64,000 nt of DNA from NCBI RefSeq assembly GCF_900088825.1, contig NZ_LT592171.1:1689187-1753186 (forward strand), given 5' to 3'. The translations under genes were made by a program, and so were the position numbers. The stretch comes from Thiomonas delicata (GTDB lineage Bacteria; Pseudomonadota; Gammaproteobacteria; Burkholderiales; Burkholderiaceae_C). Shown here in pieces: positions 1 through 64,000 of the stretch (position 1 is the first letter of the stretch; each line of letters starts with the position of its first letter). The notes beneath the pieces are model-generated. The model was given only the letters and a program-made list of their open reading frames with translations, was not told where the DNA came from and made no database searches.

Positions 1-1
1 T

Positions 2-973
2 GCCGGGCCTGAGCACAACGTCATCATCCCATCGGTGGCGCACGAAATCCGCGACCTGGAGGATTACCGCGCCCTGTCCTCTGCCGGGCAGACTGACGAG
101 GTGCTGGTGCTGGTCGACGGCCGCCATTATGTCGTCGGCCCGTCCACTGCGGTGTATGGCCGCACGCTGCACGACGACTACATCCATACCCCGCAATACC
201 GCGCGCTGGTCGCGGGAGCCCTGCACATGGCGTTCAAGGATCTCGGCGAGGTGGTCGAGTGGGTCGACGCGCTCGTCGTTGGCCTGCCTGTCTACAGCTT
301 CGGCAAGTTCCGGGAGGGTCTGGCGGCCGAAATGGGCAAGGGGTTTGAGGTTCCGGTCCCGGCAAAGCTTCGTGCCGCCTATGGGAAGGACACGGTGTTC
401 GTGCGGGCGAAGGCGATCAAGGTCATGCCGCAGCCGGTCGGCGCGATGACGGATTGGCGCGGACGCCTGACCGTGCCGCCCCCGGAAGGCGATACGGTGA
501 TCGTGGCCGATCCTGGCTACAAGACGTTCGACTGGTTCGCCATGCGCGGCCATGTGATCATTCCGGATCTGTCGGGGGCGTTCGACGGCGGGGTGTCAGA
601 GTTGCTCAAGGACGTGTCTGTGGCGATCACTCGCAAGCACCCCAATGCGCGTGTCGACATCCAGACGGTCGAGGACGGGCTGGAGCGCGGCAGGATTTCC
701 CTGGTCGGCGTCGGCAGCATCGATTTCTCGGAGTATCGCCAGACGGTGCGCAAGGGCGCCAGGATCATCGCGCAGCGCATGGCTGAGATGCTCCAGCGCA
801 GCCAGCAATCGAACAAGGTGCGAGTTGACCACCTGATCCTGGCTGGAGGCGGCGCGCAGTATTTCGAGGATGCCATGCGCGATGTCTTCGCCGGGGTGGA
901 TTTCAGCGTGCTGCCCAGGCCCGTGCTGGCGAATGCGCGCGGGTTCTGGAAGGTGGCGACGCGCATGGCGTGA
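2..973 (+). CDS. ParM-like actin ATPase, PRTRC system protein D type (5' partial)
   Basis: The frame is open from the window edge, so the first residues are missing; the first in-window start-like codon is a GTG at 35, but codons before it already read as protein. Visible features fit the actin/ParM fold: a phosphate-2-like motif DPGYKTFD near the middle and a C-terminal adenosine motif LILAGGGAQYF. Plasmid actins of this kind polymerise to segregate plasmids, and the PRTRC variety occurs on plasmids and integrated elements of betaproteobacteria. No partner gene (ParR-like or other PRTRC proteins) is visible; they would lie upstream of the window. Neighbours are a decayed region and an insertion sequence, so this is probably the edge of an integrated plasmid-like element. 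The family assignment comes from recognition of sequence style and is not tested by search. Confidence 0.7.
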   Translation, partial: AGPEHNVIIPSVAHEIRDLEDYRALSSAGQTDEVLVLVDGRHYVVGPSTAVYGRTLHDDYIHTPQYRALVAGALHMAFKDLGEVVEWVDALVVGLPVYSFGKFREGLAAEMGKGFEVPVPAKLRAAYGKDTVFVRAKAIKVMPQPVGAMTDWRGRLTVPPPEGDTVIVADPGYKTFDWFAMRGHVIIPDLSGAFDGGVSELLKDVSVAITRKHPNARVDIQTVEDGLERGRISLVGVGSIDFSEYRQTVRKGARIIAQRMAEMLQRSQQSNKVRVDHLILAGGGAQYFEDAMRDVFAGVDFSVLPRPVLANARGFWKVATRMA

Positions 974-1714
974 GGCGTTCATGCGCATTCGAACAGTCTG
1001 TGTTGCCGACCCGACCGCACGCCCTGAGGTTCTCGAGCCAGGCGTGCGCGATCTGGTCTTATCCCTGCACGGCCGCTTTGGCATTCATCGCGCCCGATGC
1101 ACCCCAGAAATTGGGCGCCGCAACAGGTCATCCACTTGCAAGTCCTTGATCCGATTCAAAACACTCCAGCGAACGGTCCGGGTTTTCCGCCAAGGTCCAC
1201 TTTGTTTGCTGACACCTCTAAAGATCGTATCGGGCGCGTCCATATCAAAGTACAACAGGGCCGTCTTGCCGTGAGCGCTTGCGCAAGCGTTCATGGCCGT
1301 CATCCTTGGCGTGTGCCTTGGGCTGTCGTTCGGCCACGGCGACCAGGGTTACACGGCATGCCTCACGGTCGGCGGATTTTTCGTATAGCTTGTCATGGCT
1401 CCCGGGCGCGAAGGCCGGGCATTCCGATCAGCCTTCGCGGCCTGGATCGGTCTGTGCTTCGGGCTCGACGAGTTTTTCGCAGGAATATCCTGGTTTCCAT
1501 CGAGCACCGCGCGGGAGTGAGCGCAATTGTCCGTGGCGCCCGATTATCTGCTGTTGGCCTAAATGGGGAGCTACCACGCGCTCACGGGTGCGTTGTTAGG
1601 AGCCTTCACGCAGCGGCATCAATGTGAAGGGGCTGGGTAGTTTGTCGCCCTTCGCCTTCGCCTTCGCATGGACGATTCCGGAGATCATCCGCGGCACGGC
1701 CATGACGCGCCTGC
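974..1714. other. 741-bp stretch without a convincing gene, probably decayed accessory DNA
   Basis: No open frame here looks like a known protein. A plus-strand frame around 1290-1640 shows short membrane-like pieces separated by stops (for example MAVILGVCLGLSFG, then a stop, then a further piece after a TAAATG junction near 1559-1564). A minus-strand frame of 72 codons (1085-1303) is also unrecognised. The region lies between a plasmid-type gene and an insertion sequence, so decay of an integrated element is the simplest reading. Confidence 0.4.
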
Positions 1715-1718
1715 CTAG

Positions 1719-3317
1719 GAGTTTGTCGGGCTTTCCAGTGTTCCAGATGCTGAGACTGTCCGAGACAATCGCTGCTGCACAACCCAGCCCGCCCCGATGA
1801 GCCGCTTCGTTCCTGTAGACCGAGACACCGCCTATCTGTTGCCGCCGTCGGTGGACGAATGGCTGCCCAAAGATCACTTGGCGCGCTTCGTGGTCGAAGT
1901 CATCGAGCAGCTCGATCTGAGCGATCTGGCCCGGCAGTACGCGGGGCGGGGTTCGGCGGCGCACCATCCTGCAGTGCTGCTGGGCCTGCTGATTGACGGC
2001 TATGCCAACGGCGTGCATTCCAGCCGCAAGATCGAGCGCGCGACCTACGACTCGGTGGCGTTCCGCTATGTGGCGGCCAACACGCATCCTGACCACGACA
2101 CGCTGGCGACGTTCCGCCGCCGCTTCTTGAGGGAGGTGGAGGCGCTGTTCGTGCAGGTGCTGGTGCTGGCGCGCGAGATGAAGCTGCTCAAGCTCGGGCA
2201 CATCGCGCTGGACGGCACCAAGATCGACGCCAACGCCAGCAAGCACAAGGCCTTGTCGTGGGCGCATGCCAACAAGATCGAGGCGCAGTTGCGCCAGGAA
2301 GTGCAAACCCTGTTGGCGCTGGCCGAGAACAGCGATCGCGCGGCGGTGCCCGATGGCATGGACGTGCCGGCGGAGATCGCTCGGCGTGAAGACCGATTGA
2401 GCGCCATTGCACAGGCCAAGGCCAGGATCGAGCAGCGCGCGGCCGAGCGTCATCTGGGCGAGCAGCAGGAGTACGAGGCGAAGACGGCCAAGCGCAAGTC
2501 TCAGCGCGAGGCCGCACGGACGCCGCGCGGCAAGGACCCCGAGCCGCCCCAGGCCGGCCCCCGGAGCAGCGACCAAGTCAACCTCACGGATGAGGAGTCG
2601 CGCATCATGCCCGTGTCGGGTGGGGGCTTCGAGCAAAGCTATAACGCGCAAGCCGGCGTGGACACCGAGACGATGATGGTGATCACCCGGCATGTGAGCC
2701 AGGCACCCAACGACAAGCGCGAAGTCGTGCCCACGCTGGAGCAGATCGTGGCGTTGCCTGCGGTGCTGGGCGAGGTGCAGTCACTGATCACGGACAACGG
2801 CTTCTTCAGCCAGGCCAACGTGATCGCCTGCGGCGATGCCGGGGTCGAGCCGCTGCTGGCGCTCAAGAGGCAGTCGCATCACACGCCCGTGATGGAGCGC
2901 TTCGCATCCGATGCGCCCGAACCCCAGACGACGGACCCGGTGGTGCAGATGGCGCACCGGCTGAGCACACAGGCCGGGCGAGCCCTCTACAGCTTGCGCA
3001 AGCAGACGGTGGAGCCGGTGTTCGGCATCATCAAGCGGGTGATGGGCTGGCGCCAGATGAGCATGCGCGGGCTGGCCAAGGCACAAGGCGAATGGAGCTT
3101 GGTGACCATGGCCTGGAACATCAAGCGCATGCACGTACTGCGCGCGGCGTGAGGGCAAAATGCGCCCCGATCACGCCCAAACCGAGTCCTCAGGCGGCCC
3201 CATGCGCCCTCACAGTGTCTCGTCAATCATCGAGAGCGCTCGATCAGCGCGCCGCCGTCCAAAAAAACGCGTCGCACCAATCATTCGGCTTCGCTCGGAC
3301 TCAAGTCCGACGGCCTC
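1719..3317 (+). mobile_element. IS1182-family insertion sequence with CTAG target duplication
   Basis: The element carries one transposase gene. Its ends are imperfect inverted repeats: the left end begins GAGTTTGTCGGGCTT and the complement of the right end begins GAGGCCGTCGGACTT (11 of 15 positions equal). The tetranucleotide CTAG flanks both ends (1715-1718 and 3318-3321), which fits target duplication at a palindromic site as known for some IS1182 relatives. Length is about 1.6 kb, usual for the family. Both ends and the transposase are intact, so it may be active. Confidence 0.7.
1797..3152 (+). CDS. IS1182-family transposase
   Basis: The 451-residue DDE transposase starts with an N-terminal region (FVPVDRDTAYLLPPSVDEWL) typical of IS1182 transposases. 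It has the motif LDGTKIDANAS around residues 140-150, a charged coiled segment around 200-260, and a C-terminal catalytic part with ITDNGFF and VEPVFGIIKRVMGWRQ. The ATG at 1797 lies about 80 bp inside the left end. The frame is complete with no internal stops. It moves the surrounding element. Confidence 0.9.
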   Translation: MSRFVPVDRDTAYLLPPSVDEWLPKDHLARFVVEVIEQLDLSDLARQYAGRGSAAHHPAVLLGLLIDGYANGVHSSRKIERATYDSVAFRYVAANTHPDHDTLATFRRRFLREVEALFVQVLVLAREMKLLKLGHIALDGTKIDANASKHKALSWAHANKIEAQLRQEVQTLLALAENSDRAAVPDGMDVPAEIARREDRLSAIAQAKARIEQRAAERHLGEQQEYEAKTAKRKSQREAARTPRGKDPEPPQAGPRSSDQVNLTDEESRIMPVSGGGFEQSYNAQAGVDTETMMVITRHVSQAPNDKREVVPTLEQIVALPAVLGEVQSLITDNGFFSQANVIACGDAGVEPLLALKRQSHHTPVMERFASDAPEPQTTDPVVQMAHRLSTQAGRALYSLRKQTVEPVFGIIKRVMGWRQMSMRGLAKAQGEWSLVTMAWNIKRMHVLRAA

Positions 3318-3438
3318 CTAGCTTGACCAAGAAGCCACCAGTCACCTTTATACGCCTCCAAATGATGGGGTGATTTTCATGTTTTTCGAGGTTGCAACTC
3401 AGGATGCGTGACGTGAAATGGACGCAAGGAGATGCCCC

Positions 3439-3765
3439 ATGCTTACAGCAACCAAATTGCCAGCCCTGAATGCCGAGCTTGACGCGCTTGCAACCGTGAT
3501 TGCACAGCGCATTGCACGCCCCGTCCCCATTGACGTTGAACTCTGGAGCGCCAAGGAAATCGCTGCCTACCTCAAGGTTGGCTCCCGCCAAGTGTCCGAG
3601 CGCTACGCGTTGATGCCAGGATTTCCCAAAGCGATCCGTTTGCCGACGGTAGCCGGAGTGCGTGGCACGCCGCGCTGGAGCGCCGCGGAAGTGATCGAAT
3701 GGGCGACCAGCCATCGCGAGGGCGCGCCAACGTCCAAGGGTGGCCGCCCAAGGACCGCGCGCTGA
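3439..3765 (+). CDS. AlpA-like helix-turn-helix regulator
   Basis: This small DNA-binding protein (108 residues) has the AlpA/excisionase-type winged helix: WSAKEIAAYLKVGSRQVSER followed by GFPKAIRLP and a C-terminal WSAAEVIEWA. Such proteins regulate phage or island integrases or act as excision factors. I chose the ATG at 3439 over the in-frame ATG at 3418 because AAGGAG at 3426-3431 sits seven bases before it. No integrase gene is visible next to it; the IS1182 element has inserted just upstream. It probably belongs to the same accessory element as the ParM-like gene. Confidence 0.7.
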   Translation: MLTATKLPALNAELDALATVIAQRIARPVPIDVELWSAKEIAAYLKVGSRQVSERYALMPGFPKAIRLPTVAGVRGTPRWSAAEVIEWATSHREGAPTSKGGRPRTAR

Positions 3766-3844
3766 TGCCGCTTTGGTTCCAGCGATAGACTTAAGCCCTT
3801 GTCGAATTGTTTACAGTTGAGTTCGCGTTCCTACCCTTGAAAAC

Positions 3845-3864
3845 TTGCACCAGAATTTGCACCA
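3845..3864 (+). repeat. Direct repeat TTGCACCA at 12-bp period, at the accessory/arn junction
   Basis: TTGCACCA occurs at 3845-3852 and again at 3857-3864. It lies in the 182-bp gap between the AlpA-like gene and arnT, where an element boundary would be expected. It could be a regulator or recombinase arm site or part of the arnT promoter: TTGCAC at 3858-3863 followed after 18 bp by CATAAA is a possible -35/-10 pair. Function is not shown. Confidence 0.35.
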
Positions 3865-3947
3865 AACCGCCTGGAAGCAGCATAAATACTAGCTCTTCGA
3901 TTCCTTTCACCGGCACCACGAACGGCCTACGTCCAACCGCCTGTTCC

Positions 3948-5735
3948 GTGACTTCCCCCTCCCCACAAGACCATCTTCCCTCGCGTGGCGTGCTCCTGGC
4001 GCTGGCCGTCGTGCTTGCCGCGCTGTGGTTCGGCGTGCTGGGCCTGCGCGACCTGGTTCCCACCGACGAGGGCCGCTATGCCGAGATCCCGCGCGAAATG
4101 GTGGCCAGCGGCGAATGGGTGACGCCGCGCCTGGACGGCTTCAAGTATTTCGAGAAACCAGCTCTGCAGTACTGGGCCACCGCCGCCGCCTACGAACTGT
4201 TTGGCCTGGGCGAATGGCAGGCCCGGCTGTGGACCGCGCTCACCGGCTTTCTCACCATCCTGTTCACGGGATTTGCCGGCCGGGTTCTCTATGGCCCTCG
4301 TACCGGCCTTTATGCGGCGGCGATTCTGGCCAGTTCGCTGTATTGGGTCGGGCTGGGCCATATCAACACGCTGGACATGGGCGTGTCGGCCTTTCTCGCC
4401 GGCAGCCTGTTCGCCTTTTTGCTGGCGCAACGCCAGGCCGCGACGAAGGCGCAAACGCGCGGGTGGATGTGGGCCTGCTGGGCCATGATGGCCCTGGCCA
4501 TGCTGTCCAAGGGACTGATCGGCGTCGCGTTCCCGGGCTCGACACTGGTGCTCTACACCTTGATCACCCGCGACTGGGGCCTGTGGAAGCGCCTGCATAT
4601 CGCGTCCGGGCTGCTGATTTTTCTCGCCATCGCGGCGCCCTGGTACGTCTGGGTGCAGATCCGCAACCCGGAATTCTTCGACTACTTCTTCGTCTACCAG
4701 CAGTTCACGCGCTTCCTCACGCCCGAACTACAGCGGCCTGGGCCCTGGTATTACTTCATTCCCATTCTGCTGCTGGGCATCGTGCCGTGGCTGGGCGGAC
4801 TGCTTCCCGGGTTGTGGCACGCCTACAAGCAGCCGATGGCCGAGCGCGCTGCCACATCGTCCGCGCGTGCCGCGCTGCGCCCGAACTGGGTGCTGTTGAT
4901 CTGGTCGGTGTTCATTTTCCTGTTCTTCAGCGCCTCGCACTCCAAGCTGCCCTCGTACATCCTCCCCATCTTCCCGGCGCTGGCGCTGATGATGGGCGAG
5001 CGCTTCGCACGCGCGCCGCGCGGCGCGCTGCGCTGGCAGTTCGTGCTGAACGCGGCCATCTCGCTTGCGGCCATCGTCGGCTTCACGCAACTGTGGCGCG
5101 CGGGCAATGCCATCACGCCCGCTGCGCTGTATCAGCAATACGGCTGGTGGCTGGAGATCACCGCGGTGCTTGGCCTGATCTGCAGTCTGCTGGCCTGGCG
5201 TCTGGAGGGCGCGGGGCGCCGCACCGCTGCCGTGCTGGTGCTGGCCGGCGGCATGTTCGTCGGACTCACGGTGGGCACGCAGGCCTTCCAGATCCTGGGA
5301 CGCACCGCGTCGACCAAGGACGTGGTCGCCGCCATCCGCCCCTGGCTGCACGCGGGTCAGCCTTTCTACGCCGTGGGCACCTACGACCAGACCCTGCCGT
5401 TCTACCTGCGCCGCACGGTGACCGTGGTGGCCTACGAGGGCGAGCTGCATTTCGGCATCACCCAGCAGCCGCAACTGTGGGTGCCCAGCGTCGCGGACTT
5501 CGCCAAGCGTTGGGAACAGGACAGGCTGCCGCTGGCCTTCATGCCGGTGGGCGAGTTGGCCGCACTGCGCGCGATGGGCCTGCCGTTCCGCATCATCGAC
5601 CTCACCCCGCGTTATGCCGTGATCGCCAAACCGGGGCAGAATTACGGGCCCGCGGCGCAAGCCGCCGCGGCGCGCCTCCCGGCGGCGTGGAATGCCCCCA
5701 CGGCGGGCGGCACCAACCACCAGGACAAGCCATGA
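3948..5735 (+). CDS. arnT: Lipid A 4-amino-4-deoxy-L-arabinose transferase ArnT (GT83)
   Basis: This inner-membrane glycosyltransferase moves L-Ara4N from undecaprenyl phosphate to lipid A on the periplasmic face, which lowers binding of cationic peptides. The about 595-residue protein has many membrane segments and, just after the first, the acidic loop VPTDEGRYAEIPREM that holds the conserved Asp-Glu of this family. The frame is open further upstream to a TTG at 3807, but residues before 3948 look non-coding and the first segment begins soon after the GTG at 3948; the start is uncertain because no clear ribosome site is visible. Its stop overlaps the next short frame (ATGA). It is the first gene of the arn operon here. 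Confidence 0.88.
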   Translation: MTSPSPQDHLPSRGVLLALAVVLAALWFGVLGLRDLVPTDEGRYAEIPREMVASGEWVTPRLDGFKYFEKPALQYWATAAAYELFGLGEWQARLWTALTGFLTILFTGFAGRVLYGPRTGLYAAAILASSLYWVGLGHINTLDMGVSAFLAGSLFAFLLAQRQAATKAQTRGWMWACWAMMALAMLSKGLIGVAFPGSTLVLYTLITRDWGLWKRLHIASGLLIFLAIAAPWYVWVQIRNPEFFDYFFVYQQFTRFLTPELQRPGPWYYFIPILLLGIVPWLGGLLPGLWHAYKQPMAERAATSSARAALRPNWVLLIWSVFIFLFFSASHSKLPSYILPIFPALALMMGERFARAPRGALRWQFVLNAAISLAAIVGFTQLWRAGNAITPAALYQQYGWWLEITAVLGLICSLLAWRLEGAGRRTAAVLVLAGGMFVGLTVGTQAFQILGRTASTKDVVAAIRPWLHAGQPFYAVGTYDQTLPFYLRRTVTVVAYEGELHFGITQQPQLWVPSVADFAKRWEQDRLPLAFMPVGELAALRAMGLPFRIIDLTPRYAVIAKPGQNYGPAAQAAAARLPAAWNAPTAGGTNHQDKP

Positions 5736-5815
5736 GCCCCGTGCCGGACCCGACAGAATGCAGCGCCGCCAGCCCCGGCGAAGCGGCTCGCCGACTCACG
5801 GGAGCACGCACGTGA
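5732..5815 (+). CDS. Possible 27-codon leader-type ORF between arnT and the SMR gene
   Basis: An ATG overlaps the arnT stop (ATGA at 5732) and the frame ends in a TGA that overlaps the GTG start of the next gene (GTGA at 5812). This chain of overlaps could carry ribosomes from arnT to the flippase subunit. The 27-residue peptide resembles nothing I know and may exist only for translational coupling. Confidence 0.3.
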   Translation: MSPVPDPTECSAASPGEAARRLTGART

Positions 5816-6183
5816 GCACGGTGGCGCTCGTGCTGGTGCTGACCGGGGTGATGCTCAATGCCGCCGCGCAGCTGCTGATCAAGGCCGGCGCCGAAACCGC
5901 CGGGCGGTTCTCGTTCACGCTCGGCAACCTCTGGCAGGCCGGCTTGCATTTCGCCCTGCAATGGCAGATTCTGCTGGGCCTGGCCTGCTACGCCGTGTCG
6001 GTGGTGGTGTGGATCCTCGCGCTCACGCGGGTGCAGGTGTCCATGGCGTATCCCATGATTTCTCTCGGCTATGTGGTCACGGCCTTCGCCGCGTGGTGGC
6101 TGTTCGGTGAGGCGCTCACGGCCCAGAAACTGCTCGGCATCGCCATCATCATCGTCGGCGTGATCCTCGTCGCCCGCTCCTGA
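5812..6183 (+). CDS. SMR-type flippase subunit for undecaprenyl-P-L-Ara4N (ArnE/ArnF-like)
   Basis: A 123-residue EamA/SMR-type protein with four predicted membrane segments (for example VALVLVLTGVMLNAAAQLLI at the start and LLGIAIIIVGVILVA at the end). In enterobacteria ArnE and ArnF together are proposed to flip undecaprenyl-phosphate-L-Ara4N to the periplasm. Only one such gene is present here, so it may work as a homodimer or with a distant partner. The GTG start at 5812 is chosen because the membrane segment begins there and because it overlaps the preceding stop; the longer frame upstream has no membrane character. It sits between arnT and arnB. Confidence 0.75.
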   Translation: MSTVALVLVLTGVMLNAAAQLLIKAGAETAGRFSFTLGNLWQAGLHFALQWQILLGLACYAVSVVVWILALTRVQVSMAYPMISLGYVVTAFAAWWLFGEALTAQKLLGIAIIIVGVILVARS

Positions 6184-6194
6184 ACCCACCCACC

Positions 6195-7334
6195 ATGACC
6201 ACTGCCTCCGACTTCCTTCCGATGACGCGACCCGACATCGACGAAGCCACCATCGCCGGCGTCGCCGAGGTGCTGCGCTCGGGCTGGATCACCACCGGGC
6301 CCTGGGCCGCCCGCTTCGAGCAAACGCTGTCGGATTACTTCGGCGGGCGCACGGTGCGCGCCTTCAACTCCGGCACGGTGACCATGGAAGTGGCCTTGCG
6401 CATGCTGGGCGTGGGGCCGGGGGACGAAGTCATCACCACCCCCTTGTCCTGGGTTGCCACGGCCAACGTGGTCCTCGCCGTGGGCGCGACGCCGGTGTTC
6501 GTCGACATCGACCCCGCGACGCGCAACATCGACACGGCGCGCATCGAAGCCGCCATCACGCCGCGCACCAAGGTTCTGCTGCCGGTGCATCTGGCGGGGT
6601 TGCCGTGCGATCTCGACGCCATCGACGCCATCGCGCAGCGCCACAAGCTGCGCGTGCTGGAAGACGCCGCGCAGGCCATCGGCAGCACCTGGCGCGGCAA
6701 GCGCATCGGCGGCTTCGGCGATTTCGCCTCGTTCAGCTTCCACCCGAACAAGAACGCCACCAGCATCGAAGGCGGCTGCCTGGTGCTGCCCGAAGACGCC
6801 GACCCCGCGCTTGCCGAGCGCCTGCGCCTGCAGGGCGTGCGCCGCTTCGGCCTCGACGGCATGGATGTGGACGTGCTGGGCGGCAAGGCCAACCTCACCG
6901 ACGTGGCGGCGCGCGTGGGCTTCGGCCAGTTGCAGCGCGTGGACGACTTCAACGCCCGCCGCAGGGAACTCGCCCAAGCCTATTGCGTCGCGCTCGACGG
7001 CCTCGACCTCGGAGGGCGCGGCGTGCAGCTTCCGGTGCGCGACTTCACCGACAGCAACTGGCACATGTTCCAGGTCGTGCTGCCCGACGGGGTGGAGCGC
7101 GCCGGGGTGATGCAGCGGCTCAAGGACCGCGGCATCGGCACCGGGGTGCACTACCCGGCCATGCACCTGTTCACCCTGTACCGCAAGATGGGCTTCAAGC
7201 CGGGCGACTTCCCGCATGCCGAGCGCGTCGGCGCGGGCACCCTGACCTTGCCGCTGTTTCCGGGCATGCGGGACGGCGACATCGGCCGCGTCGCCGAGGC
7301 GCTCTCCGCCGTGCTGCGAGAATTCAAGGTATGA
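6195..7334 (+). CDS. arnB: UDP-4-amino-4-deoxy-L-arabinose aminotransferase
   Basis: A PLP-dependent DegT/DnrJ/EryC1-family sugar aminotransferase (379 residues) that converts UDP-4-keto-pentose to UDP-L-Ara4N using glutamate. The internal-aldimine lysine is Lys186 in FSFHPNKNATSIEGG; the cofactor motif LEDAAQAIG lies around residues 154-162. Length is that of the family. It begins 11 bases after the flippase gene and its TGA overlaps the ATG of arnC (ATGA at 7331). Confidence 0.93.
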   Translation: MTTASDFLPMTRPDIDEATIAGVAEVLRSGWITTGPWAARFEQTLSDYFGGRTVRAFNSGTVTMEVALRMLGVGPGDEVITTPLSWVATANVVLAVGATPVFVDIDPATRNIDTARIEAAITPRTKVLLPVHLAGLPCDLDAIDAIAQRHKLRVLEDAAQAIGSTWRGKRIGGFGDFASFSFHPNKNATSIEGGCLVLPEDADPALAERLRLQGVRRFGLDGMDVDVLGGKANLTDVAARVGFGQLQRVDDFNARRRELAQAYCVALDGLDLGGRGVQLPVRDFTDSNWHMFQVVLPDGVERAGVMQRLKDRGIGTGVHYPAMHLFTLYRKMGFKPGDFPHAERVGAGTLTLPLFPGMRDGDIGRVAEALSAVLREFKV

Positions 7335-8347
7335 GCACTTTCGCCCCGCCCCTGGCGCTGTCGGTCGTCATTCCCGTCTACAACGAGGAAGCCGGCCTCG
7401 CTTCCCTGTTCGCCCGCCTCTACCCCGCGCTCGACGCCCTCGGCGAGCGCTACGAGATCATCTTCATCAACGACGGCAGCAAGGACCGCTCCGCCGCGCT
7501 GCTCGCCGAGCAGCAGCGCAAGCGTCCGGACGTCACCCGCGCCATCCTGTTCAACGGCAACTACGGCCAGCACATGGCCATCCTGGCAGGTTTCGAGCAC
7601 GCGCGGGGCGACATCGTCATCACCCTCGACGCCGATCTGCAGAACCCGCCGGAGGAAATCGGCAAGCTCGTGGCCAAGATGCGCGAAGGCTACGACTATG
7701 TCGGCTCGATCCGCCTGCAGCGCCAGGATTCCTGGTTCCGCCGCAACGCCAGCCTGGCGATGAACACCCTGCGCGAGAAAATCACCCATGTGCGCATGAC
7801 CGACCAGGGCTGCATGCTGCGCGCCTACGGGCGCGACGTGGTCGACACCATCAACCGCTGCAGCGAAGTCAACACCTTCGTCCCGGCGCTGGCCTACACC
7901 TTCTCGCTGCGCCCCACCGAAATCGAAGTGGCCCACGAGGAACGCGCCGCCGGGGAGTCCAAGTATTCGCTGTTCAAGCTCATCCGGCTGAATTTCGACC
8001 TGGTCACCGGCTTTTCGCTCATGCCGCTGCAGTTCATGTCCTTCCTCGGCATCCTGCTGTCGCTGGCCTCCGGCGCCCTGTTCCTCTACCTGATGATCGA
8101 ACGCCTGCTGTTCGGCTCGCAGGTCCAGGGGGTGTTCACCCTGTTCGCCATCACCTTCTGCCTGCTGGGCGTGCTGCTGTTCAGCATGGGGCTGCTGGGC
8201 GAATACATCGGGCGCGTCTACGAGCAGGTGCGCGGCCGTCCCCGCTACGTGGTGCAAGCCGTGCTGGACGACACCACGGCCGGCATCGCGCCCGCCAGCG
8301 GCAATGCGCAGGCCGAGGCCAACCGCTTCGCCGCCTCCCGTCGCTGA
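7331..8347 (+). CDS. arnC: Undecaprenyl-phosphate 4-deoxy-4-formamido-L-arabinose transferase
   Basis: A GT2 glycosyltransferase (338 residues) that attaches formylated L-Ara4N to undecaprenyl phosphate at the inner membrane. The catalytic domain opens with VVIPVYNEEAGL and has the metal/UDP motif TLDADLQNP near residue 100 and DQGCMLRAY near 160. Two C-terminal membrane helices (about 235-260 and 270-295) anchor it. The ATG overlaps the arnB stop; the GT2 motif follows within a dozen residues, which supports this start. Confidence 0.93.
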   Translation: MSTFAPPLALSVVIPVYNEEAGLASLFARLYPALDALGERYEIIFINDGSKDRSAALLAEQQRKRPDVTRAILFNGNYGQHMAILAGFEHARGDIVITLDADLQNPPEEIGKLVAKMREGYDYVGSIRLQRQDSWFRRNASLAMNTLREKITHVRMTDQGCMLRAYGRDVVDTINRCSEVNTFVPALAYTFSLRPTEIEVAHEERAAGESKYSLFKLIRLNFDLVTGFSLMPLQFMSFLGILLSLASGALFLYLMIERLLFGSQVQGVFTLFAITFCLLGVLLFSMGLLGEYIGRVYEQVRGRPRYVVQAVLDDTTAGIAPASGNAQAEANRFAASRR

Positions 8348-8369
8348 CTCAGCCGCCCGCACCCGCCGC

Positions 8370-9299
8370 ATGCGCGCCGTCGTCTTCGCCTATCACAACG
8401 TTGGCGCACGCGCCCTGCGCACCCTGCTGGCAGGCGGCATGCAGGTCGAGCTGGTGCTCACGCACCCGGACGACCCCGGTGAAACCATCTGGTTCGAGAG
8501 CGTGGCCGCCGTCGCGGCCGAGCATGGCATCCCGGTGGCCCTGGTGGATCTGTCCGTGCCGCCCGAACTGCAGGCGCGCGTGGCGGCCATCCATCCCGAC
8601 TACCTGTTTTCCTTTTACTTCCGCCGCATGCTGCCGCCCGCGCTGCTGGCCACGGCGCGCATCGCTGCGCTGAACATGCATGGATCCCTGCTGCCCAAGT
8701 ACCGCGGGCGGGTGCCGGTGAACTGGGCCGTGCTGCACGGGGAGCGCGAAACCGGCGCCACCCTGCACGTCATGGAAGCCAAGCCCGACGCCGGCGACAT
8801 CGTCGCCCAACAGGCGGTGCCCATCCTGCCCGACGACACGGCGAAGGACGTGTTCGACAAGGTGACCGTGGCCGCCGAGATCGCGCTGTGGAGCGTGCTG
8901 CCGCAGCTCATGCGGGGGCAACTGCCGCGCCGGCCCAACCCGCTCGCGCAGGGCAGCTACTTCGGCGGCCGCAAGCCCGAGGACGGGCGGCTCGACTGGA
9001 CCCGGCCGGCGGCCGAACTCTATAACCTCATCCGCGCCGTGGCGCCACCCTACCCCGGCGCGTTTTTCGAGTCGGGCGGCAGGCGACTCGTCGTCGCCCG
9101 GGCCCGCCTGGCGCGGCCCGAGATCGCCGCCCTGCTGCCCGAGTCTTGCGGCCTCGGCCTGCACGCGGCGGCCGGCAAGCTGCTGGCCAGGGCCGGTGAC
9201 GGCGGGGTCATCCATATCCTCGAACTGTGGGACGCCGGCTTCCCAGGCACGCCCCTCAGCCCGCAACAAGTTTCGGAACTCGCAGCGCATCTGCCATGA
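8370..9299 (+). CDS. UDP-L-Ara4N formyltransferase (separate ArnA N-terminal function)
   Basis: A 309-residue formyltransferase that N-formylates UDP-L-Ara4N with 10-formyl-tetrahydrofolate. In E. coli this is the N-terminal half of bifunctional ArnA. The catalytic residues Asn102, His104 and Asp140 fall at the same numbers here (ALNMHGSLLPKYRG and KPDAGDIV), which also supports the ATG at 8370. The decarboxylase half is the next gene, overlapping by four bases (ATGA at 9296), so the activities stay coupled by translation rather than fusion. Confidence 0.9.
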   Translation: MRAVVFAYHNVGARALRTLLAGGMQVELVLTHPDDPGETIWFESVAAVAAEHGIPVALVDLSVPPELQARVAAIHPDYLFSFYFRRMLPPALLATARIAALNMHGSLLPKYRGRVPVNWAVLHGERETGATLHVMEAKPDAGDIVAQQAVPILPDDTAKDVFDKVTVAAEIALWSVLPQLMRGQLPRRPNPLAQGSYFGGRKPEDGRLDWTRPAAELYNLIRAVAPPYPGAFFESGGRRLVVARARLARPEIAALLPESCGLGLHAAAGKLLARAGDGGVIHILELWDAGFPGTPLSPQQVSELAAHLP

Positions 9300-10351
9300 A
9301 AAAAATCCTCATCCTCGGCGTCAACGGCTTCATCGGCCACCACCTGTCCAAACGCATCCTGGCCGCCACCGACTGGCAGGTCTACGGCATGGACATGAGC
9401 ACGGATCGCATCGACGATCTGTTGCCCAACCCCAGGTTCAAGTTCTTCGAGGGCGACATCACCATCAACAAGGAGTGGATCGAATACCACGTGCGCAAGT
9501 GCGACGTCATCCTCCCGCTGGTCGCCATCGCCACGCCCGCCACCTACGTGAAGGCGCCGCTGCGCGTGTTCGAACTGGACTTCGAGGCCAATCTGCCCAT
9601 CGTGCGCGCGGCCGTGAAGCACGGCAAGCGCCTCGTGTTCCCCTCCACCTCCGAGGTCTACGGCATGTGCACGGACGCCGAATTCGACCCCGAGAACTCG
9701 CCGCTGATCTACGGCCCGATCAATAAGCCACGCTGGATCTACGCCTGCTCCAAGCAGCTGATGGACCGCGTCATCGCCGGCTACGGTCAGCAGGAAGGGC
9801 TGGACTACACCCTGTTCCGGCCTTTCAACTGGATCGGCGCCGGGCTGGACTCGATCCACACGCCGAAGGAAGGCAGCTCGCGCGTGGTCACCCAGTTCCT
9901 CGGCCACATCGTGCGCGGGGAGAACATCAGCCTGGTCGACGGCGGGCAGCAAAAGCGCGCCTTCACCGACATCGACGACGGCATCGACGCGCTGATGCGC
10001 ATCATCGACAACAAGAACGGCGTCGCCAAGGGCCAGATCTACAACATCGGCAACCCGGCCAACAACCACTCGGTGCGCGATCTGGCCGAGCGCATGCTGC
10101 GTCTCGCGGCGGAATACCCCGAATACCGCGACAGCGCGAAACAGGTCCGGCTGGTCGAAACCAGCTCGGGCGCTTACTACGGCTCCGGCTACCAGGACGT
10201 GCAGAACCGCGTGCCCAAGATCACCAACACCATGCGAGACCTCGACTGGACGCCGAAGGCCGACATGGACACCGCCCTGCGCAAGATCTTCGAGGCCTAC
10301 CGCGGCCAGATCGGCCAGGCGCGCGCGCTGATGGACGACGGCGGGAACTGA
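9296..10351 (+). CDS. arnA: UDP-glucuronate decarboxylase (separate ArnA C-terminal function)
   Basis: An extended-SDR enzyme (351 residues) that oxidises and decarboxylates UDP-glucuronic acid to the UDP-4-keto-pentose used by ArnB. The N-terminal Rossmann motif is GVNGFIGHHL; STSEVYG carries the conserved Ser-Glu pair, YACSK is the YxxxK pair, and KRAFTDIDD holds the conserved arginine. It corresponds to the C-terminal half of enteric ArnA. No UDP-glucose dehydrogenase gene is seen in the window, so UDP-glucuronate must come from elsewhere. Confidence 0.9.
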   Translation: MKKILILGVNGFIGHHLSKRILAATDWQVYGMDMSTDRIDDLLPNPRFKFFEGDITINKEWIEYHVRKCDVILPLVAIATPATYVKAPLRVFELDFEANLPIVRAAVKHGKRLVFPSTSEVYGMCTDAEFDPENSPLIYGPINKPRWIYACSKQLMDRVIAGYGQQEGLDYTLFRPFNWIGAGLDSIHTPKEGSSRVVTQFLGHIVRGENISLVDGGQQKRAFTDIDDGIDALMRIIDNKNGVAKGQIYNIGNPANNHSVRDLAERMLRLAAEYPEYRDSAKQVRLVETSSGAYYGSGYQDVQNRVPKITNTMRDLDWTPKADMDTALRKIFEAYRGQIGQARALMDDGGN

Positions 10352-10382
10352 GCCGCGCACCAAGTCTGCGACACCGTACGGC

Positions 10383-11303
10383 ATGGCAACCCTCGCCCTC
10401 AAGGTCGACGTCGACACCCTGCGCGGCACGCGCGAAGGCGTGCCCACGCTGCTGCGGCTTCTGGCGCGCCATCGTCTGCGCGCCACCTTCCTGTTCAGTC
10501 TCGGACCCGACCATACCGGCCGCGCGCTCAAGCGCGTGTTCCGCCCGGGGTTCCTGGCCAAGGTGCGGCGCACCTCGGTCACCAGCCACTACGGCCTCAA
10601 GACCCTGCTCTACGGCACCCTGCTGCCGGGGCCGGACATCGGCCGGCTGGCGGCCGAACCGATGCGCGCGACCTACCGCGCCGGGCACGAGGTCGGCGTC
10701 CACACCTGGGACCACATCCTTTGGCAGGACAACGTCGCGCGCAAGGACGCCGCATGGACGCGGCGCCAGATGCGGCTGGCGGTGGATCGCTTCGCCGAGA
10801 TTTTCGGCCACGCGCCCAAGGTGCACGGCGCCGCGGGCTGGCAGATGAACGACGCCGCCTACCTGCTGGAAGAAGAACTCGGCTTTACCCTCGCCTCGGA
10901 CGGCCGAGGCGATGCGCCGTATCGCCCCGTGGTCCATGGCCGCGCCCTCGCCGTGCCGCAGTTGCCGACCACCTTGCCGACGCTGGACGAACTCATCGGC
11001 GTGGACGGCATCACCCCCGAAAACGTGGCCGCGCACCTGCTCAAGCTTTCGCTGGACGGCCGCGACCATGTCTACACCCTGCACGCCGAACTGGAAGGCG
11101 GCCAACTCGCGCCCGTGTTCGATGCCCTGCTGACCGGCTGGAGCCAGTCCGGTCTGCGCGTCGGCAGCATGGCGGATTACGCCGCAACGCTGGACCTGGG
11201 GGCATTGCCGCGTAAAGGCGTGGGCATGGGCACCGTGCCCGGGCGCAGCGGCGTGTTGGCCGTCCCGGTGAATCTCCCACCCGGACCTGCGGGCCTGGCC
11301 TGA
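10383..11303 (+). CDS. arnD: 4-deoxy-4-formamido-L-arabinose-phosphoundecaprenol deformylase
   Basis: A NodB-type polysaccharide deacetylase (306 residues) that removes the formyl group from undecaprenyl-phosphate-L-Ara4FN before flipping. The metal-binding motif begins LKVDVDTLRGTREGVP, and GVHTWDHILWQD supplies the HxxxH metal ligands around residue 110. The gene starts 31 bases after the decarboxylase and ends the arn operon. A second envelope gene follows after 37 bases on the same strand and could be co-transcribed. Confidence 0.92.
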   Translation: MATLALKVDVDTLRGTREGVPTLLRLLARHRLRATFLFSLGPDHTGRALKRVFRPGFLAKVRRTSVTSHYGLKTLLYGTLLPGPDIGRLAAEPMRATYRAGHEVGVHTWDHILWQDNVARKDAAWTRRQMRLAVDRFAEIFGHAPKVHGAAGWQMNDAAYLLEEELGFTLASDGRGDAPYRPVVHGRALAVPQLPTTLPTLDELIGVDGITPENVAAHLLKLSLDGRDHVYTLHAELEGGQLAPVFDALLTGWSQSGLRVGSMADYAATLDLGALPRKGVGMGTVPGRSGVLAVPVNLPPGPAGLA

Positions 11304-11340
11304 CGGCGCGCAACGCCGGCAAGCGAGGCCCGCCGTTTTC

Positions 11341-12279
11341 ATGCGCAAGATGGCCATCCGTTTTCTCGCCGCCGTGCTGACTTGCGTCGGCGCCGGCGGC
11401 GCATGGGCGCAGACCCCCGCAACGGCGCCCCTGCCAACCCAGCCGGGGCTGTCGCAGCAGATCGTCGGCGGCAGCTTTGAATACACCGTGCGCCAGGGCG
11501 ATACGCTGACCGCGATCGGGGCGCGCTTCGGCGAGTCGGCCGCCGTCATCGCGCGGCGCAATGCGCTGGCTCCCCATGCCGCGATCCATCCGGGACAGGC
11601 GCTTCAGATCGACAACCGCCACATCGTCCCGGAAACCCTGGACGATGGCATCCTGATCAATCTGCCGCAGCGCATGCTGTTCGACTTCCATGACGGCCGG
11701 CTCGCCGGCGCCTATCCGGTCGGCCTGGGCAAACCGAGCTGGCCGACGCCAGCGGGACGTTTCAAGGTGGTGGAATTGCGCAAAGACCCCACCTGGCATG
11801 TCCCGCTGTCGATCCAGGAGGAAATGCGGCGCGAAGGCAAGGCCATCATCACCCGCATGCCGCCCGGGCCTGACAATCCTTTGGGCCGATACTGGATCGG
11901 GCTGAGCCTGCCCGGCTACGGCATCCACGGCACCAGCGCGCCGCCCAGCGTCTACCATGTCCAGAGCCACGGCTGCATCCGGCTGCATCCGGACGACATC
12001 GAATCCCTGTTCGCCCATGTCCAGCTCGGCACCCCCGGCAAGATCATCTATGCTCGCTTGCTGCTCGCCGCGCTGCCCGATGGCAACATTGAACTCGAGG
12101 TCAACCCGGACATCTACCGCAAACAACCCAAGCCCTGGGATGCGCTGGTCAAACTCGCGGCCGAACATGGCCTGACCGACCGCATCGACTGGCAAAAGGC
12201 CCGGCAAGTCGTCGAGCAGCAAGAGGGGCTGGCGAGGCGCATCGACCGCCAAGCCGAAGACCAGCCCCCGGCACCGTAA
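11341..12279 (+). CDS. Exported LysM / L,D-transpeptidase (YkuD)
   Basis: A 312-residue periplasmic enzyme expected to make 3-3 peptidoglycan crosslinks or tether lipoproteins. The N-terminus is a signal peptide ending near AWA-Q at residues 22-24. A LysM domain follows (YTVRQGDTLTAIGARFG, residues 48-64, to about 90), then a YkuD domain with His196 (YGIHGTSAPPS) and the catalytic cysteine Cys212 in SHGCIRLHPDD. This is the architecture of ErfK/YbiS relatives. It sits directly after arnD and before a second peptidoglycan-type exported protein. Confidence 0.9.
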   Translation: MRKMAIRFLAAVLTCVGAGGAWAQTPATAPLPTQPGLSQQIVGGSFEYTVRQGDTLTAIGARFGESAAVIARRNALAPHAAIHPGQALQIDNRHIVPETLDDGILINLPQRMLFDFHDGRLAGAYPVGLGKPSWPTPAGRFKVVELRKDPTWHVPLSIQEEMRREGKAIITRMPPGPDNPLGRYWIGLSLPGYGIHGTSAPPSVYHVQSHGCIRLHPDDIESLFAHVQLGTPGKIIYARLLLAALPDGNIELEVNPDIYRKQPKPWDALVKLAAEHGLTDRIDWQKARQVVEQQEGLARRIDRQAEDQPPAP

Positions 12280-12293
12280 GCAAGGAAGCCACC

Positions 12294-12896
12294 ATGTCGC
12301 GTATCCGCCCCGATACACCGTCTCACCCACACGCAGTAGCCAACCACGAACGCCGACGTTTCCTCTCGGCCGCGGCCGGCATTCTGGCCGCGGGAAGCGG
12401 CGTCGCCGCCCGACCGGCCTTCGCCCAGACACGCGCCTCCAGCGCTGAGCGCGCGCTCAACGTGCACAACCTGCACACCGGCGAAACCCTGCGCACCGTC
12501 TATTGGGCGCAAGGCGTGTACCTTCCCGAATCGCTCGCCGAGGTCAACCACCTGCTGCGCGATTTCCGCAACAACGAGACCAGGGCCATCGCCCCCTCGC
12601 TGCTCGATCTGCTGCACGCCATCACCGAACGACTCGGCGCGACCCAGCCCATCCAACTCGTGTCGGGCTACCGCTCGCCCAGCACCAACGCCATGCTGCA
12701 CGCCCGCAGCGCGGGCGTGGCCAAGCACAGCCTGCACATGGACGGCATGGCTGCCGACATCCGCGTTCCCGGGCACGACCTGACGCAACTGCACCGGGTC
12801 GCGCTGTCGTTGCAGGTCGGAGGCGTCGGCCTGTATCCCCGCTCGGATTTCGTGCATGTCGACATCGGCCGGGTGCGCCGCTGGCAAGGTGTCTGA
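12294..12896 (+). CDS. Tat-exported DUF882 / M15-type murein peptidase (YcbK-like)
   Basis: A 200-residue protein with a twin-arginine leader: ERRRFLSAAAG at about 19-29, then a hydrophobic stretch and a cleavage site near AFA-Q (residue 45). The mature part is a DUF882/peptidase M15 zinc enzyme: SGYRSPSTNAML, His148-x6-Asp155 (HMDGMAAD) and His188-x-Asp190 (HVD). Relatives cut peptidoglycan peptides or process its crosslinks. It begins 14 bases after the L,D-transpeptidase, so the two are probably one transcript. Confidence 0.88.
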   Translation: MSRIRPDTPSHPHAVANHERRRFLSAAAGILAAGSGVAARPAFAQTRASSAERALNVHNLHTGETLRTVYWAQGVYLPESLAEVNHLLRDFRNNETRAIAPSLLDLLHAITERLGATQPIQLVSGYRSPSTNAMLHARSAGVAKHSLHMDGMAADIRVPGHDLTQLHRVALSLQVGGVGLYPRSDFVHVDIGRVRRWQGV

Positions 12897-12953
12897 GCGC
12901 GGCGGGCCGCGGGAACTTCGGCGCGGGATGTCCCGTCGCTTCGGTTCGGCAAC

Positions 12954-12995
12954 TTGATCTCGATCAATCGCGCGCCACGCCAACCCGCCTAGCCT
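12954..12995 (+). promoter_or_regulatory. FNR/ANR-type operator and class II promoter of the 13-15.7 kb operon
   Basis: TTGATCTCGATCAA at 12954-12967 matches the FNR consensus TTGAT-N4-ATCAA at every fixed base. A possible -10 box, TAGCCT, lies at 12990-12995. A start near 13002 would put the operator centre at -41.5, the class II FNR activation position. No good -35 hexamer is visible, as expected when FNR replaces it. The downstream gene starts at 13025. Confidence 0.75.
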
Positions 12996-13024
12996 GACGG
13001 CATGTGTCGGTGTGAGGTGGCGTC

Positions 13025-13678
13025 ATGGATGATCGCTTCCAGGATCGTTTCGCCGCGGGCCGCAAGCTGGCCCAGGCGCTGCAGGCCTATGCGCACCACC
13101 ATGACGTGCTTGTGCTGGCGGTGCCGCGCGGCGGCGTGCCGGTGGGATACGAAGTGGCCAAGGCCTTGGGCGCCGAACTCGACGTGCTCATCGCGCGAAA
13201 GCTCGGATTGCCCGGGCACCCGGAACTCGCCATGGGCGCGATTGCCTCCGGCGGCGCGCTCTATCTCAACCCCGACGTCATCGCGATAAGCGGGGTGTCC
13301 CGGCAGGAGATCGAAGCGGTTCTTGCGGACGAACGCATCGAGTTGCAACGCCGGGAAACCCAGTACCGAGGAGCGCGCCCACCGGTGCGTATCGACGGCC
13401 GCGTGGTCATCGTCGTCGACGACGGCATCGCCACCGGCGCCTCGATGCGGGCGGCCGTCATGGCGCTGCGCTCGCAGCATCCCGACCGCATCGTGGTGGC
13501 CGTGCCGGTCGCTCCGCCCGACGCAAAGCAGCGCCTGGGCGACATCGCCGACGACTTCATCTGCGTCCTCAGCCCCGACCCCTTCTATGCCGTCGGCCAG
13601 TTCTACGACACCTTCGACCAGACCAGCGACGAGGAAGTCCGCCGTCTTCTGGCCAGGTCGCGCGAGGAGACACCGTGA
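13025..13678 (+). CDS. Phosphoribosyltransferase-family protein
   Basis: A 217-residue type I PRTase fold protein. The PRPP-binding loop is VDDGIATGAS at residues 131-140; AVPRGGVPVGYE near residues 32-43 is the other typical stretch, and LDVLIARKLGLPGHPELAMG is characteristic of the stand-alone family. Substrate is unknown. In mycobacteria this domain occurs fused to erythromycin-esterase-like or dienelactone-hydrolase-like domains in hypoxia-induced proteins. Here it is the first gene behind an FNR-type box and its TGA overlaps the GTG of the next gene (GTGA at 13675). Confidence 0.85.
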   Translation: MDDRFQDRFAAGRKLAQALQAYAHHHDVLVLAVPRGGVPVGYEVAKALGAELDVLIARKLGLPGHPELAMGAIASGGALYLNPDVIAISGVSRQEIEAVLADERIELQRRETQYRGARPPVRIDGRVVIVVDDGIATGASMRAAVMALRSQHPDRIVVAVPVAPPDAKQRLGDIADDFICVLSPDPFYAVGQFYDTFDQTSDEEVRRLLARSREETP

Positions 13679-14994
13679 CGCATCCCGCGCTGACCCCGTT
13701 TCTTGCCGTGCGCGACCTCGCGCAAAGGCTGGCCGGCACGCCCGCCGATCATGACGCGCTGCTGGCGATGGCCGAAGGGCGGCGTTTCGTCCTTCTCGGC
13801 GAAGCGACTCACGGCACGCAGGATTTCTACCGCATGCGCGCCGAAATCACCCGCCGGTTGATCGCGGAACAGGGTTTCGACGCCGTCGCGATCGAAGGCG
13901 ACTGGCCCGACGCCTGGCGCGTCAACCGCTACGTGCAGGGCGAAGGCGACGACGACGACGCCTCCGCGCTGGACGACTTCGAGCGTTTTCCCGCCTGGAT
14001 GTGGCGCAACCGGGAAGTCCTCGACTTCGTCGGCTGGCTGCGCGCGCACAACGCCACCAAACCCCGGGCGCAGCGCGTGGGGTTTTATGGCCTCGACCTC
14101 TACAGCCTCTACCGTTCGGCCGACGCGGTGATCCACTATCTCGACCGCATCGACCCGGAACAGGCGGAACTCGGCCGCAAGCGCTACGCGGCCCTCGACC
14201 ACGTGCGCGAGCCCCAGGTCTACGGCTACCAGGCGGCCTTCGGCCAGCGCCCCGACGCTCGCGAAGGCGTCATTGCGCAATTGCTGCAATTGCGCGCCGA
14301 TGCGCAGGCCTACATCGAGCGCAATGGCCTCGCGGCGTTGGATGCGCATTTCTTTGCCGAGCGCAACGCCACGGTGGTCGTTCACGCCGAAGCCTATTAC
14401 CGCGCCATGTTCGGACGGCGCGTCAGCACCTGGAACCTGCGCGACGCCCATATGCGCGACACCCTGCTCGCACTGGCCGACTACCGCGTCCGGCGGGGCG
14501 GCACGGGACGGGTGGTGGTCTGGGCTCACAACTCGCACCTCGGCGACGCGCGCGCCACCGAATCGCATGCGCGGGGCGAATGGAATCTCGGCCAGTTGGT
14601 CCGGCAGGACGTGGGCGACCAGGCCCTGCTGGTGGGCTTCACAACCTATACGGGCCGCGTCTCGGCGGCTTCGCAGTGGGACGGCGACGTCGAGCACAAG
14701 TGGGTCAGGCCGGCGCTGCGCGGCAGCTACGAGCATCTGTTCCACAGCACGGGGCTGGATCGGTTCTTCCTGCCCTTGACCGACGCCGCGGCCGAGCCCC
14801 TGCGCGAGCCCATGCTGGAGCGCGCCATCGGCGTGCTTTATGTGCCGCAGACCGAACGCGCGAGCCATTATTTCGACGCCGCGCTGGCGCGCCAGTTCGA
14901 CGCCGTGTTCCACCTGGACGAAACTGCCGCGCTGGAACCGCTGGATGCGCCGCACCACTGGCACCGGCCGGAACCCGCATTGCCGGTCGCCTGA
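13675..14994 (+). CDS. Erythromycin-esterase-like protein
   Basis: A 439-residue member of the erythromycin esterase/succinoglycan biosynthesis family. Visible motifs are GEATHGT (42-48) and AIEGDWPD (72-79), with conserved histidine and glutamate residues later (for example VWAHNSHLGDARAT). The family includes macrolide esterases, but many chromosomal members have no proven substrate. Its operon position with a PRTase and an alpha/beta hydrolase argues for a stress or dormancy role over antibiotic resistance. The GTG start overlaps the previous stop. Confidence 0.85.
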   Translation: MTHPALTPFLAVRDLAQRLAGTPADHDALLAMAEGRRFVLLGEATHGTQDFYRMRAEITRRLIAEQGFDAVAIEGDWPDAWRVNRYVQGEGDDDDASALDDFERFPAWMWRNREVLDFVGWLRAHNATKPRAQRVGFYGLDLYSLYRSADAVIHYLDRIDPEQAELGRKRYAALDHVREPQVYGYQAAFGQRPDAREGVIAQLLQLRADAQAYIERNGLAALDAHFFAERNATVVVHAEAYYRAMFGRRVSTWNLRDAHMRDTLLALADYRVRRGGTGRVVVWAHNSHLGDARATESHARGEWNLGQLVRQDVGDQALLVGFTTYTGRVSAASQWDGDVEHKWVRPALRGSYEHLFHSTGLDRFFLPLTDAAAEPLREPMLERAIGVLYVPQTERASHYFDAALARQFDAVFHLDETAALEPLDAPHHWHRPEPALPVA

Positions 14995-14996
14995 AC

Positions 14997-15692
14997 ATGG
15001 GCCGCGAAAGCATGCGTCCGCTGCCTGCCGTCATCGACGTCGAGATCCGCACGCGCGACGTGGTGTTGGAAGGCATGCTCGCGCTGCCGGACACGCCATC
15101 CGGCCTCGTCGTGTTTGCCCACGGCAGCGGCAGCAGCCGGTTCAGCCGGCGCAACCGGGATGTCGCCGAAGCCATGCAGGCGGCCGGGCTGGGCACCTTG
15201 CTGTTCGATCTGCTCAGCGCCGAGGAGAACACGCGCGACAGGGTGACGGCCGAGCATCGCTTCGACATTGCGCTGCTTGCGCGGCGCCTGACCGATACGG
15301 TCGACTGGCTGGGCCAGGAGGCGGCGACCCGCGCCCTGCGCATCGGCCTGTTCGGCGCCAGCACCGGGGCGGCGGCGGCCCTGATCACCGCCGCCGAGCG
15401 CCTGCAACGCGTGGATGCGGTCGTCTCGCGCGGCGGGCGCCCCGACCTGGCCGGCGATGCGCTCGGCAGGGTGCGGGCCCCCACGCTGCTCATCGTCGGC
15501 GGCTGGGACCCTGAGGTCATCGCCCTGAATGCGCAGGCGGCGCGCCAACTCACCTGCGCGCACCGCACCGCCATCGTCCCCGACGCGACCCATCTCTTCG
15601 AGGAGCCGGGCAAATTGGAACAAGTCTCCAGGCTGGCCGCCGCCTGGTTTGCAACGTACCTCGCGGCGACGGACAGCCGAGGGGCGCGCTAG
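14997..15692 (+). CDS. Alpha/beta hydrolase, dienelactone-hydrolase-like
   Basis: A 231-residue cytoplasmic hydrolase. The triad is visible: Ser122 in LFGASTGAAAA, Asp171 in VGGWDPEV and His199 in PDATHLFEEPG. An oxyanion-type motif FAHGSGSSR lies near residue 40. The start at 14997 is two bases after the esterase-like gene. Substrate unknown. Proteins like this are linked or fused with PRTase domains in other bacteria, which supports a shared pathway. Confidence 0.8.
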   Translation: MGRESMRPLPAVIDVEIRTRDVVLEGMLALPDTPSGLVVFAHGSGSSRFSRRNRDVAEAMQAAGLGTLLFDLLSAEENTRDRVTAEHRFDIALLARRLTDTVDWLGQEAATRALRIGLFGASTGAAAALITAAERLQRVDAVVSRGGRPDLAGDALGRVRAPTLLIVGGWDPEVIALNAQAARQLTCAHRTAIVPDATHLFEEPGKLEQVSRLAAAWFATYLAATDSRGAR

Positions 15693-15712
15693 GGCTTCCC
15701 GGTCGGGAAGCC
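15693..15712 (+). terminator. Perfect hairpin after the hydrolase gene
   Basis: GGCTTCCCG (15693-15701) and CGGGAAGCC (15704-15712) form a nine-base stem with a two-base spacer directly at the end of the hydrolase gene. There is no T-tract, so it may be an attenuator or RNA-stabilising hairpin between the operon and the CBS gene. Confidence 0.4.
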
Positions 15713-15780
15713 GTCCGCCGGGGGTCTTTCCAGACGGAAGGACAGCCCGACATGGCCCATATCGACGTCAGGAGCACAGC

Positions 15781-16299
15781 ATGAAAGTCAAGGACCTTTA
15801 CACCCGGGGCACGGTGCACATCCCGCGATCACGCACGTTGCAGGAAGCCGCCATCCAGATGCGTGAACAGCATATCGGGGCTCTCGTCGTCACGGATGGC
15901 GCGGCGAACGATCACGTCGCCGGGGTCGTCACCGACCGGGACATGGTGGTCAGGGCGCTCGCCAAAGGCGCAAACCCGGTCGCCACGACGGTTGGCGACG
16001 TGATGACCGAGGGCGTGATGTCCGTCCCTCAAACCACCGATGTCAGCGATGCGATGCAGACCATGTTCAGCCATGGCATACGCAGGCTCGCGGTGACCGA
16101 TGACGACGGCGGGGTGGTCGGCGTGCTGTCCCTGGACGATGTGATCCAGGCCATGAGCCGCGAGCGTCGCAACTCGCCAGCATCGTGCGCAGCGAGCAGC
16201 AGCGGGACCGAACCGGGAGCGTGCAATCGCTCCTGCATCCCTGAGAAGGCCGGGCTGGCGCCGATTCCGGCCGCGCCGCGACCCGCGCTTCGCGCTTGA
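15781..16299 (+). CDS. Two-CBS-domain protein, apparently frameshifted near its C-terminus
   Basis: A CBS-pair protein (residues about 7-62 and 72-128), a nucleotide-sensing module resembling hypoxic response protein 1. AGGAG at 15770-15774 precedes the ATG. After DDVIQAMSRE (residue 128) the frame continues as an unnatural Ser/Pro/Ala-rich tail to 16299. One base away, the DNA from 16164 reads LASIVRSEQQRDRTG and ends at a TGA at 16242-16244, which looks like the native tail. A missing base near 16163, real or a sequencing error, would explain this. The native product would be about 154 residues. Confidence 0.8.
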   Translation: MKVKDLYTRGTVHIPRSRTLQEAAIQMREQHIGALVVTDGAANDHVAGVVTDRDMVVRALAKGANPVATTVGDVMTEGVMSVPQTTDVSDAMQTMFSHGIRRLAVTDDDGGVVGVLSLDDVIQAMSRERRNSPASCAASSSGTEPGACNRSCIPEKAGLAPIPAAPRPALRA

Positions 16300-16329
16300 G
16301 CCGGCTCATGGCGACGCCATGAGCCGGCT
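16299..16329. terminator. Bidirectional terminator between the CBS gene and acs
   Basis: A perfect 14-base stem, AGCCGGCTCATGGC (16299-16312) and GCCATGAGCCGGCT (16316-16329), with a three-base loop. It lies between two convergent genes six bases before the acs stop codon, so it can serve both strands. T-tracts are weak. Confidence 0.65.
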
Positions 16330-16334
16330 TGCGC

Positions 16335-18317
<1,983 letters not shown>

Positions 18318-18389
18318 GGTTGTCTCCAGGTTTTCAGTCGATCCATCGCGCCCAGCGTTGGCGGCCGTGCCAGGCTTCGCCGCATGGTT

Positions 18390-18417
18390 TCAACTGTATT
18401 GTGTCCGCTTTATATTC
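18390..18417 (+). promoter_or_regulatory. Candidate sigma-70 promoter for the YqhA-like gene
   Basis: TTCAAC (18390-18395), a 16-base spacer and TATATT (18412-18417) form a plausible -35/-10 pair about 110 bases before the ATG at 18526, in an AT-richer island between divergent genes. Confidence 0.4.
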
Positions 18418-18525
18418 TGGACCGCGTGCTCTTACATCCCCCTGACGCTGCACGGCCATCCAAAATGCCGCAGCCCCATGGAATTCTTACAATCGGACAC
18501 TCATTTTTCGTGCCCTGACAACCCC

Positions 18526-19194
18526 ATGCCCAAACCCAACCCCGACGCCCAACTTCCGCTGATTCCCCGCATCCTTTTCATGAGCCGGTGGCTGCAGCTG
18601 CCGCTGTATGTCGGCCTCATTCTCGCCCAGGGCGTCTACGTCTATCACTTCTGGGTCGAATTGGCCGATCTCGTCGGCGCCGCGTTCGGCCACCAGGCCG
18701 CGCTCCAGCACCTGCTCGACGCGGTGGCGGTGCGCAACCCCGTTCCATCCGATGCCGCCGCCACCGCGGCAGCGGCCGCGCATGGCGGCATGCCCAAGCT
18801 GACCGAAACCACCATCATGCTGGTCGTGCTCGGGCTCATCGACGTGGTGATGATCTCGAACCTGCTGATCATGGTGATTGTCGGCGGCTACGAAACCTTC
18901 GTGTCGCGCATGTATCTGGAAGGCCATCCGGACCATCCGGAATGGCTGTCGCACGTGAATGCCTCGGTACTCAAGGTGAAGCTGGCGATGGCCATCATCG
19001 GCATCTCGTCGATCCACTTGCTGCGCACCTTCATCAACGCCGACGCCTACAGCACCAAGGCGCTGGTGGCGCAAACCGCCATCCACCTCACCTTCCTGTT
19101 GTCGGCGCTGGCCATCGCCTACACCGACCGTCTGATGAGCCGCACCATCCACGACAACCAGTCGGCCCAGGAGCCCGATAGCGCGGGGCACTAG
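18526..19194 (+). CDS. YqhA / UPF0114-family inner-membrane protein
   Basis: A 222-residue membrane protein of the YqhA (TIGR00645/UPF0114) family. About four membrane segments are visible (for example LQLPLYVGLILAQGVYVYHF near the N-terminus and TIMLVVLGLIDVVMISNLLI in the middle). VGGYETFVSRM and the segment HPEWLSHVNASVLKVKLA are family hallmarks. The frame is open upstream for 70 codons, but the ATG at 18526 fits the family N-terminus. Biochemical role is unknown. The Ala-rich loop near residues 75-90 is longer than in most relatives. Confidence 0.8.
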   Translation: MPKPNPDAQLPLIPRILFMSRWLQLPLYVGLILAQGVYVYHFWVELADLVGAAFGHQAALQHLLDAVAVRNPVPSDAAATAAAAAHGGMPKLTETTIMLVVLGLIDVVMISNLLIMVIVGGYETFVSRMYLEGHPDHPEWLSHVNASVLKVKLAMAIIGISSIHLLRTFINADAYSTKALVAQTAIHLTFLLSALAIAYTDRLMSRTIHDNQSAQEPDSAGH

Positions 19195-19269
19195 GGGCGG
19201 GGCGGGATGGTCGGCTCTAAGATTCGGGGCAGACCAGAACCATCCCAGAATCCTCCCGGAGACCGCCCC

Positions 19270-20799
19270 ATGACCATGACCGTGATACGCCAGGCCGACC
19301 TGGTGGAAAGCATCGCCGCGGCGCTGCAGTTCATCAGCTACTACCACCCGGCCGACTACATCGCCCACCTCGCCCAAGCCTACACACGCGAACAAAGCGC
19401 CGCCGCCAAGGACGCGATTGCGCAGATCCTCACCAACAGCCGCATGTGCGCCGAAGGCAAACGGCCCATCTGCCAGGACACCGGCATCGTCAATGTGTTT
19501 CTGCAGGTCGGCATGGGCGTGCGCTTCGAGGACCTGACCGGAACCCTGCAAGACGCCGTGGACGAGGGCGTGCGCCAGGGCTACCTCAACCACGACAACA
19601 AGCTGCGCGCCTCCGTTCTCGCCGACCCGCTGTTCGAGCGCAAGAACACGCGCGACAACACCCCCAGCGTGCTGCACGTGGAACTGGTTCCCGGCAACCG
19701 GCTCGACGTCACGGTGGCCGCCAAGGGCGGCGGCTCGGAGGCCAAGTCCAAGTTCGCCATGCTCAACCCGTCCGACAACCTGGTGGACTGGGTGCTGCAG
19801 ACCGTGCCGACCATGGGCGCCGGCTGGTGCCCGCCAGGCATGCTGGGCATCGGCATCGGCGGCACGGCCGAGAAGGCCATGCTGCTGGCCAAGCAGGCCC
19901 TGATGGACGACATCGACATGAGCGCACTGCTCACCCGCGGCCCGCGCGACAAATACGAGGAGTTGCGCATCGAGCTGTACGAGAAGGTCAACGCTCTGGG
20001 CATCGGCGCGCAAGGCCTGGGCGGGCTGACCACGGTGCTGGACGTGAAAATCAAGTCCTGGCCTTGCCACGCCGCCAATCTGCCGGTCGCGATGATTCCC
20101 AACTGCGCCGCCACCCGCCATGCCCATTTCGTGATGGACGGCCAGGGCCCGGTCTACCTGGATCCGCCCAGCCTGGATCTGTGGCCCGACGTGCATTGGG
20201 CGCCGGATGAACACAAGAGCCGCCGCGTCGATCTCGACGCACTGACGCCCGCCGACGTGGCGTCCTGGAAACCGGGCGAAACCCTGCTGCTGTCGGGCAA
20301 GCTGCTGACCGGGCGCGACGCCGCGCACAAGCGCATCGCCGACATCCTGGCGCGCGGCGAACAGCTGCCGGTGGACTTCACCAACCGCGTCATCTACTAC
20401 GTCGGCCCGGTCGATCCGGTGCGTGACGAAGTGGTCGGCCCCGCCGGCCCGACCACCGCCACCCGCATGGACAAGTTCACCGAAACCATGCTGGGCAAGA
20501 CCGGCCTCATCGCGATGATCGGCAAGGCCGAACGCGGACCCGCCGCCATCGAGGCCATCCGCAGGCACAAGAGCGCCTATCTCATGGCCGTGGGCGGCGC
20601 CGCCTATCTCGTGGCCAAGGCCATCAAGGCCGCGCGCGTGCTGGCGTTCGAGGACCTCGGCATGGAGGCCATCTACGAATTCGAAGTCAAGGACATGCCG
20701 GTCACCGTCGCGGTCGATGCGCAGGGCACTTCGGTCCACAACACCGGACCGGCCGAATGGCGCGCGCGCATCGGCAAGTTCCCGGTGGTCACGGCCTGA
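19270..20799 (+). CDS. Class I (iron-sulfur) fumarate hydratase
   Basis: A 509-residue [4Fe-4S] fumarase of the single-chain FumA/FumB type, interconverting fumarate and malate in the TCA cycle. The N-terminal alpha region contains the cluster-binding motif RPICQDTGIVN; the C-terminal beta region includes KGAKGxx-like segments such as GPTTATRMDKFTETML. The ATG at 19270 is preferred; an upstream in-frame start at 19207 would add a non-homologous leader. Its stop overlaps the murI start (TGATG). Confidence 0.92.
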   Translation: MTMTVIRQADLVESIAAALQFISYYHPADYIAHLAQAYTREQSAAAKDAIAQILTNSRMCAEGKRPICQDTGIVNVFLQVGMGVRFEDLTGTLQDAVDEGVRQGYLNHDNKLRASVLADPLFERKNTRDNTPSVLHVELVPGNRLDVTVAAKGGGSEAKSKFAMLNPSDNLVDWVLQTVPTMGAGWCPPGMLGIGIGGTAEKAMLLAKQALMDDIDMSALLTRGPRDKYEELRIELYEKVNALGIGAQGLGGLTTVLDVKIKSWPCHAANLPVAMIPNCAATRHAHFVMDGQGPVYLDPPSLDLWPDVHWAPDEHKSRRVDLDALTPADVASWKPGETLLLSGKLLTGRDAAHKRIADILARGEQLPVDFTNRVIYYVGPVDPVRDEVVGPAGPTTATRMDKFTETMLGKTGLIAMIGKAERGPAAIEAIRRHKSAYLMAVGGAAYLVAKAIKAARVLAFEDLGMEAIYEFEVKDMPVTVAVDAQGTSVHNTGPAEWRARIGKFPVVTA

Positions 20800-21656
20800 T
20801 GCACCAACGCGCATCGGCGCCGGACATGATGCCGCCGCCGGCCTGCTGCGTCGGCGTGTTCGATTCGGGCGTGGGCGGCCTCACCGTACTGACCGCCCTA
20901 CGGCGGCGCCTGCCGCACACGCGCCTGCTCTACGCCGCCGACTCGGCCTACGCCCCCTATGGCGAGCGCGACGCATCCTATGTGATCGACCGCAGCCGAC
21001 GCCTCGCGCAATTCCTGCTGTCGCAGGGCGCGCAAGCCATCGTCGTGGCCTGCAACACGGCAACGGCGCTGGCCATCGCCGAGTTGAGGCGGCAATGGCC
21101 GCTGATCCCCTTCGTCGGCATCGAACCCGCCATCAAGCCCGCGCTGGCGGCATCGGCAGGCAGGCCCGTCGGCGTGCTGGCCACCCCGGCCACCTTGTCC
21201 AGCGCCAAGTTCCAAGCCCTGGTTCTGTCGCTGAACCCGCAAGGCGATCTGCTCCTGCAGCCCTGCCCAGGCTTGGCCGAAGCCATCGAAACCCTGGGCC
21301 CTGACGCGCCCGGGACGCGAGGCCTGATCGCGCGCTTTTGCGCTCCCCTGCGCGAAGCCGGGTGTTCCACCGTCGTGCTCGGCTGCACCCACTACCCCCT
21401 CGTCGCCGAGGCCATACGCGAAGCGCTCGGAGCAGCCGGTGCCGGGGCCTGTTTGCTTGACCCTGCGGATGCCGTCGCGGCGCAAACCGGAAGAATCGTT
21501 GCGAGCCTGCAAACGCCGGCGGCCCGGCGCGACGCGCAGCAGGGTCCCGAACTGATCGCCTGGACCAACGGCCAGCCGGCCGCGCTGCGGCGCGTCGCCG
21601 CGGCCTGTGGCCTGGACGGCATGCCGGTGCGCACGCTCCCCGCAATGCTTGAATAG
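20799..21656 (+). CDS. murI: Glutamate racemase
   Basis: A 285-residue cytoplasmic racemase making D-glutamate for peptidoglycan. The family opening VGVFDSGVGGLTV is at residues 18-30; the two catalytic cysteines are Cys85 (VACNTATA) and Cys196 (GCTHYPL). The ATG overlaps the fumarase stop by one base, which indicates translational coupling; start codons some codons further in are also possible because the first 16 residues are not conserved. Confidence 0.93.
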   Translation: MHQRASAPDMMPPPACCVGVFDSGVGGLTVLTALRRRLPHTRLLYAADSAYAPYGERDASYVIDRSRRLAQFLLSQGAQAIVVACNTATALAIAELRRQWPLIPFVGIEPAIKPALAASAGRPVGVLATPATLSSAKFQALVLSLNPQGDLLLQPCPGLAEAIETLGPDAPGTRGLIARFCAPLREAGCSTVVLGCTHYPLVAEAIREALGAAGAGACLLDPADAVAAQTGRIVASLQTPAARRDAQQGPELIAWTNGQPAALRRVAAACGLDGMPVRTLPAMLE

Positions 21657-21835
21657 GCGCCCGAACACCCGCCCCTTGCGCCCGAAGCTGATGGACAATT
21701 CGCGTCGATGGACGTCCCGTGTTGCGGCGGATGCCGCTTGCCGAAACCCGGGAGGCCGACCTACCCGGCCGCCCAAGGCCGGTGAAATTCGCCCCATCGT
21801 GAAAAACAAAAATCAACTGTCGTTGGAACACCGCC

Positions 21836-24118
21836 GTGCTTCCCAACCAACTCGCTAAACAGGGCCGCTCCACACTGGAGGAAGAACAGTGCCGCATGTT
21901 GCACGCGGCCACCCCCGTTTCGGCGCTCACCAACCTGGGCACCGGGGGCATCGCGATATGGGTGCTGCGGGAAGCTGTCCCCCCTGTGGGTTTGTCGATC
22001 TGGGCCCTGTGGTTGGTGCTCGTGCATGGGACGCGCCTCGGACTTTGGGCATGGAGCCGCGATTCGCACCACGCGGCCAGGCGTGCCGCTTGGCTGCGGG
22101 GCGGCGTCTTCCTGTCAGGATCGGTGTGGGGTGCGCTTTGCGTCTTCTTCTTTCCGGCCGATTTGCTGCAACAAGCCATTCTGGCCTTTTTCATCGCGGG
22201 AGTGAGCGGTGCCGCCGTGGTCGGGCTGGCGTTTGATCGTCGGGCCGCATTGTTTTTCGTCTGGCCGGCCCTTGTGCCCCTGATGGTCCGCCTGTGGCTG
22301 CAGGGCAGCGCGATGGCGCACGACATGAGTGTGATGGCGGGCATCGATCTGCTGTACCTCAGCGCAGCAGCCCAGAGAGGGCAACGTCAGTTTGCTCAAT
22401 GGCTAAGCTGGCGCAATCAGGCCTTTCAAGGGATCGACCAGTTGGCCCAGCAGGCCCGAGGCCTGGAGCGTCTGGCGCGCTTCAACGCCTTGCTTGCGCA
22501 GGCCAACCAAATGGGCTCCACGGTGAATCAGCCCAACGCTTTGTATGAGGCCGTCTGTCACGCCGCCGTCACGAGCGGTGCGCTGAAGCGCGCATGGATT
22601 GGACGGCCGGATCCCACCACAGGGAGGTTCGACATTCTGGCCCTGGCGGGAGCCGCCGGGGATTGGGACGGTGCGCGAATCTCCTGCCGGGCGGACGACC
22701 CGGCGGGCACGGATCCGACCGGAAGGGCCTGGCGCGACGACCAGGCCATTTTTGTGGCGGAATCCCCGTCCGGCGAGCCCACGCACGCATCGTCTGAACC
22801 GGGCCGTCGCTACGCACTCGGGCCATTCGCCGCCTTGCCCGTCCACGCGCAGGACCAGGTCGTCGCGGTGTTGTCCGTGTACTTCGACGAGGACGAGGCA
22901 CTGGACGCCGGCACACGCGAAATGTTGATGAATCTGGTGGCGAGCATCGAGCGCGGCCTGCAGGCCATCTGGCAGCGCCACCGGATCGCCAGCCTGCAAA
23001 AACTCTACCAGGCCTTGATGAGCGAAGGCGATGTGGTGCTTCGGGCGCGCAGTGCAGCCGAGATGCTCCTGAAAACCTGCGAGCGGCTGACTGAAGATAC
23101 CCAGTTCCATGCGGCGTGGGTCGCACGCCCCGATGCACAGGGCCACATCGAAGTGATTGCGCGCGCCGGCAGCGGGGCCGAACAGTTGGACAATCTGGAC
23201 ATCAACATCCACGATGAGAACAAGTCCCCGCTGGTGATTCGCGTCTTGTCCGGCGAGGGTACGGTGTACCGCAACGATCTGCTTGGGGACCCGAATCTCC
23301 AGCCCTGGTTTTCCTCCATGGCCAGATACGCATGGCATGCCGCGCTGGCCACAGCCGTGCGGCGCGGGGGCGCGATCTGGGCCGTTCTGGTGTTTGTCTC
23401 CCCACAGCGCGATGCGTTCGATGACCAGACAATCGCGCTTTGCCAGCGCATCGCGGAACTGCTGGGCCACGGGCTCGACGAGCTCGATGTGAAGGAGCGC
23501 CTGCGCAAGCTGCAACGCGAAGAATCGCACCGCGCCCGGCATGACCCGCTGACCCATCTTCCCAATCGCTACGCGCTCGAACAATACCTGCCGACCGCCA
23601 TGGCGAGGGCACGAGACCAGCGGTGGGTCCTGGCGGTTGGCATGATCGACCTGGACAATTTCAAACCCGTCAACGACACCTGGGGCCATGACGCCGGTGA
23701 CCGGCTGCTGCAGGAGTTAGCCAGGCGTCTTCACGCCCGCGTCCGCGAGACGGATTTTCTGGCGCGGCTGGGCGGCGACGAATTCGTCGTGGTGATCGAG
23801 CAGATCGACGAGTTACGGGCACTGCATCAACTTGGCGAGATATTCCATCGTCTGCACCAAGCGGTGGAATCGCCCATCGAGATCGCTCCGGGGACGAAGG
23901 TGGAAATCAACATGACCATGGGTCTGGCCTTGTATCCGCGCGATGCCGAAGACTCCGAGGCCCTCATCCGTCAAGCCGACGCGGCCATGTATGAGGCCAA
24001 GCTCCACAAGCTTGATCGGCCCACATGGTGGCAATTGCGCACCCCCAGCGCACCCCCGCCAGCACCCGGGGACGGACACGATCCGGGCGCTCAGGCGACG
24101 CAGCCCGGCGCATCCTGA
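21836..24118 (+). CDS. Membrane-associated GAF-GGDEF diguanylate cyclase
   Basis: A 760-residue signalling protein. Residues about 30-160 hold several membrane segments (for example AILAFFIAGVSGAAVVGLAF). Two GAF-like sensor stretches follow (about 200-370 and 385-560), and a C-terminal GGDEF domain has an intact RLGGDEF active site at 644-650. RETD at 637-640, exactly five residues before GGDEF, is a canonical I-site, so product inhibition by c-di-GMP is expected. No EAL domain follows. The GTG at 21836 is used as start. It is convergent with the FtsH-like gene. Confidence 0.88.
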   Translation: MLPNQLAKQGRSTLEEEQCRMLHAATPVSALTNLGTGGIAIWVLREAVPPVGLSIWALWLVLVHGTRLGLWAWSRDSHHAARRAAWLRGGVFLSGSVWGALCVFFFPADLLQQAILAFFIAGVSGAAVVGLAFDRRAALFFVWPALVPLMVRLWLQGSAMAHDMSVMAGIDLLYLSAAAQRGQRQFAQWLSWRNQAFQGIDQLAQQARGLERLARFNALLAQANQMGSTVNQPNALYEAVCHAAVTSGALKRAWIGRPDPTTGRFDILALAGAAGDWDGARISCRADDPAGTDPTGRAWRDDQAIFVAESPSGEPTHASSEPGRRYALGPFAALPVHAQDQVVAVLSVYFDEDEALDAGTREMLMNLVASIERGLQAIWQRHRIASLQKLYQALMSEGDVVLRARSAAEMLLKTCERLTEDTQFHAAWVARPDAQGHIEVIARAGSGAEQLDNLDINIHDENKSPLVIRVLSGEGTVYRNDLLGDPNLQPWFSSMARYAWHAALATAVRRGGAIWAVLVFVSPQRDAFDDQTIALCQRIAELLGHGLDELDVKERLRKLQREESHRARHDPLTHLPNRYALEQYLPTAMARARDQRWVLAVGMIDLDNFKPVNDTWGHDAGDRLLQELARRLHARVRETDFLARLGGDEFVVVIEQIDELRALHQLGEIFHRLHQAVESPIEIAPGTKVEINMTMGLALYPRDAEDSEALIRQADAAMYEAKLHKLDRPTWWQLRTPSAPPPAPGDGHDPGAQATQPGAS

Positions 24119-24135
24119 TCTGCGGCGATCGTTTC

Positions 24136-26043
24136 CTAAGTCGCTGCCGCCTGTCCCGTGCCATCCAGCAGCGCCTTGAGTTCGGTGTCGTTCAGGGTTT
24201 CGTTCTGCAGCAACTGCCGCGCGCCCTGCTCCAGGACCGCGCGTTTTTCCTGCAGGATGGCCTCGGCGCGGGCGAAGGCGGCATTCACCAGTTCGCGCAC
24301 GGCGCAATCGATCTCGCGCGCGGTCTGCTCGCTGTATTCGCGCGGCTGCGGCATCACCGGCCCGCCCAGCATGGATTGCGGTGCGGATTCCAGCGCCATC
24401 TGCCCCAGCTTCTCGACCATGGCGTAGCGCGTGACCATGCTGCGGGCGATGTCGGTGACCTTGACCAGATCGTCGGCGGCGCCGGTGGACCAGTGGCCGT
24501 AGACGAGATGCTCGGCGGCACGCCCGCCCATCAGCACGGCCATCTTGTTCTCCAGTTCCGCGCGGGTCATGAGATAGCGGTCTTCGGTGGGCCGCTGGAT
24601 GGTGTAGCCCAGCGCACCCACGCCGCGCGGAATGATGGACACCTTGTGCACCACGTCGGTGCCGGGCAGGCTCATGGCCACCAGGGCGTGGCCCATTTCG
24701 TGGTGGGCGATGATGTCGCGCTCCTTCGGGTTGAGCAGGCGGTTCTTCTTCTCCAGCCCGGCGACGATGCGTTCCACCGCGCGCGTGAAGTGCGCGGGCG
24801 TCACGGCCTGGGCGCTTTCGCGCGTGGCCAGCAAGGCGGCTTCGTTGACCAGGTTGGCCAGGTCGGCGCCCGAAAAGCCCGGCGTGAGCGCGGCGATCTG
24901 CTCCAGGTCCACCGAGGCGTCGAGCCGGATCTTGCGCACGTGCACGCGCAGGATCTGCACGCGGCCGAGCTTGTCGGGCCGGTCGACCAGCACCTGACGG
25001 TCGAAGCGGCCGGCGCGCAGCAGAGCCGGGTCGAGAATTTCAGGGCGGTTGGTGGCGGCGAGAATGACCAGGCCCGAGGCTGAATCGAAGCCGTCGAGCT
25101 CGACCAGCAACTGGTTGAGGGTCTGCTCCTTCTCGTCGTGGCCGCCGCCGAAGGGCGAGGCCCCGCGGGCGCGGCCCAGGGCGTCGAGCTCGTCGATGAA
25201 GATGATGGCCGGGGCCTTGTCCCGCGCCTGCTCGAACAAGTCGCGCACCCGCGCGGCGCCGACGCCGACGAACATTTCGACGAATTCCGAGCCGCTGATG
25301 GAGAAGAACGGCACGCCGGCCTCTCCGGCCACGGCCCGCGCCAGCAGGGTCTTGCCAGTGCCGGGCGGCCCCACCAGCAGGATGCCCTTCGGCAGGCGCG
25401 CGCCCAGGCGGCTGTGGTCGACCGGATTTTTCAGGAAATCGACCACCTCCTTGAGTTCGGCCTTGGCCTCGTCCACGCCCGCCACGTCGTCGTAGCTCAC
25501 GCCGGTGCTGCTTTCCATGTACACCTTGGCGCGGCTCTTGCCGATGGACATGAACCCGCCCATGCCCATGCCGCCCTGTTTGTCGGCGAACCTGCGCACC
25601 ATGAAGAACCACACGCCGAAAAACACCAGCGCCGGCAGCACCCAGGACAGGATGTTGCCCAGCCAGGTGTTCTGGTAGGCCTGCGAATACGTCACGCCGT
25701 AACGCTGCAGCTGGCCGGCCAGCTGCGGATCGACGCGCACCGCGACCACGAGCTTCTTGCCGTTCGCCGCGGGGCTCTTGAGCGTGCCGGTGATGGTCTG
25801 TTCGCCCACCACCACGTCCTGGATCTTGCCCTGTTGCAAGTACGTTTCGAACTGGCTGTAAGGCACGGTCTGCACGTTCTGGTAGGACGACCACAGGCTT
25901 TGCAGCCAGAACAGGGTGACGAGGGCGATGAGCCAGTAGCCCAGATGGACGCGCGACTTGGGGTCGAGCACGGGAAACTTGCCGGCACCGCGGCCGGTGG
26001 CGTTGGATGGGGGCGTCGGCCCCTGTGGCTTGCCGTTCGGCAT
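24136..26043 (-). CDS. FtsH-type membrane AAA protease (paralogue style)
   Basis: A 635-residue membrane-bound ATP-dependent zinc metalloprotease. It has an N-terminal membrane helix (about 33-52), a periplasmic domain, a second helix (about 132-149), Walker A GPPGTGKT (225-232), Walker [10 protein letters not shown] (280-288) and HEMGH (448-452) as the zinc site. Sequence details differ from the core FtsH: HEMGH replaces HEAGH, and STGAADDL replaces the usual STGASNDL. The N-terminal Pro-rich extension is also unlike core FtsH. It lies downstream of the oxidase assembly genes, so quality control of the oxidase is possible but not shown. Confidence 0.88.
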
Positions 26044-26139
26044 GGTCTTGCTCCCGATGAACTCCAGGCTCCGGAGAATAAGCGCCGGCGATGAATCTTC
26101 AAGAGGGTACGCGCCTGGCGAGCGCAGACCCGGACGGCG

Positions 26140-26880
26140 TCAAGATTCGTCCTGGCCTTCGCCGCCCGGCATGATGAGGAGCCAGGCGCTGCGAAGTTGC
26201 AGCGGCAGGCCGGCGACCAGCATCACCAGGCCGGCGTAGTGCTGGTCGTCCAGCGGACTCAGGTTCCAGATGCACAGCACATCCAGGTAGGGCGTGTAGA
26301 GCACATGGCCGCTCCACACCCACACCGCGGCGATCACCATCATCGGCAAGCCGAGCGCCCAGCCGTAGATGCCGGCCACCCAGCGCCGGGTGATGGCGCG
26401 GCTGCCGTCCAGCAACTGCGCCCAGGCCATCAGCCCGGCCAGCATGACCAGCAGGCCGATGGGCGCGCTGAACAGCGCGTCGGCCAGCGCGGTGTTGAAC
26501 ACCCCGGGCAGGTTCGCGCCCAGCGTGAGCAGCACGAAGACGGCGAAGGTCACCCAGGGATCGAGCAGCCAAGCCGCCCAGACGCGGTTGCGCCCCTGAT
26601 GCCAGGCGGTTCGCGCCGAAAGCGGAAATCCCAGCAACAACAGCGGCGACACCACCTGGCCCAGGGCCATCAGGGCCACGGTGTAGCCCGTCATCGAAGC
26701 CAGCGGGTTGTTCAGTCCCCAGGCGGCCAGCAGCGTGAACACACAACCGGAGGCGAACACGGCCCAGCGCCAAGGCGCCCAGCGCCGGCGCCAGGCCGAC
26801 AGCGCGTAGGCGGCGGCGGCCACGGCGACCGCGGCGAACCAGCCGCCCCAGGCGGCAAGCGGCCAGGTTTGCCCTGTCAT
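26140..26880 (-). CDS. CtaG-type cytochrome c oxidase assembly protein (Caa3_CtaG)
   Basis: A 246-residue polytopic membrane protein of the bacterial CtaG_caa3 family (different from the Cox11-type CtaG). About seven hydrophobic segments are visible, with family features such as SPLLLLGFPLS, LDPWVTFAVF and NLSPLDDQHYAGLVM. It is thought to help copper or haem insertion into caa3/ba3-type oxidases. Its ATG overlaps the SCO stop codon (ATGA), and the gene ends the oxidase operon. Confidence 0.8.
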   Translation of the reverse strand: MTGQTWPLAAWGGWFAAVAVAAAAYALSAWRRRWAPWRWAVFASGCVFTLLAAWGLNNPLASMTGYTVALMALGQVVSPLLLLGFPLSARTAWHQGRNRVWAAWLLDPWVTFAVFVLLTLGANLPGVFNTALADALFSAPIGLLVMLAGLMAWAQLLDGSRAITRRWVAGIYGWALGLPMMVIAAVWVWSGHVLYTPYLDVLCIWNLSPLDDQHYAGLVMLVAGLPLQLRSAWLLIMPGGEGQDES

Positions 26881-27542
26881 GGATGAGCCAGCACGGCGCG
26901 CAGGTCCGCGGGCAGCCAGGCCGGATCGGTGAGCTGGCCGTAACCGTAGCGTGCGCGCAATCGGCCCCTGGGTCCGACCAGGGTGACCGCGGCGGTGTGG
27001 TCGATCCAATAGCCGCCGTCGGACGTGTCGACGCGCCGCCATGTGACGCCCCATTGCCGTGCGGCGCGCGCCACCTCCGGCAGCGGGCCTCGCAGCCCGA
27101 TGACACCGGGCATAAAGGCGTCCAGATAGGCCCGCAGCACGCCGGGCGTGTCGCGCGCCGGGTCCAGGCTGACGAACACGACACGCACCTCGCTGCGCAG
27201 CGGACCGAGGCGGTCGAGGGCGCGGGCCAGCGCCGACAGGGTCAGCGGGCAGACATCGGGGCAGTGCGTGTAGCCGAAGAACACCAGCACCGCCCGCCCC
27301 CGCTCGGCCTTCCAGTCGAAAGGCCGGCCCTGGGTATCGCTGAGGCCTTTGAAGGCCGGGGCGGGCCGGGACGGCAGCGGCGTGCCGTGCAGCGACGCCC
27401 GCGGCTGCTGCAGGCGCGACCAGCCGTCGAGCGCGGCGATGAGCAGCAGCGAGACGATCGCGGCGCGCCGCGCCGAGCCGCGCCAGCCCGACGCCGCGCC
27501 ACCGCCAAGGGGCTGACGCGACGAGGCGTCAGCCCGGATCAC
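26877..27542 (-). CDS. SCO1/SenC-family copper chaperone
   Basis: A 221-residue thioredoxin-fold protein with one N-terminal membrane anchor (about 28-40) and a periplasmic domain. The copper ligands are Cys94 and Cys98 (CPDVCP) and His182 (DHTAAV). SCO proteins deliver copper to the CuA site of oxidase subunit II, consistent with the neighbouring CuA gene. The GTG at 27542 overlaps the subunit I stop (GTGA); an upstream start would sit inside that gene. Confidence 0.9.
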   Translation of the reverse strand: MIRADASSRQPLGGGAASGWRGSARRAAIVSLLLIAALDGWSRLQQPRASLHGTPLPSRPAPAFKGLSDTQGRPFDWKAERGRAVLVFFGYTHCPDVCPLTLSALARALDRLGPLRSEVRVVFVSLDPARDTPGVLRAYLDAFMPGVIGLRGPLPEVARAARQWGVTWRRVDTSDGGYWIDHTAAVTLVGPRGRLRARYGYGQLTDPAWLPADLRAVLAHP

Positions 27543-29233
27543 CACAGCACAAAGCCAGGCGCATGGATGGGATGGGTGATCATCGGCCACAGGACCGGGA
27601 TGTAGACCGCCAGGGTGATGATCAGCGTGACGAGGGTCCAGAATCCGAGCCGGTCGGCGATGCGCACGATGATCGAACCCTGCGGGCCGGCGATGACCTC
27701 GGCGAATGGGATCGCCACCATGGCCTTGGCGTCCTTGCGGCCGAACAGCGTGCCGAAAAACACGATGTAGAACGCCACGGCGCCCAGCATGGCAATGACC
27801 CCGCCGATCCCCACCAGGATCAACGCCGGATGCACGGCGCCATACAGCCGCATGTACTGGTCATGCGGCAGTCCGGAGACCCACGAACGGCGCGGCACGC
27901 CGTCCATCCCGGCCCAGTGGCCACCCAGTCCCCAGGTCATCATGCCGATGAACCACAGCCAGACGGACGCGAGCGCCAGCTTCGGGCTGTAGAGTCTGCG
28001 CCCGGTGAGGTGGGGCAAGAGCCAGAAGCTCACGCCCATGAACACCAGGGTCGTCATCGTCCCCACGGTCAAATGGAAATGGGCCGGTATCCACAAGGTG
28101 TTGTGCACCACGTTGTCGAGCTGCCAGCTGGCGTTGACGATGCCGCCAGCACCGCCGAAGATGAAAGAGACCAGCGCCAGCACCTGCGCCGCCACCGAGG
28201 CATCCTTCCACGGCAGCGCCGTCCACCAACCCATCAGCCCCTTGCCACCGCGGCGGCGCCCGGCGTACTCCAAGCTCAAGGCCACGGTGAAGGCCGTGAT
28301 CAGGCTGGGAATGGCGACCGACAAGGTCAGCGCAGTGACCACTCCCTTGATGACCGGGGCAATGCCGGGGTCCGTGTACTGGTGGTGCGTCCCCACCGGC
28401 ACCGAGAACACCAGCAACAGCAGGAAGGCCAGCCGTGTGAGCGGGTCGGACACCAGCTTGCCGCCGGCTTGCCGCGGCAGCATGGCGTAGATGGTGATGT
28501 AGCCCGGCATCAGCCAGTAATACACGATCGGGTGGCCCGTCCACCAGAACAGCGTGCGCGCCAGCAACGGATCGATGGTGTGGGTCAGCCCCAGCGACCA
28601 GGGATCGAGCAGGAACACCGCCTCCATCGCCGCGCCCAGCGCGGCCAGCAGCCACATGAGCAGGGTGGTGGCGCTCATGAAGGTGACGAGCGGCGTCGGC
28701 TCGCCGGGATGAGCCTTTTTCCAGCGCGCGCGCATCTCCAGCACCACGGCCAGCGGCAGCAGGCTGGCCACCACCACGAGAGTGATGCCGAGGTAGAACC
28801 ACGGGCTGCCCTCGAGCGGCGGGTAGAACGTGTAGAGCACGCTCGAGGAATTGTCGAACATGGCATAGGCGGCCATCAGCGTGCCCAGCAGCATCAGCCC
28901 GTAGGTGAACCAGGCCAGGCCCATCATGGGCTTGAGCTTGAGTTCGCGCGCTGGCAAGTACATCAGCCAGCCCGAGATGGTGAAGAAGGTGAACACGAAG
29001 GCGTTGAGCACGCCATGCAGGGTCAGCCCCTGGTAGTAGGACTTGAGAAAGGGTTGCAGATAGGGATAGAGATCGATGCCGGCGTAGTTCGTGCTCTGCA
29101 GCACGCCGATGGCGATGCCGACCATGAGCGCCAGGAAACCGGTGACCCAGAAGGCCAGCAGCATTTTCTTTTCGCCCGCGATTTCCTGGGTGGTCGGCAC
29201 GGACAAGGCCGTTGGAGACAGGACTGCGCTCAT
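27539..29233 (-). CDS. Haem-copper oxidase subunit I, ba3/B-type
   Basis: A 564-residue catalytic subunit that reduces oxygen. Expected ligands are present: His73 (HGVLNAF, low-spin haem), His234 with Tyr238 (TGHPIVYYW, CuB and the crosslinked tyrosine), His283 and His284 (GTHHQYTDP, CuB), and His385/His387 (PAHFHLTVG, haems). HPIVY in place of HPEVY and the missing K/D-channel residues of A-type enzymes point to the ba3 (B) class, which usually has high oxygen affinity. The ATG at 29233 overlaps the subunit II stop. Confidence 0.92.
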   Translation of the reverse strand: MSAVLSPTALSVPTTQEIAGEKKMLLAFWVTGFLALMVGIAIGVLQSTNYAGIDLYPYLQPFLKSYYQGLTLHGVLNAFVFTFFTISGWLMYLPARELKLKPMMGLAWFTYGLMLLGTLMAAYAMFDNSSSVLYTFYPPLEGSPWFYLGITLVVVASLLPLAVVLEMRARWKKAHPGEPTPLVTFMSATTLLMWLLAALGAAMEAVFLLDPWSLGLTHTIDPLLARTLFWWTGHPIVYYWLMPGYITIYAMLPRQAGGKLVSDPLTRLAFLLLLVFSVPVGTHHQYTDPGIAPVIKGVVTALTLSVAIPSLITAFTVALSLEYAGRRRGGKGLMGWWTALPWKDASVAAQVLALVSFIFGGAGGIVNASWQLDNVVHNTLWIPAHFHLTVGTMTTLVFMGVSFWLLPHLTGRRLYSPKLALASVWLWFIGMMTWGLGGHWAGMDGVPRRSWVSGLPHDQYMRLYGAVHPALILVGIGGVIAMLGAVAFYIVFFGTLFGRKDAKAMVAIPFAEVIAGPQGSIIVRIADRLGFWTLVTLIITLAVYIPVLWPMITHPIHAPGFVLW

Positions 29234-29766
29234 GACTGCTTGCTCCCGGTGATGACGATTTTGCCGATCATGGCCTGGTGGCCGGCCCCGCAATACTCAT
29301 TGCAAATGATGTAGTAGGTGCCGGGCTTGTCGAAGGTGTAGGACACGTGTCCGACCACGCCTGGGATGGCCGTGATGTTGATGCTGGTTCCCTGCACCTC
29401 GAAGCCGTGCAGCACGTCGCCGCTGGTCACGTAAAACTTGACATGCGACCCCGCCGGCAAGGTGATGGGCGTGGCGGTGCCGGGGGTCCAGCTCCATGCC
29501 CGGCCCATTTCGTAAATGTTGTAGCTGTTCGGGCCGGTCTGCTTGATGCCCGAGCCTTGGAAATCGGCCAGGGTCGCCGGTGTGTCGGGGTTGCTGTAGA
29601 ACTGCACCGTCTTCGCCACCAGGCCGTAGTCGTGCACCACGAAATAAACCGTGACGATGAACAGCACCGCAATCATCGCCACCGAAATGAACACCCAGGC
29701 GCGCTCGTGCCGCAGGGCGAGATGATGAAACTTGTCCTCGAATGCGTCATGTGTCGTCGTTGCCAT
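29230..29766 (-). CDS. Cytochrome c oxidase subunit II (CuA), ba3-type
   Basis: A 178-residue protein with one N-terminal membrane helix (about 25-45) and a periplasmic cupredoxin domain. All CuA ligands are visible: His120 (GDVLHGFEV), Cys155, Glu157, Cys159, His163 and Met166 (CNEYCGAGHQAM). It takes electrons from cytochrome c or another soluble donor. Nine bases separate it from the small-subunit gene upstream. Confidence 0.92.
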   Translation of the reverse strand: MATTTHDAFEDKFHHLALRHERAWVFISVAMIAVLFIVTVYFVVHDYGLVAKTVQFYSNPDTPATLADFQGSGIKQTGPNSYNIYEMGRAWSWTPGTATPITLPAGSHVKFYVTSGDVLHGFEVQGTSINITAIPGVVGHVSYTFDKPGTYYIICNEYCGAGHQAMIGKIVITGSKQS

Positions 29767-29775
29767 GTCGACTCC

Positions 29776-29970
29776 TCAGGACCGCAGCGAAAAATACGAT
29801 GCCACCATCGCCCAAAGGCCGATGACGACGACGAACAAGGCCCCGACGATGACCCAGGCGCCGCGGGGACGGGCGAACTGCAGGTCGGGCATCGGCAAGT
29901 CCACTTGCTCCACCGGCCGCCCATCCGCGCCGATCATGGGCAAGGGCACATAGGGAACTTCTTCTTGCAT
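29776..29970 (-). CDS. Small single-helix subunit at the head of the oxidase operon
   Basis: A 64-residue protein with a Pro-rich N-terminal part (VPYVPLPMIGADGRP) and one C-terminal membrane helix (GAWVIVGALFVVVIGLWAMV). An AAGGAG ribosome site is seen before the ATG on the minus strand. Size and position match accessory subunits found with ba3-type oxidases, such as subunit IIa, but the sequence itself is not diagnostic. A longer in-frame start upstream is unlikely because the added residues look non-coding. Confidence 0.65.
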   Translation of the reverse strand: MQEEVPYVPLPMIGADGRPVEQVDLPMPDLQFARPRGAWVIVGALFVVVIGLWAMVASYFSLRS

Positions 29971-30046
29971 GGGTTTTCTCCTTGGGGTGTGTCGGGTTCG
30001 CGCTGCGCTTCGCGGCATCAAGCGCGCTCCATGAATATAAGCAGCC

Positions 30047-30109
30047 ACGGATACAGCGCCTTGCGCAAGGTCACATGCCAGTGGCTCGATATGTGAACGG
30101 TGTATCCGT
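30047..30109. promoter_or_regulatory. Nested dyads upstream of the oxidase operon
   Basis: ACGGATACA (30047-30055) and TGTATCCGT (30101-30109) are perfect inverted nine-base arms 54 bp apart centre to centre. Between them lie the palindrome CCTTGCGCAAGG (30059-30070) and the pair TCACAT (30071-30076) / ATGTGA (30091-30096). On the minus strand TATATT follows toward the oxidase genes at about 30036-30041. This looks like a multi-site control region; the binding protein is unknown. Confidence 0.5.
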
Positions 30110-30127
30110 TTGTTTCCGTATGGCGCT

Positions 30128-30580
30128 TCAATAGCCATAGGCCAGCAGCGCGCCGAGCAGCGGCACGACCACCATCACATGGGCCTGCCACATCAGCCAC
30201 ACACGCTGGGCGCGGATGTCCTCGGCGTCCGGGAAAAAATCGTCCTGCACCCGCCGGAGGTTCCAGCGGCGCAAGGTCCGGGTCTGAGGCAAGGCCATGG
30301 CCACCATCACGGCGAACAGCACCACCTTGCCCCAAAGCAAGGGATTGCCGGCATACCAGGCCCAACCCTTGACACCCCACGCCATGCGCGCCACGCCCGT
30401 GGCCAGCACGGCGGCAAAACTCGCCCACAGCCACAGGTCCAGGGTCATGAGCCGGTCCAGCACGCTCTTGCGCCCGGCGATCACGTCGACGCGCATCAGC
30501 GCGGTCTTGGCGGTGAGAAAGACCGCCAGCAGCAGGATGGCGGAGATATGGGCGTAGGCGAGCAGGGATTCGAGCAGCAT
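30128..30580 (-). CDS. DUF2214-family membrane protein
   Basis: A 150-residue protein with four hydrophobic segments and the family pattern AYAHISAILLLAVFLTAKTAL at the start (starting at about residue 8) and GNPLLWGKVVLFAVMVAMAL in the middle. The function of DUF2214 proteins is unknown; conserved histidines near the membrane (such as AYAH and QAHVM) suggest a haem or redox role, though this is only inference. It lies between the ferredoxin gene and the oxidase operon on the same strand. Confidence 0.7.
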   Translation of the reverse strand: MLLESLLAYAHISAILLLAVFLTAKTALMRVDVIAGRKSVLDRLMTLDLWLWASFAAVLATGVARMAWGVKGWAWYAGNPLLWGKVVLFAVMVAMALPQTRTLRRWNLRRVQDDFFPDAEDIRAQRVWLMWQAHVMVVVPLLGALLAYGY

Positions 30581-30669
30581 GGAAACTCCGGATCAGGATG
30601 AAAACCGCCAACCGCCCCGGATTCGAAGGCGAGGACGGGGCAGCGCCAAGACTGTGCCAAGTTGCGCGG

Positions 30670-31005
30670 TCAGCGCGGCGGGTCGCGCTCCAGCAGATGC
30701 CGCTTGTGCCGCACCTCGGCCCATGCCGCGGCATCCGCCGGCGCGGCCTTGACCCGCGTGATCGCCGGCCAACTGCGCGCCAGGTCGGCGTTGTGCGCGA
30801 TGAACGCCTGCTGCTCGGCCGGGACCTCGTGCTCGGGATAGATGGCCTCCACGGGGCACTCCGGCACGCACAGATTGCAGTCGATGCACTCGCGCGGATC
30901 GATCACCAGCATGTTCGCGCCCTCGCGGAACGCATCCACGGGGCAAACGGCCACGCAGTCGGTGTACTTGCACTGGATGCAAGCTTCGGTGACCACGAAT
31001 GTCAT
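30670..31005 (-). CDS. fdxA: 7Fe ferredoxin ([3Fe-4S][4Fe-4S], FdxA type)
   Basis: A 111-residue ferredoxin. The two cluster motifs are [14 protein letters not shown] near the N-terminus and [12 protein letters not shown] around residues 40-51, followed by the long C-terminal tail usual for FdxA of proteobacteria. It acts as a soluble electron carrier. It starts one base after the nnrS stop on the minus strand, so truncated haemoglobin, NnrS and ferredoxin form one operon; the ferredoxin might supply reductant to the globin, which is inference. Confidence 0.9.
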
Positions 31006-31006
31006 G

Positions 31007-32245
31007 TCAACCTCGCGCTGGACCCCGCTTGCCCGCGATGCCGGCTGCCGGCGCGCGGTCGGCGCGGGGGCGCACCAGCCAGGGGAGGTAGCGCAGCACG
31101 AACACCCAGCAAGCCAGCGTCCACAGCACGGCGGACGCCTGCAAGGCCGCGACCTGCGCCGGCCATGGCACGAAAGCCAAGAGGCGTAGCAGCGCGGCGG
31201 CCAGCAGCAGCCCGTAGCTCAGCAGGGACCAGCGGTCCAGGCGCAACGCCCGCCCCAGGTGGCCCAGGGACGTGCGGGTGACCATGCCGATGATCAGCAC
31301 CGCGAAGCCGCAAACGGCGAGGAGGTGGATCCAGAGCGAGTCGGGAACGGGTGCGCCGAGCGCCTGCGCCCCGCGCGCCGCCAGGCCGCCGGCCAGCCCG
31401 GCATAGCCGAGATCCAAAATCCACAGCAGCGGCTGGTGCAGCACGCGCCAGGGTTTCCAGCGCCACAGATGGGTCAGCATGATGCCGGCCGAGCCCAGCA
31501 GCGCCAGCCCCTCGAGCGCGGGCCAGCGGCCCAGCATTTGCAGGCCCGCGGCCAGCACCAGCAGCGCGAGGTTGACCACACCGCTGGCCGCGGCCACGTT
31601 CAATTGCAGCCCCGGCACGGCGCGCATGGCGAAGAACGGAATCACGCGACGGCCGATCAGCGCGGCCACCACGGCCATCAGCAGCAGGCCGGCATGCAGA
31701 GCCCGCCAGAGCTCGGGAAACGCCGCGCTCCGCGCAGCCCACAGGAAGGCCGCGTCGGACGCGCCCAGACCCAGCAACAGCAAGGGCACGCCGAGGTTGC
31801 GCCGGTTGCGTGTCTTCAGGATGGGCCAGGCGCAGGCCACGGCGGCGACAGCGAAAAACGCCACGTCGAGCACCGCCGCGGGTTCGAACCACGGGCCGCC
31901 GGCAAGCAGCCCTGCGCGCGCCAGCAGCCAGACCAAGCACAGGGCGGCGAGCGGCCCGCCGCGCAGCGTCGGCAGACCCGTCCAGTTCGGAACGGCGGTG
32001 AGCAGGAAGCCGACCGCGATGGTCGCCACGAAGCCCCACAGCATCTCGTGCGCGTGCCAGAGCACGCCGGCAAGCGGAGCGTGCGCCAGGCCGGGGGCGA
32101 ACACCCAGATCATCACGACCACGCCGGCCCAGGCCATGCCCAGCGCGTACAACGGGCGAAAACCCAGTTCGAAGGTGGCGGCAAAGGACGGCGCGGGAAG
32201 CGCAGCGCCCGCAGGCTCCTCGATGCGCAGGAGTTCAACCGGCAT
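31007..32245 (-). CDS. nnrS: NnrS-family haem-copper membrane protein
   Basis: A 412-residue polytopic protein (about 12 segments) of the NnrS family, linked with nitric oxide tolerance in denitrifiers and pathogens. Conserved stretches include [20 protein letters not shown], starting near residue 62, and [15 protein letters not shown], whose histidines and aromatic residues are family features. Its ATG overlaps the end of the truncated haemoglobin gene by 11 bases. An NsrR-type repressor lies two genes upstream, consistent with NO control. Confidence 0.9.
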
Positions 32246-32654
32246 GTTGCGCCCCCTGCAAATCGTGCGCCAGGACCTGCGGGCGGTTGGCCATTTGCCA
32301 GCCCAGCCACAAGCTTTGCGCGATGCGCCCCGCGAGTTGGTCGGCGCGCGCCTTCATCGCCGGTTGGCACACCGCCTGCGTCGTCGCCTGAAACAAGGCC
32401 AGCCAGCGCTCGAACAACTCGGGCTCGAGTTCTGGCAAGGCTTGGTGCGCCGGCATCGGCGTGCCGCTGTAGCGCCCGGCCCCCAGCAGGACCGAGGACC
32501 AGAAGTCCACCATCTTCGCCAGATGCGCGGACCAATCCGCGATGTGCGCGTCGAACACCGGACCGAGTCTTTCGTCTTGCCGCACGCGACCGTAGAACGC
32601 GTGCACCATGCGGGCGATGTCGTCTTCGCTGCACTGTGCGGGGTCGAGTCTCAT
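32235..32654 (-). CDS. Group III truncated haemoglobin
   Basis: A 139-residue globin of group III (P). The haem-proximal histidine is probably that in PMPAHQAL near residue 68; conserved features include YGRVRQDERLGPVF near the N-terminus and MVDFWSSVLLG. Group III globins are known to be induced by NO or low oxygen in several bacteria. It is the first gene of the globin-nnrS-fdxA operon and has a strong dyad in its promoter region. Confidence 0.88.
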   Translation of the reverse strand: MRLDPAQCSEDDIARMVHAFYGRVRQDERLGPVFDAHIADWSAHLAKMVDFWSSVLLGAGRYSGTPMPAHQALPELEPELFERWLALFQATTQAVCQPAMKARADQLAGRIAQSLWLGWQMANRPQVLAHDLQGAQHAG

Positions 32655-32692
32655 GGCTTGCTGTTCCTTCTGCCGCCTGTCGTGCGGCTTTA

Positions 32693-32715
32693 ATGATTCA
32701 TTTGTTATGAATCAT
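32693..32715. promoter_or_regulatory. Perfect dyad, likely NsrR-type operator
   Basis: ATGATTCA (32693-32700) and TGAATCAT (32708-32715) are perfect eight-base arms with a seven-base AT-rich spacer, about 40-60 bases before the globin start. Arm style and position fit an Rrf2/NsrR operator, and an NsrR-like gene is adjacent. The match to the published NsrR consensus is partial. Confidence 0.55.
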
Positions 32716-32767
32716 ATATCCCGCCACGCATGCCGGCAAACCCACGCGGCCGCAACGGGCACTGCAA

Positions 32768-33247
32768 CTACGGCGTGCCGGCCATGCGGTTCGTCTTGCC
32801 TTTCGGCTTGACAAAGGCGATCGTCTGCATGCCGCCGGCTGCCGAGCGATCCGACACCAGATCAGCCAGTGTCATGCCGTCGAGCGTCTGGAAAAATGCA
32901 TCCAGCGCGGCATGCAGGCCCCGCGCCAGGCGGCAATTCGGGGTGAGCACGCAGGCGTCGCGCGAGCGGTCGAAGCATTCCACCAGGCTGAAATCCTCCT
33001 CCGTGCTGCGCAGCACGGCGCCGATGCTGATCTGCCGCGGCGGACTGGCGAGGCGGATGCCGCCGGCGCGACCGCGCACCGACTGCAAAAACCCCACCGA
33101 GGCGAGATGAAACACGACCTTGGTGAGGTGACTGCGCGAAATGCCGTGAAAAGTGGCCAACTCGGTGATGGTGACGAGCCGATCGGCATGCTCGGCGGCG
33201 TACATCAGCACGCGCAAGGCGTAGTCGGAAAACTGGGTCAGGCGCAT
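32768..33247 (-). CDS. nsrR: Rrf2-family NO-sensing repressor, NsrR-like
   Basis: A 159-residue winged-helix regulator. The N-terminus MRLTQFSDYALRVLMYAA and HGISRSHLTKVVFHLA are typical of NsrR; the cluster cysteines Cys91, Cys99 and Cys105 (CFDRSRDACVLTPNC) fit the [Fe-S] ligand spacing of NsrR. NsrR represses NO-detoxification genes until NO destroys its cluster. The gene lies next to globin/nnrS/fdxA on the same strand, with its likely operator before the globin gene. Confidence 0.88.
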   Translation of the reverse strand: MRLTQFSDYALRVLMYAAEHADRLVTITELATFHGISRSHLTKVVFHLASVGFLQSVRGRAGGIRLASPPRQISIGAVLRSTEEDFSLVECFDRSRDACVLTPNCRLARGLHAALDAFFQTLDGMTLADLVSDRSAAGGMQTIAFVKPKGKTNRMAGTP

Positions 33248-33358
33248 GGTGGCTTGAACACAAACGCAAATGAGCGTCGAATGCGGCATTGTCCATCCAA
33301 ACCCACACGCCATGCCGCGCCGCGACCGCAGCCCGGGATGGCCTGGCCACATCGACCC

Positions 33359-34432
33359 ATGACCCCCGTGCAAAACGACCGCCAGCAATTCGCCAGCGAC
33401 AACCTCGCCGGCATCTGCCCCGAGGCCCTGCAATCCCTGCTCGACGCCAACGCCAGCGGCCACCAGCCCGCCTATGGCGACGATGTCTGGACGCAGAAAT
33501 CGACGGACATGATCCGCGAGCTGTTCCAGACCGATTGCGACGTGTACTACGTGTTCAACGGCACCGCCGCGAATTCGCTGGCGCTGGCGTCCATGTGCCA
33601 GAGCTACCACAGCGTGATCTGCTCGCCGGTGGCGCATATCGAGACCGACGAGTGCGGCGGACCCGAGTTCTTCTCCAACGGCTCCAAGCTGCTGGTGGGG
33701 GAAGACGAAAGCCCGGCGGCGCGCCTGGGCAAACTCACGCCCGACGCCGTGGAGCACCTCGTCACCAAGCGGCGCGACATCCACTATCCCAAGCCCAAGG
33801 TGGTGTCGATCACCCAGGCCACCGAGCTGGGCACGGTCTACACCGTGGAGGAGGTGCGCGCCATCGCCGCCATCGCCAAGCGGCGCCATCTCAAGGTGCA
33901 TATGGACGGCGCGCGCTTCGCCAACGCGGTGGCCGCGCTCGACGTGCATCCGTCCGAGGTCACCTGGCGCGCCGGGGTCGACGTGCTGTGCTTCGGCGGC
34001 ACCAAGAACGGCCTGCCGATGGGCGAGGCGGTGGTGTTCTTCGACCGCGAACTCTCCGCCGACTTCGCCTGGCGCGTGAAGCAAGCCGGTCAGCTGGCCT
34101 CCAAGATGCGCTTCATCTCCGCGCCCTGGGTCGGCATGCTCGATGGCGACACCTGGCTGCGCAACGCCCGCCACGCCAACGCCATGGCGCAGCGCCTGCA
34201 CCAGGCCATCCACGCCCTGCCCGGCGTGCGCGTGCTGCACCCGCCGCAGGCCAATTCGGTGTTCGTGCAGTTGCCCGCCGCGGCCATCGCCCGGCTGCAC
34301 GCGGCGGGCTGGCTGTTCTACGAGTTCATCGCCGGCGGCGGTTGCAGGCTGATGTGCGCCTGGGACACCCAGCCGGAAACCGTGGACGCTTTCGCCGCCG
34401 ATCTCGCCGGGGTGTGCGCTCAGGCCGCCTGA
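33359..34432 (+). CDS. Low-specificity L-threonine aldolase
   Basis: A 357-residue PLP enzyme that splits threonine or allo-threonine to glycine and acetaldehyde. The cofactor lysine is in [15 protein letters not shown] around residues 217-231; [14 protein letters not shown] carries the Asp that pairs with the pyridine nitrogen. The ATG at 33359 begins just upstream of the conserved [14 protein letters not shown]. It is followed 59 bases later by serine dehydratase on the same strand; both act in amino-acid breakdown to glycine or pyruvate. Confidence 0.9.
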
Positions 34433-34491
34433 GCCCCCGGCATCGCCGCGCAACCGCGGCCCACCGACACATCCAACCCGAAGCAAAATCC

Positions 34492-35883
34492 ATGGCCGTT
34501 TCCGTCTTCGACCTGTTCAAGATCGGCATCGGCCCGTCGAGCTCCCACACCGTGGGACCGATGCGGGCCGCGCGCCTGTTCGCGCTCGGACTGCAGCAGC
34601 AGGGCCTGCTCGATGCGACCTCCCGCGTGCAATGCCGGCTGTACGGCTCGCTGGCGGCAACCGGCAAGGGCCATGGCAGCGACAAGGCCGTGATCCTCGG
34701 CCTGCTCGGCGAAGAGCCCGACCATGTGGACGTGGACACCATCCCCGCCCGCATCGACGCGGTCAGGTGCGACCGGTGCCTGACCCTGCTGGGCAGCCAC
34801 AAGCTGGACTTCGACCCGGGCGCCGATCTGCTGTTCATGCGCGGCAACCCCCTGCCGCTGCACCCCAACGGCATGCGCTTCACCGCGTTCGACGCCCAGG
34901 GCGCAACCCTCGCCGAGCGCAGCTACTACTCGGTCGGCGGCGGTTTCATCGTCAGCGAGCAACTCGCGGCCGACGGCTCGCGCCACGCCACCATCGCACC
35001 GGACACCACCATCCTGCCGCTGCCCTTCCACAGCGGCGCCGAACTGCTTGCGGTGGCCGAGCAGCATCGATGCAGCATCGCCGACGTCATGCGCATCAAC
35101 GAGCGGCATTGGCGCCGCGATGCGGAGATCGACGCCGGCCTGCTGCGCATCTGGCACGCCATGCAGTCCTGCGCCTCGCGCGGCTGCCGCACCGAGGGCC
35201 AGCTTCCCGGCGGTTTTCGCGTCCAGCGCCGCGCTCCAGAACTGTTCCGCGCCCTGTACGGCAAGCCTGCCGCCAGCCCGCTCGACCCGCTGCGCGCGCT
35301 CGACTGGGTCAACCTCTGGGCGCTGGCCGTAAACGAGGAAAACGCCGCGGGCGGGCGCGTGGTCACCGCACCGACCAACGGCGCCGCCGGCATCGTGCCC
35401 GCTGTCTTGCATTACTACACGCGCCTCACGCCCGAGGCCGACGACCAGGGCGTGATGGACTTCCTGCTCACGGCGGGCGCGATCGGCCTGCTGTACAAGG
35501 AAAACGCCTCCATCTCCGGCGCCGAAGTGGGCTGTCAGGGCGAGGTCGGCGTGGCCTGCAGCATGGCCGCCGGCGCGCTGTGCGCCGTGCTCGGCGGCAG
35601 CCCGGCCCAGGTCGAGAACGCCGCCGAGATCGGCATGGAACATCACCTCGGCCTGACCTGCGATCCGGTCGGCGGACTGGTGCAGATCCCCTGCATCGAA
35701 CGCAACGCGATGGGCGCGGTGCAGGCCATCAATGCCGCGCGCATGGCTTTGCGCGGCAACGGCCATCACGCCGTTTCGCTGGACAAGGTCATCAAGACCA
35801 TGCGCGAAACCGGCGCCGACATGCAGGCCAAATACAAGGAAACCGCGCGTGGCGGGCTGGCGGTGAACATCATCGAATGCTGA
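34492..35883 (+). CDS. sdaA: L-serine ammonia-lyase (iron-sulfur)
   Basis: A 463-residue single-chain [4Fe-4S] L-serine dehydratase giving pyruvate and ammonia. The N-terminal beta domain begins [20 protein letters not shown]; the alpha domain holds [20 protein letters not shown] with cluster cysteines and [13 protein letters not shown]. Length is typical. It probably shares a transcript with the threonine aldolase gene. Confidence 0.93.
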
Positions 35884-35964
35884 GAACCGCCGCGTCGCCG
35901 GCACGCCGACCTTAAGTCTGGCTTCAGGAACCCGCCGCGGCGCAGGCGGAACCAAGGAACGTCG

Positions 35965-35998
35965 GGCCGGCATGCCCATGACGAGCGCCATGCCGGCC
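35965..35998 (+). terminator. Hairpin downstream of sdaA
   Basis: GGCCGGCATG (35965-35974) and CATGCCGGCC (35989-35998) make a ten-base stem with a 14-base loop in the gap after sdaA. No T-tract follows, so a factor-dependent terminator or repeat element is possible. Confidence 0.35.
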
Positions 35999-36039
35999 GG
36001 CGCATTGCGTTACGTTCCACTCGACATTGGAGGTTCATC

Positions 36040-36537
36040 ATGCGAAAAGCTTCAGCCCTTGTCGCCGCCGCAGCCGCCTTCATGCCCGCGCTGGCGCTGG
36101 CGGCGCAACCCCTTCTGATCCAAGTTGGCGGCCATGCCGTTCCCATGCACGAAACCGTGAAGGTCGTCCAGGGACCGAACGGCGCCATGAAGGTCAGCAC
36201 CTGGCAATGGCAAAGCCCACAGGGTCATGAACGCATCGTGATCCAGCGCAGCGAAGGCGGCGCACCACCCGCCTGGGCGATACGGCAGATGCGAGACCTG
36301 CAATTGCAGATGCAAGGGATGCAGCACCTGCAGCAGGTCATGGCGCGGATGAGCGAACAGGCCTTGCTGCCGCTGCAAACCCTGCAGACTCTGGCGATTC
36401 AACCGCCATGGGCCATGCCTCCGCTGTTGCCGGCCATGGTGATCGTCGCGCCACAACAGATCGCCCCGACCCAGCCCGCGACAACGGCGCACCGGGCGGC
36501 CCCGCCGTTGCCACGCAAGCCAGCGGTGAAAGTCTGA
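36040..36537 (+). CDS. Exported hypothetical protein, Gln/Met/Pro-rich
   Basis: A 165-residue protein with a clear signal peptide (MRKASALVAAAAAFMPALALAAQ, cleavage near residue 22; longer stretch not quoted further). A good ribosome site, GGAGG, precedes the ATG. The mature part has a beta-rich first half and a Gln/Met-rich helical part (MRDLQLQMQGMQHLQQVMAR), then a Pro-rich tail. I do not recognise a family. The Met/Gln-rich helix might bind metal or form a coiled coil, which is speculation. It stands alone between sdaA and a convergent gene. Confidence 0.6.
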   Translation: MRKASALVAAAAAFMPALALAAQPLLIQVGGHAVPMHETVKVVQGPNGAMKVSTWQWQSPQGHERIVIQRSEGGAPPAWAIRQMRDLQLQMQGMQHLQQVMARMSEQALLPLQTLQTLAIQPPWAMPPLLPAMVIVAPQQIAPTQPATTAHRAAPPLPRKPAVKV

Positions 36538-36552
36538 ATTCGCGCGCGGTCA

Positions 36553-36568
36553 GCCCGCCACGGCGGGC
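36553..36568. terminator. Short GC hairpin between convergent genes
   Basis: GCCCGCC (36553-36559) and GGCGGGC (36562-36568) face each other with a two-base spacer between the exported hypothetical gene and the DUF1624 gene on the other strand. A bidirectional terminator is likely. Confidence 0.45.
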
Positions 36569-36597
36569 CGCTTGATCGTCGATTGGTCCGCCGTGGC

Positions 36598-37332
36598 TCA
36601 AGCGCGAACATGCGCCGCCAGCCACACCAGACCCACAAACACCGGCTGGTGCAGCATGTAGATGGTCAATGGCCAGCGCCCGAGAAAAGTCAGCGGGCGC
36701 ACGGCGGGCAGCGCGGCGAGTGGCTTGAAGTCCACCCGCGCCAGCAAAGCGCCCAGACCCGCGCCCGCCCAGAACACCCCGATCCACGGCAGCAGCGGCA
36801 CGTAGTCCTCGGTGATGGGCTTTTGCGTGATGAGCCCGGTCCAGTTCCACAGCGGTGGATTGAACATCGGATGGCCCCAGAGTTCGGGTGCGGCGATCGC
36901 CACCGGCGCCAGCAGCAGCACCCAGGCGCCGAGGCGGCGGCTGACGAGGTGATGCACGAGCAGCATCGCCGCCACGCCCTGCAGGATGCCGAAGTAGATG
37001 AAGCTCCGCGGGAACGCCAGATAGCTCCCGGCCACCACCAGCAGCCCGCAGCCGAAGATCTGCCCCCAGCGTCTCCAGAATGCGGCTTCGCGGCGCCCGC
37101 GCGCGTCGCCATGGCTTTGCGCCAGCCCGGCGGTGAACAGGAACAGGCTGACGATGCACACGCGCTGCCACAGCCACCAGGGGCTGGTGTAGAAGTCGGT
37201 ATGGATGAAACCGAACCAGTTCAGGTCGAAGCTGAAGTGGAAGCTCATCATCCACACGATGGCCAGGCCGCGCAGGGTGTCGAGCCCGCCGAGGCGGGGG
37301 CGCGGCAACGCGGCGGATCGGTTCTGGCGCAT
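36598..37332 (-). CDS. DUF1624 / heparan-alpha-glucosaminide N-acetyltransferase-like membrane protein
   Basis: A 244-residue membrane protein with about seven segments. The start RLGGLDTLRGLAIVWMMSFH and NWTGLITQKPITEDYVPLLP are typical of DUF1624, a family related to membrane acyltransferases. The conserved Arg and His near the N-terminus would be the acyl-transfer site. Its ATG lies two bases after the purL stop, so it is probably translated from the purL transcript, although no functional link is known. Confidence 0.75.
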   Translation of the reverse strand: MRQNRSAALPRPRLGGLDTLRGLAIVWMMSFHFSFDLNWFGFIHTDFYTSPWWLWQRVCIVSLFLFTAGLAQSHGDARGRREAAFWRRWGQIFGCGLLVVAGSYLAFPRSFIYFGILQGVAAMLLVHHLVSRRLGAWVLLLAPVAIAAPELWGHPMFNPPLWNWTGLITQKPITEDYVPLLPWIGVFWAGAGLGALLARVDFKPLAALPAVRPLTFLGRWPLTIYMLHQPVFVGLVWLAAHVRA

Positions 37333-37334
37333 GC

Positions 37335-40300
37335 TCAGGCGCACCAGGCACGGGCGTTGCGGAACATGCGCATCCAGGGCGATGCATCGCCCCACTCGGG
37401 CGGGCACCAGCTGAACTGCAGGCCGCGGAACACGCGCTCGGCGTGGGGCATCAGCGCGGTGAAACGGCCGTCGGGCGTGGTCACGCTGGTCAGGCCGCCG
37501 GCGCTGCCGTTGGGATTGAACGGGTAGGCCTCGGTGGCCCGGCCGCTGCCGTCGACGAAGCGCAGCGCGGCATGCACCTGGGCCGCGTCACCCTGCTGGG
37601 AGAAGTCGGCGCGACCCTCGCCGTGCGCCACCACCACCGGCAAGCGGCTGCCCGCCATGCCGCTGAAGAAGATGGACGGCGACGGCAGCACCTCGACCAT
37701 GCTCAGGCGCGCCTCGTACTGCTCGGACTGGTTGCGCGTGAAGCGCGGCCAGGCGTGTGCGCCGGGAATCATCGGCGCGAGGGCGGCCAGCATCTGGCAG
37801 CCGTTGCAGGCGCCGAGCGCGAAGGTGTCGCCGCGGCCGAAGAAGCGGGCGAAGTCGTCGGCCAGCTTGGGGTTGAACAGGATGCTGCGCGCCCAGCCCT
37901 CGCCGGCGCCGAGCACGTCGCCATAGCTGAAGCCGCCGCAGGCGGTGAAACCACGGAAGTCCTTGAGGTCGACCCGGCCGGCGATGAGGTCGCTCATGTG
38001 CACGTCGAACACGTCGAAGCCGGCCTGGTCCATCGCCCAGGCCATTTCGCGCTGCGAGTTGACGCCCTGCTCGCGCAGGATGGCGACCTTGGGCCGCGCG
38101 CCGGTGGCGATGAAAGGCGCGGCCACGTCGTCGTGCAGGTCGAAGGTGAGGTGCGCGTGCAGTCCGGCGTCGGCGCCGCGCACCGCCTCGTGCTCGGCCT
38201 CGGCGCAGGCGGGGTTGTCGCGCAGGCGGCTGATGGCGTGCGAAACATGGTCCCAATGCGCCAGCAAGTCGGCGCGCGAGGCGGCAAACACCTTCTGCGT
38301 GTCGCGCCAGATCTCGATGGCGTCGCCGTCGGTGACCTGGCCGACGACATGGCTGCAGGCCGACAGTCCGTGCGCGCGCAGCGTCTGCAAGACGCGGTCG
38401 CGCTCGGCGGCGGCCACCTGCAACACCACGCCGAGTTCCTCGTTGAACAGCGCGCGCAGGGCGAGGTCGTTGCGCCGCTCGGCGACCTGCGCCGCCCAGT
38501 TCTTGGCATCGCCCGCGTCGGGCAGCGCCTCGGCGGCGGCGATCAGCAGGTCCAGGTTCAGCGCCACGCCGGCGCGCCCGGCGAAGGCCATTTCGCAGAC
38601 GGCCGCCCACAGGCCGCCGTCGCTGCGGTCGTGGTAGGCCAGCACGCGGCCGTGCTCGCGCAGCGCGGCCAGCGCGGCGGTCAGGCTCAGGAGGTCCTGC
38701 GCGTCGTCCAGGTCCGGCACGGGCGAAGCGACCTGCTGCAGGGCCTGCGCCAGGATGCTGCCGCCCATGCGCTGGCGGCCGTGGCCGAGATCGACCAGGA
38801 TGAGCACGCTGGGGCCGGCGTCGCGGCGCAGTTGCGGTGTCCAGGCGCCGCGCACGTCGGGCAGCACGGCGAAGGCGGACACCGCCAGCGACACCGGCGA
38901 GGTCACGCTGCGATCCTCGCCGCCGTGCTGCCAGCGGGTATGCATGGACAGCGAATCCTTGCCCACCGGCACGCCGATGCCCAGCGCCGGGCACAACTCC
39001 ATGGCCACGGCATGCACGGTGTCGTACAGCGCGGCGTCCTGGCCCGGCTGGCCGCAGGCGGCCATCCAGTTGCAGGAAAGTTTCACCTGAGCCAGGCTGG
39101 CCAGCGGTGCGGCGAGCAGATTGGTGATGGCTTCGGCCACCGCCATGCGGCCCGAGGCGGGGGCGTCGCTCACGGCCAGCGGCGTGCGCTCGCCCATGGC
39201 CATGGCTTCGCCGCGCACGCCGGCATAGTCGGCCAGGGTGATGGCGCAGTCGGCCACCGGAACCTGCCACGGGCCGACCATGGGATCGCGGTGCGACAGC
39301 CCGCCGACGGTGCGGTCGCCGATGGTGATGAGAAAGCGCTTGGACGCCACGCTGGGATGGCGCAGCACCGTGGTGGCGGCCCAGTCCAGCGCCACGCCGG
39401 TGAGGTCCACGTCGGGCAGTTGCACCGGCACGCGCTGCACGTCGCGCACCATGCGCGGCGGCTTGCCCAGCAGCACGGACAGCGGCATGTCCACCGGCTG
39501 CTCGGGCAGCAGCGCGTCGCCCACCTGCAGCTGCGGTTCGGCCTGTGCCCGGCCGACCACGGCATAGGGGCAGCGCTCGCGCGCGCAGATGGCGGCGAAA
39601 TCGTCGAGCGCTTCGGGGGCGATGGCCAGCACGTAGCGCTCCTGGCTCTCGTTGCACCAGATCTCGCGCGGGCTCATGCCGCTTTCCTCCACCGGCACGT
39701 CGCGCAATTCGAAGCGCGCGCCGCGCCCAGCGCCGTCCACCAGTTCGGGAAAGGCATTGGACAGCCCCCCTGCGCCGACGTCGTGGATGGCCAGGATGGG
39801 GTTGGCTGCGCCGAGCGCGCGGCAGGCGTCGATGACCTCCTGCGCGCGGCGCTGCATCTCCGGGTTGCCGCGCTGCACGGAGTCGAAGTCCAGGTGCTCG
39901 GCGTTGGCGCCGGTGGCCAGACTCGACGCCGCGCCCCCGCCCACGCCGATGCGCATGCCGGGGCCGCCGAGCTGGATCAGCAGGGTTCCCGGCGCGAATT
40001 CCAGCTTGTGCGTATGCGCGTCGGCCACCTCGCCCAGGCCGCCCGCCAGCATGATGGGCTTGTGGTAACCCCAGGTGCGCCCGGCGGCGGGCTGTTCGAA
40101 CACGCGGAACACGCCGGCCAGATTGGGGCGGCCGAATTCGTTGTTGAAGGCGGCGGCGCCGATCGGCCCGTCCACCATGATTTGCAACGGGCTGGCGATG
40201 TGGGCCGGGCGGCCGATTTCCGTTCGTTCCCACGGCTCGGGCTGCGCCGCGTCGAGCCGCAGGTTCGACACGTGGAAGCCGCTCAATCCGGCCTTGGGCC

Positions 40301-41318
40301 GGCCGCCGCGCCCGGTGGCGCCTTCGTCGCGGATTTCCCCGCCCGCCCCGGTGGCCGCACCCGGAAACGGCGAAATGGCGGTGGGGTGGTTGTGGGTCTC
40401 CACCTTCATCAGCGTGTGCGCCAGCGCGGGTTCGGCGGCGTAGCGATGCTGCGGGCCCTGCGGCTGCCAGCGCTGGATTTCGCCGCCCTGCATCACGGCG
40501 GAATTGTCCGAATACGCCACCACCGTGCCCTGCGGACTGGTGGCGTGGGTGTGGCGGATCATGCCGAACATGGACAGCGGCTGCGGCTGGCCGTCGATGA
40601 CGAACTGGGCGTTGAAAATCTTGTGCCGGCAGTGCTCGCTGTTGGCCTGGGCGAACATCATCAGCTCGACATCGGTGGGGTTGCGGCGCAACTGCCCGGC
40701 GAAGGCGTCGACCAGATAGGCGATCTCGTCCGCCGACAAGGCCAGGCCCTGCTCCACATTGGCCTGCTCCAGCGCCGCGCGCCCCTGCCCCAGCACGTCC
40801 ACCGTGCGCAGGTGTTGCGGGGGCAGGTCGGCGAACAGACGGTGGGCCTCCTGGCGCTGCAGCACCACGGTCTCGGTCATGCGGTCGTGCAGCAGCGGAG
40901 CCACCGCCAGCAGTTCGGTTTCGCTCAGGGCCGCAAGCTTGGCGAACAGCCCGCCCGGCTTGAGCACGAAACGGTATTCCACCCCGCGCTCGATGCGCCG
41001 CACCTCGGCCCCGCAGTTGTGCGCGATGTCGGTGGCCTTGCTGGCCCAGGGCGAGATGGTGCCCAGGCGCGGGATCACCAGCAGCGCCGGCCCCTGCAGC
41101 GGGCCGTCGTACGAGGGTCCGTAGCGCAGCAGGCCGCCCAGGCGGTTGTGCAGCTCGGGGGCGGGCTCGGCATCGGTCGCGACGAAGTGCACGAAGCGCG
41201 CATGGATGTCGACGATGGACGCGGCCAGCGCGGGCTGCGCCTGCCGCAGGCGCAGCATCAGGGCCTGACGACGAAATGGCGACAGCGCTTGTGCGCCGTC
41301 GAAAGTGGAAATGTGCAT
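37335..41318 (-). CDS. purL: Phosphoribosylformylglycinamidine synthase (single chain)
   Basis: A 1327-residue purine-biosynthesis enzyme converting FGAR to FGAM with glutamine and ATP. The order is N-terminal domain, two PurM-like halves ([17 protein letters not shown] and [11 protein letters not shown] motifs visible) and a C-terminal glutamine amidotransferase with the nucleophile in [12 protein letters not shown]. Length is that of large-type PurL of beta- and gammaproteobacteria. It is followed closely by the DUF1624 gene and is divergent from map. Confidence 0.95.
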
Positions 41319-41528
41319 GGAAGGCGCAGGCGGGAATGGGATGCGGGAAAGACGTGGACACCGCGCAAGCGCCAGGCCGGGAACGCCTGGGCCATGCCAC
41401 CGGCGGCAGATTGACCACCCGTGGCGGCTTGCGAAGCGCGCATTTTAGATGGCGACACCCTGACGCGAACGCGGCCACCGCCGCCGGGCATGCCGTCCGG
41501 CGTGGCCGGTGAGATAATCGCCCGCACT

Positions 41529-42347
41529 ATGAGCATCTCCATCAAAAACCAGGAAGACATCGCCAAGATGCGCGTGGCCGGCCGGCTCGGCTCCGAAGTT
41601 CTGGACTATCTCACGCCCCACGTGAAGGCCGGTGTCACCACGCAGCAGCTCGACCGCCTGGCGCACGACTACATCGTCGGTGTGCAAAAGGCCATTCCCG
41701 CGCCGCTGAACTACGCCCCGCCGGGCTACACCCCCTATCCCGCGTCCATCTGCACCTCGGTCAACCACGTGGTGTGCCACGGCATCCCGAACGACCGCGC
41801 GCTGAAGGACGGCGACGTGGTCAACATCGACGTCACCGTCATCAAGGACGGCTACCACGGCGACACCAGCCGCATGTTCATCGTCGGCAAGGTGCCCACC
41901 CACGTGCAGCGCCTGTGCCAGATCACCTACGAAGCCATGTGGCAGGGCATCGCGCGCGTGCGCCCCGGGGTGCGCCTCGGCGACATCGGCCACGCCATCC
42001 AGACCTTTGCCGAAGCTGCCGGCTACAGCGTGGTGCGCGAATTCTGCGGCCACGGCATCGGCCGCAAATTCCACGAAGATCCCCAGGTCCTGCATTACGG
42101 CCGCCCCGGCACCCTGGAAGAGCTGCGGCCCGGCATGACCTTCACCATCGAGCCGATGATCAACGCCGGACGGCGCGAGATTCGCGAAATGCCCGACGGC
42201 TGGACCATCGTCACCAAGGATCGCTCGCTGTCGGCGCAGTGGGAACACACCGTGCTCGTCACCGAAACCGGCTACGAGGTGCTCACCGTGTCCGCCGGCA
42301 CGCCTGCCCCGCCGGAATTCGTGCGCGAACTCGCCACCACGGCCTAA
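41529..42347 (+). CDS. map: Methionine aminopeptidase, type I
   Basis: A 272-residue enzyme that removes the initiator methionine. The five metal ligands of the family are visible: Asp in NIDVTVI, Asp in GDTSRMF, His in GHGIGRKFHEDP, Glu in TIEPMIN and Glu in QWEHTVLV. A possible -10 box GATAAT at about 41512-41517 lies close before the ATG. Seven bases separate it from glnD, so the two are likely co-transcribed. Confidence 0.95.
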   Translation: MSISIKNQEDIAKMRVAGRLGSEVLDYLTPHVKAGVTTQQLDRLAHDYIVGVQKAIPAPLNYAPPGYTPYPASICTSVNHVVCHGIPNDRALKDGDVVNIDVTVIKDGYHGDTSRMFIVGKVPTHVQRLCQITYEAMWQGIARVRPGVRLGDIGHAIQTFAEAAGYSVVREFCGHGIGRKFHEDPQVLHYGRPGTLEELRPGMTFTIEPMINAGRREIREMPDGWTIVTKDRSLSAQWEHTVLVTETGYEVLTVSAGTPAPPEFVRELATTA

Positions 42348-42354
42348 GCAGTCC

Positions 42355-45009
42355 TTGGCATCCTCCAGTTCCGCCCAAGCGGCTCCGCCGCTGCCGACCG
42401 AAGCAGGCCGAATACGGCCCGAATTGCCGGCGCGCGACATCGCCGGGGTGCGGAGTTTCTGGCATGAAGCCCGACAACGACTGCTCGGCGACTTCAAGAC
42501 CCGTCCCCAGCGCATCAGCCAGCTTCTACGCGGCCTGAGCCGTGCGGTGGATCTGGCCCTGCGCGAGCTGTGGACTCTGGCCGGCATGCCGGCCGACGCG
42601 GCGCTCATGGCGGTCGGGGGCTTCGGGCGCGGCGAGCTGTTCCCCTATTCCGACGTCGACGTGCTCATCCTGCTGCCGGACGCCGCCGACGCGAGCACCC
42701 AGCAGGCCGTCGAGCGTTTCGTCGCCGCATGCTGGGATGCCGGGCTGGAGATCGGGCCCAGCGTGCGCACCGTGCTGGCCTGCATCGAGGAGTCGGCGCA
42801 GGACGTCACGGTGCAGACCACCCTGCTCGAATCCCGCGCGCTGTGCGGAGATGCCGTGCTGATCCGGCGCTTCCGCAAGGCCTTCAAGAACCACCTGGAA
42901 GCGCGCGCCTTCTTCCGCGCCAAGATGCTCGAAATGCGCCAGCGCCATGCCAAGTTCGAGAACACGCCCTACGCGCTGGAACCCAATTGCAAGGAAAGTC
43001 CCGGCGGCCTGCGCGATCTGCAAATGCTGCTGTGGGTGGCGCGCGCCGCCGGCTTGGGCGGCAACTGGCAGCAACTGCGCCGCAGCGGCGTGCTGAGCGC
43101 CTACGAGGCGCGCAAGATCCAGACCAACGAGCGCACGCTCAAACGCATCCGCGCGCATCTGCATATCGCGGCCGGCCGGCGCGAAGACAGGCTGGTGTTC
43201 GATCTGCAGAACACCGTGTCGTCCACGCTGGGCCTCAGGCCCGAACCGAACAAACGCGCCGGCGAGGCGCTGATGCAGCACTACTACTGGGCCGCCAAGG
43301 CCGTGGAGCAGCTCAACCAGATCGTGCTCCTGACCATCGAGGGCCGGCTTTGGCCTGAACTCGCGGCGCAGCCGGGAACCCCGATCACGGGCATCGAAGG
43401 CGTCGAGGACGGCCGCTTTCTCGACAAGGACGGGCGCCTCGAGCCCGCCGACCTCGGACTCTACGAGCGCGATCCTCCGGCCATCCTGGAAACCTTCGTC
43501 GTGTTCACGCACGCGCCCGCCATTCGCGGCCTGACCGCACCCACGCTGCGCGCGCTCTACCACGCCCGCGAACGCATGAATACGGCGTTCTGCCGCGACC
43601 CGCGCAGCCACGCCGCCTTCCTGCGCATCATCCAGTCGCCGCAGGGGGCGACCCACGCCTTGCGGCTGATGAACCGCACCAGCGTGCTTGGGCGCTATCT
43701 GCGCCCGTTCCGCCGCATCGTCGGGCAGATGCAGCACGACCTGTTCCATGTCTATACGGTGGACCAGCACATCCTGATGGTGGTGCGCAACGTGCGGCGC
43801 TTCTTCGTCCTCGAACACGCCCACGAATATCCGTTTTGCGCCCAGCTGGCTGCCGGCATCGAGAAGCCCTGGCGCCTGGTGCTGGCCGCGCTGTTCCACG
43901 ACATCGCCAAAGGTCGCGGAGGCGATCACTCCGTGCTCGGCACCACCGAGGTGCGGCGCTTCGGCAAGGCCACCGGCCTGAGCCCGGAAGACACCGCCTT
44001 CGTCGCCTTCCTGGTCGAACAGCACCTCACCATGTCCCGCGTGGCGCAGAAGGAAGACCTCAGCGACCCCGAGGTCGTGCTGCGCTTCGCGCGCCTCATG
44101 GGCGATGAACCCCACCTCACGGCGCTGTACCTGCTGACCGTGGCCGACATCCGGGGCACCAGCCCCAAGGTCTGGAACGGCTGGAAAGCCAAACTGCTGG
44201 AGGACCTGTACCGTGCCACGCTGCGCGTGCTCGGCGGCCAGGCGCCGAACCCGCAGGCCGAACTGCGCCAGCGCCAGATGGAGGCTCATCGCCTGCTCCA
44301 CCTCTACGGCATCGACGAACAAGGTTCCAAGCCGCTGTGGGACACGCTGGATTCCAGCTATTTCCTGCGCCACGACCCTGCCGACGTGGCCTGGCATACG
44401 CGCCAGCTCATGCGCCACACGGGCAGCAGCGTGCCCGTGGTCAGCGGCCGCCTGGCACCCTATGGCGAGGGCCTGCAGGTGCTGGTGTACTGCCCCGACC
44501 AGCCCGATTTGTTCGCGCGTATCTGCGGCTTCTTCGACACCCACAATTTCAGCATTCTCGACGCCAAGGTCCACACCACCCGCAACGGCTGGGCGCTGGA
44601 CAGCTTCGTCGTGGTGGAACCCAATCTGGCCCAGCATTACCGCGACCTCATCTCGATGCTGGAAGTGGAACTGGCCCGCACCCTGGCCGCGCGCGGGCCC
44701 TTGCCCGAGCCGGTGCACGGCCGGGTGTCGCGCCGGGTGCGCCATTTCCCGGTGCAGCCGCGCGTGGAACTGCGTCCCGACGAGCGCGGCCAACGCTGGA
44801 TCCTGAGCGTGCGCGCCAGCGACCGCACCGGCCTGCTCTACGCCATCGCCCGCGTGCTGACCGCGCGCGGCATCAGCGTCCAGCTGGCCAAGATCATGAC
44901 CCTGGGCGAACGCGTCGAGGACACCTTCGTGCTCCAGTCCCCGGCCCTGAGCAACGAACGCACGGTCATCGCCGTGGAAAACGAGCTGCTCGAAGCGCTC
45001 GGAACCTAG
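42355..45009 (+). CDS. glnD: Bifunctional uridylyltransferase/uridylyl-removing enzyme
   Basis: An 884-residue nitrogen-status sensor that adds or removes UMP on PII proteins. The order is nucleotidyltransferase domain (GGFGRGELFPYSDVDVL, residues 88-104), middle helical domain, HD domain with ALFHDIAKGRGGDHS, then two ACT domains at the C-terminus (around 710-790 and 815-884) that sense glutamine. The start is a TTG at 42355 because no ATG precedes the nucleotidyltransferase motif; this choice is uncertain. It follows map closely. Confidence 0.92.
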   Translation: MASSSSAQAAPPLPTEAGRIRPELPARDIAGVRSFWHEARQRLLGDFKTRPQRISQLLRGLSRAVDLALRELWTLAGMPADAALMAVGGFGRGELFPYSDVDVLILLPDAADASTQQAVERFVAACWDAGLEIGPSVRTVLACIEESAQDVTVQTTLLESRALCGDAVLIRRFRKAFKNHLEARAFFRAKMLEMRQRHAKFENTPYALEPNCKESPGGLRDLQMLLWVARAAGLGGNWQQLRRSGVLSAYEARKIQTNERTLKRIRAHLHIAAGRREDRLVFDLQNTVSSTLGLRPEPNKRAGEALMQHYYWAAKAVEQLNQIVLLTIEGRLWPELAAQPGTPITGIEGVEDGRFLDKDGRLEPADLGLYERDPPAILETFVVFTHAPAIRGLTAPTLRALYHARERMNTAFCRDPRSHAAFLRIIQSPQGATHALRLMNRTSVLGRYLRPFRRIVGQMQHDLFHVYTVDQHILMVVRNVRRFFVLEHAHEYPFCAQLAAGIEKPWRLVLAALFHDIAKGRGGDHSVLGTTEVRRFGKATGLSPEDTAFVAFLVEQHLTMSRVAQKEDLSDPEVVLRFARLMGDEPHLTALYLLTVADIRGTSPKVWNGWKAKLLEDLYRATLRVLGGQAPNPQAELRQRQMEAHRLLHLYGIDEQGSKPLWDTLDSSYFLRHDPADVAWHTRQLMRHTGSSVPVVSGRLAPYGEGLQVLVYCPDQPDLFARICGFFDTHNFSILDAKVHTTRNGWALDSFVVVEPNLAQHYRDLISMLEVELARTLAARGPLPEPVHGRVSRRVRHFPVQPRVELRPDERGQRWILSVRASDRTGLLYAIARVLTARGISVQLAKIMTLGERVEDTFVLQSPALSNERTVIAVENELLEALGT

Positions 45010-45079
45010 GGCGCGTCCACAGCGCCGGCCTCTCAAGGAAAGGCCGGGCCGTCCCAAGTTTCGTTGACCCCCACGGGGG

Positions 45080-45097
45080 CGGGCTGGGCGCAGCCCG
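45080..45097. terminator. Hairpin between convergent glnD and cbpM
   Basis: CGGGCTG (45080-45086) and CAGCCCG (45091-45097) form a seven-base stem with a GGCG loop in the gap between the two stop codons, and can act on both strands. Confidence 0.45.
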
Positions 45098-45110
45098 GCC
45101 CTGGGGACGC

Positions 45111-45434
45111 TCAGTCGTTCTCGACACCGGCGCGCACCAGCTTGGCACGAAGTTCGTCCAACTGGCCGATGAGATCAAGCGCCAAGGCAGCGCCCTCCAG
45201 ATTCACCCCCAGGTCATGCTGCAGGCGCCACGCGGCGCGCGCCGTGAACAGCGCCTGCGACGCGAATCTCCATTCCGACGGAGACGCGGTCTGCGCCGGC
45301 AGCGGTTCCAGAATGCCCGCCTGCACCAGTTCGATCACCCAGGTCTCGGGCTGGGCGCAGCCCCGCGTGATGTCCTGCAGGCTGAGCAGAACGCTGTCGT
45401 CCATGGGAAAGCTTTTCAGGACGGTGGCAATCAT
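45111..45434 (-). CDS. cbpM: Chaperone modulator CbpM
   Basis: A 107-residue MerR-like helical protein that binds and restrains the DnaJ-like CbpA. The pattern LSLQDITRGCAQPETWVIEL and the C-terminal heptad-like stretch LALDLIGQLDELRAKL match the CbpM family. It lies three bases after cbpA on the minus strand, the usual arrangement. Confidence 0.82.
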   Translation of the reverse strand: MIATVLKSFPMDDSVLLSLQDITRGCAQPETWVIELVQAGILEPLPAQTASPSEWRFASQALFTARAAWRLQHDLGVNLEGAALALDLIGQLDELRAKLVRAGVEND

Positions 45435-45437
45435 GGT

Positions 45438-46409
45438 TCAAACCCCCAGATGCAGGCGTGGATTGAAACGCAATTCGGCAGCCATCTTGCGATACAGCTC
45501 CGCGGCCTTCGGGTCCTCGGCCGGCGGCAGCACCACCTTCAGTTCGATGTACAGATCGCCCGGTTCCGCAGCCGGCAGACCACGGCCGCGCAGGCGCAGC
45601 TTGCGCCCGGTCTGCGAGCCGGCCGGAATGCTCACCTCCACCTTGCCCGCCGGCGTGGGCGCGGTCAGCTGCGCGCCGAGCGCCGCCTCCCAGGGCGCCA
45701 CGGGCAGCGTGAGGTACAGATCCTTGTCGACCATCCGATACCAGGCATGGGGCTTGAACTGGATTTCCAGGTAGAGGTCGCCGCTGCGGCCATCCGCCCC
45801 CGGCGCACCTTGGCCCGCCAGGCGCAGGCGCTGGCCCTCGCGCACGCCGCGCGGAATCTGCACCCGTAGGCTGCGCTCGCGCATGACCACGCGACCCGAG
45901 GCATCTTGCGTCGGGCTTTGCAGCGTGATGTTGCGCTCGGCGCCGGTGTAGGCGTCCTCGATGTCGATGAGGATGCGCGCGTGGTGGTCGGCCGCGGGCG
46001 CGGCGCGGGACTGCCTCCCCGCGCCCGCCTCGAAGCCGTTGCCCCGCGCCGCGCCGCCGAACAGCGACTCGAAAAAGTCGCTGAACGCCGCGGCCTCCTC
46101 GGCGTCCATGCGCCGGCCGCCCGCCGGCCTCGCACCGGAGAACTCGAAGCCGCTGCCCCAGTCCGGCGGGGGCTGGAATTCCTGCCCGGCCTGGTAACGC
46201 GACCCCAACCGATCGTAGGCGGCGCGCTTTTCAGGATCCTTGAGCACCTCGTAGGCCTCGCCGAGTTCCTTGAAACGCTCTTCGGCCCCCGACTCCTTGC
46301 TCACGTCCGGGTGGTACTTGCGCGCCAGCTTGCGGTAGGCGCGCTTGATCTCGTCGACGCTGGCGCCGCGCTCGACGCCGAGCACCTGGTAGTAGTCCTT
46401 GTACCTCAT
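45438..46409 (-). CDS. cbpA: DnaJ-class curved-DNA-binding co-chaperone CbpA
   Basis: A 323-residue J-domain protein. The J domain is at residues 1-70 ([19 protein letters not shown] and the HPD motif in [11 protein letters not shown]); a Gly/Phe-rich linker follows and then the two C-terminal substrate-binding domains without the DnaJ zinc finger. It assists DnaK and binds DNA in E. coli. The ATG at 46409 starts the J domain directly; an upstream start would add unrelated residues. Partner cbpM follows. Confidence 0.92.
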
Positions 46410-46624
46410 CTCTCGTTTCGCCCTTCGTGGAGGATGCTGCGTTCTTCTATTTGCGTGCTGTGTCCGGATTGACAAGGCCACCCCGCTGCGATCTGGGTCA
46501 ACTTCGCTGCCCCGCCCTCCCTGGTGCGTATTCTCCACGCATCGCCCGCGGGCCGGCTTGGCGTGTCAGCACACAGGGCGGCTGGGCCGGGCGCAGAGCG
46601 CATTCAGCGCCGAAACAGGCGGCC

Positions 46625-47716
46625 CTAGCTTCGCTCGAGCAAGGCCGACAGGTCGAGGCTGGACTGCTTGCCGATCTTGTCGCCATGCAGCGCAAGCCAC
46701 GTCTGCGCCTGTTCGACGCCCAGCTCATACAAGCGCACGAGGAAGGACATGTGCGGCGCCAGCTTGGTTTCCGCGGCGAACTCGCCCATCGACGCATGCG
46801 CGTCGATCAGGTGGAAGCGCGACTGCATGATGCGCCTGTCCAGGCGGCCGAAACGCCACAGCGACGCGGCGGCGAAGGCTCGTGCCCGGCTGAACATGTG
46901 CAACTCGCGCATCAGCGGCGCGGTGAAGGCCAGTTCCATGGTGCGCTCCCGGATGCCCTGCACGGTACGCGGCGCCGGCCCCAGCTTCGACGGACTGAGC
47001 AGCACCAGCAAGGTGTCGCGGCTGGCGCATTCGTAGAACAGGGGAAAGATGGCAGGATTGGCGGCAAAGGCGCCGTCCCAATAGGCATCGCCGTCGATCT
47101 CCACCGCATGCTGCAGATTGGGCAGGCAGGCCGACGCCAACAGCGGCGGCACGTCGAGTTCGTGGTTGCGGAACAATCGCAGCCCGCCCGTCTCGGCGCG
47201 CGTGGCGGCGACGAACAGGCGCGGCGTTTTGGTCCTTCGCAGGCATTCGAAGTCCACCAGATCGGCCAGGAGGTCCCGCAACGGGTTGAGATTGAGGGGG
47301 TTGAACTGATAGGGCGAGACGAACTGCGCCCAGTGCAGCATGAGGCGGGCCGTTGGCGCCAAGGCGACTCCCGAGCCATCGTCCATGGGCACGGCGAAGC
47401 CGATGGGCACACTGGCGGCGATGCGGGTCCAGAACGTCGAAAGCAGCTCGCGCGCGCCGTCGCGCCCGCCGCGCCGCAACCCCTCGGCAAGCATCACTGC
47501 ATTCATGGCCCCGGCGCTCGACCCGCTCAGGCCCTCGAAGTCAAGGCGGCCGTCCTCCAGCAGCCGATCCAGCACCCCCCAGGTGAAAGCGCCATGCGCG
47601 CCCCCGCCCTGCAAGGCAAGGTTGATGACGGTGCGCCGAGTTCGCGTTGCGAACAACATGTGGTCAAAGGAATCCGGGTCAGAGAAAAGTCGTGCGAGCG
47701 CCGCCAGGCCAGTCAT
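46625..47716 (-). CDS. Patatin-like phospholipase
   Basis: A 363-residue acyl hydrolase. The oxyanion loop is GGGAHGAF, the nucleophile serine is in GLSGSSAGAMNAV, and the catalytic Asp is in YWDGAFAANP. The family hydrolyses phospholipids or storage lipids. The ATG at 47716 is preferred because upstream residues look non-coding. The C-terminal part has a helical region with conserved RDTLLVLLSPSK. It stands alone on the minus strand. Confidence 0.85.
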   Translation of the reverse strand: MTGLAALARLFSDPDSFDHMLFATRTRRTVINLALQGGGAHGAFTWGVLDRLLEDGRLDFEGLSGSSAGAMNAVMLAEGLRRGGRDGARELLSTFWTRIAASVPIGFAVPMDDGSGVALAPTARLMLHWAQFVSPYQFNPLNLNPLRDLLADLVDFECLRRTKTPRLFVAATRAETGGLRLFRNHELDVPPLLASACLPNLQHAVEIDGDAYWDGAFAANPAIFPLFYECASRDTLLVLLSPSKLGPAPRTVQGIRERTMELAFTAPLMRELHMFSRARAFAAASLWRFGRLDRRIMQSRFHLIDAHASMGEFAAETKLAPHMSFLVRLYELGVEQAQTWLALHGDKIGKQSSLDLSALLERS

Positions 47717-47905
47717 CGTGCCAGACGCAGAACGCCGAAACTGAGCTTCGAAGCCGCCCTGCCCGCTCGCCGTCTTTGCGGACGTGGCCGGGGCTGCCCG
47801 GCTCATTGAGGGGTGGAGTATGACATTCCACCGTGAAGCATGCCCCCGAACGCCCCATTCATCGACGCTCGCCGTGGCGGCGCGACTGTTCATGCCACGG
47901 CGTCT

Positions 47906-47932
47906 ATACTGTTTATACGGTTTATTCCGTTT
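47906..47932 (+). repeat. Three 9-bp tandem repeats before a histone-like gene
   Basis: ATACTGTTT (47906-47914), ATACGGTTT (47915-47923) and ATTCCGTTT (47924-47932) lie head to tail, ending about 12 bases before the ATG at 47945 and touching the ribosome site. They also supply an AT-rich -10-like stretch. The arrangement suggests an operator for autoregulation. Confidence 0.5.
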
Positions 47933-47944
47933 CAGGAGATTTCC

Positions 47945-48409
47945 ATGACACCCACCCGTGCGATGACCAAGAAACCCGCCACCCTTGCGGCCAAGGCCGC
48001 AACGCCCGTTCGCGCGGCAGCTGCGCGCAAGCGCGCTGCCGGACCATCAACCCCCGCCGTCAAATCCTCGCCGGCCAAGAAGGCTCTGGCCGCCAAAGAC
48101 AAGGTCTCCGCGCATCCGGCCAAGACGCCCCCGCCCCAAACTGCCGGACAAGCCCAGACCGCCGCGGACGCAGCGGCCAAGCCAGCCAAACAAAAACTGG
48201 TCCGCGACAGTTTCACGATTCCGCGTGCGGAGTACGCCGTGCTCGGCGCCTTGAAAGAACGCTCGGTGCGACTCGCCAAGCCGGCCAAGAAAAGCGAAGT
48301 GTTGCGAGCCGCCATCAAATTGTTGTCGGCACAGACCGATGCGGCACTGCTCGCCGCGCTGGCCGCCGTTCCGTCGATCAAGACCGGCCGCCCGAAGAAA
48401 GCCAAGTAA
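47945..48409 (+). CDS. Histone-H1-like N-tail with possible ribbon-helix-helix domain
   Basis: A 154-residue basic protein. Residues 1-85 are Lys/Ala/Pro-rich like bacterial H1-type tails (for example VKSSPAKKALAAKDK). The C-terminal 70 residues begin RDSFTIPRAEYAVLGALKER and read like a short beta strand followed by two helices, as in ribbon-helix-helix DNA-binding proteins. CAGGAG precedes the ATG. A role in nucleoid organisation or local regulation is likely but unproved. Three direct repeats in its promoter could be its own binding sites. Confidence 0.65.
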   Translation: MTPTRAMTKKPATLAAKAATPVRAAAARKRAAGPSTPAVKSSPAKKALAAKDKVSAHPAKTPPPQTAGQAQTAADAAAKPAKQKLVRDSFTIPRAEYAVLGALKERSVRLAKPAKKSEVLRAAIKLLSAQTDAALLAALAAVPSIKTGRPKKAK

Positions 48410-48495
48410 GGCCGCAAGGGAAAAGGACCGCCCAAGAACGCTCAGGAATGCGCGTTGCCCGAAAAATCCACCGCTTTTTGTTTTGATTCATTTTT

Positions 48496-48572
48496 TGGCC
48501 TGCCCGGAGGGAATCGAACCCCCGACCCACAGCTTAGAAGGCTGTTGCTCTATCCAACTGAGCTACGGGCAG
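48496..48572 (-). tRNA. tRNA-Arg (anticodon TCT)
   Basis: On the minus strand the sequence folds as a full cloverleaf: acceptor CTGCCCG paired with CGGGCAG, D stem GCTC/GAGC, anticodon stem ACAGC/GCTGT with loop CTTCTAA (anticodon TCT), T arm with TTCGATT, and an encoded CCA. All stems pair. Confidence 0.95.
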
Positions 48573-48657
48573 CCAGCGGCTTTCGCCGGGTTTCCGGCGC
48601 GGTGAAGTGTAGTGGCCGCAGGCGCTCGGATTGCCCCGCGCGCCTGGAAACGTGGCC

Positions 48658-48864
48658 TCAGGCCAGCGCTTTTGCGGTGTAGCCGGCCTGGGTCACGGCG
48701 TCGATCAGGGCTTGCGCCGGTGCGTTCCCGTCGACCACGGCCTTGCCCTGCGCGAGGTCGACCTGGGCATTTTGCACGCCGGGTACGGCTTGCAATGCCT
48801 TGGAAACTGCGGCAACGCAGTGCTGACAGGTCATACCGGTGACGCTGAGCGTGGTGGTTTGCAT
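48658..48864 (-). other. Possible internal start for a free CopZ-like copper chaperone
   Basis: The last 68 codons of copA begin with ATG and encode a complete HMA protein ([17 protein letters not shown] at the start). A ribosome-site-like AAAGGA lies about ten bases before this ATG on the minus strand. In most bacteria CopZ is a separate gene next to copA, so the same DNA could give both a fused pump and a free chaperone. Confidence 0.5.
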
Positions 48865-51480
48865 GGTGGGGTTCCTTTCCGAGACGGATTGAGGGAGAAA
48901 AGCCGGGCCGCCCTTGGCGCCGTCGTGGCGAGGGGACGCCGCCGCATCGGGACTTTGCCACGGCTGCAGACGTTTCAGGCGCATGCTGTTGCCCAGCACG
49001 AAAATCGATGACAGCCCCATGGCCACGCCGGCCAGCATGGGATTGAGATGCACGCCCCACGGCGCGCCGAGCCCGGCGGCAACGGGAATCAGCAGAACGT
49101 TGTAGGCAAAAGCCCAGAACAGGTTGCCGCGGATGGTGGACATGGTGCGCCGCGCGGCGCGCAGTGCGGTGAGCACGCCGGGCAGTTCGCCGCGCGTGAG
49201 CGTGACGTCGGCGGCCTCGATGGCGATGTCGGTGCCGCTGGCCAGGGCCATGCCGACGTCGGCCTGCGCCAGCGCCGGAGCGTCGTTGATGCCGTCGCCC
49301 GCGAACAGCACGCGCCGGCCCTGGGCCTGCAGCGTCTTCACAACCTCCGCCTTGCCCTGGGGCAGAACCTCGGCGTGCACGGTGCCGATGCCGAGCTGCC
49401 GCGCCACGGCCTGGGCGGTGCGCGCGGCGTCGCCGGTCACGAGTTCCACGCCCAAACCCAGGCCCTGGAGCGCCGCGATCATGGCCGCGGCATCCGGTTT
49501 GATGGGGTCGGAAATACCCAGTACACCGGCGACTTGCGCATCGCGCATGACATACACCGCGGTCTGGCCTTCGCCTTGCATGCGCTCGGCCTGCGCTGCG
49601 GCCTGCCCGGGGTCGATGCCCTGCTGCACGACATAGCGCAAGGCGCCGACATGCACGACACTCCCGTCCACCACCGCCTGCGCACCGTAGCCGGTCGCGG
49701 AAGCGAACTGGCTTGCGGCCGGTTGGCCCAGCCCACGTTCGCGTACCGCCTGCAGCACGGCATGGGCCAGCGGATGTTCAGAGCCCGCTTCCACGGCGGC
49801 GGCCCAGCGCAGCACATCGTGCGCGGTGAAACCGGGCGCGGGCCAGATCGTGGTCAGCGCGGGGCGGCCGCGCGTCACGGTGCCGGTCTTGTCGAGCAGC
49901 ACGGTGTCCACATGCGACAGCGCCTCCAGCGCCTCCCCCTTGCGGAACAGCACGCCGAGTTCGGCCGCGCGTCCGGTGCCGACCATGATGGCGGCCGGGG
50001 TGGCCAGGCCCATCGCGCAAGGGCAGGCCACCACCAGCACGGCCACAGCGGCGAGCAAGGCGTGGCTGATGGCGGGCGGTGGGCCGATCCATAGCCAGAC
50101 CATGAAACTGAGCGCGGCGATCGCCAGCACCGCCGGCGTGAAGACGCGCACCACGCGGTCGGCCAAACCCTGGATCGGCAGTTTGCCGCCCTGCGCCTGC
50201 TCCACGAGCCGGATGATCTGCGCCAGCATGGTGCCCTGCCCCACCGAGGTGGCCTCCACCACCAGCAGGCCCTGCTGGTTCACCGTGCCCGCGCGCACCT
50301 TGTCGCCGCTGCGCTTGGCCACCGGCACCGGCTCGCCGCTGAGCATGGCTTCGTCCACATAGGAGCTTCCCTCGACCACGCTGCCGTCCACCGGCAGGCG
50401 CTCGCCGGGCCGCACCACGACCCGATCCCCCAGGCGCACGTCCACGATGGGCACGGTGATCTCGGCGCCGTCGCGCTGCACCCGTGCATCCTTGGCCTGC
50501 AGCTTCACCAAGGCGCGGATGGCGCCCGCCGTGCGACCTTTGGCCAACTCCTCCAGATATTTGCCGAACAGCACGGCGGCGACCACCACGGCCGCGGAAT
50601 CGAAATACACATGTCGTGCATCCGGCGGCAGCATGCCCGGCACGAGCAGCACCACCATGCCGAACAGCCAGGCCGCGCCCGCGCCGGTGGCCACGAGTGA
50701 ATTCATGTCGGGCGACCCATGCCGGTACGCGGCCCAGCCCGGGCGGAAGAAGCGCCGGCCCGGGCCGAACAGCACGACGCTGGTACACAACGCCTGGACC
50801 CAGTCCCAGAAGCGCGGCACGGCAGCGGGTGCCGCGGCGTCCAGCCAATGCCCAAAAGCTGGCCACACCATGCCGCCCATCGACAGCACCATCACCGGCA
50901 CGGCCAGGCCCACGGCCAGCAGCACGTCGCGGCGCATGGCCTGCAATTGGCGACGCTTGTGCTCGGCCTGGTCGGCCTCCAGCGCGGCGGCATCGCCCTG
51001 CGGCAAGGTGGCGCCATAGCCCGCATCCGCCACGGCCTGGATCAGCGCCTGCGGCTGCACGCTGGCCGGGATGTAGCGCACGCTGGCGCGCTCGGTGGCC
51101 AGGTTCACGCTGGCATCGAGCACGCCGGGCACGGCCTTGAGCGCGCGTTCGACCCGCCCCACGCAAGACGCGCAGGTCATGCCGTCCACGCGCAGCACGG
51201 CCTCGGCCGTGCGTGCGCCGTAGCCCGTTTCGCGCACCTTGTCCACCAGTTGCGCGGGCTGCACCCGCGCCGGGTCGAAGCGCAACTGCGCCCGCTCGCT
51301 GGCCAGATTCACCGTGGCCTGGACACCCGGCATGGCATTGAGCGCCCGCTCCACGCGGCTGCTGCATGAGGCACAGGTCATGCCGTCGATATCCAACTGC
51401 AACTCGCAAGCCGGCGCCGCGTCCGTCTGCGCCGGGGTGTCGGGTCCGGCGCCCGCAATCTTGGAAGAATTCGCGCTCAT
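48658..51480 (-). CDS. copA: Copper-exporting P1B-type ATPase CopA with C-terminal CopZ-like domain
   Basis: A 940-residue Cu(I) pump of the inner membrane. Two N-terminal HMA domains carry CASC at Cys36/Cys39 and Cys103/Cys106. The membrane CPC motif (VACPCAMG) lies near 484, the phosphorylation site DKTGT near 530, and [10 protein letters not shown] follows in the ATP domain. After the last helix ([13 protein letters not shown]) a 30-residue linker leads, without a stop, into a third HMA domain with [13 protein letters not shown] precedes the ATG at 51480. A cueR-like gene ends 20 bases upstream on the same strand. Confidence 0.93.
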
Positions 51481-51500
51481 GACGTGCTCCTGTAGACCGA

Positions 51501-51911
51501 TCAAGCCTGCGGTTCGCGCGTGAGTGCGGCCAGGATGGGGCAATCCTGCGTGGCGCCATGGCCGGGACACGACGACGCCAGCGCCATCAAGCCCGCTTTG
51601 AGTTGCTGCAGATCGGCCATGCGCGCGTCGATTTGCGCCATGCGCTGCTGCACGATGGCCTTCACACGGCCCATGTCGGCATCGGCATCCGCATGCAAGC
51701 TGAGCAGTTCCCGGATCTCGGGCAAGGAAAACCCAAGCGCCTGCGCGCGCCTGATGAAACGCAAGCGCTGGCCCGCCTCATCTCCATACAGCCGGTAGTT
51801 GGCCGCACTGCGCTGGCTGGGATAGATGAGCCCCAGCCGCTCGTAATGCCTGAGGGTTTCCGTCGCCAAGCCCATGCTGCGAGCCAGCTTGCCAATGGTG
51901 AGAGCCTTCAT
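51501..51911 (-). CDS. cueR: MerR-family copper-type regulator (CueR-like)
   Basis: A 136-residue MerR-type activator. The helix-turn-helix is in [20 protein letters not shown]; the long dimerisation helix spans about 80-110, and metal-binding Cys115 and Cys124 lie in [15 protein letters not shown]. Classical CueR has seven residues between the two cysteines; here there are eight, so the metal loop is slightly longer. It is upstream of copA on the same strand and probably controls both genes from one promoter. Confidence 0.85.
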
Positions 51912-51934
51912 GCCTGTTCCCATATCTTTTCGTT

Positions 51935-51980
51935 GCAGGCGATATCTTACAGCCAACTGTAATGTTTAGATATTGCCTGC
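51935..51980. promoter_or_regulatory. Nested inverted repeats upstream of cueR-copA
   Basis: The outer arms GCAGGCGATATCT (51935-51947) and AGATATTGCCTGC (51968-51980) match at 12 of 13 positions. Inside them TTACAG (51947-51952) and CTGTAA (51957-51962) form a perfect dyad around CCAA. This lies 24-70 bases before the cueR start and is the likely metal-regulated promoter, though a standard 19-bp MerR spacer could not be fixed by eye. Confidence 0.5.
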
Positions 51981-52281
51981 ACGGGCACCGGAAGGAACGC
52001 ACCACGCAAGGAAGCCCTACCGAACACGCAGCGGACTGGCCGCTGAACGGTTCGGTTCGCTCATGGAAAGCCGCCGACAACTTTGAATTCGAGTAGGGCG
52101 AGAATGTTGCCCGCTCTCGCCCTACGCGCACTGCCGAACGCACGCTTGCGCATTCGCGGTTCTGGCTCTAGTGACGCTAGTAGAACGCTGGAGTTGCCAG
52201 TGGAGTGGAGCCCCCAGCGAGAACAACCCGATGCTGATTCTTGGGTACGAGCCGCGGCGGTGCGGTCCGCCGCCTCGCGCC
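51981..52281. other. Intergenic stretch with an 11-bp hairpin
   Basis: No gene is seen between the cueR control region and the DUF302 remnant. GTAGGGCGAGA (52093-52103) and TCTCGCCCTAC (52115-52125) form a perfect eleven-base stem with an eleven-base loop, a candidate factor-dependent terminator or repeat element. Confidence 0.4.
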
Positions 52282-52723
52282 CTAGCCCCCAGCGGCTTGA
52301 GCAGCGATCGCATGCAGGGCCTTGGTCATGAGCAGAATGGGCTGAGCCGAGGGACTAATGTCGTAGCGCTGGGCGAACACAGCAGGGTCGGTGTAGCCCA
52401 ACCAGACGCGATGCTCAGCGTCTTCCCAGACCAGCATTTTCAAAGGTAAACCAAGTCCTGCTTGTTGGTTCATCTGCATCAACTTCGTACCCAAGGCGGG
52501 ATTGCCGAAGATCACCAGCTTGGTAGGCCGGAGTTTGAGCCCCGCCTCGTGCGCCGAACCGCTGTGATCCACGACCGCCACGATATGCAAATGACGTTGC
52601 AGGATCGCGCGTTCCAGATGCTGCAGCGTCTGCGCAACCGTATGCATGCTACGCACTTCAATCACTCGCGGGGCTTGTGCCCATGAACTTTGGAGCAGGA
52701 TAAATGCAGCGACAAAGGCAAAC
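52282..52723 (-). pseudogene. DUF302-family exported protein, 5' end removed by IS3-type element
   Basis: About 146 codons of a DUF302 protein remain. FAFVAAFILLQSSWAQA is the core and cleavage end of a signal peptide, and the mature part has DUF302 features (VVDHSGSAHEAGLKLRP, LVIFGNPALGTKLMQ and MLVWEDAEHRVWLGYTDP). The start codon and first residues are gone: the insertion sequence begins at 52724, and the frame now runs into IS sequence, which supplies a foreign N-terminus. Any protein made would lack a normal leader. DUF302 proteins are often found near metal or redox genes. Confidence 0.75.
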
Positions 52724-52762
52724 TGAACCGCCCCGGGTTTCGTGGAGGCTAGTTGGTTTAAG

Positions 52763-53668
52763 TCATGCCGGAATGGCGTGTTGACTGGCTTGTTGGCGCC
52801 AGTAGTTTGCCTCAGCTTCTGCCGGAGGGATACCCCCAATCGGTTTGAGCAGTCGGGTGTGGTTGAACCAGTGCACCCATTGCAGGGTGGCCAGTTCGAC
52901 GGCTTCCCTGGTTTTCCAGGGTCCGCGGCGGTGAATCAATTCGGCCTTATACAGCCCGTTGATGGTCTCGGCCAGGGCGTTGTCATAGGAGTCTCCTTTG
53001 CTGCCCACGGAGGGCTGGATGCCTGCCTGCGCCAAGCGTTCGGTGTACTTGACGCTGACGTATTGCACGCCTCTGTCCGAATGGTGGACCAAGGCATGGG
53101 CAGCGGGCCGACGCGCGTACAAAGCCTGCTCCAGCGCGTCCATCACGAAATCGGTCTGCATGGATGTGCTCACGCGCCAGCCCACGATGCGTCGGGCAAA
53201 CACGTCGATGACGAACGCCACGTACAGCCAGCCCTGCCAGGTGCTCACATAGGTGAAGTCCGACACCCAGAGCTGGTTGGGTCGCTCGGCTTTGAACACC
53301 CGGTTGACGTGGTCCTGCGGACACGGCGTGCAAGTGTCGGGGACCGTGGTTCGCACCTTCTTGCTCCGCCGCGCACCCTGCAGCCCCAGGCGTTTCATCA
53401 GCCGCTCGACCGTGCAGCGCGCCACCCGGTTGCCCTCGCGGTTCATCTGCAACCAAACCTTGTCAGCTCCATACACCTGCCAGTTGGCGTGCCACACACG
53501 CTGGATGTCGGCAGCCAGCGCATCGTCGCGCTGAGCACGGGCGCTGCGCAACTCGGGGTTGCGATGACGCGCGGCATGGCGCCAGTAACACGACGGGGCC
53601 ATCTGCAGCACTTTGCAGATGGGCTCGACCCCGTGCATGGGGCGGTGCTGGTCGATGAATCGCTTCAA
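52763..53668 (-). CDS. IS3-family transposase OrfB (integrase catalytic part), copy 1
   Basis: A 301-residue DDE transposase. The DDE residues are in [24 protein letters not shown] and [15 protein letters not shown]. The frame lies one base back (-1) relative to orfA and stays open upstream to the slippery heptamer TTTTTTC at 53707-53701, so it is made mainly as an OrfAB fusion by -1 frameshifting. The TTG at 53668 is the first start-like codon in frame. Confidence 0.9.
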
Positions 53669-53988
53669 CTCTTCAAACGGCGGTCGAGCTCCGCCTGGGC
53701 GAAAAAAGCACTCGCCGCTTTGAGGATGTCATTGGCCCGGCGCAATTCCTTGTTCTCGCGCTCGAGTTGTTTGAGGCGTTCACGCTCGCTGCTCGTCAGG
53801 CCGTCGCGCTGGCCTGTATCGACTTCCTCGCGCTTGACCCACTCCAGCAGCGTCTGTGGCACGCAGCCAATCTTGGGGGCCATGGATTCGACTGCGGCCC
53901 ACAGCGAGGGGTACTCGCCTCGGTGCTCCTGCACCATGCGTACCGCGCGCTCGCGCACTTCGGGGGAAAACTTGTTCGTCTTGTTCAT
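53665..53988 (-). CDS. IS3-family OrfA (helix-turn-helix), copy 1
   Basis: A 107-residue DNA-binding protein that recognises the IS ends. The helix-turn-helix lies in the first 60 residues ([18 protein letters not shown]), followed by a leucine-zipper-like stretch ([19 protein letters not shown]). Near its 3' end the codons GCT TTT TTC form a U-UUU-UUC slippery site in the right phase for entry to the orfB frame. Confidence 0.88.
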
Positions 53989-54038
53989 GGCTCCATCTTC
54001 TCAAAGGTTGGAGCCTCCTCAAAACCCGGGGCGGTTCA

Positions 54039-54307
54039 ATGTTTCACTGGGTAAAGTTCCTTTGGGCTGAGTGGAAGGGGGAAACAACTGCATTGCACGA
54101 GTCGCCCCGAGCAAGCGCTAATCAACCGACACCGGAACCTCGGGCAAATTGCCTTGCATGCTTGCCAGTGGATTGGTCGGAACAGGCTAAAGTTCCTGAC
54201 ACCGCGATGGGCATAAAGATGTATCAGCGCGCTACTGCCGATAAGGCGCGCCGCGCCGTGATCGACGAGGATGTGTGGCAGCGACGACCAACGGTGAGAG
54301 GCGAGAG
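54039..54307. other. Short unassigned stretch between the IS3 copy and the IS5-type gene
   Basis: An open plus-strand frame starts exactly at the IS3 border (ATG at 54039) and overlaps the transposase gene, but it resembles no protein I know and begins at a mobile-element junction, so it is probably fortuitous. No left inverted repeat for the IS5-type element could be found here. Confidence 0.35.
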
Positions 54308-55399
54308 ATGCGAGGAGCGGACGCGTACAACGAGGCGTTGTTCAGCACGGTGAAGCTGGAGGAGTTTGTTCCTCAGACGCACCCGTTGCGCCCGATCCGC
54401 AAGTGGCTCAACGAGGCGCTGGCGCAGATGGACGCCAAGTTCTCGGCGATGGTCGAGGCCGACGTCAAGGGCGGACGCCCGAGCATTGCGCCCGAGAAGC
54501 TCATGCGCGCGATGCTGCTGCAGGTGCTGTACAGCGTGCGCAGCGAGCGCCAGCTCGTCGAGCAGATCTCCTACAACTTGTTGTTTCGCTGGTTCGTGGG
54601 CCTGTCGATCGAGGACACGGTGTGGGCTACTGCAGTGTTCAGCAAGAACCGCGACCGGTTGATCGAGTTCGATGCGGTCACCGAGTTGTTCAACGCGACA
54701 GTCGAGATGGCTGGCAGCAAGGGGTTGCTGTCGGGTGAGCACTTCAGTGTCGAGGGCACGCTGATCCAGGCCTGGGCCAGCCACAAGAGCGTGCGGCGCA
54801 AGGACGGCAGCGACGACAACCGGCCGCCCGAGGACTGGCACGGCGAGAAGCGCAGCAACGACACGCACGCCTCGACGAGCGATCCCGAGAGCAGGCTGTA
54901 TCGCAAGAGCAGCGCGGCGCCTGCGCTGCCGAGCGACCTGGGGCATGTGCTGACGGACAACCGCCATGGCCTGGTGGTCAATGTGCAGGCCAGCGCAGCC
55001 GATGGGTACGCTGAGCGCGATGTCGCCCAGCGCATGCTGTCGGACGTGGCCAAGCCCGACGTTCGGATCACGGTCGGTGCCGACAAGGGCTACGACACGC
55101 GCGGCTTCGTCAAGGCGTGCCGCACGATGAACGTCACCCCGCACGTTGCGCAGAACACCAAGCGCACCGGAGGCAGCGCAATCGACGGCCGCACGACGCG
55201 ACACGCCGGCTACGCGGTCAGCCAGCGCAAGCGCAAGCGAATCGAACAGTGCTTCGGCTGGGGCAAGACGATCGGCCCGATCCGCCAGGTCATGGTGCAG
55301 GGGCTGGAGAAGGTCGACCAGCTGTTGACCTTGACGATGGCGGCCTACAACCTCACGCGGCTGCGTTCCCTGGCCGCATTGCGTCCGCAGTTCGCGTGA
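54308..55399 (+). CDS. IS5-family transposase
   Basis: A 363-residue DDE transposase. Motifs include GRPSIAPEKLMRAMLLQVLY in the N-terminal part, FSVEGTLIQAWASHKS, VGADKGYDTRGFV and KRIEQCFGWGKTIG. The ATG at 54308 follows a purine-rich GAGAGGCGAG and begins MRGADAYNEALFSTV, the usual start. The frame is complete. The gene lies between the two IS3 copies. Confidence 0.88.
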   Translation: MRGADAYNEALFSTVKLEEFVPQTHPLRPIRKWLNEALAQMDAKFSAMVEADVKGGRPSIAPEKLMRAMLLQVLYSVRSERQLVEQISYNLLFRWFVGLSIEDTVWATAVFSKNRDRLIEFDAVTELFNATVEMAGSKGLLSGEHFSVEGTLIQAWASHKSVRRKDGSDDNRPPEDWHGEKRSNDTHASTSDPESRLYRKSSAAPALPSDLGHVLTDNRHGLVVNVQASAADGYAERDVAQRMLSDVAKPDVRITVGADKGYDTRGFVKACRTMNVTPHVAQNTKRTGGSAIDGRTTRHAGYAVSQRKRKRIEQCFGWGKTIGPIRQVMVQGLEKVDQLLTLTMAAYNLTRLRSLAALRPQFA

Positions 55400-55576
55400 T
55401 GCGTGGAAAAACCCTGGAAATGATCGCCCACAGCCTCGTCTGCCGACCTGTGCGGGACGAAATCGCCTCGCTTGCTCAGAAATTGAGCACCTGATGATCG
55501 CCATGACGCGATTGCAGAGGCTGGAACTCGTGCGTCAGACAAGTATTTCAACGGCCTGCTAGCGATCACACATTGC
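55400..55576. other. Right flank of the IS5-type element
   Basis: The sequence TATTTCAACGGCCTGCTAG at 55544-55562 has the look of an IS5-type right end. A matching left end was not found upstream of the transposase, so the element may be truncated on that side. No gene is seen in this stretch. Confidence 0.35.
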
Positions 55577-55993
55577 TCATTTTTTGACTTCTTGTTTCAT
55601 GTTGTTTTTAACCGCCTTGACACCGTCAACAGATTTTGCAATACGCACGGCACGCTCGGATTCATGCATATTCTTGACCGTACCCGCCAACGTGACAACC
55701 TCATTCTTGGTAGTGACATGAATATCCAAGCTCTTCAGCGATTCGTCCTTCATCAGCATGGCTTTAACTTTCATGGTGATTGCCGAGTTGTCCATATAGC
55801 CACCAGAACTCTCGTTTGGTGCCTGCCTAGCATGGGTCTGTCCCGTGGCGGAATTATTTCCCATGGAGGATGACTGTCCCATCGAGGTGCCATGATCGGA
55901 CATCTGGGCATTGGCATTAGACGCCACGGCCATCAATGACATGCAACACGCGGCTAGCAGCCATTTATTATTTGCGGTATTGGTATTCATCAT
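55577..55993 (-). CDS. Exported BON-domain protein (OsmY-like)
   Basis: A 138-residue periplasmic protein. The signal peptide ends near SNANA-Q (residues 25-30). A low-complexity Ser/Met/Gly linker follows, then one BON domain (residues about 68-136) with VKAMLMKDESLKSLDIHV and VVTLAGTVKNMHESERAV. BON proteins bind membranes and respond to osmotic or envelope stress. Its GC content is lower than most neighbours, suggesting transfer. A good promoter lies 31-60 bases upstream. Confidence 0.85.
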   Translation of the reverse strand: MMNTNTANNKWLLAACCMSLMAVASNANAQMSDHGTSMGQSSSMGNNSATGQTHARQAPNESSGGYMDNSAITMKVKAMLMKDESLKSLDIHVTTKNEVVTLAGTVKNMHESERAVRIAKSVDGVKAVKNNMKQEVKK

Positions 55994-56023
55994 ATAATCC
56001 TAGGTTATGAGATTGAGAAATCC

Positions 56024-56052
56024 ATATTTCTGATCGGAATTTTTATTGCCAA
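56024..56052 (-). promoter_or_regulatory. Sigma-70-type promoter of the BON gene
   Basis: On the minus strand TTGGCA (56052-56047), a 17-base spacer and AAATAT (56029-56024) are well-spaced -35/-10 hexamers, about 30 bases before the ATG at 55993. Confidence 0.5.
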
Positions 56053-56353
56053 GTATTCAATTGCGAGGCGCTGACGCATTCAATGCCAGGATATCTCACA
56101 TGCCACAAGCCATTGATTTGCAATGACCCAATCCTGATCATGTGACGTGCTTCCCGAATCAATCAGCGCATCACTGAATGCAGAATAAAATCCGAAAATT
56201 TTATTTTCCGTGCACTACCGAACATAAGATGCAATTATTTACATATTAAAAATGCAAGAGATCGCTATTGCCGACAGTGATTCGTGGCAGTGCTGCGCCG
56301 CCCCATGTTGTCGTAGCAATTGGATCTAGAGTCCAAAGGTCCAAGGATTGGGC
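56053..56353. other. AT-rich intergenic stretch
   Basis: This 300-base stretch is clearly AT-richer than the window average and holds no convincing frame. An imperfect AT-rich dyad (GAAAAT...ATTTTC near 56197-56210) is present. It is consistent with horizontally acquired DNA. Confidence 0.35.
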
Positions 56354-56497
56354 TCATCGTTGAACCCTGGGTGTGCACGGTGTCGCGCCAGCAGAACACC
56401 CCGACAGCAGCAGTATCAGCATCAACAGCAGCGCCACGAGGCCGACCAGCCTTGAAGAAGCGAGCGACCTTGGGGGTTGTGCGCGTTGTGAATTCAC
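56354..56497 (-). CDS. Possible 47-residue lipoprotein
   Basis: A short minus-strand frame with a GTG start preceded by a ribosome-site-like CGAGGAAT eight or nine bases upstream. The peptide has a basic N-terminus (RAQPPRSLASSRL), a long hydrophobic core (VGLVALLLMLILLL) and a lipobox LLSGC with the cysteine at position 34, leaving a 14-residue mature peptide with a second cysteine. It resembles small entericidin-like lipoproteins in plan only. Too short for confident assignment. Confidence 0.4.
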   Translation of the reverse strand: MNSQRAQPPRSLASSRLVGLVALLLMLILLLSGCSAGATPCTPRVQR

Positions 56498-56727
56498 TCT
56501 ACGCATTCCTCGGCTATTCCACGCTTATGCGCAAAAGAAAGGCTCGCCGCGTGGGGGACGCATTGAGCCCGAAGAGATGCTGACTCCATTAAAGAACGGG
56601 GAGGAGACTTGTCAGCATCTATGTTGGAATGATGTCGGCCATCTCCATGCGAATCTGTGCGCTACAGCACATAGAGCAAGGCATATTTCCAGCCCCTGCG
56701 ATGTGGAGCGCTCATATGCCATCGTTA

Positions 56728-56964
56728 TCAGCAACGATCGATCGCACTCCTTCTTGACCACTGGGTAACACTCGCAAGTGCGTCGTTCCAGGTGATTTCG
56801 GCCCCTATGCGCGCCATCAGCGTGCCGATATGCGGGCGGCCGATCCCATGGCCTTCGCGCCGCAGCATGCGCGCCACGGCAATGGGTTGTTCCAGATGCA
56901 GTTCGTCGATGCTGCGCATCAGTGCCAAGTCACATTCGCCGACTGGGCAAGGTCGGTAACGCAA
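56728..56964 (-). pseudogene. Fragment of an IS3-family OrfB transposase
   Basis: The frame reads DLALMRSIDELHLEQPIA and HGIGRPHIGTLMARIGAEI, which match the N-terminal region of IS3-family OrfB proteins (LMRRIDELHLEHP... and RRHVATLMKRMG...). It lacks the catalytic DDE region and diverges from the two full IS3 copies nearby, so it comes from a different, older element. Confidence 0.6.
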
Positions 56965-56985
56965 GAACAGAACATTGCGCTAGCG

Positions 56986-58347
56986 CTAAGGCAGCATGTA
57001 TCCAATATCCGACGCCGCCGTTGGATAGGCAAAGATGGCATGACGAATGGCATCGGCAGGCAGGCCGCTGCGCATTCCAAAGCCGAACAGGTTGATCACC
57101 TCGTCCGCCTGCGGACCGATGATGTGCGCGCCCAGCAAGCGCCCGCTGCCTTCCTCCACCAGAACCTTATAGCCATAGCAGCGCTCGTTCACGCGCTGCG
57201 CGGTATACCAGCTCGGTACTTGCTCGTGCTTGACGCGAAACGCCAGCCCTTGCGCGCGCGCCTGCGCTTCGAGCAGGCCGACGCGCGCCAGAGGCGGCAG
57301 GGTGAACACCACGCTGGGAATCCCGGTGTAGTCCGCCGTGGCGCCCGCCTTGCCAAGCAAGGTGTCGAGCACCACATGTGCTTCCAGCGCGGCTACTGGG
57401 GTTAACGGCAAAGGCCCCCCAGCCGCATCGCCAGCGGCAAACACTGCCGGGTTGGAAACGCTGCGGAATTGCGCGTCCAGCATGAGCCGCCCTCGCGCGT
57501 GCGTGACCCCGGCGGCGTTCAGCCCCAGGTCATCAAGAGCTGGGGCGCGCCCACCGCTGTGGACTGCGGCGTCCGCCGTGAAACTGACAGAGCCCTGCGC
57601 CGTTTCGGCCTCCACCACCACATCATGTCCCTGCTTGCGTACCGCCTTGACGGTATGCCCGAGATGGATCTGTACGCCCAGCGCACGCGTGCGCTCGATC
57701 AGCATGTCGACCAGATCGGGGTCGAAGCCCGGCAACAGACGCGAATCACGTTCGACGATGGTGACCTGCGCTCCAGCGCGGCTGGCTAGGTGAGCGAACT
57801 CGAACGCGATGTAGCCACCGCCCACCAGAATCAGCCGCCTGGGCAGTGCGGCCAGACTGAGAAAATCATCGCTGAGCAGCAGATTGTCGAAACCCTCAAT
57901 CGGCAGGCGCACGGGCTCTGCTCCGCTGGCAATAACGATATGACGAGCGCTGAGAAAACGCCCTTCCACGTCGACGTTGTTGCGGCCGATAAAGCGCGCC
58001 CGGCCATGCAAGGCCTCAATGCCCAACTCGGCGAACGCCTTTTCGCGCTGCGCGGGCACCGGGTCAGTGAAACCGCGCTTGAAGTGCTGCAGCGCGGCCC
58101 AATTGACATGAACCTCACCGCCAATCACGTCAATGGCCGCCATGCGCTGTACACCGTCCATCGCCTCGGCAGCGGCGATCAGCATTTTTTTGGGGTCGCA
58201 ACCGCGCAAGACGCAAGTCCCACCAAAAGGCCTGTGGTCCATCACCACGACCGACCAGCCAGCCCTGCGGCAACCACGCGCAACGATGTTTGCCGCTGTG
58301 CCGGTGCCGATCACGATGAGATCATGGGTGTGTTGTGCTTGGTTCAT
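56986..58347 (-). CDS. Class I pyridine nucleotide-disulfide oxidoreductase (GR/MerA-like) with altered C-terminal motif
   Basis: A 453-residue flavoprotein. The FAD motif is IVIGTGTAANIVARG, the redox disulfide is Cys45/Cys50 (GGTCVLRGC), the NAD(P)H motif is LVGGGYIAFEFAHLA, and FAAGDAAGG is the second FAD motif. The C-terminal interface reads IFAYPTAASDIGYML where relatives have HxHPTxxE, so the usual catalytic His-Glu pair is missing (Tyr at the His position). AAGGA precedes the ATG at 58347. Substrate unknown; a mercury or thiol role would be a guess. No mer genes are adjacent. Confidence 0.8.
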   Translation of the reverse strand: MNQAQHTHDLIVIGTGTAANIVARGCRRAGWSVVVMDHRPFGGTCVLRGCDPKKMLIAAAEAMDGVQRMAAIDVIGGEVHVNWAALQHFKRGFTDPVPAQREKAFAELGIEALHGRARFIGRNNVDVEGRFLSARHIVIASGAEPVRLPIEGFDNLLLSDDFLSLAALPRRLILVGGGYIAFEFAHLASRAGAQVTIVERDSRLLPGFDPDLVDMLIERTRALGVQIHLGHTVKAVRKQGHDVVVEAETAQGSVSFTADAAVHSGGRAPALDDLGLNAAGVTHARGRLMLDAQFRSVSNPAVFAAGDAAGGPLPLTPVAALEAHVVLDTLLGKAGATADYTGIPSVVFTLPPLARVGLLEAQARAQGLAFRVKHEQVPSWYTAQRVNERCYGYKVLVEEGSGRLLGAHIIGPQADEVINLFGFGMRSGLPADAIRHAIFAYPTAASDIGYMLP

Positions 58348-58554
58348 GGCGATTCCTTGTTGCACGGCAAAAACAGTTCAGAAACGGAATCGAATTCCGC
58401 CATGCGGTTTTGCAATGAAAGCTGGTGATGGCCTCGGCCAGGAATATGCCGTTGCTCTGTGTATGCCACCATACAGACGCTGAGGTGGTTTCCTGTGATG
58501 GTTCGTCCCCCGGCACCTCGCAATATCGCGGGCACGGGTTGATCAAAGGTCATC

Positions 58555-58794
58555 ATGAACAAGCCCCTCGAAACAACCGCCAATGGCGGTTCCGCAAAAC
58601 CCACGACCGTGCAGCCTGAGAAGTCAATATCGACAAGCGCGGGTTCCGCCAAATTTACACCCATGGCACAGGCCAAGCCAGAAGAAAAAACTGCCCATCA
58701 AGCAACGACCAAAGGGGACGCCAAGGACCAGTCCTCACAACTTCATGCAAAGTCAGGCATGAACACGGCCGCCAACAAACCTAGGGCTCGGTGA
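58555..58794 (+). CDS. Hypothetical hydrophilic, low-complexity protein
   Basis: A 79-residue protein rich in Ala, Thr, Lys, Gln and Ser with no hydrophobic core, likely disordered (for example AQAKPEEKTAHQATTKGDAK). A weak ribosome site AAAGGT precedes the ATG. No family is recognised. A longer frame on the other strand overlaps it but has less natural composition. It lies between the flavoprotein gene and IS3 copy 2. Confidence 0.4.
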   Translation: MNKPLETTANGGSAKPTTVQPEKSISTSAGSAKFTPMAQAKPEEKTAHQATTKGDAKDQSSQLHAKSGMNTAANKPRAR

Positions 58795-58918
58795 GCGAGC
58801 TCCCCAACACACGGCGAGACAAGATGCGTGCGTGATCTCGTGTCTCCAATCAATCATCTTTAGATTTTTGATTTCAAAATGAACCGCCCCGGGTTTCGTG
58901 GAGGCTAGTTGGTTTAAG

Positions 58919-59824
58919 TCATGCCGGAATGGCGTGTTGACTGGCTTGTTGGCGCCAGTAGTTTGCCTCAGCTTCTGCCGGAGGGATACCCCCAATCGGT
59001 TTGAGCAGTCGGGTGTGGTTGAACCAGTGCACCCATTGCAGGGTGGCCAGTTCGACGGCTTCCCTGGTTTTCCAGGGTCCGCGGCGGTGAATCAATTCGG
59101 CCTTATACAGCCCGTTGATGGTCTCGGCCAGGGCGTTGTCATAGGAGTCTCCTTTGCTGCCCACGGAGGGCTGGATGCCTGCCTGCGCCAAGCGTTCGGT
59201 GTACTTGACGCTGACGTATTGCACGCCTCTGTCCGAATGGTGGACCAAGGCATGGGCAGCGGGCCGACGCGCGTACAAAGCCTGCTCCAGCGCGTCCATC
59301 ACGAAATCGGTCTGCATGGATGTGCTCACGCGCCAGCCCACGATGCGTCGGGCAAACACGTCGATGACGAACGCCACGTACAGCCAGCCCTGCCAGGTGC
59401 TCACATAGGTGAAGTCCGACACCCAGAGCTGGTTGGGTCGCTCGGCTTTGAACACCCGGTTGACGTGGTCCTGCGGACACGGCGTGCAAGTGTCGGGGAC
59501 CGTGGTTCGCACCTTCTTGCTCCGCCGCGCACCCTGCAGCCCCAGGCGTTTCATCAGCCGCTCGACCGTGCAGCGCGCCACCCGGTTGCCCTCGCGGTTC
59601 ATCTGCAACCAAACCTTGTCAGCTCCATACACCTGCCAGTTGGCGTGCCACACACGCTGGATGTCGGCAGCCAGCGCATCGTCGCGCTGAGCACGGGCGC
59701 TGCGCAACTCGGGGTTGCGATGACGCGCGGCATGGCGCCAGTAACACGACGGGGCCATCTGCAGCACTTTGCAGATGGGCTCGACCCCGTGCATGGGGCG
59801 GTGCTGGTCGATGAATCGCTTCAA
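58919..59824 (-). CDS. IS3-family transposase OrfB, copy 2
   Basis: Residue-for-residue the same as the copy 1 protein as far as could be compared, with all DDE residues. Expressed by -1 frameshifting from orfA. Confidence 0.9.
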
Positions 59825-60144
59825 CTCTTCAAACGGCGGTCGAGCTCCGCCTGGGCGAAAAAAGCACTCGCCGCTTTGAGGATGTCATTGGCCCGGCGCA
59901 ATTCCTTGTTCTCGCGCTCGAGTTGTTTGAGGCGTTCACGCTCGCTGCTCGTCAGGCCGTCGCGCTGGCCTGTATCGACTTCCTCGCGCTTGACCCACTC
60001 CAGCAGCGTCTGTGGCACGCAGCCAATCTTGGGGGCCATGGATTCGACTGCGGCCCACAGCGAGGGGTACTCGCCTCGGTGCTCCTGCACCATGCGTACC
60101 GCGCGCTCGCGCACTTCGGGGGAAAACTTGTTCGTCTTGTTCAT
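59821..60144 (-). CDS. IS3-family OrfA, copy 2
   Basis: Same 107-residue helix-turn-helix protein as in copy 1, with the same U-UUU-UUC slippery heptamer (59863-59857) before its stop. Confidence 0.88.
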
Positions 60145-60277
60145 GGCTCCATCTTCTCAAAGGTTGGAGCCTCCTCAAAACCCGGGGCGGTTCAAAATGC
60201 TCGGCGCCGACACGGCTCATGTCCTGTAAGGACGCCCGCTAGGCGCCACGGGGTATCCCGAACGCCACTCAGGGTGA

Positions 60278-60299
60278 GGGTGAAGCTTCGCCTTCACCC
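60278..60299. repeat. Hairpin GGGTGAAG/CTTCACCC
   Basis: An eight-base stem (60278-60285 and 60292-60299) with a CTTCGC loop, between IS3 copy 2 and the CDF gene. It may be part of a small mobile-element end or a terminator. Confidence 0.3.
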
Positions 60300-60307
60300 A
60301 CGAGAGA

Positions 60308-60394
60308 CTGATTGAGTGTTTCGCGTCCCCCGTCAAAGACACGGGCAAGACAATCTTGCTGATTCTGGACAACCTGGTGGGGGAGCCTCACTGA
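60308..60394 (+). pseudogene. Possible remnant of an IS630-type transposase
   Basis: Twenty-eight codons read LIECFASPVKDTG and KTILLILDNL, then stop. LILDNL before the usual RVHH is characteristic of IS630-family DDE domains, but the fragment is very short. Confidence 0.3.
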
Positions 60395-60437
60395 AAGCCT
60401 GTGAAAGCTTGACGGGCACAGAATAGGGTTACCGCCG

Positions 60438-61397
60438 ATGCCTGAATGGACTGGTTCCCGCGCCGTGGTGTATACGGCCCTTGCAGGGAACCTGCTGATT
60501 GTGATGAGCAAGTTCGCCGCAGCCGTGGTTTCCGGCAGTTCGGCGATGTGGAGCGAGGGCGTGCATTCGCTGGTCGACAGCGTCAACGAACTGCTCCTGC
60601 TGTACGGCATGCATCGCGCGAAGGCGCCCCCGGATCAGACCCACCCATTCGGATACGGGCGCGAGCTGTATTTCTGGAGTTTCGTTGTCGCCTTGCTGGT
60701 GTTGGCGGTCGGTGCGGGCGTGTCTTTGTTCGAAGGGGTGATGCATCTGCGCACCGCGACACCGATCGAGCACTACTGGATCAGCTATGCCGTGTTGGGG
60801 ATATCGGTCGTTTTCGAAGGCGTCTCGTGGTCGATTGCGCTACGCGAATTCCGCGCTCGCAAGGGGCGCCTGGGCTATTTCGAGGCGTTCCGGCAGAGCA
60901 AGGATCCAAGCATGTTTAGCGTGCTGCTCGAAGACAGCGCCGCGCTCATCGGCCTGCTGATTGCCTTCGCCGGTATTTTGGGTGCGCAAGTATTTGACGC
61001 ACCGTGGCTGGACGGCGCCGCTTCGATCGGTATTGCTGCGGTTCTCGCCGTCTCGGCCATGCTGCTGGCGCGGGAAAGCAAGGGGCTGCTGATCGGCGAA
61101 CTGGCACACCCAAGAGTTCACGAGTCCATTCTTGCGATCGCGCAAGGGGATGCAGGCGTACGCAAGGCCAACGGTGTGCTCACCATGCAGATGGGACCTA
61201 ACCAGGTGGTCGCCGCATTGAGTGCGGAATTCGAGGATGCGCTGACCATTCCCCAGGTCGAGGCCTGCATCAATCGCATCGAGAACGCCGTACGGGACGC
61301 GCACGCCGAAATCATCGCGCTGTTCGTCAAGCCGCAAACTGCCGAGGCTTGGCGAGAGCGGCGCAAGATCAGGGAGCGCGATATCGACAGGCTCTGA
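60438..61397 (+). CDS. Cation diffusion facilitator family transporter
   Basis: A 319-residue inner-membrane antiporter, expected to export divalent metal ions. Six membrane segments and the metal-site motif HSLVDSVNE (His-x3-Asp, near residues 43-47) are visible; the second site reads FSVLLEDSAAL, with Glu in place of the usual His, as in ZnT9-like members. A cytoplasmic C-terminal domain follows (about 215-305). Metal specificity cannot be read from sequence. It lies beside two other metal transporters in opposite orientation. Confidence 0.85.
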   Translation: MPEWTGSRAVVYTALAGNLLIVMSKFAAAVVSGSSAMWSEGVHSLVDSVNELLLLYGMHRAKAPPDQTHPFGYGRELYFWSFVVALLVLAVGAGVSLFEGVMHLRTATPIEHYWISYAVLGISVVFEGVSWSIALREFRARKGRLGYFEAFRQSKDPSMFSVLLEDSAALIGLLIAFAGILGAQVFDAPWLDGAASIGIAAVLAVSAMLLARESKGLLIGELAHPRVHESILAIAQGDAGVRKANGVLTMQMGPNQVVAALSAEFEDALTIPQVEACINRIENAVRDAHAEIIALFVKPQTAEAWRERRKIRERDIDRL

Positions 61398-61549
61398 ACG
61401 CTGTGAGGCACATGCGCCACAGCTGAAACGGGCTTGTCGGTCAGCCGGAAACCAGCGAGTGTCGCCGCTGCAAATTCCGATTGAGGGCCGGCTCTACGAC
61501 AGGTCGATCGCGCAGGTTACGCCGTCTCGCCTGCCTCATTCAGCGCCGC

Positions 61550-62245
61550 TCACAGGAATGCCCCGACCATGGCCCCGACGCCCGCAGTCACGGCCATGGC
61601 CAGCGCGCCCCAGAAGGTCACGCGCATGGCGCCCCGCATCACCCCTGCGCCGCCTACGCGGGCCGCCAGTGCACCCAAGAGCGCGAGAGAGAGCAGTGAA
61701 GCCCCGGAGACGAGGACGATGAGGCTCGCCATCGGAGCCACGGCGGCCACGCTGAGCGGCAGGGCGGCTCCCACGGTGAAGCTGCCGGCCGACGCGAACG
61801 CGGCCTGGATCGGACGGGCTCTGAGCGTTTCGGAGATACCGAGTTCGTCGCGGGCATGCGCGCCCAGGGCATCGTGGGCCATGAGTTGGTCGGCGACCTG
61901 CTTCGCGAGCGCGTGATCGAGGCCGCGGCCCACGTAGATCGCCGACAGTTCCTTGTGCTCGCCCTTATCGTCCGCTTGGAGTTCTGCCCGTTCCTGCTTG
62001 AGATCGGCCTGTTCGGTGTCAGCCTGCGAGTGCACGGAAACATATTCGCCCGCTGCCATCGACATGGCGCCCGCGACCAGGCCGGAGACCCCCGCGACCA
62101 AGACGTTGCCATGAGTCCCGTGAGCAGCGGCCACGCCGAGCATCAGACTCGCCGTGGACACGATACCGTCGTTCGCGCCCAATACCGCTGCGCGCAGCCA
62201 TCCGCTGTTTTCGGTACGGTGTTTTTCTCTGTGGCGTATGGCCAT
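61550..62245 (-). CDS. VIT1/CCC1-family Fe2+/Mn2+ transporter
   Basis: A 231-residue membrane protein. ANDGIVSTASLMLGVAAA near residues 24-41 is the family signature of the first helix, followed by the cytoplasmic loop with acidic/His residues (ADDKGEHKELSAIYVGRGL) and three C-terminal membrane segments. VIT1/CCC1 proteins move iron or manganese out of the cytoplasm. No rubrerythrin-like domain is fused. Confidence 0.85.
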   Translation of the reverse strand: MAIRHREKHRTENSGWLRAAVLGANDGIVSTASLMLGVAAAHGTHGNVLVAGVSGLVAGAMSMAAGEYVSVHSQADTEQADLKQERAELQADDKGEHKELSAIYVGRGLDHALAKQVADQLMAHDALGAHARDELGISETLRARPIQAAFASAGSFTVGAALPLSVAAVAPMASLIVLVSGASLLSLALLGALAARVGGAGVMRGAMRVTFWGALAMAVTAGVGAMVGAFL

Positions 62246-62431
62246 GCTTGATGCCTCATTGATGTGGAAAGACGAAACGAGCTGACAAAGCCTGTTTTCT
62301 GTACGCGATCGCGCATCTCTCGTTCCCAGCGTTGCCAGCCCGATACCACGCAGGCCACTTTGCTCTGATCCGAACTGACGAGCCGACGGCCATGTCTGGA
62401 ATCGAATGAATGCGCTTGCAGCAGCGAGTCG

Positions 62432-63727
62432 CTACTTCCCCCATGTCGCGAACATGATGATGGCAGCCACAGCCATCGCCAACGTCGCGATCCAGCCCAG
62501 AATTTTCAGCCAAAGCGGAAGCACGAACTTGCCCATGATGCGCGGGTTCGTGCCGAGCAGCATGATCACGACCATGATTGGTACCGCTGCAACCCCGTTG
62601 ATCACCGCACTCCAGTAGAGCGCCTTGATCGGGTCGATGGCGGCGAAGTTGAGGGCCATTCCGACCACGCTGGCGACGATCAAGACCGTGTAGAACACCT
62701 TGGCCTGATGCGGCTTGCATTCCAATCCGCTGGGACTTCCGAGTGCGTCAGCGACGCCATACGCCGCGGCCCCAGCCAATACGGGCACAGCGAGAAGTCC
62801 GGTGCCGATGATTCCTGCGGCGAACACCGCGGAAGCAAACGGACCGGCCAGCGGGCGCAGCGCGGCTGCTGCCTGGGCGGAAGAATTAATGTCGGTGATG
62901 CCGTGCGTGTGGAGGACCACGGCGGTCGTGACGATGATGAAAAACGCCACAATTTGCGAGAAAACCATCCCCACGGCCGTATCGATACCGATGCGCTGTA
63001 GCGCGTCCGGACCTTGCCGTGGTTTGTTCTTGAGCGGCTTGCGCTCGTTGCTCGTGTCGCGTAGTTCCTCCACTTCCTGCGCGGCTTGCCAAAAGAAGAG
63101 ATAGGGACTGATCGTGGTACCCAACACAGCCACAATGGCGACCGCATATTTGGCATCGAACGCGATCTGCGGAAAGAAAACCCCCTTCGCCACGACGCCC
63201 CACGGGACCTGGATCGCGAAAACGGTTGCCACGTAGGCCAGGAGGCTGAGCGTCAGCACCTTGAGGATGGGCGAGTAGTACGAAAAAGGGACGAACACCT
63301 GCAGCGCCAGCGAAAGTAGCGCGAACCCGGCGGTATACAACAGCGCCGGACCCCCGATCAGCAGTTTGAGGGCACTCCCCATGGCGCCGATGTCAGCCGC
63401 GAGATTGATCACGTTCGCAATCAACAGCGCGAATACCAGGCTATACGCCAACCCGTGCGGATAGTGCTTGCGAAGATTGGCACCGATCCCTACCCCGGTC
63501 ACGCGACCAATCCGCGCGCTGATCGTCTGGATCGCAATCATCAGGGGCAGCGCCAGCACGACCGTCCATAAGGTTGCATAGCCGTAGGCTGCGCCGACCT
63601 GGGAGTATGTCGCAATGCCACTGGGATCGTCGTCGGCGGCTCCAGTAATCAGTCCAGCACTCAGTCGCCGCACGATTGGAGGATTCGTTTTGGCCAGCTT
63701 AGGAATGCCTTTCAATGGGGCTTTCAT
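62432..63727 (-). CDS. NRAMP-like divalent metal transporter with DPSG motif
   Basis: A 431-residue polytopic protein with about 11 segments. The metal-binding motif of helix 1 reads DDDPSGIATYSQVG (residues 32-45), where classical NRAMP proteins have DPGN; helix 6 lacks an obvious MPH motif. This divergent subfamily may carry other ions such as Mg2+. The ATG at 63727 is preceded by AGGACA; an upstream ATG would add 15 unlikely residues. It is on the same strand as the VIT1-like gene, 186 bases upstream. Confidence 0.8.
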   Translation of the reverse strand: MKAPLKGIPKLAKTNPPIVRRLSAGLITGAADDDPSGIATYSQVGAAYGYATLWTVVLALPLMIAIQTISARIGRVTGVGIGANLRKHYPHGLAYSLVFALLIANVINLAADIGAMGSALKLLIGGPALLYTAGFALLSLALQVFVPFSYYSPILKVLTLSLLAYVATVFAIQVPWGVVAKGVFFPQIAFDAKYAVAIVAVLGTTISPYLFFWQAAQEVEELRDTSNERKPLKNKPRQGPDALQRIGIDTAVGMVFSQIVAFFIIVTTAVVLHTHGITDINSSAQAAAALRPLAGPFASAVFAAGIIGTGLLAVPVLAGAAAYGVADALGSPSGLECKPHQAKVFYTVLIVASVVGMALNFAAIDPIKALYWSAVINGVAAVPIMVVIMLLGTNPRIMGKFVLPLWLKILGWIATLAMAVAAIIMFATWGK

Positions 63728-64000
63728 TGTCCTGCGCGACTGTGCGTGCCCAGAGTGAATATCCAGCGACAACGCGCTGCCAGGCGGCTCTCACGTGACG
63801 GCGAACTCCACCAAGCGGATGTCGATCGTCACCTGCTTGAGCCCATAATCTGCGCCGCAATTTCCAGCCGCCCGCGAACTCGACGGAGGCCGAACAGCCG
63901 GAGCTGCAGAGGCCGTTCGGGCGGGTACCCTTTACACCTGCCCTGGAGATTTCACTTCACGAGACGCCAGGAGATTGTGGTCAATGAGCTCAACAGCTTC
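63728..64000. other. Window end without an assigned gene
   Basis: No complete gene is seen. A minus-strand frame from the window edge to a TAA at 63933-63935 reads EAVELIDHNLLASREVKSPG and could be the C-terminus of a gene that starts outside; it is too short to identify. Confidence 0.25.

What the first reader, a model, noticed from the sequence alone, without database searches (positions are those of the whole stretch)
12954..16299. FNR-box-controlled PRTase / esterase-like / hydrolase / CBS gene set resembling the mycobacterial dormancy proteins
Seen: a perfect TTGATCTCGATCAA box placed at -41.5 from a plausible start, a GTGA overlap between genes 1 and 2, a two-base gap to gene 3, and a CBS gene next. 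Known: in Mycobacterium tuberculosis the same domains occur in DosR-regulon proteins, with PRTase plus erythromycin-esterase-like domains in Rv2030c, PRTase plus hydrolase in Rv0571c, and a CBS pair in Rv2626c. Inference: this is an oxygen-regulated module, conserved across phyla under different regulators, acting on an unknown substrate through a PRPP-type chemistry. The esterase name is probably misleading.
Basis: partly seen in the sequence, partly recalled or inferred. Interest (0 to 1): 0.78.

Follow-up and report, generated by a model that had tools for sequence, protein, structure and literature searches.

The report
Low-oxygen operon of three linked enzymes
A bacterium appears to switch on, when oxygen runs short, three neighbouring enzymes that many unrelated microbes also keep together and sometimes fuse into one protein, so they very probably share one unknown job; relatives sit among the uncharacterised dormancy proteins of the tuberculosis germ.

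Summary
The box TTGATCTCGATCAA (12954-12967) is followed by exactly 22 bp and a -10 hexamer. This composite class II FNR promoter occurs once without mismatch in the 3.84 Mb genome. The 22 bp spacing is kept in 8 of 11 distinct loci examined, own included. The genome encodes FNR-type proteins.

The three genes form a unit. Among 80 PRTase loci, the hydrolase lies within 2.5 kb in 38 and the Ere-like protein in 24, same strand; further out, 0 and 1. In 199 other genomes of the phylum, 8 of 8 with the hydrolase and 7 of 7 with an Ere not fused to PIMT also hold the PRTase, found in only 22. PRTase-Ere, PRTase-hydrolase, hydrolase-PRTase and one triple fusion exist.

FNR control is lineage-specific; the CBS gene is a looser fourth member. 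The Ere protein fails the resistance-esterase cut-offs. The substrate is unknown. I commit to a PRPP-dependent transferase working with two ester or lactone hydrolases in oxygen-starved cells.

The parts
12954..12967 (+). FNR box TTGATCTCGATCAA, centre at -41.5
12990..12995 (+). -10 element TAGCCT, 22 bp after the box; predicted transcription start about 13002
   Evidence: 22 bp spacing plus TAnnnT in 8 distinct loci; start inferred, not mapped
13014..13019 (+). Shine-Dalgarno-like GAGGTG, 5 bp before the ATG
   Evidence: sequence
13025..13678 (+). type I phosphoribosyltransferase, 217 aa, TT1426 (1WD5) family
13675..14994 (+). Ere-superfamily hydrolase (PF05139), 439 aa, GTG start, GTGA overlap
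14997..15692 (+). dienelactone-hydrolase-like serine hydrolase, 231 aa, S122/D171/H199 invariant
15693..15712 (+). 8-bp hairpin GGCTTCCC-GGTC-GGGAAGCC without T run, between hydrolase and CBS gene; role unknown
15781..16299 (+). CBS-pair protein, 172 aa (residues 1-128 align in relatives; the tail mostly does not), looser fourth member

Best explanation
An oxygen-limitation operon. When oxygen falls, FNR binds at -41.5 (class II) and RNA polymerase transcribes, from about 13002, a PRTase, an Ere-superfamily hydrolase and a serine alpha/beta hydrolase, perhaps reading on into a CBS-pair protein. The three enzymes act on one substrate line. The PRTase is the core: it transfers (or removes) a 5-phosphoribosyl group, with PRPP as donor, on an unknown acceptor, and the two hydrolases open ester or lactone bonds in the precursor or product of that step. 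It is most likely a salvage or repair route in non-growing, oxygen-starved cells, with the CBS protein possibly reading the adenylate state. Shown here: promoter geometry, conserved gene neighbours, fusions, co-occurrence, intact active-site motifs. Inferred: FNR binding and induction, catalysis, direction, salvage role. Not known: the acceptor.
For: Promoter: single exact composite match in 3.84 Mb; spacer length fixed while its sequence diverges, 8 of 11 distinct loci; among the 33 places of the same search are, with 2 mismatches each, one before a haem-copper oxidase subunit I gene (CcoN-like), one before a CcoI-type copper ATPase and one before phosphoketolase; five FNR-type proteins with CX2CX5C and ExxSR. 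Unit: 38 and 24 of 80 loci with the hydrolase or Ere within 2.5 kb, same strand, 0 and 1 further out; co-occurrence in 199 genomes, hydrolase 8 of 8 (p 6e-9) and Ere without PIMT 7 of 7 (p 8e-8), also when unlinked; 17 of 80 loci fused, plus a triple fusion in Salipiger; partner states on the tree of 93 PRTases need 33 changes. Chemistry: PRPP motif DDGxATG invariant; Ere E43, H46, R55, E74, H285, H288 invariant; hydrolase S122, D171, H199 invariant; PRPP synthetase gene overlapping the PRTase-hydrolase fusion gene in Rhodococcus.
Against: No expression, binding or activity data. FNR control is not general: 28 of 36 proteobacterial loci lack a box within 400 bp. Sites with one mismatch also exceed the reversed control in phyla where I expect no FNR (22 against 0 in 46 loci; 42 against 1 in the 36 proteobacterial loci), so only exact boxes and the geometry discriminate; 7 cyanobacterial loci hold 8 exact boxes against 2 reversed. 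The 8 loci with the geometry form one clade, so it may be one inherited promoter. 35 of 80 PRTase loci have neither hydrolase nor Ere within 2.5 kb. PRPP synthetase lies within 5 kb of only 2 of 90 loci. The 80 loci are the best matches to this PRTase, not a random sample. The set is patchy even in the genus: an Ere of this operon's type in 5 of 27 other species, no Ere at all in 7.
Confidence: 0.62

Rival explanations
1. Pyridine-nucleotide branch: the acceptor is a nicotinate-like pyridine, the hydrolases free it from an ester or amide, and the module restores NAD in starved cells.
For: In a Bradyrhizobium locus the hydrolase-PRTase pair lies with nicotinate PRTase, a PRPP-synthetase fragment and PIMT-Ere; pncB2 (nicotinate PRTase, Rv0573c) is described as a DosR-regulon gene of the nrdZ locus (passages in PMC4428469); an Ensifer locus holds PRPP synthetase and an annotated ATP-NAD kinase within 11 kb.
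Against: Nicotinate PRTase was found near 1 of 90 loci only; Pfam gave no match for the annotated ATP-NAD kinase; apart from 1WD5 the PRTase matches solved PRTases only over the PRPP-motif region.
Confidence: 0.12
2. Carboxyl-ester repair: the PRTase phosphoribosylates a carboxylate (protein or small molecule) and the Ere protein and serine hydrolase resolve the ester, as PIMT plus Ere would do for methyl esters.
For: The same Ere domain is fused either to PRTase or to PIMT. Of the 15 Ere genomes of the sample 8 have PIMT-Ere; the 7 without PIMT all hold the PRTase. Pfam confirms PIMT-Ere in a same-genus genome and in Bradyrhizobium.
Against: No known PRTase makes such esters (recalled); the function of PIMT-Ere is itself unknown to me; 4 of the 8 PIMT-Ere genomes also hold the PRTase.
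Confidence: 0.1
3. The PRTase is a PRPP sensor (PyrR-like) that regulates the hydrolases rather than a catalyst.
For: Its profile matches PyrR and other PRTases over the PRPP-motif region; fusions would place a sensor next to an effector.
Against: PPi-loop, RK and PRPP-motif residues are invariant, as expected of an enzyme, though a PRPP binder could keep them too.
Confidence: 0.1
4. Macrolide (antibiotic) inactivation by the Ere protein.
For: Pfam name Erythro_esteras.
Against: EreB 42.5 of 750, EreD 23.8 of 800, EreA 19.4 of 750 bits; its steady partner is a PRTase.
Confidence: 0.02
5. The box is a chance match and the genes are unrelated neighbours.
For: TTGAT-N4-ATCAA with up to 2 mismatches is no more common in the window than chance (12 found, 8.1 expected).
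Against: Exact composite promoter once per genome and conserved geometry; adjacency and co-occurrence.
Confidence: 0.02

Closest known systems
DosR-regulon proteins Rv2030c, Rv0571c and Rv2626c of Mycobacterium tuberculosis
   Same: PMC5309233 calls Rv2030c and Rv0571c not yet characterized.
Low-oxygen-activated (lxa) locus of Burkholderia cenocepacia
   Same: Low-oxygen-induced stress gene set, compared by authors with DosR (passages). PMC9104464 gives TTGATCTCGATCAA as the potential Anr consensus found before the cytochrome bd oxidase cluster of strain H111.
   Different: 'phosphoribosyl' and 'erythromycin' do not occur in the main text of PMC6127331. This module stands alone: the nearest of the 6 Usp matches of the genome is about 114 kb from the window. 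The lxa sequence itself was not compared.
TT1426 (PDB 1WD5), deposited as a hypothetical protein
   Same: Only full-length solved relative found, E 2e-43 (phmmer) and 2e-63 (profile).
   Different: Acceptor unknown to me; one search listing held papers naming it, none of which I opened.
Ere superfamily (EreA/B/C; solved chains 2QGM, 2RAD, 6XCQ)
   Same: GE-xx-H core aligned with EreC and with 2QGM and 2RAD; conserved E, H, R, E, H, H.
   Different: Far below the NCBIfam resistance-esterase cut-offs.
2O2G dienelactone hydrolase
   Same: Closest solved relative of gene 3, E 7e-68.
   Different: No function known to me; in the 199 sampled genomes this subfamily was found only together with the PRTase.

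Membership tests
Class II FNR-dependent promoter | TTGAT-N4-ATCAA centred at -41.5 with a -10 hexamer 22 bp downstream | tested here: met
Class II FNR-dependent promoter | FNR with Fe-S cysteines and ExxSR recognition helix encoded in the genome | tested here: met
   CX2CX5C and ExxSR in 5 of the 10 matches over the cut-off: L125, L126, L127, L132, L133
Class II FNR-dependent promoter | oxygen-dependent, FNR-dependent transcription from 13002 | not testable with these tools
   needs transcript mapping
Type I phosphoribosyltransferase | PRPP motif with acidic pair, and PPi loop | tested here: met
   invariant R35 G36 G37, D132 D133 G134, A136 T137 G138 in 38 rows
Type I phosphoribosyltransferase | phosphoribosyl transfer to an acceptor | not testable with these tools
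   assay needed
Ere superfamily (PF05139) | full-length Pfam match above cut-off and conserved E/H core | tested here: met
   426.5 bits against 26.4
Erythromycin-resistance esterase (EreA/B/D) | score above the NCBIfam cut-off | tested here: not met
   42.5 (EreB), 23.8 (EreD) and 19.4 (EreA) bits against 750, 800 and 750
DLH-like serine hydrolase | Ser-Asp-His triad | tested here: met
   S122, D171, H199 invariant in 30 rows; that these three form the triad is read from the motif, not from a structure
DosR regulon | DosR site upstream | tested here: not met
   no match to the recalled DosR consensus in the window at up to 3 or 5 mismatches, nor to its core
lxa-type low-oxygen island | clustered with universal stress proteins | tested here: not met
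   none of 6 Usp matches of the genome lies in the window

The most novel reading that the evidence does not exclude
PRTase-Ere(-hydrolase) and PIMT-Ere are two versions of one architecture, a group transferase plus an ester-resolving hydrolase. In oxygen-starved cells the PRTase attaches phosphoribose from PRPP to carboxylates of damaged proteins or metabolites, and the hydrolases resolve the ester: a modification or repair cycle that I found in no paper searched, used across phyla, under FNR in some lineages and, by the literature, within the DosR set in mycobacteria.
Probability: 0.1. Interest if true: 0.88.

Novelty: new variant of a known kind. Interest (0 to 1): 0.6.

Why it matters
Here the set lies as three separate genes behind a simple oxygen switch, with close relatives in Pseudoxanthomonas spadix, so each enzyme can be removed and assayed alone. 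The co-occurrence and the triple fusion turn three vague annotations into one testable pathway, and the alternation of PRTase with PIMT as the partner of the Ere domain gives a concrete chemical hypothesis.

Tried and rejected
Rejected: antibiotic resistance; phage or defence origin (no PHROGs match for the three enzymes, no PADLOC match for the four proteins); chance box. Looked for and weak: PRPP synthetase, nicotinate PRTase, Usp, Hsp20, P-type ATPase or ADH as standing partners (2, 1, 1, 5, 6 and 5 of 90 loci within 5 kb; each sought with one or two query proteins, so undercounted: the clustering put an Hsp20 cluster within 4.5 kb in 7 loci and a P-type ATPase cluster in 7). In that clustering the hydrolase and Ere clusters stood far above the rest (35 and 28 loci, next 14; my gene caller was crude and missed some annotated genes). 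DosR-like sites in actinobacterial loci: within 1 kb upstream in 2 of 15, exact core in 1. No terminator-like or sigma-70-consensus site in 12800-16400. Literature: no held paper has all of 'erythromycin esterase', 'dienelactone hydrolase' and 'phosphoribosyltransferase'; related searches gave none, three papers naming Rv2030c, or papers that looked unrelated in the listing; the library lacks most subscription journals. No structure model was obtained. L003 and L025, and L006 and L027, are the same contigs and are counted once in '8 of 11'.
Full report
OBSERVATION. The box TTGATCTCGATCAA lies at 12954-12967 and is the only exact TTGAT-N4-ATCAA in the window. It is followed by 22 bp and TAGCCT (12990-12995), which places the box at -41.5 for a start at 13002. 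The four frames, the GTGA overlap and the two-base gap are as described. Pfam assigns PRTase, Erythro_esteras, DLH and two CBS stretches. The CBS gene starts 88 bp after the hydrolase stop, behind an 8-bp hairpin without a T run.

PROMOTER. In the whole genome (3,841,141 bases) the exact box occurs twice, with no reversed-control match; with at most one mismatch there are 77 sites against 13 reversed. The composite box-22bp-TAnnnT occurs once without mismatch, here; with up to two mismatches there are 33 places against 7 in the control. I looked downstream of the 30 that became loci and scanned ten of the downstream frames with Pfam. Among them are a haem-copper oxidase subunit I (CcoN-like by eye), a CcoI-type copper ATPase and phosphoketolase; the first two are classical FNR targets (recalled). 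Many of the others are not obvious promoters. Ten matches to the Crp-type HTH pass the Pfam cut-off, one of which (L134) looks like an Lrp-type protein; five carry CX2CX5C and ExxSR. Upstream of the related operons (13 rows, 11 distinct loci with own) the box plus 22 bp plus TAnnnT is found in 8: own, G013, G020, G021, G006, REEB268, Pseudoxanthomonas spadix and HGW-4 (the last with two box mismatches). It is absent within 140 bp in L028, L029 and L031 (L031 has a one-mismatch box at -198). TAnnnT has a frequency of 0.0011 per position in the window. The 8 form one supported group of the PRTase tree (96/87), so the promoter may be inherited once; its spacer sequence has nonetheless diverged while its length has not. 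Wider: 8 of 36 proteobacterial loci have a box with at most one mismatch within 400 bp (0.95 expected), 0 of 53 in other phyla (1.05 expected). Exact boxes anywhere in the 36 proteobacterial loci: 8, against 0.25 by Markov resampling and 0 reversed; in 46 loci of other phyla, cyanobacteria apart, 0. Against this: with one mismatch allowed, other phyla also exceed the reversed control (22 against 0; proteobacterial loci 42 against 1), and 7 cyanobacterial loci hold 8 exact boxes against 2 reversed.

UNIT. Of these 80, 38 have the hydrolase and 24 the Ere protein within 2.5 kb, 17 both and 35 neither, on the PRTase strand in every case; beyond 2.5 kb, 0 and 1 (70 of 80 loci have 2.5 kb on both sides). 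Fusions: PRTase-Ere in 8 of 80, PRTase-hydrolase in 6, hydrolase-PRTase in 3; further ones on plasmids (L104, L106, L108), and a PRTase-hydrolase-Ere protein of 883 aa in Salipiger. Pfam confirms both or all three domains in five of the six fusions scanned (P0005, P0006, L042, L091; L106); the hydrolase half of L092 was seen by tblastn only. In the genus, the order PRTase-Ere-hydrolase-CBS is kept in the 5 other genomes that have this Ere (one cut at the PRTase); 27 other species were searched, 15 have only a 43-49% Ere, 7 have none at E 1e-20. In an evenly drawn sample of 200 genomes of the same phylum (own included), the other 199 hold PRTase 22, Ere 15, hydrolase 8 at E 1e-40: PRTase with Ere 11 (p 2e-9), PRTase with hydrolase 8 of 8 (p 6e-9), Ere with hydrolase 4 (p 0.001). 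Fetching the 15 Ere regions shows two classes: 8 with PIMT in the same frame (4 with PRTase in the genome, p 0.006) and 7 without (7 with PRTase, p 8e-8). None of the 8 PIMT-Ere genomes has the hydrolase, so the hydrolase does not merely track large genomes, though size was not matched. Only 15 (Ere: 8) candidates a genome were scored, so misses are possible. Several pairs co-occur unlinked. Partner states on the tree of 93 PRTases need 33 changes (shuffled mean 46.5), with 28 of 89 inner branches open and the bootstrap not settled.

CHEMISTRY. The PRTase keeps the PPi loop, RK and PRPP motif. Its profile covers only 1WD5 in full and other solved PRTases over the PRPP-motif region alone, so the acceptor site is unlike any solved enzyme of known acceptor as far as sequence shows. 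The Ere protein keeps E43, H46, R55, E74, H285 and H288 (that these positions matter in EreB is recalled) and fails the resistance-enzyme cut-offs. The hydrolase keeps S122, D171 and H199. The PRPP synthetase gene overlaps the Rhodococcus fusion gene by four bases and lies in the Bradyrhizobium and Ensifer loci, but this is rare overall (within 5 kb in 2 of 90).

LITERATURE. Seen as passages only: PMC4410610, PMC5309233, PMC2275270, PMC4428469, PMC8044303 (M. tuberculosis), PMC9104464, PMC3759415, PMC6127331 (Burkholderia), PMC8939145 (graspetides; an Ere relative of unknown function). They support hypoxic or DosR-set expression of Rv2030c, Rv0571c and Rv2626c, with two reservations: Rv0571c changed less than two-fold in one data set and one review lists Rv2030c as DosR-independent. 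PMC5309233 states that Rv2030c and Rv0571c are uncharacterised. No held paper has the three enzyme names together.

VERDICT. It is a conserved, FNR-type-promoter instance of an uncharacterised PRPP-linked three-enzyme unit.

Noticed in passing
L007-L021, L023 (same-genus genomes): Most Ere-bearing species of the genus carry a different Ere (43-50% identical); the four read (L010, L018, L019, L023) have a PIMT-like N-terminus, Pfam-confirmed in L010. G013 has both kinds.
   Followed up: partly
G000:C5 about 963-994 kb (L141, L142, L164, L165): Usp genes and a phosphoketolase with a near-perfect FNR box: probably a separate low-oxygen stress cluster in the same genome.
   Followed up: partly
L085: Bradyrhizobium locus holding hydrolase, PRTase, nicotinate PRTase, FtsH, PIMT-Ere and a PRPP-synthetase fragment, with two exact FNR/FixK-type boxes.
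   Followed up: partly
window 52719-54039 and 58875-60195: A direct repeat of 1321 bp at 99.9% identity, probably a mobile element; not identified.
   Followed up: partly
G000:C5:725251 and G000:C4:194409 (L132, L133): Two very similar FNR-like regulators, each with a repeated 135-aa frame about 6 kb before it, suggest a duplicated segment.
   Followed up: no
window 16165-16299: The CBS protein carries a tail of about 44 residues that aligns in G013 only, not in L003-L006, L025 or L027.
   Followed up: no
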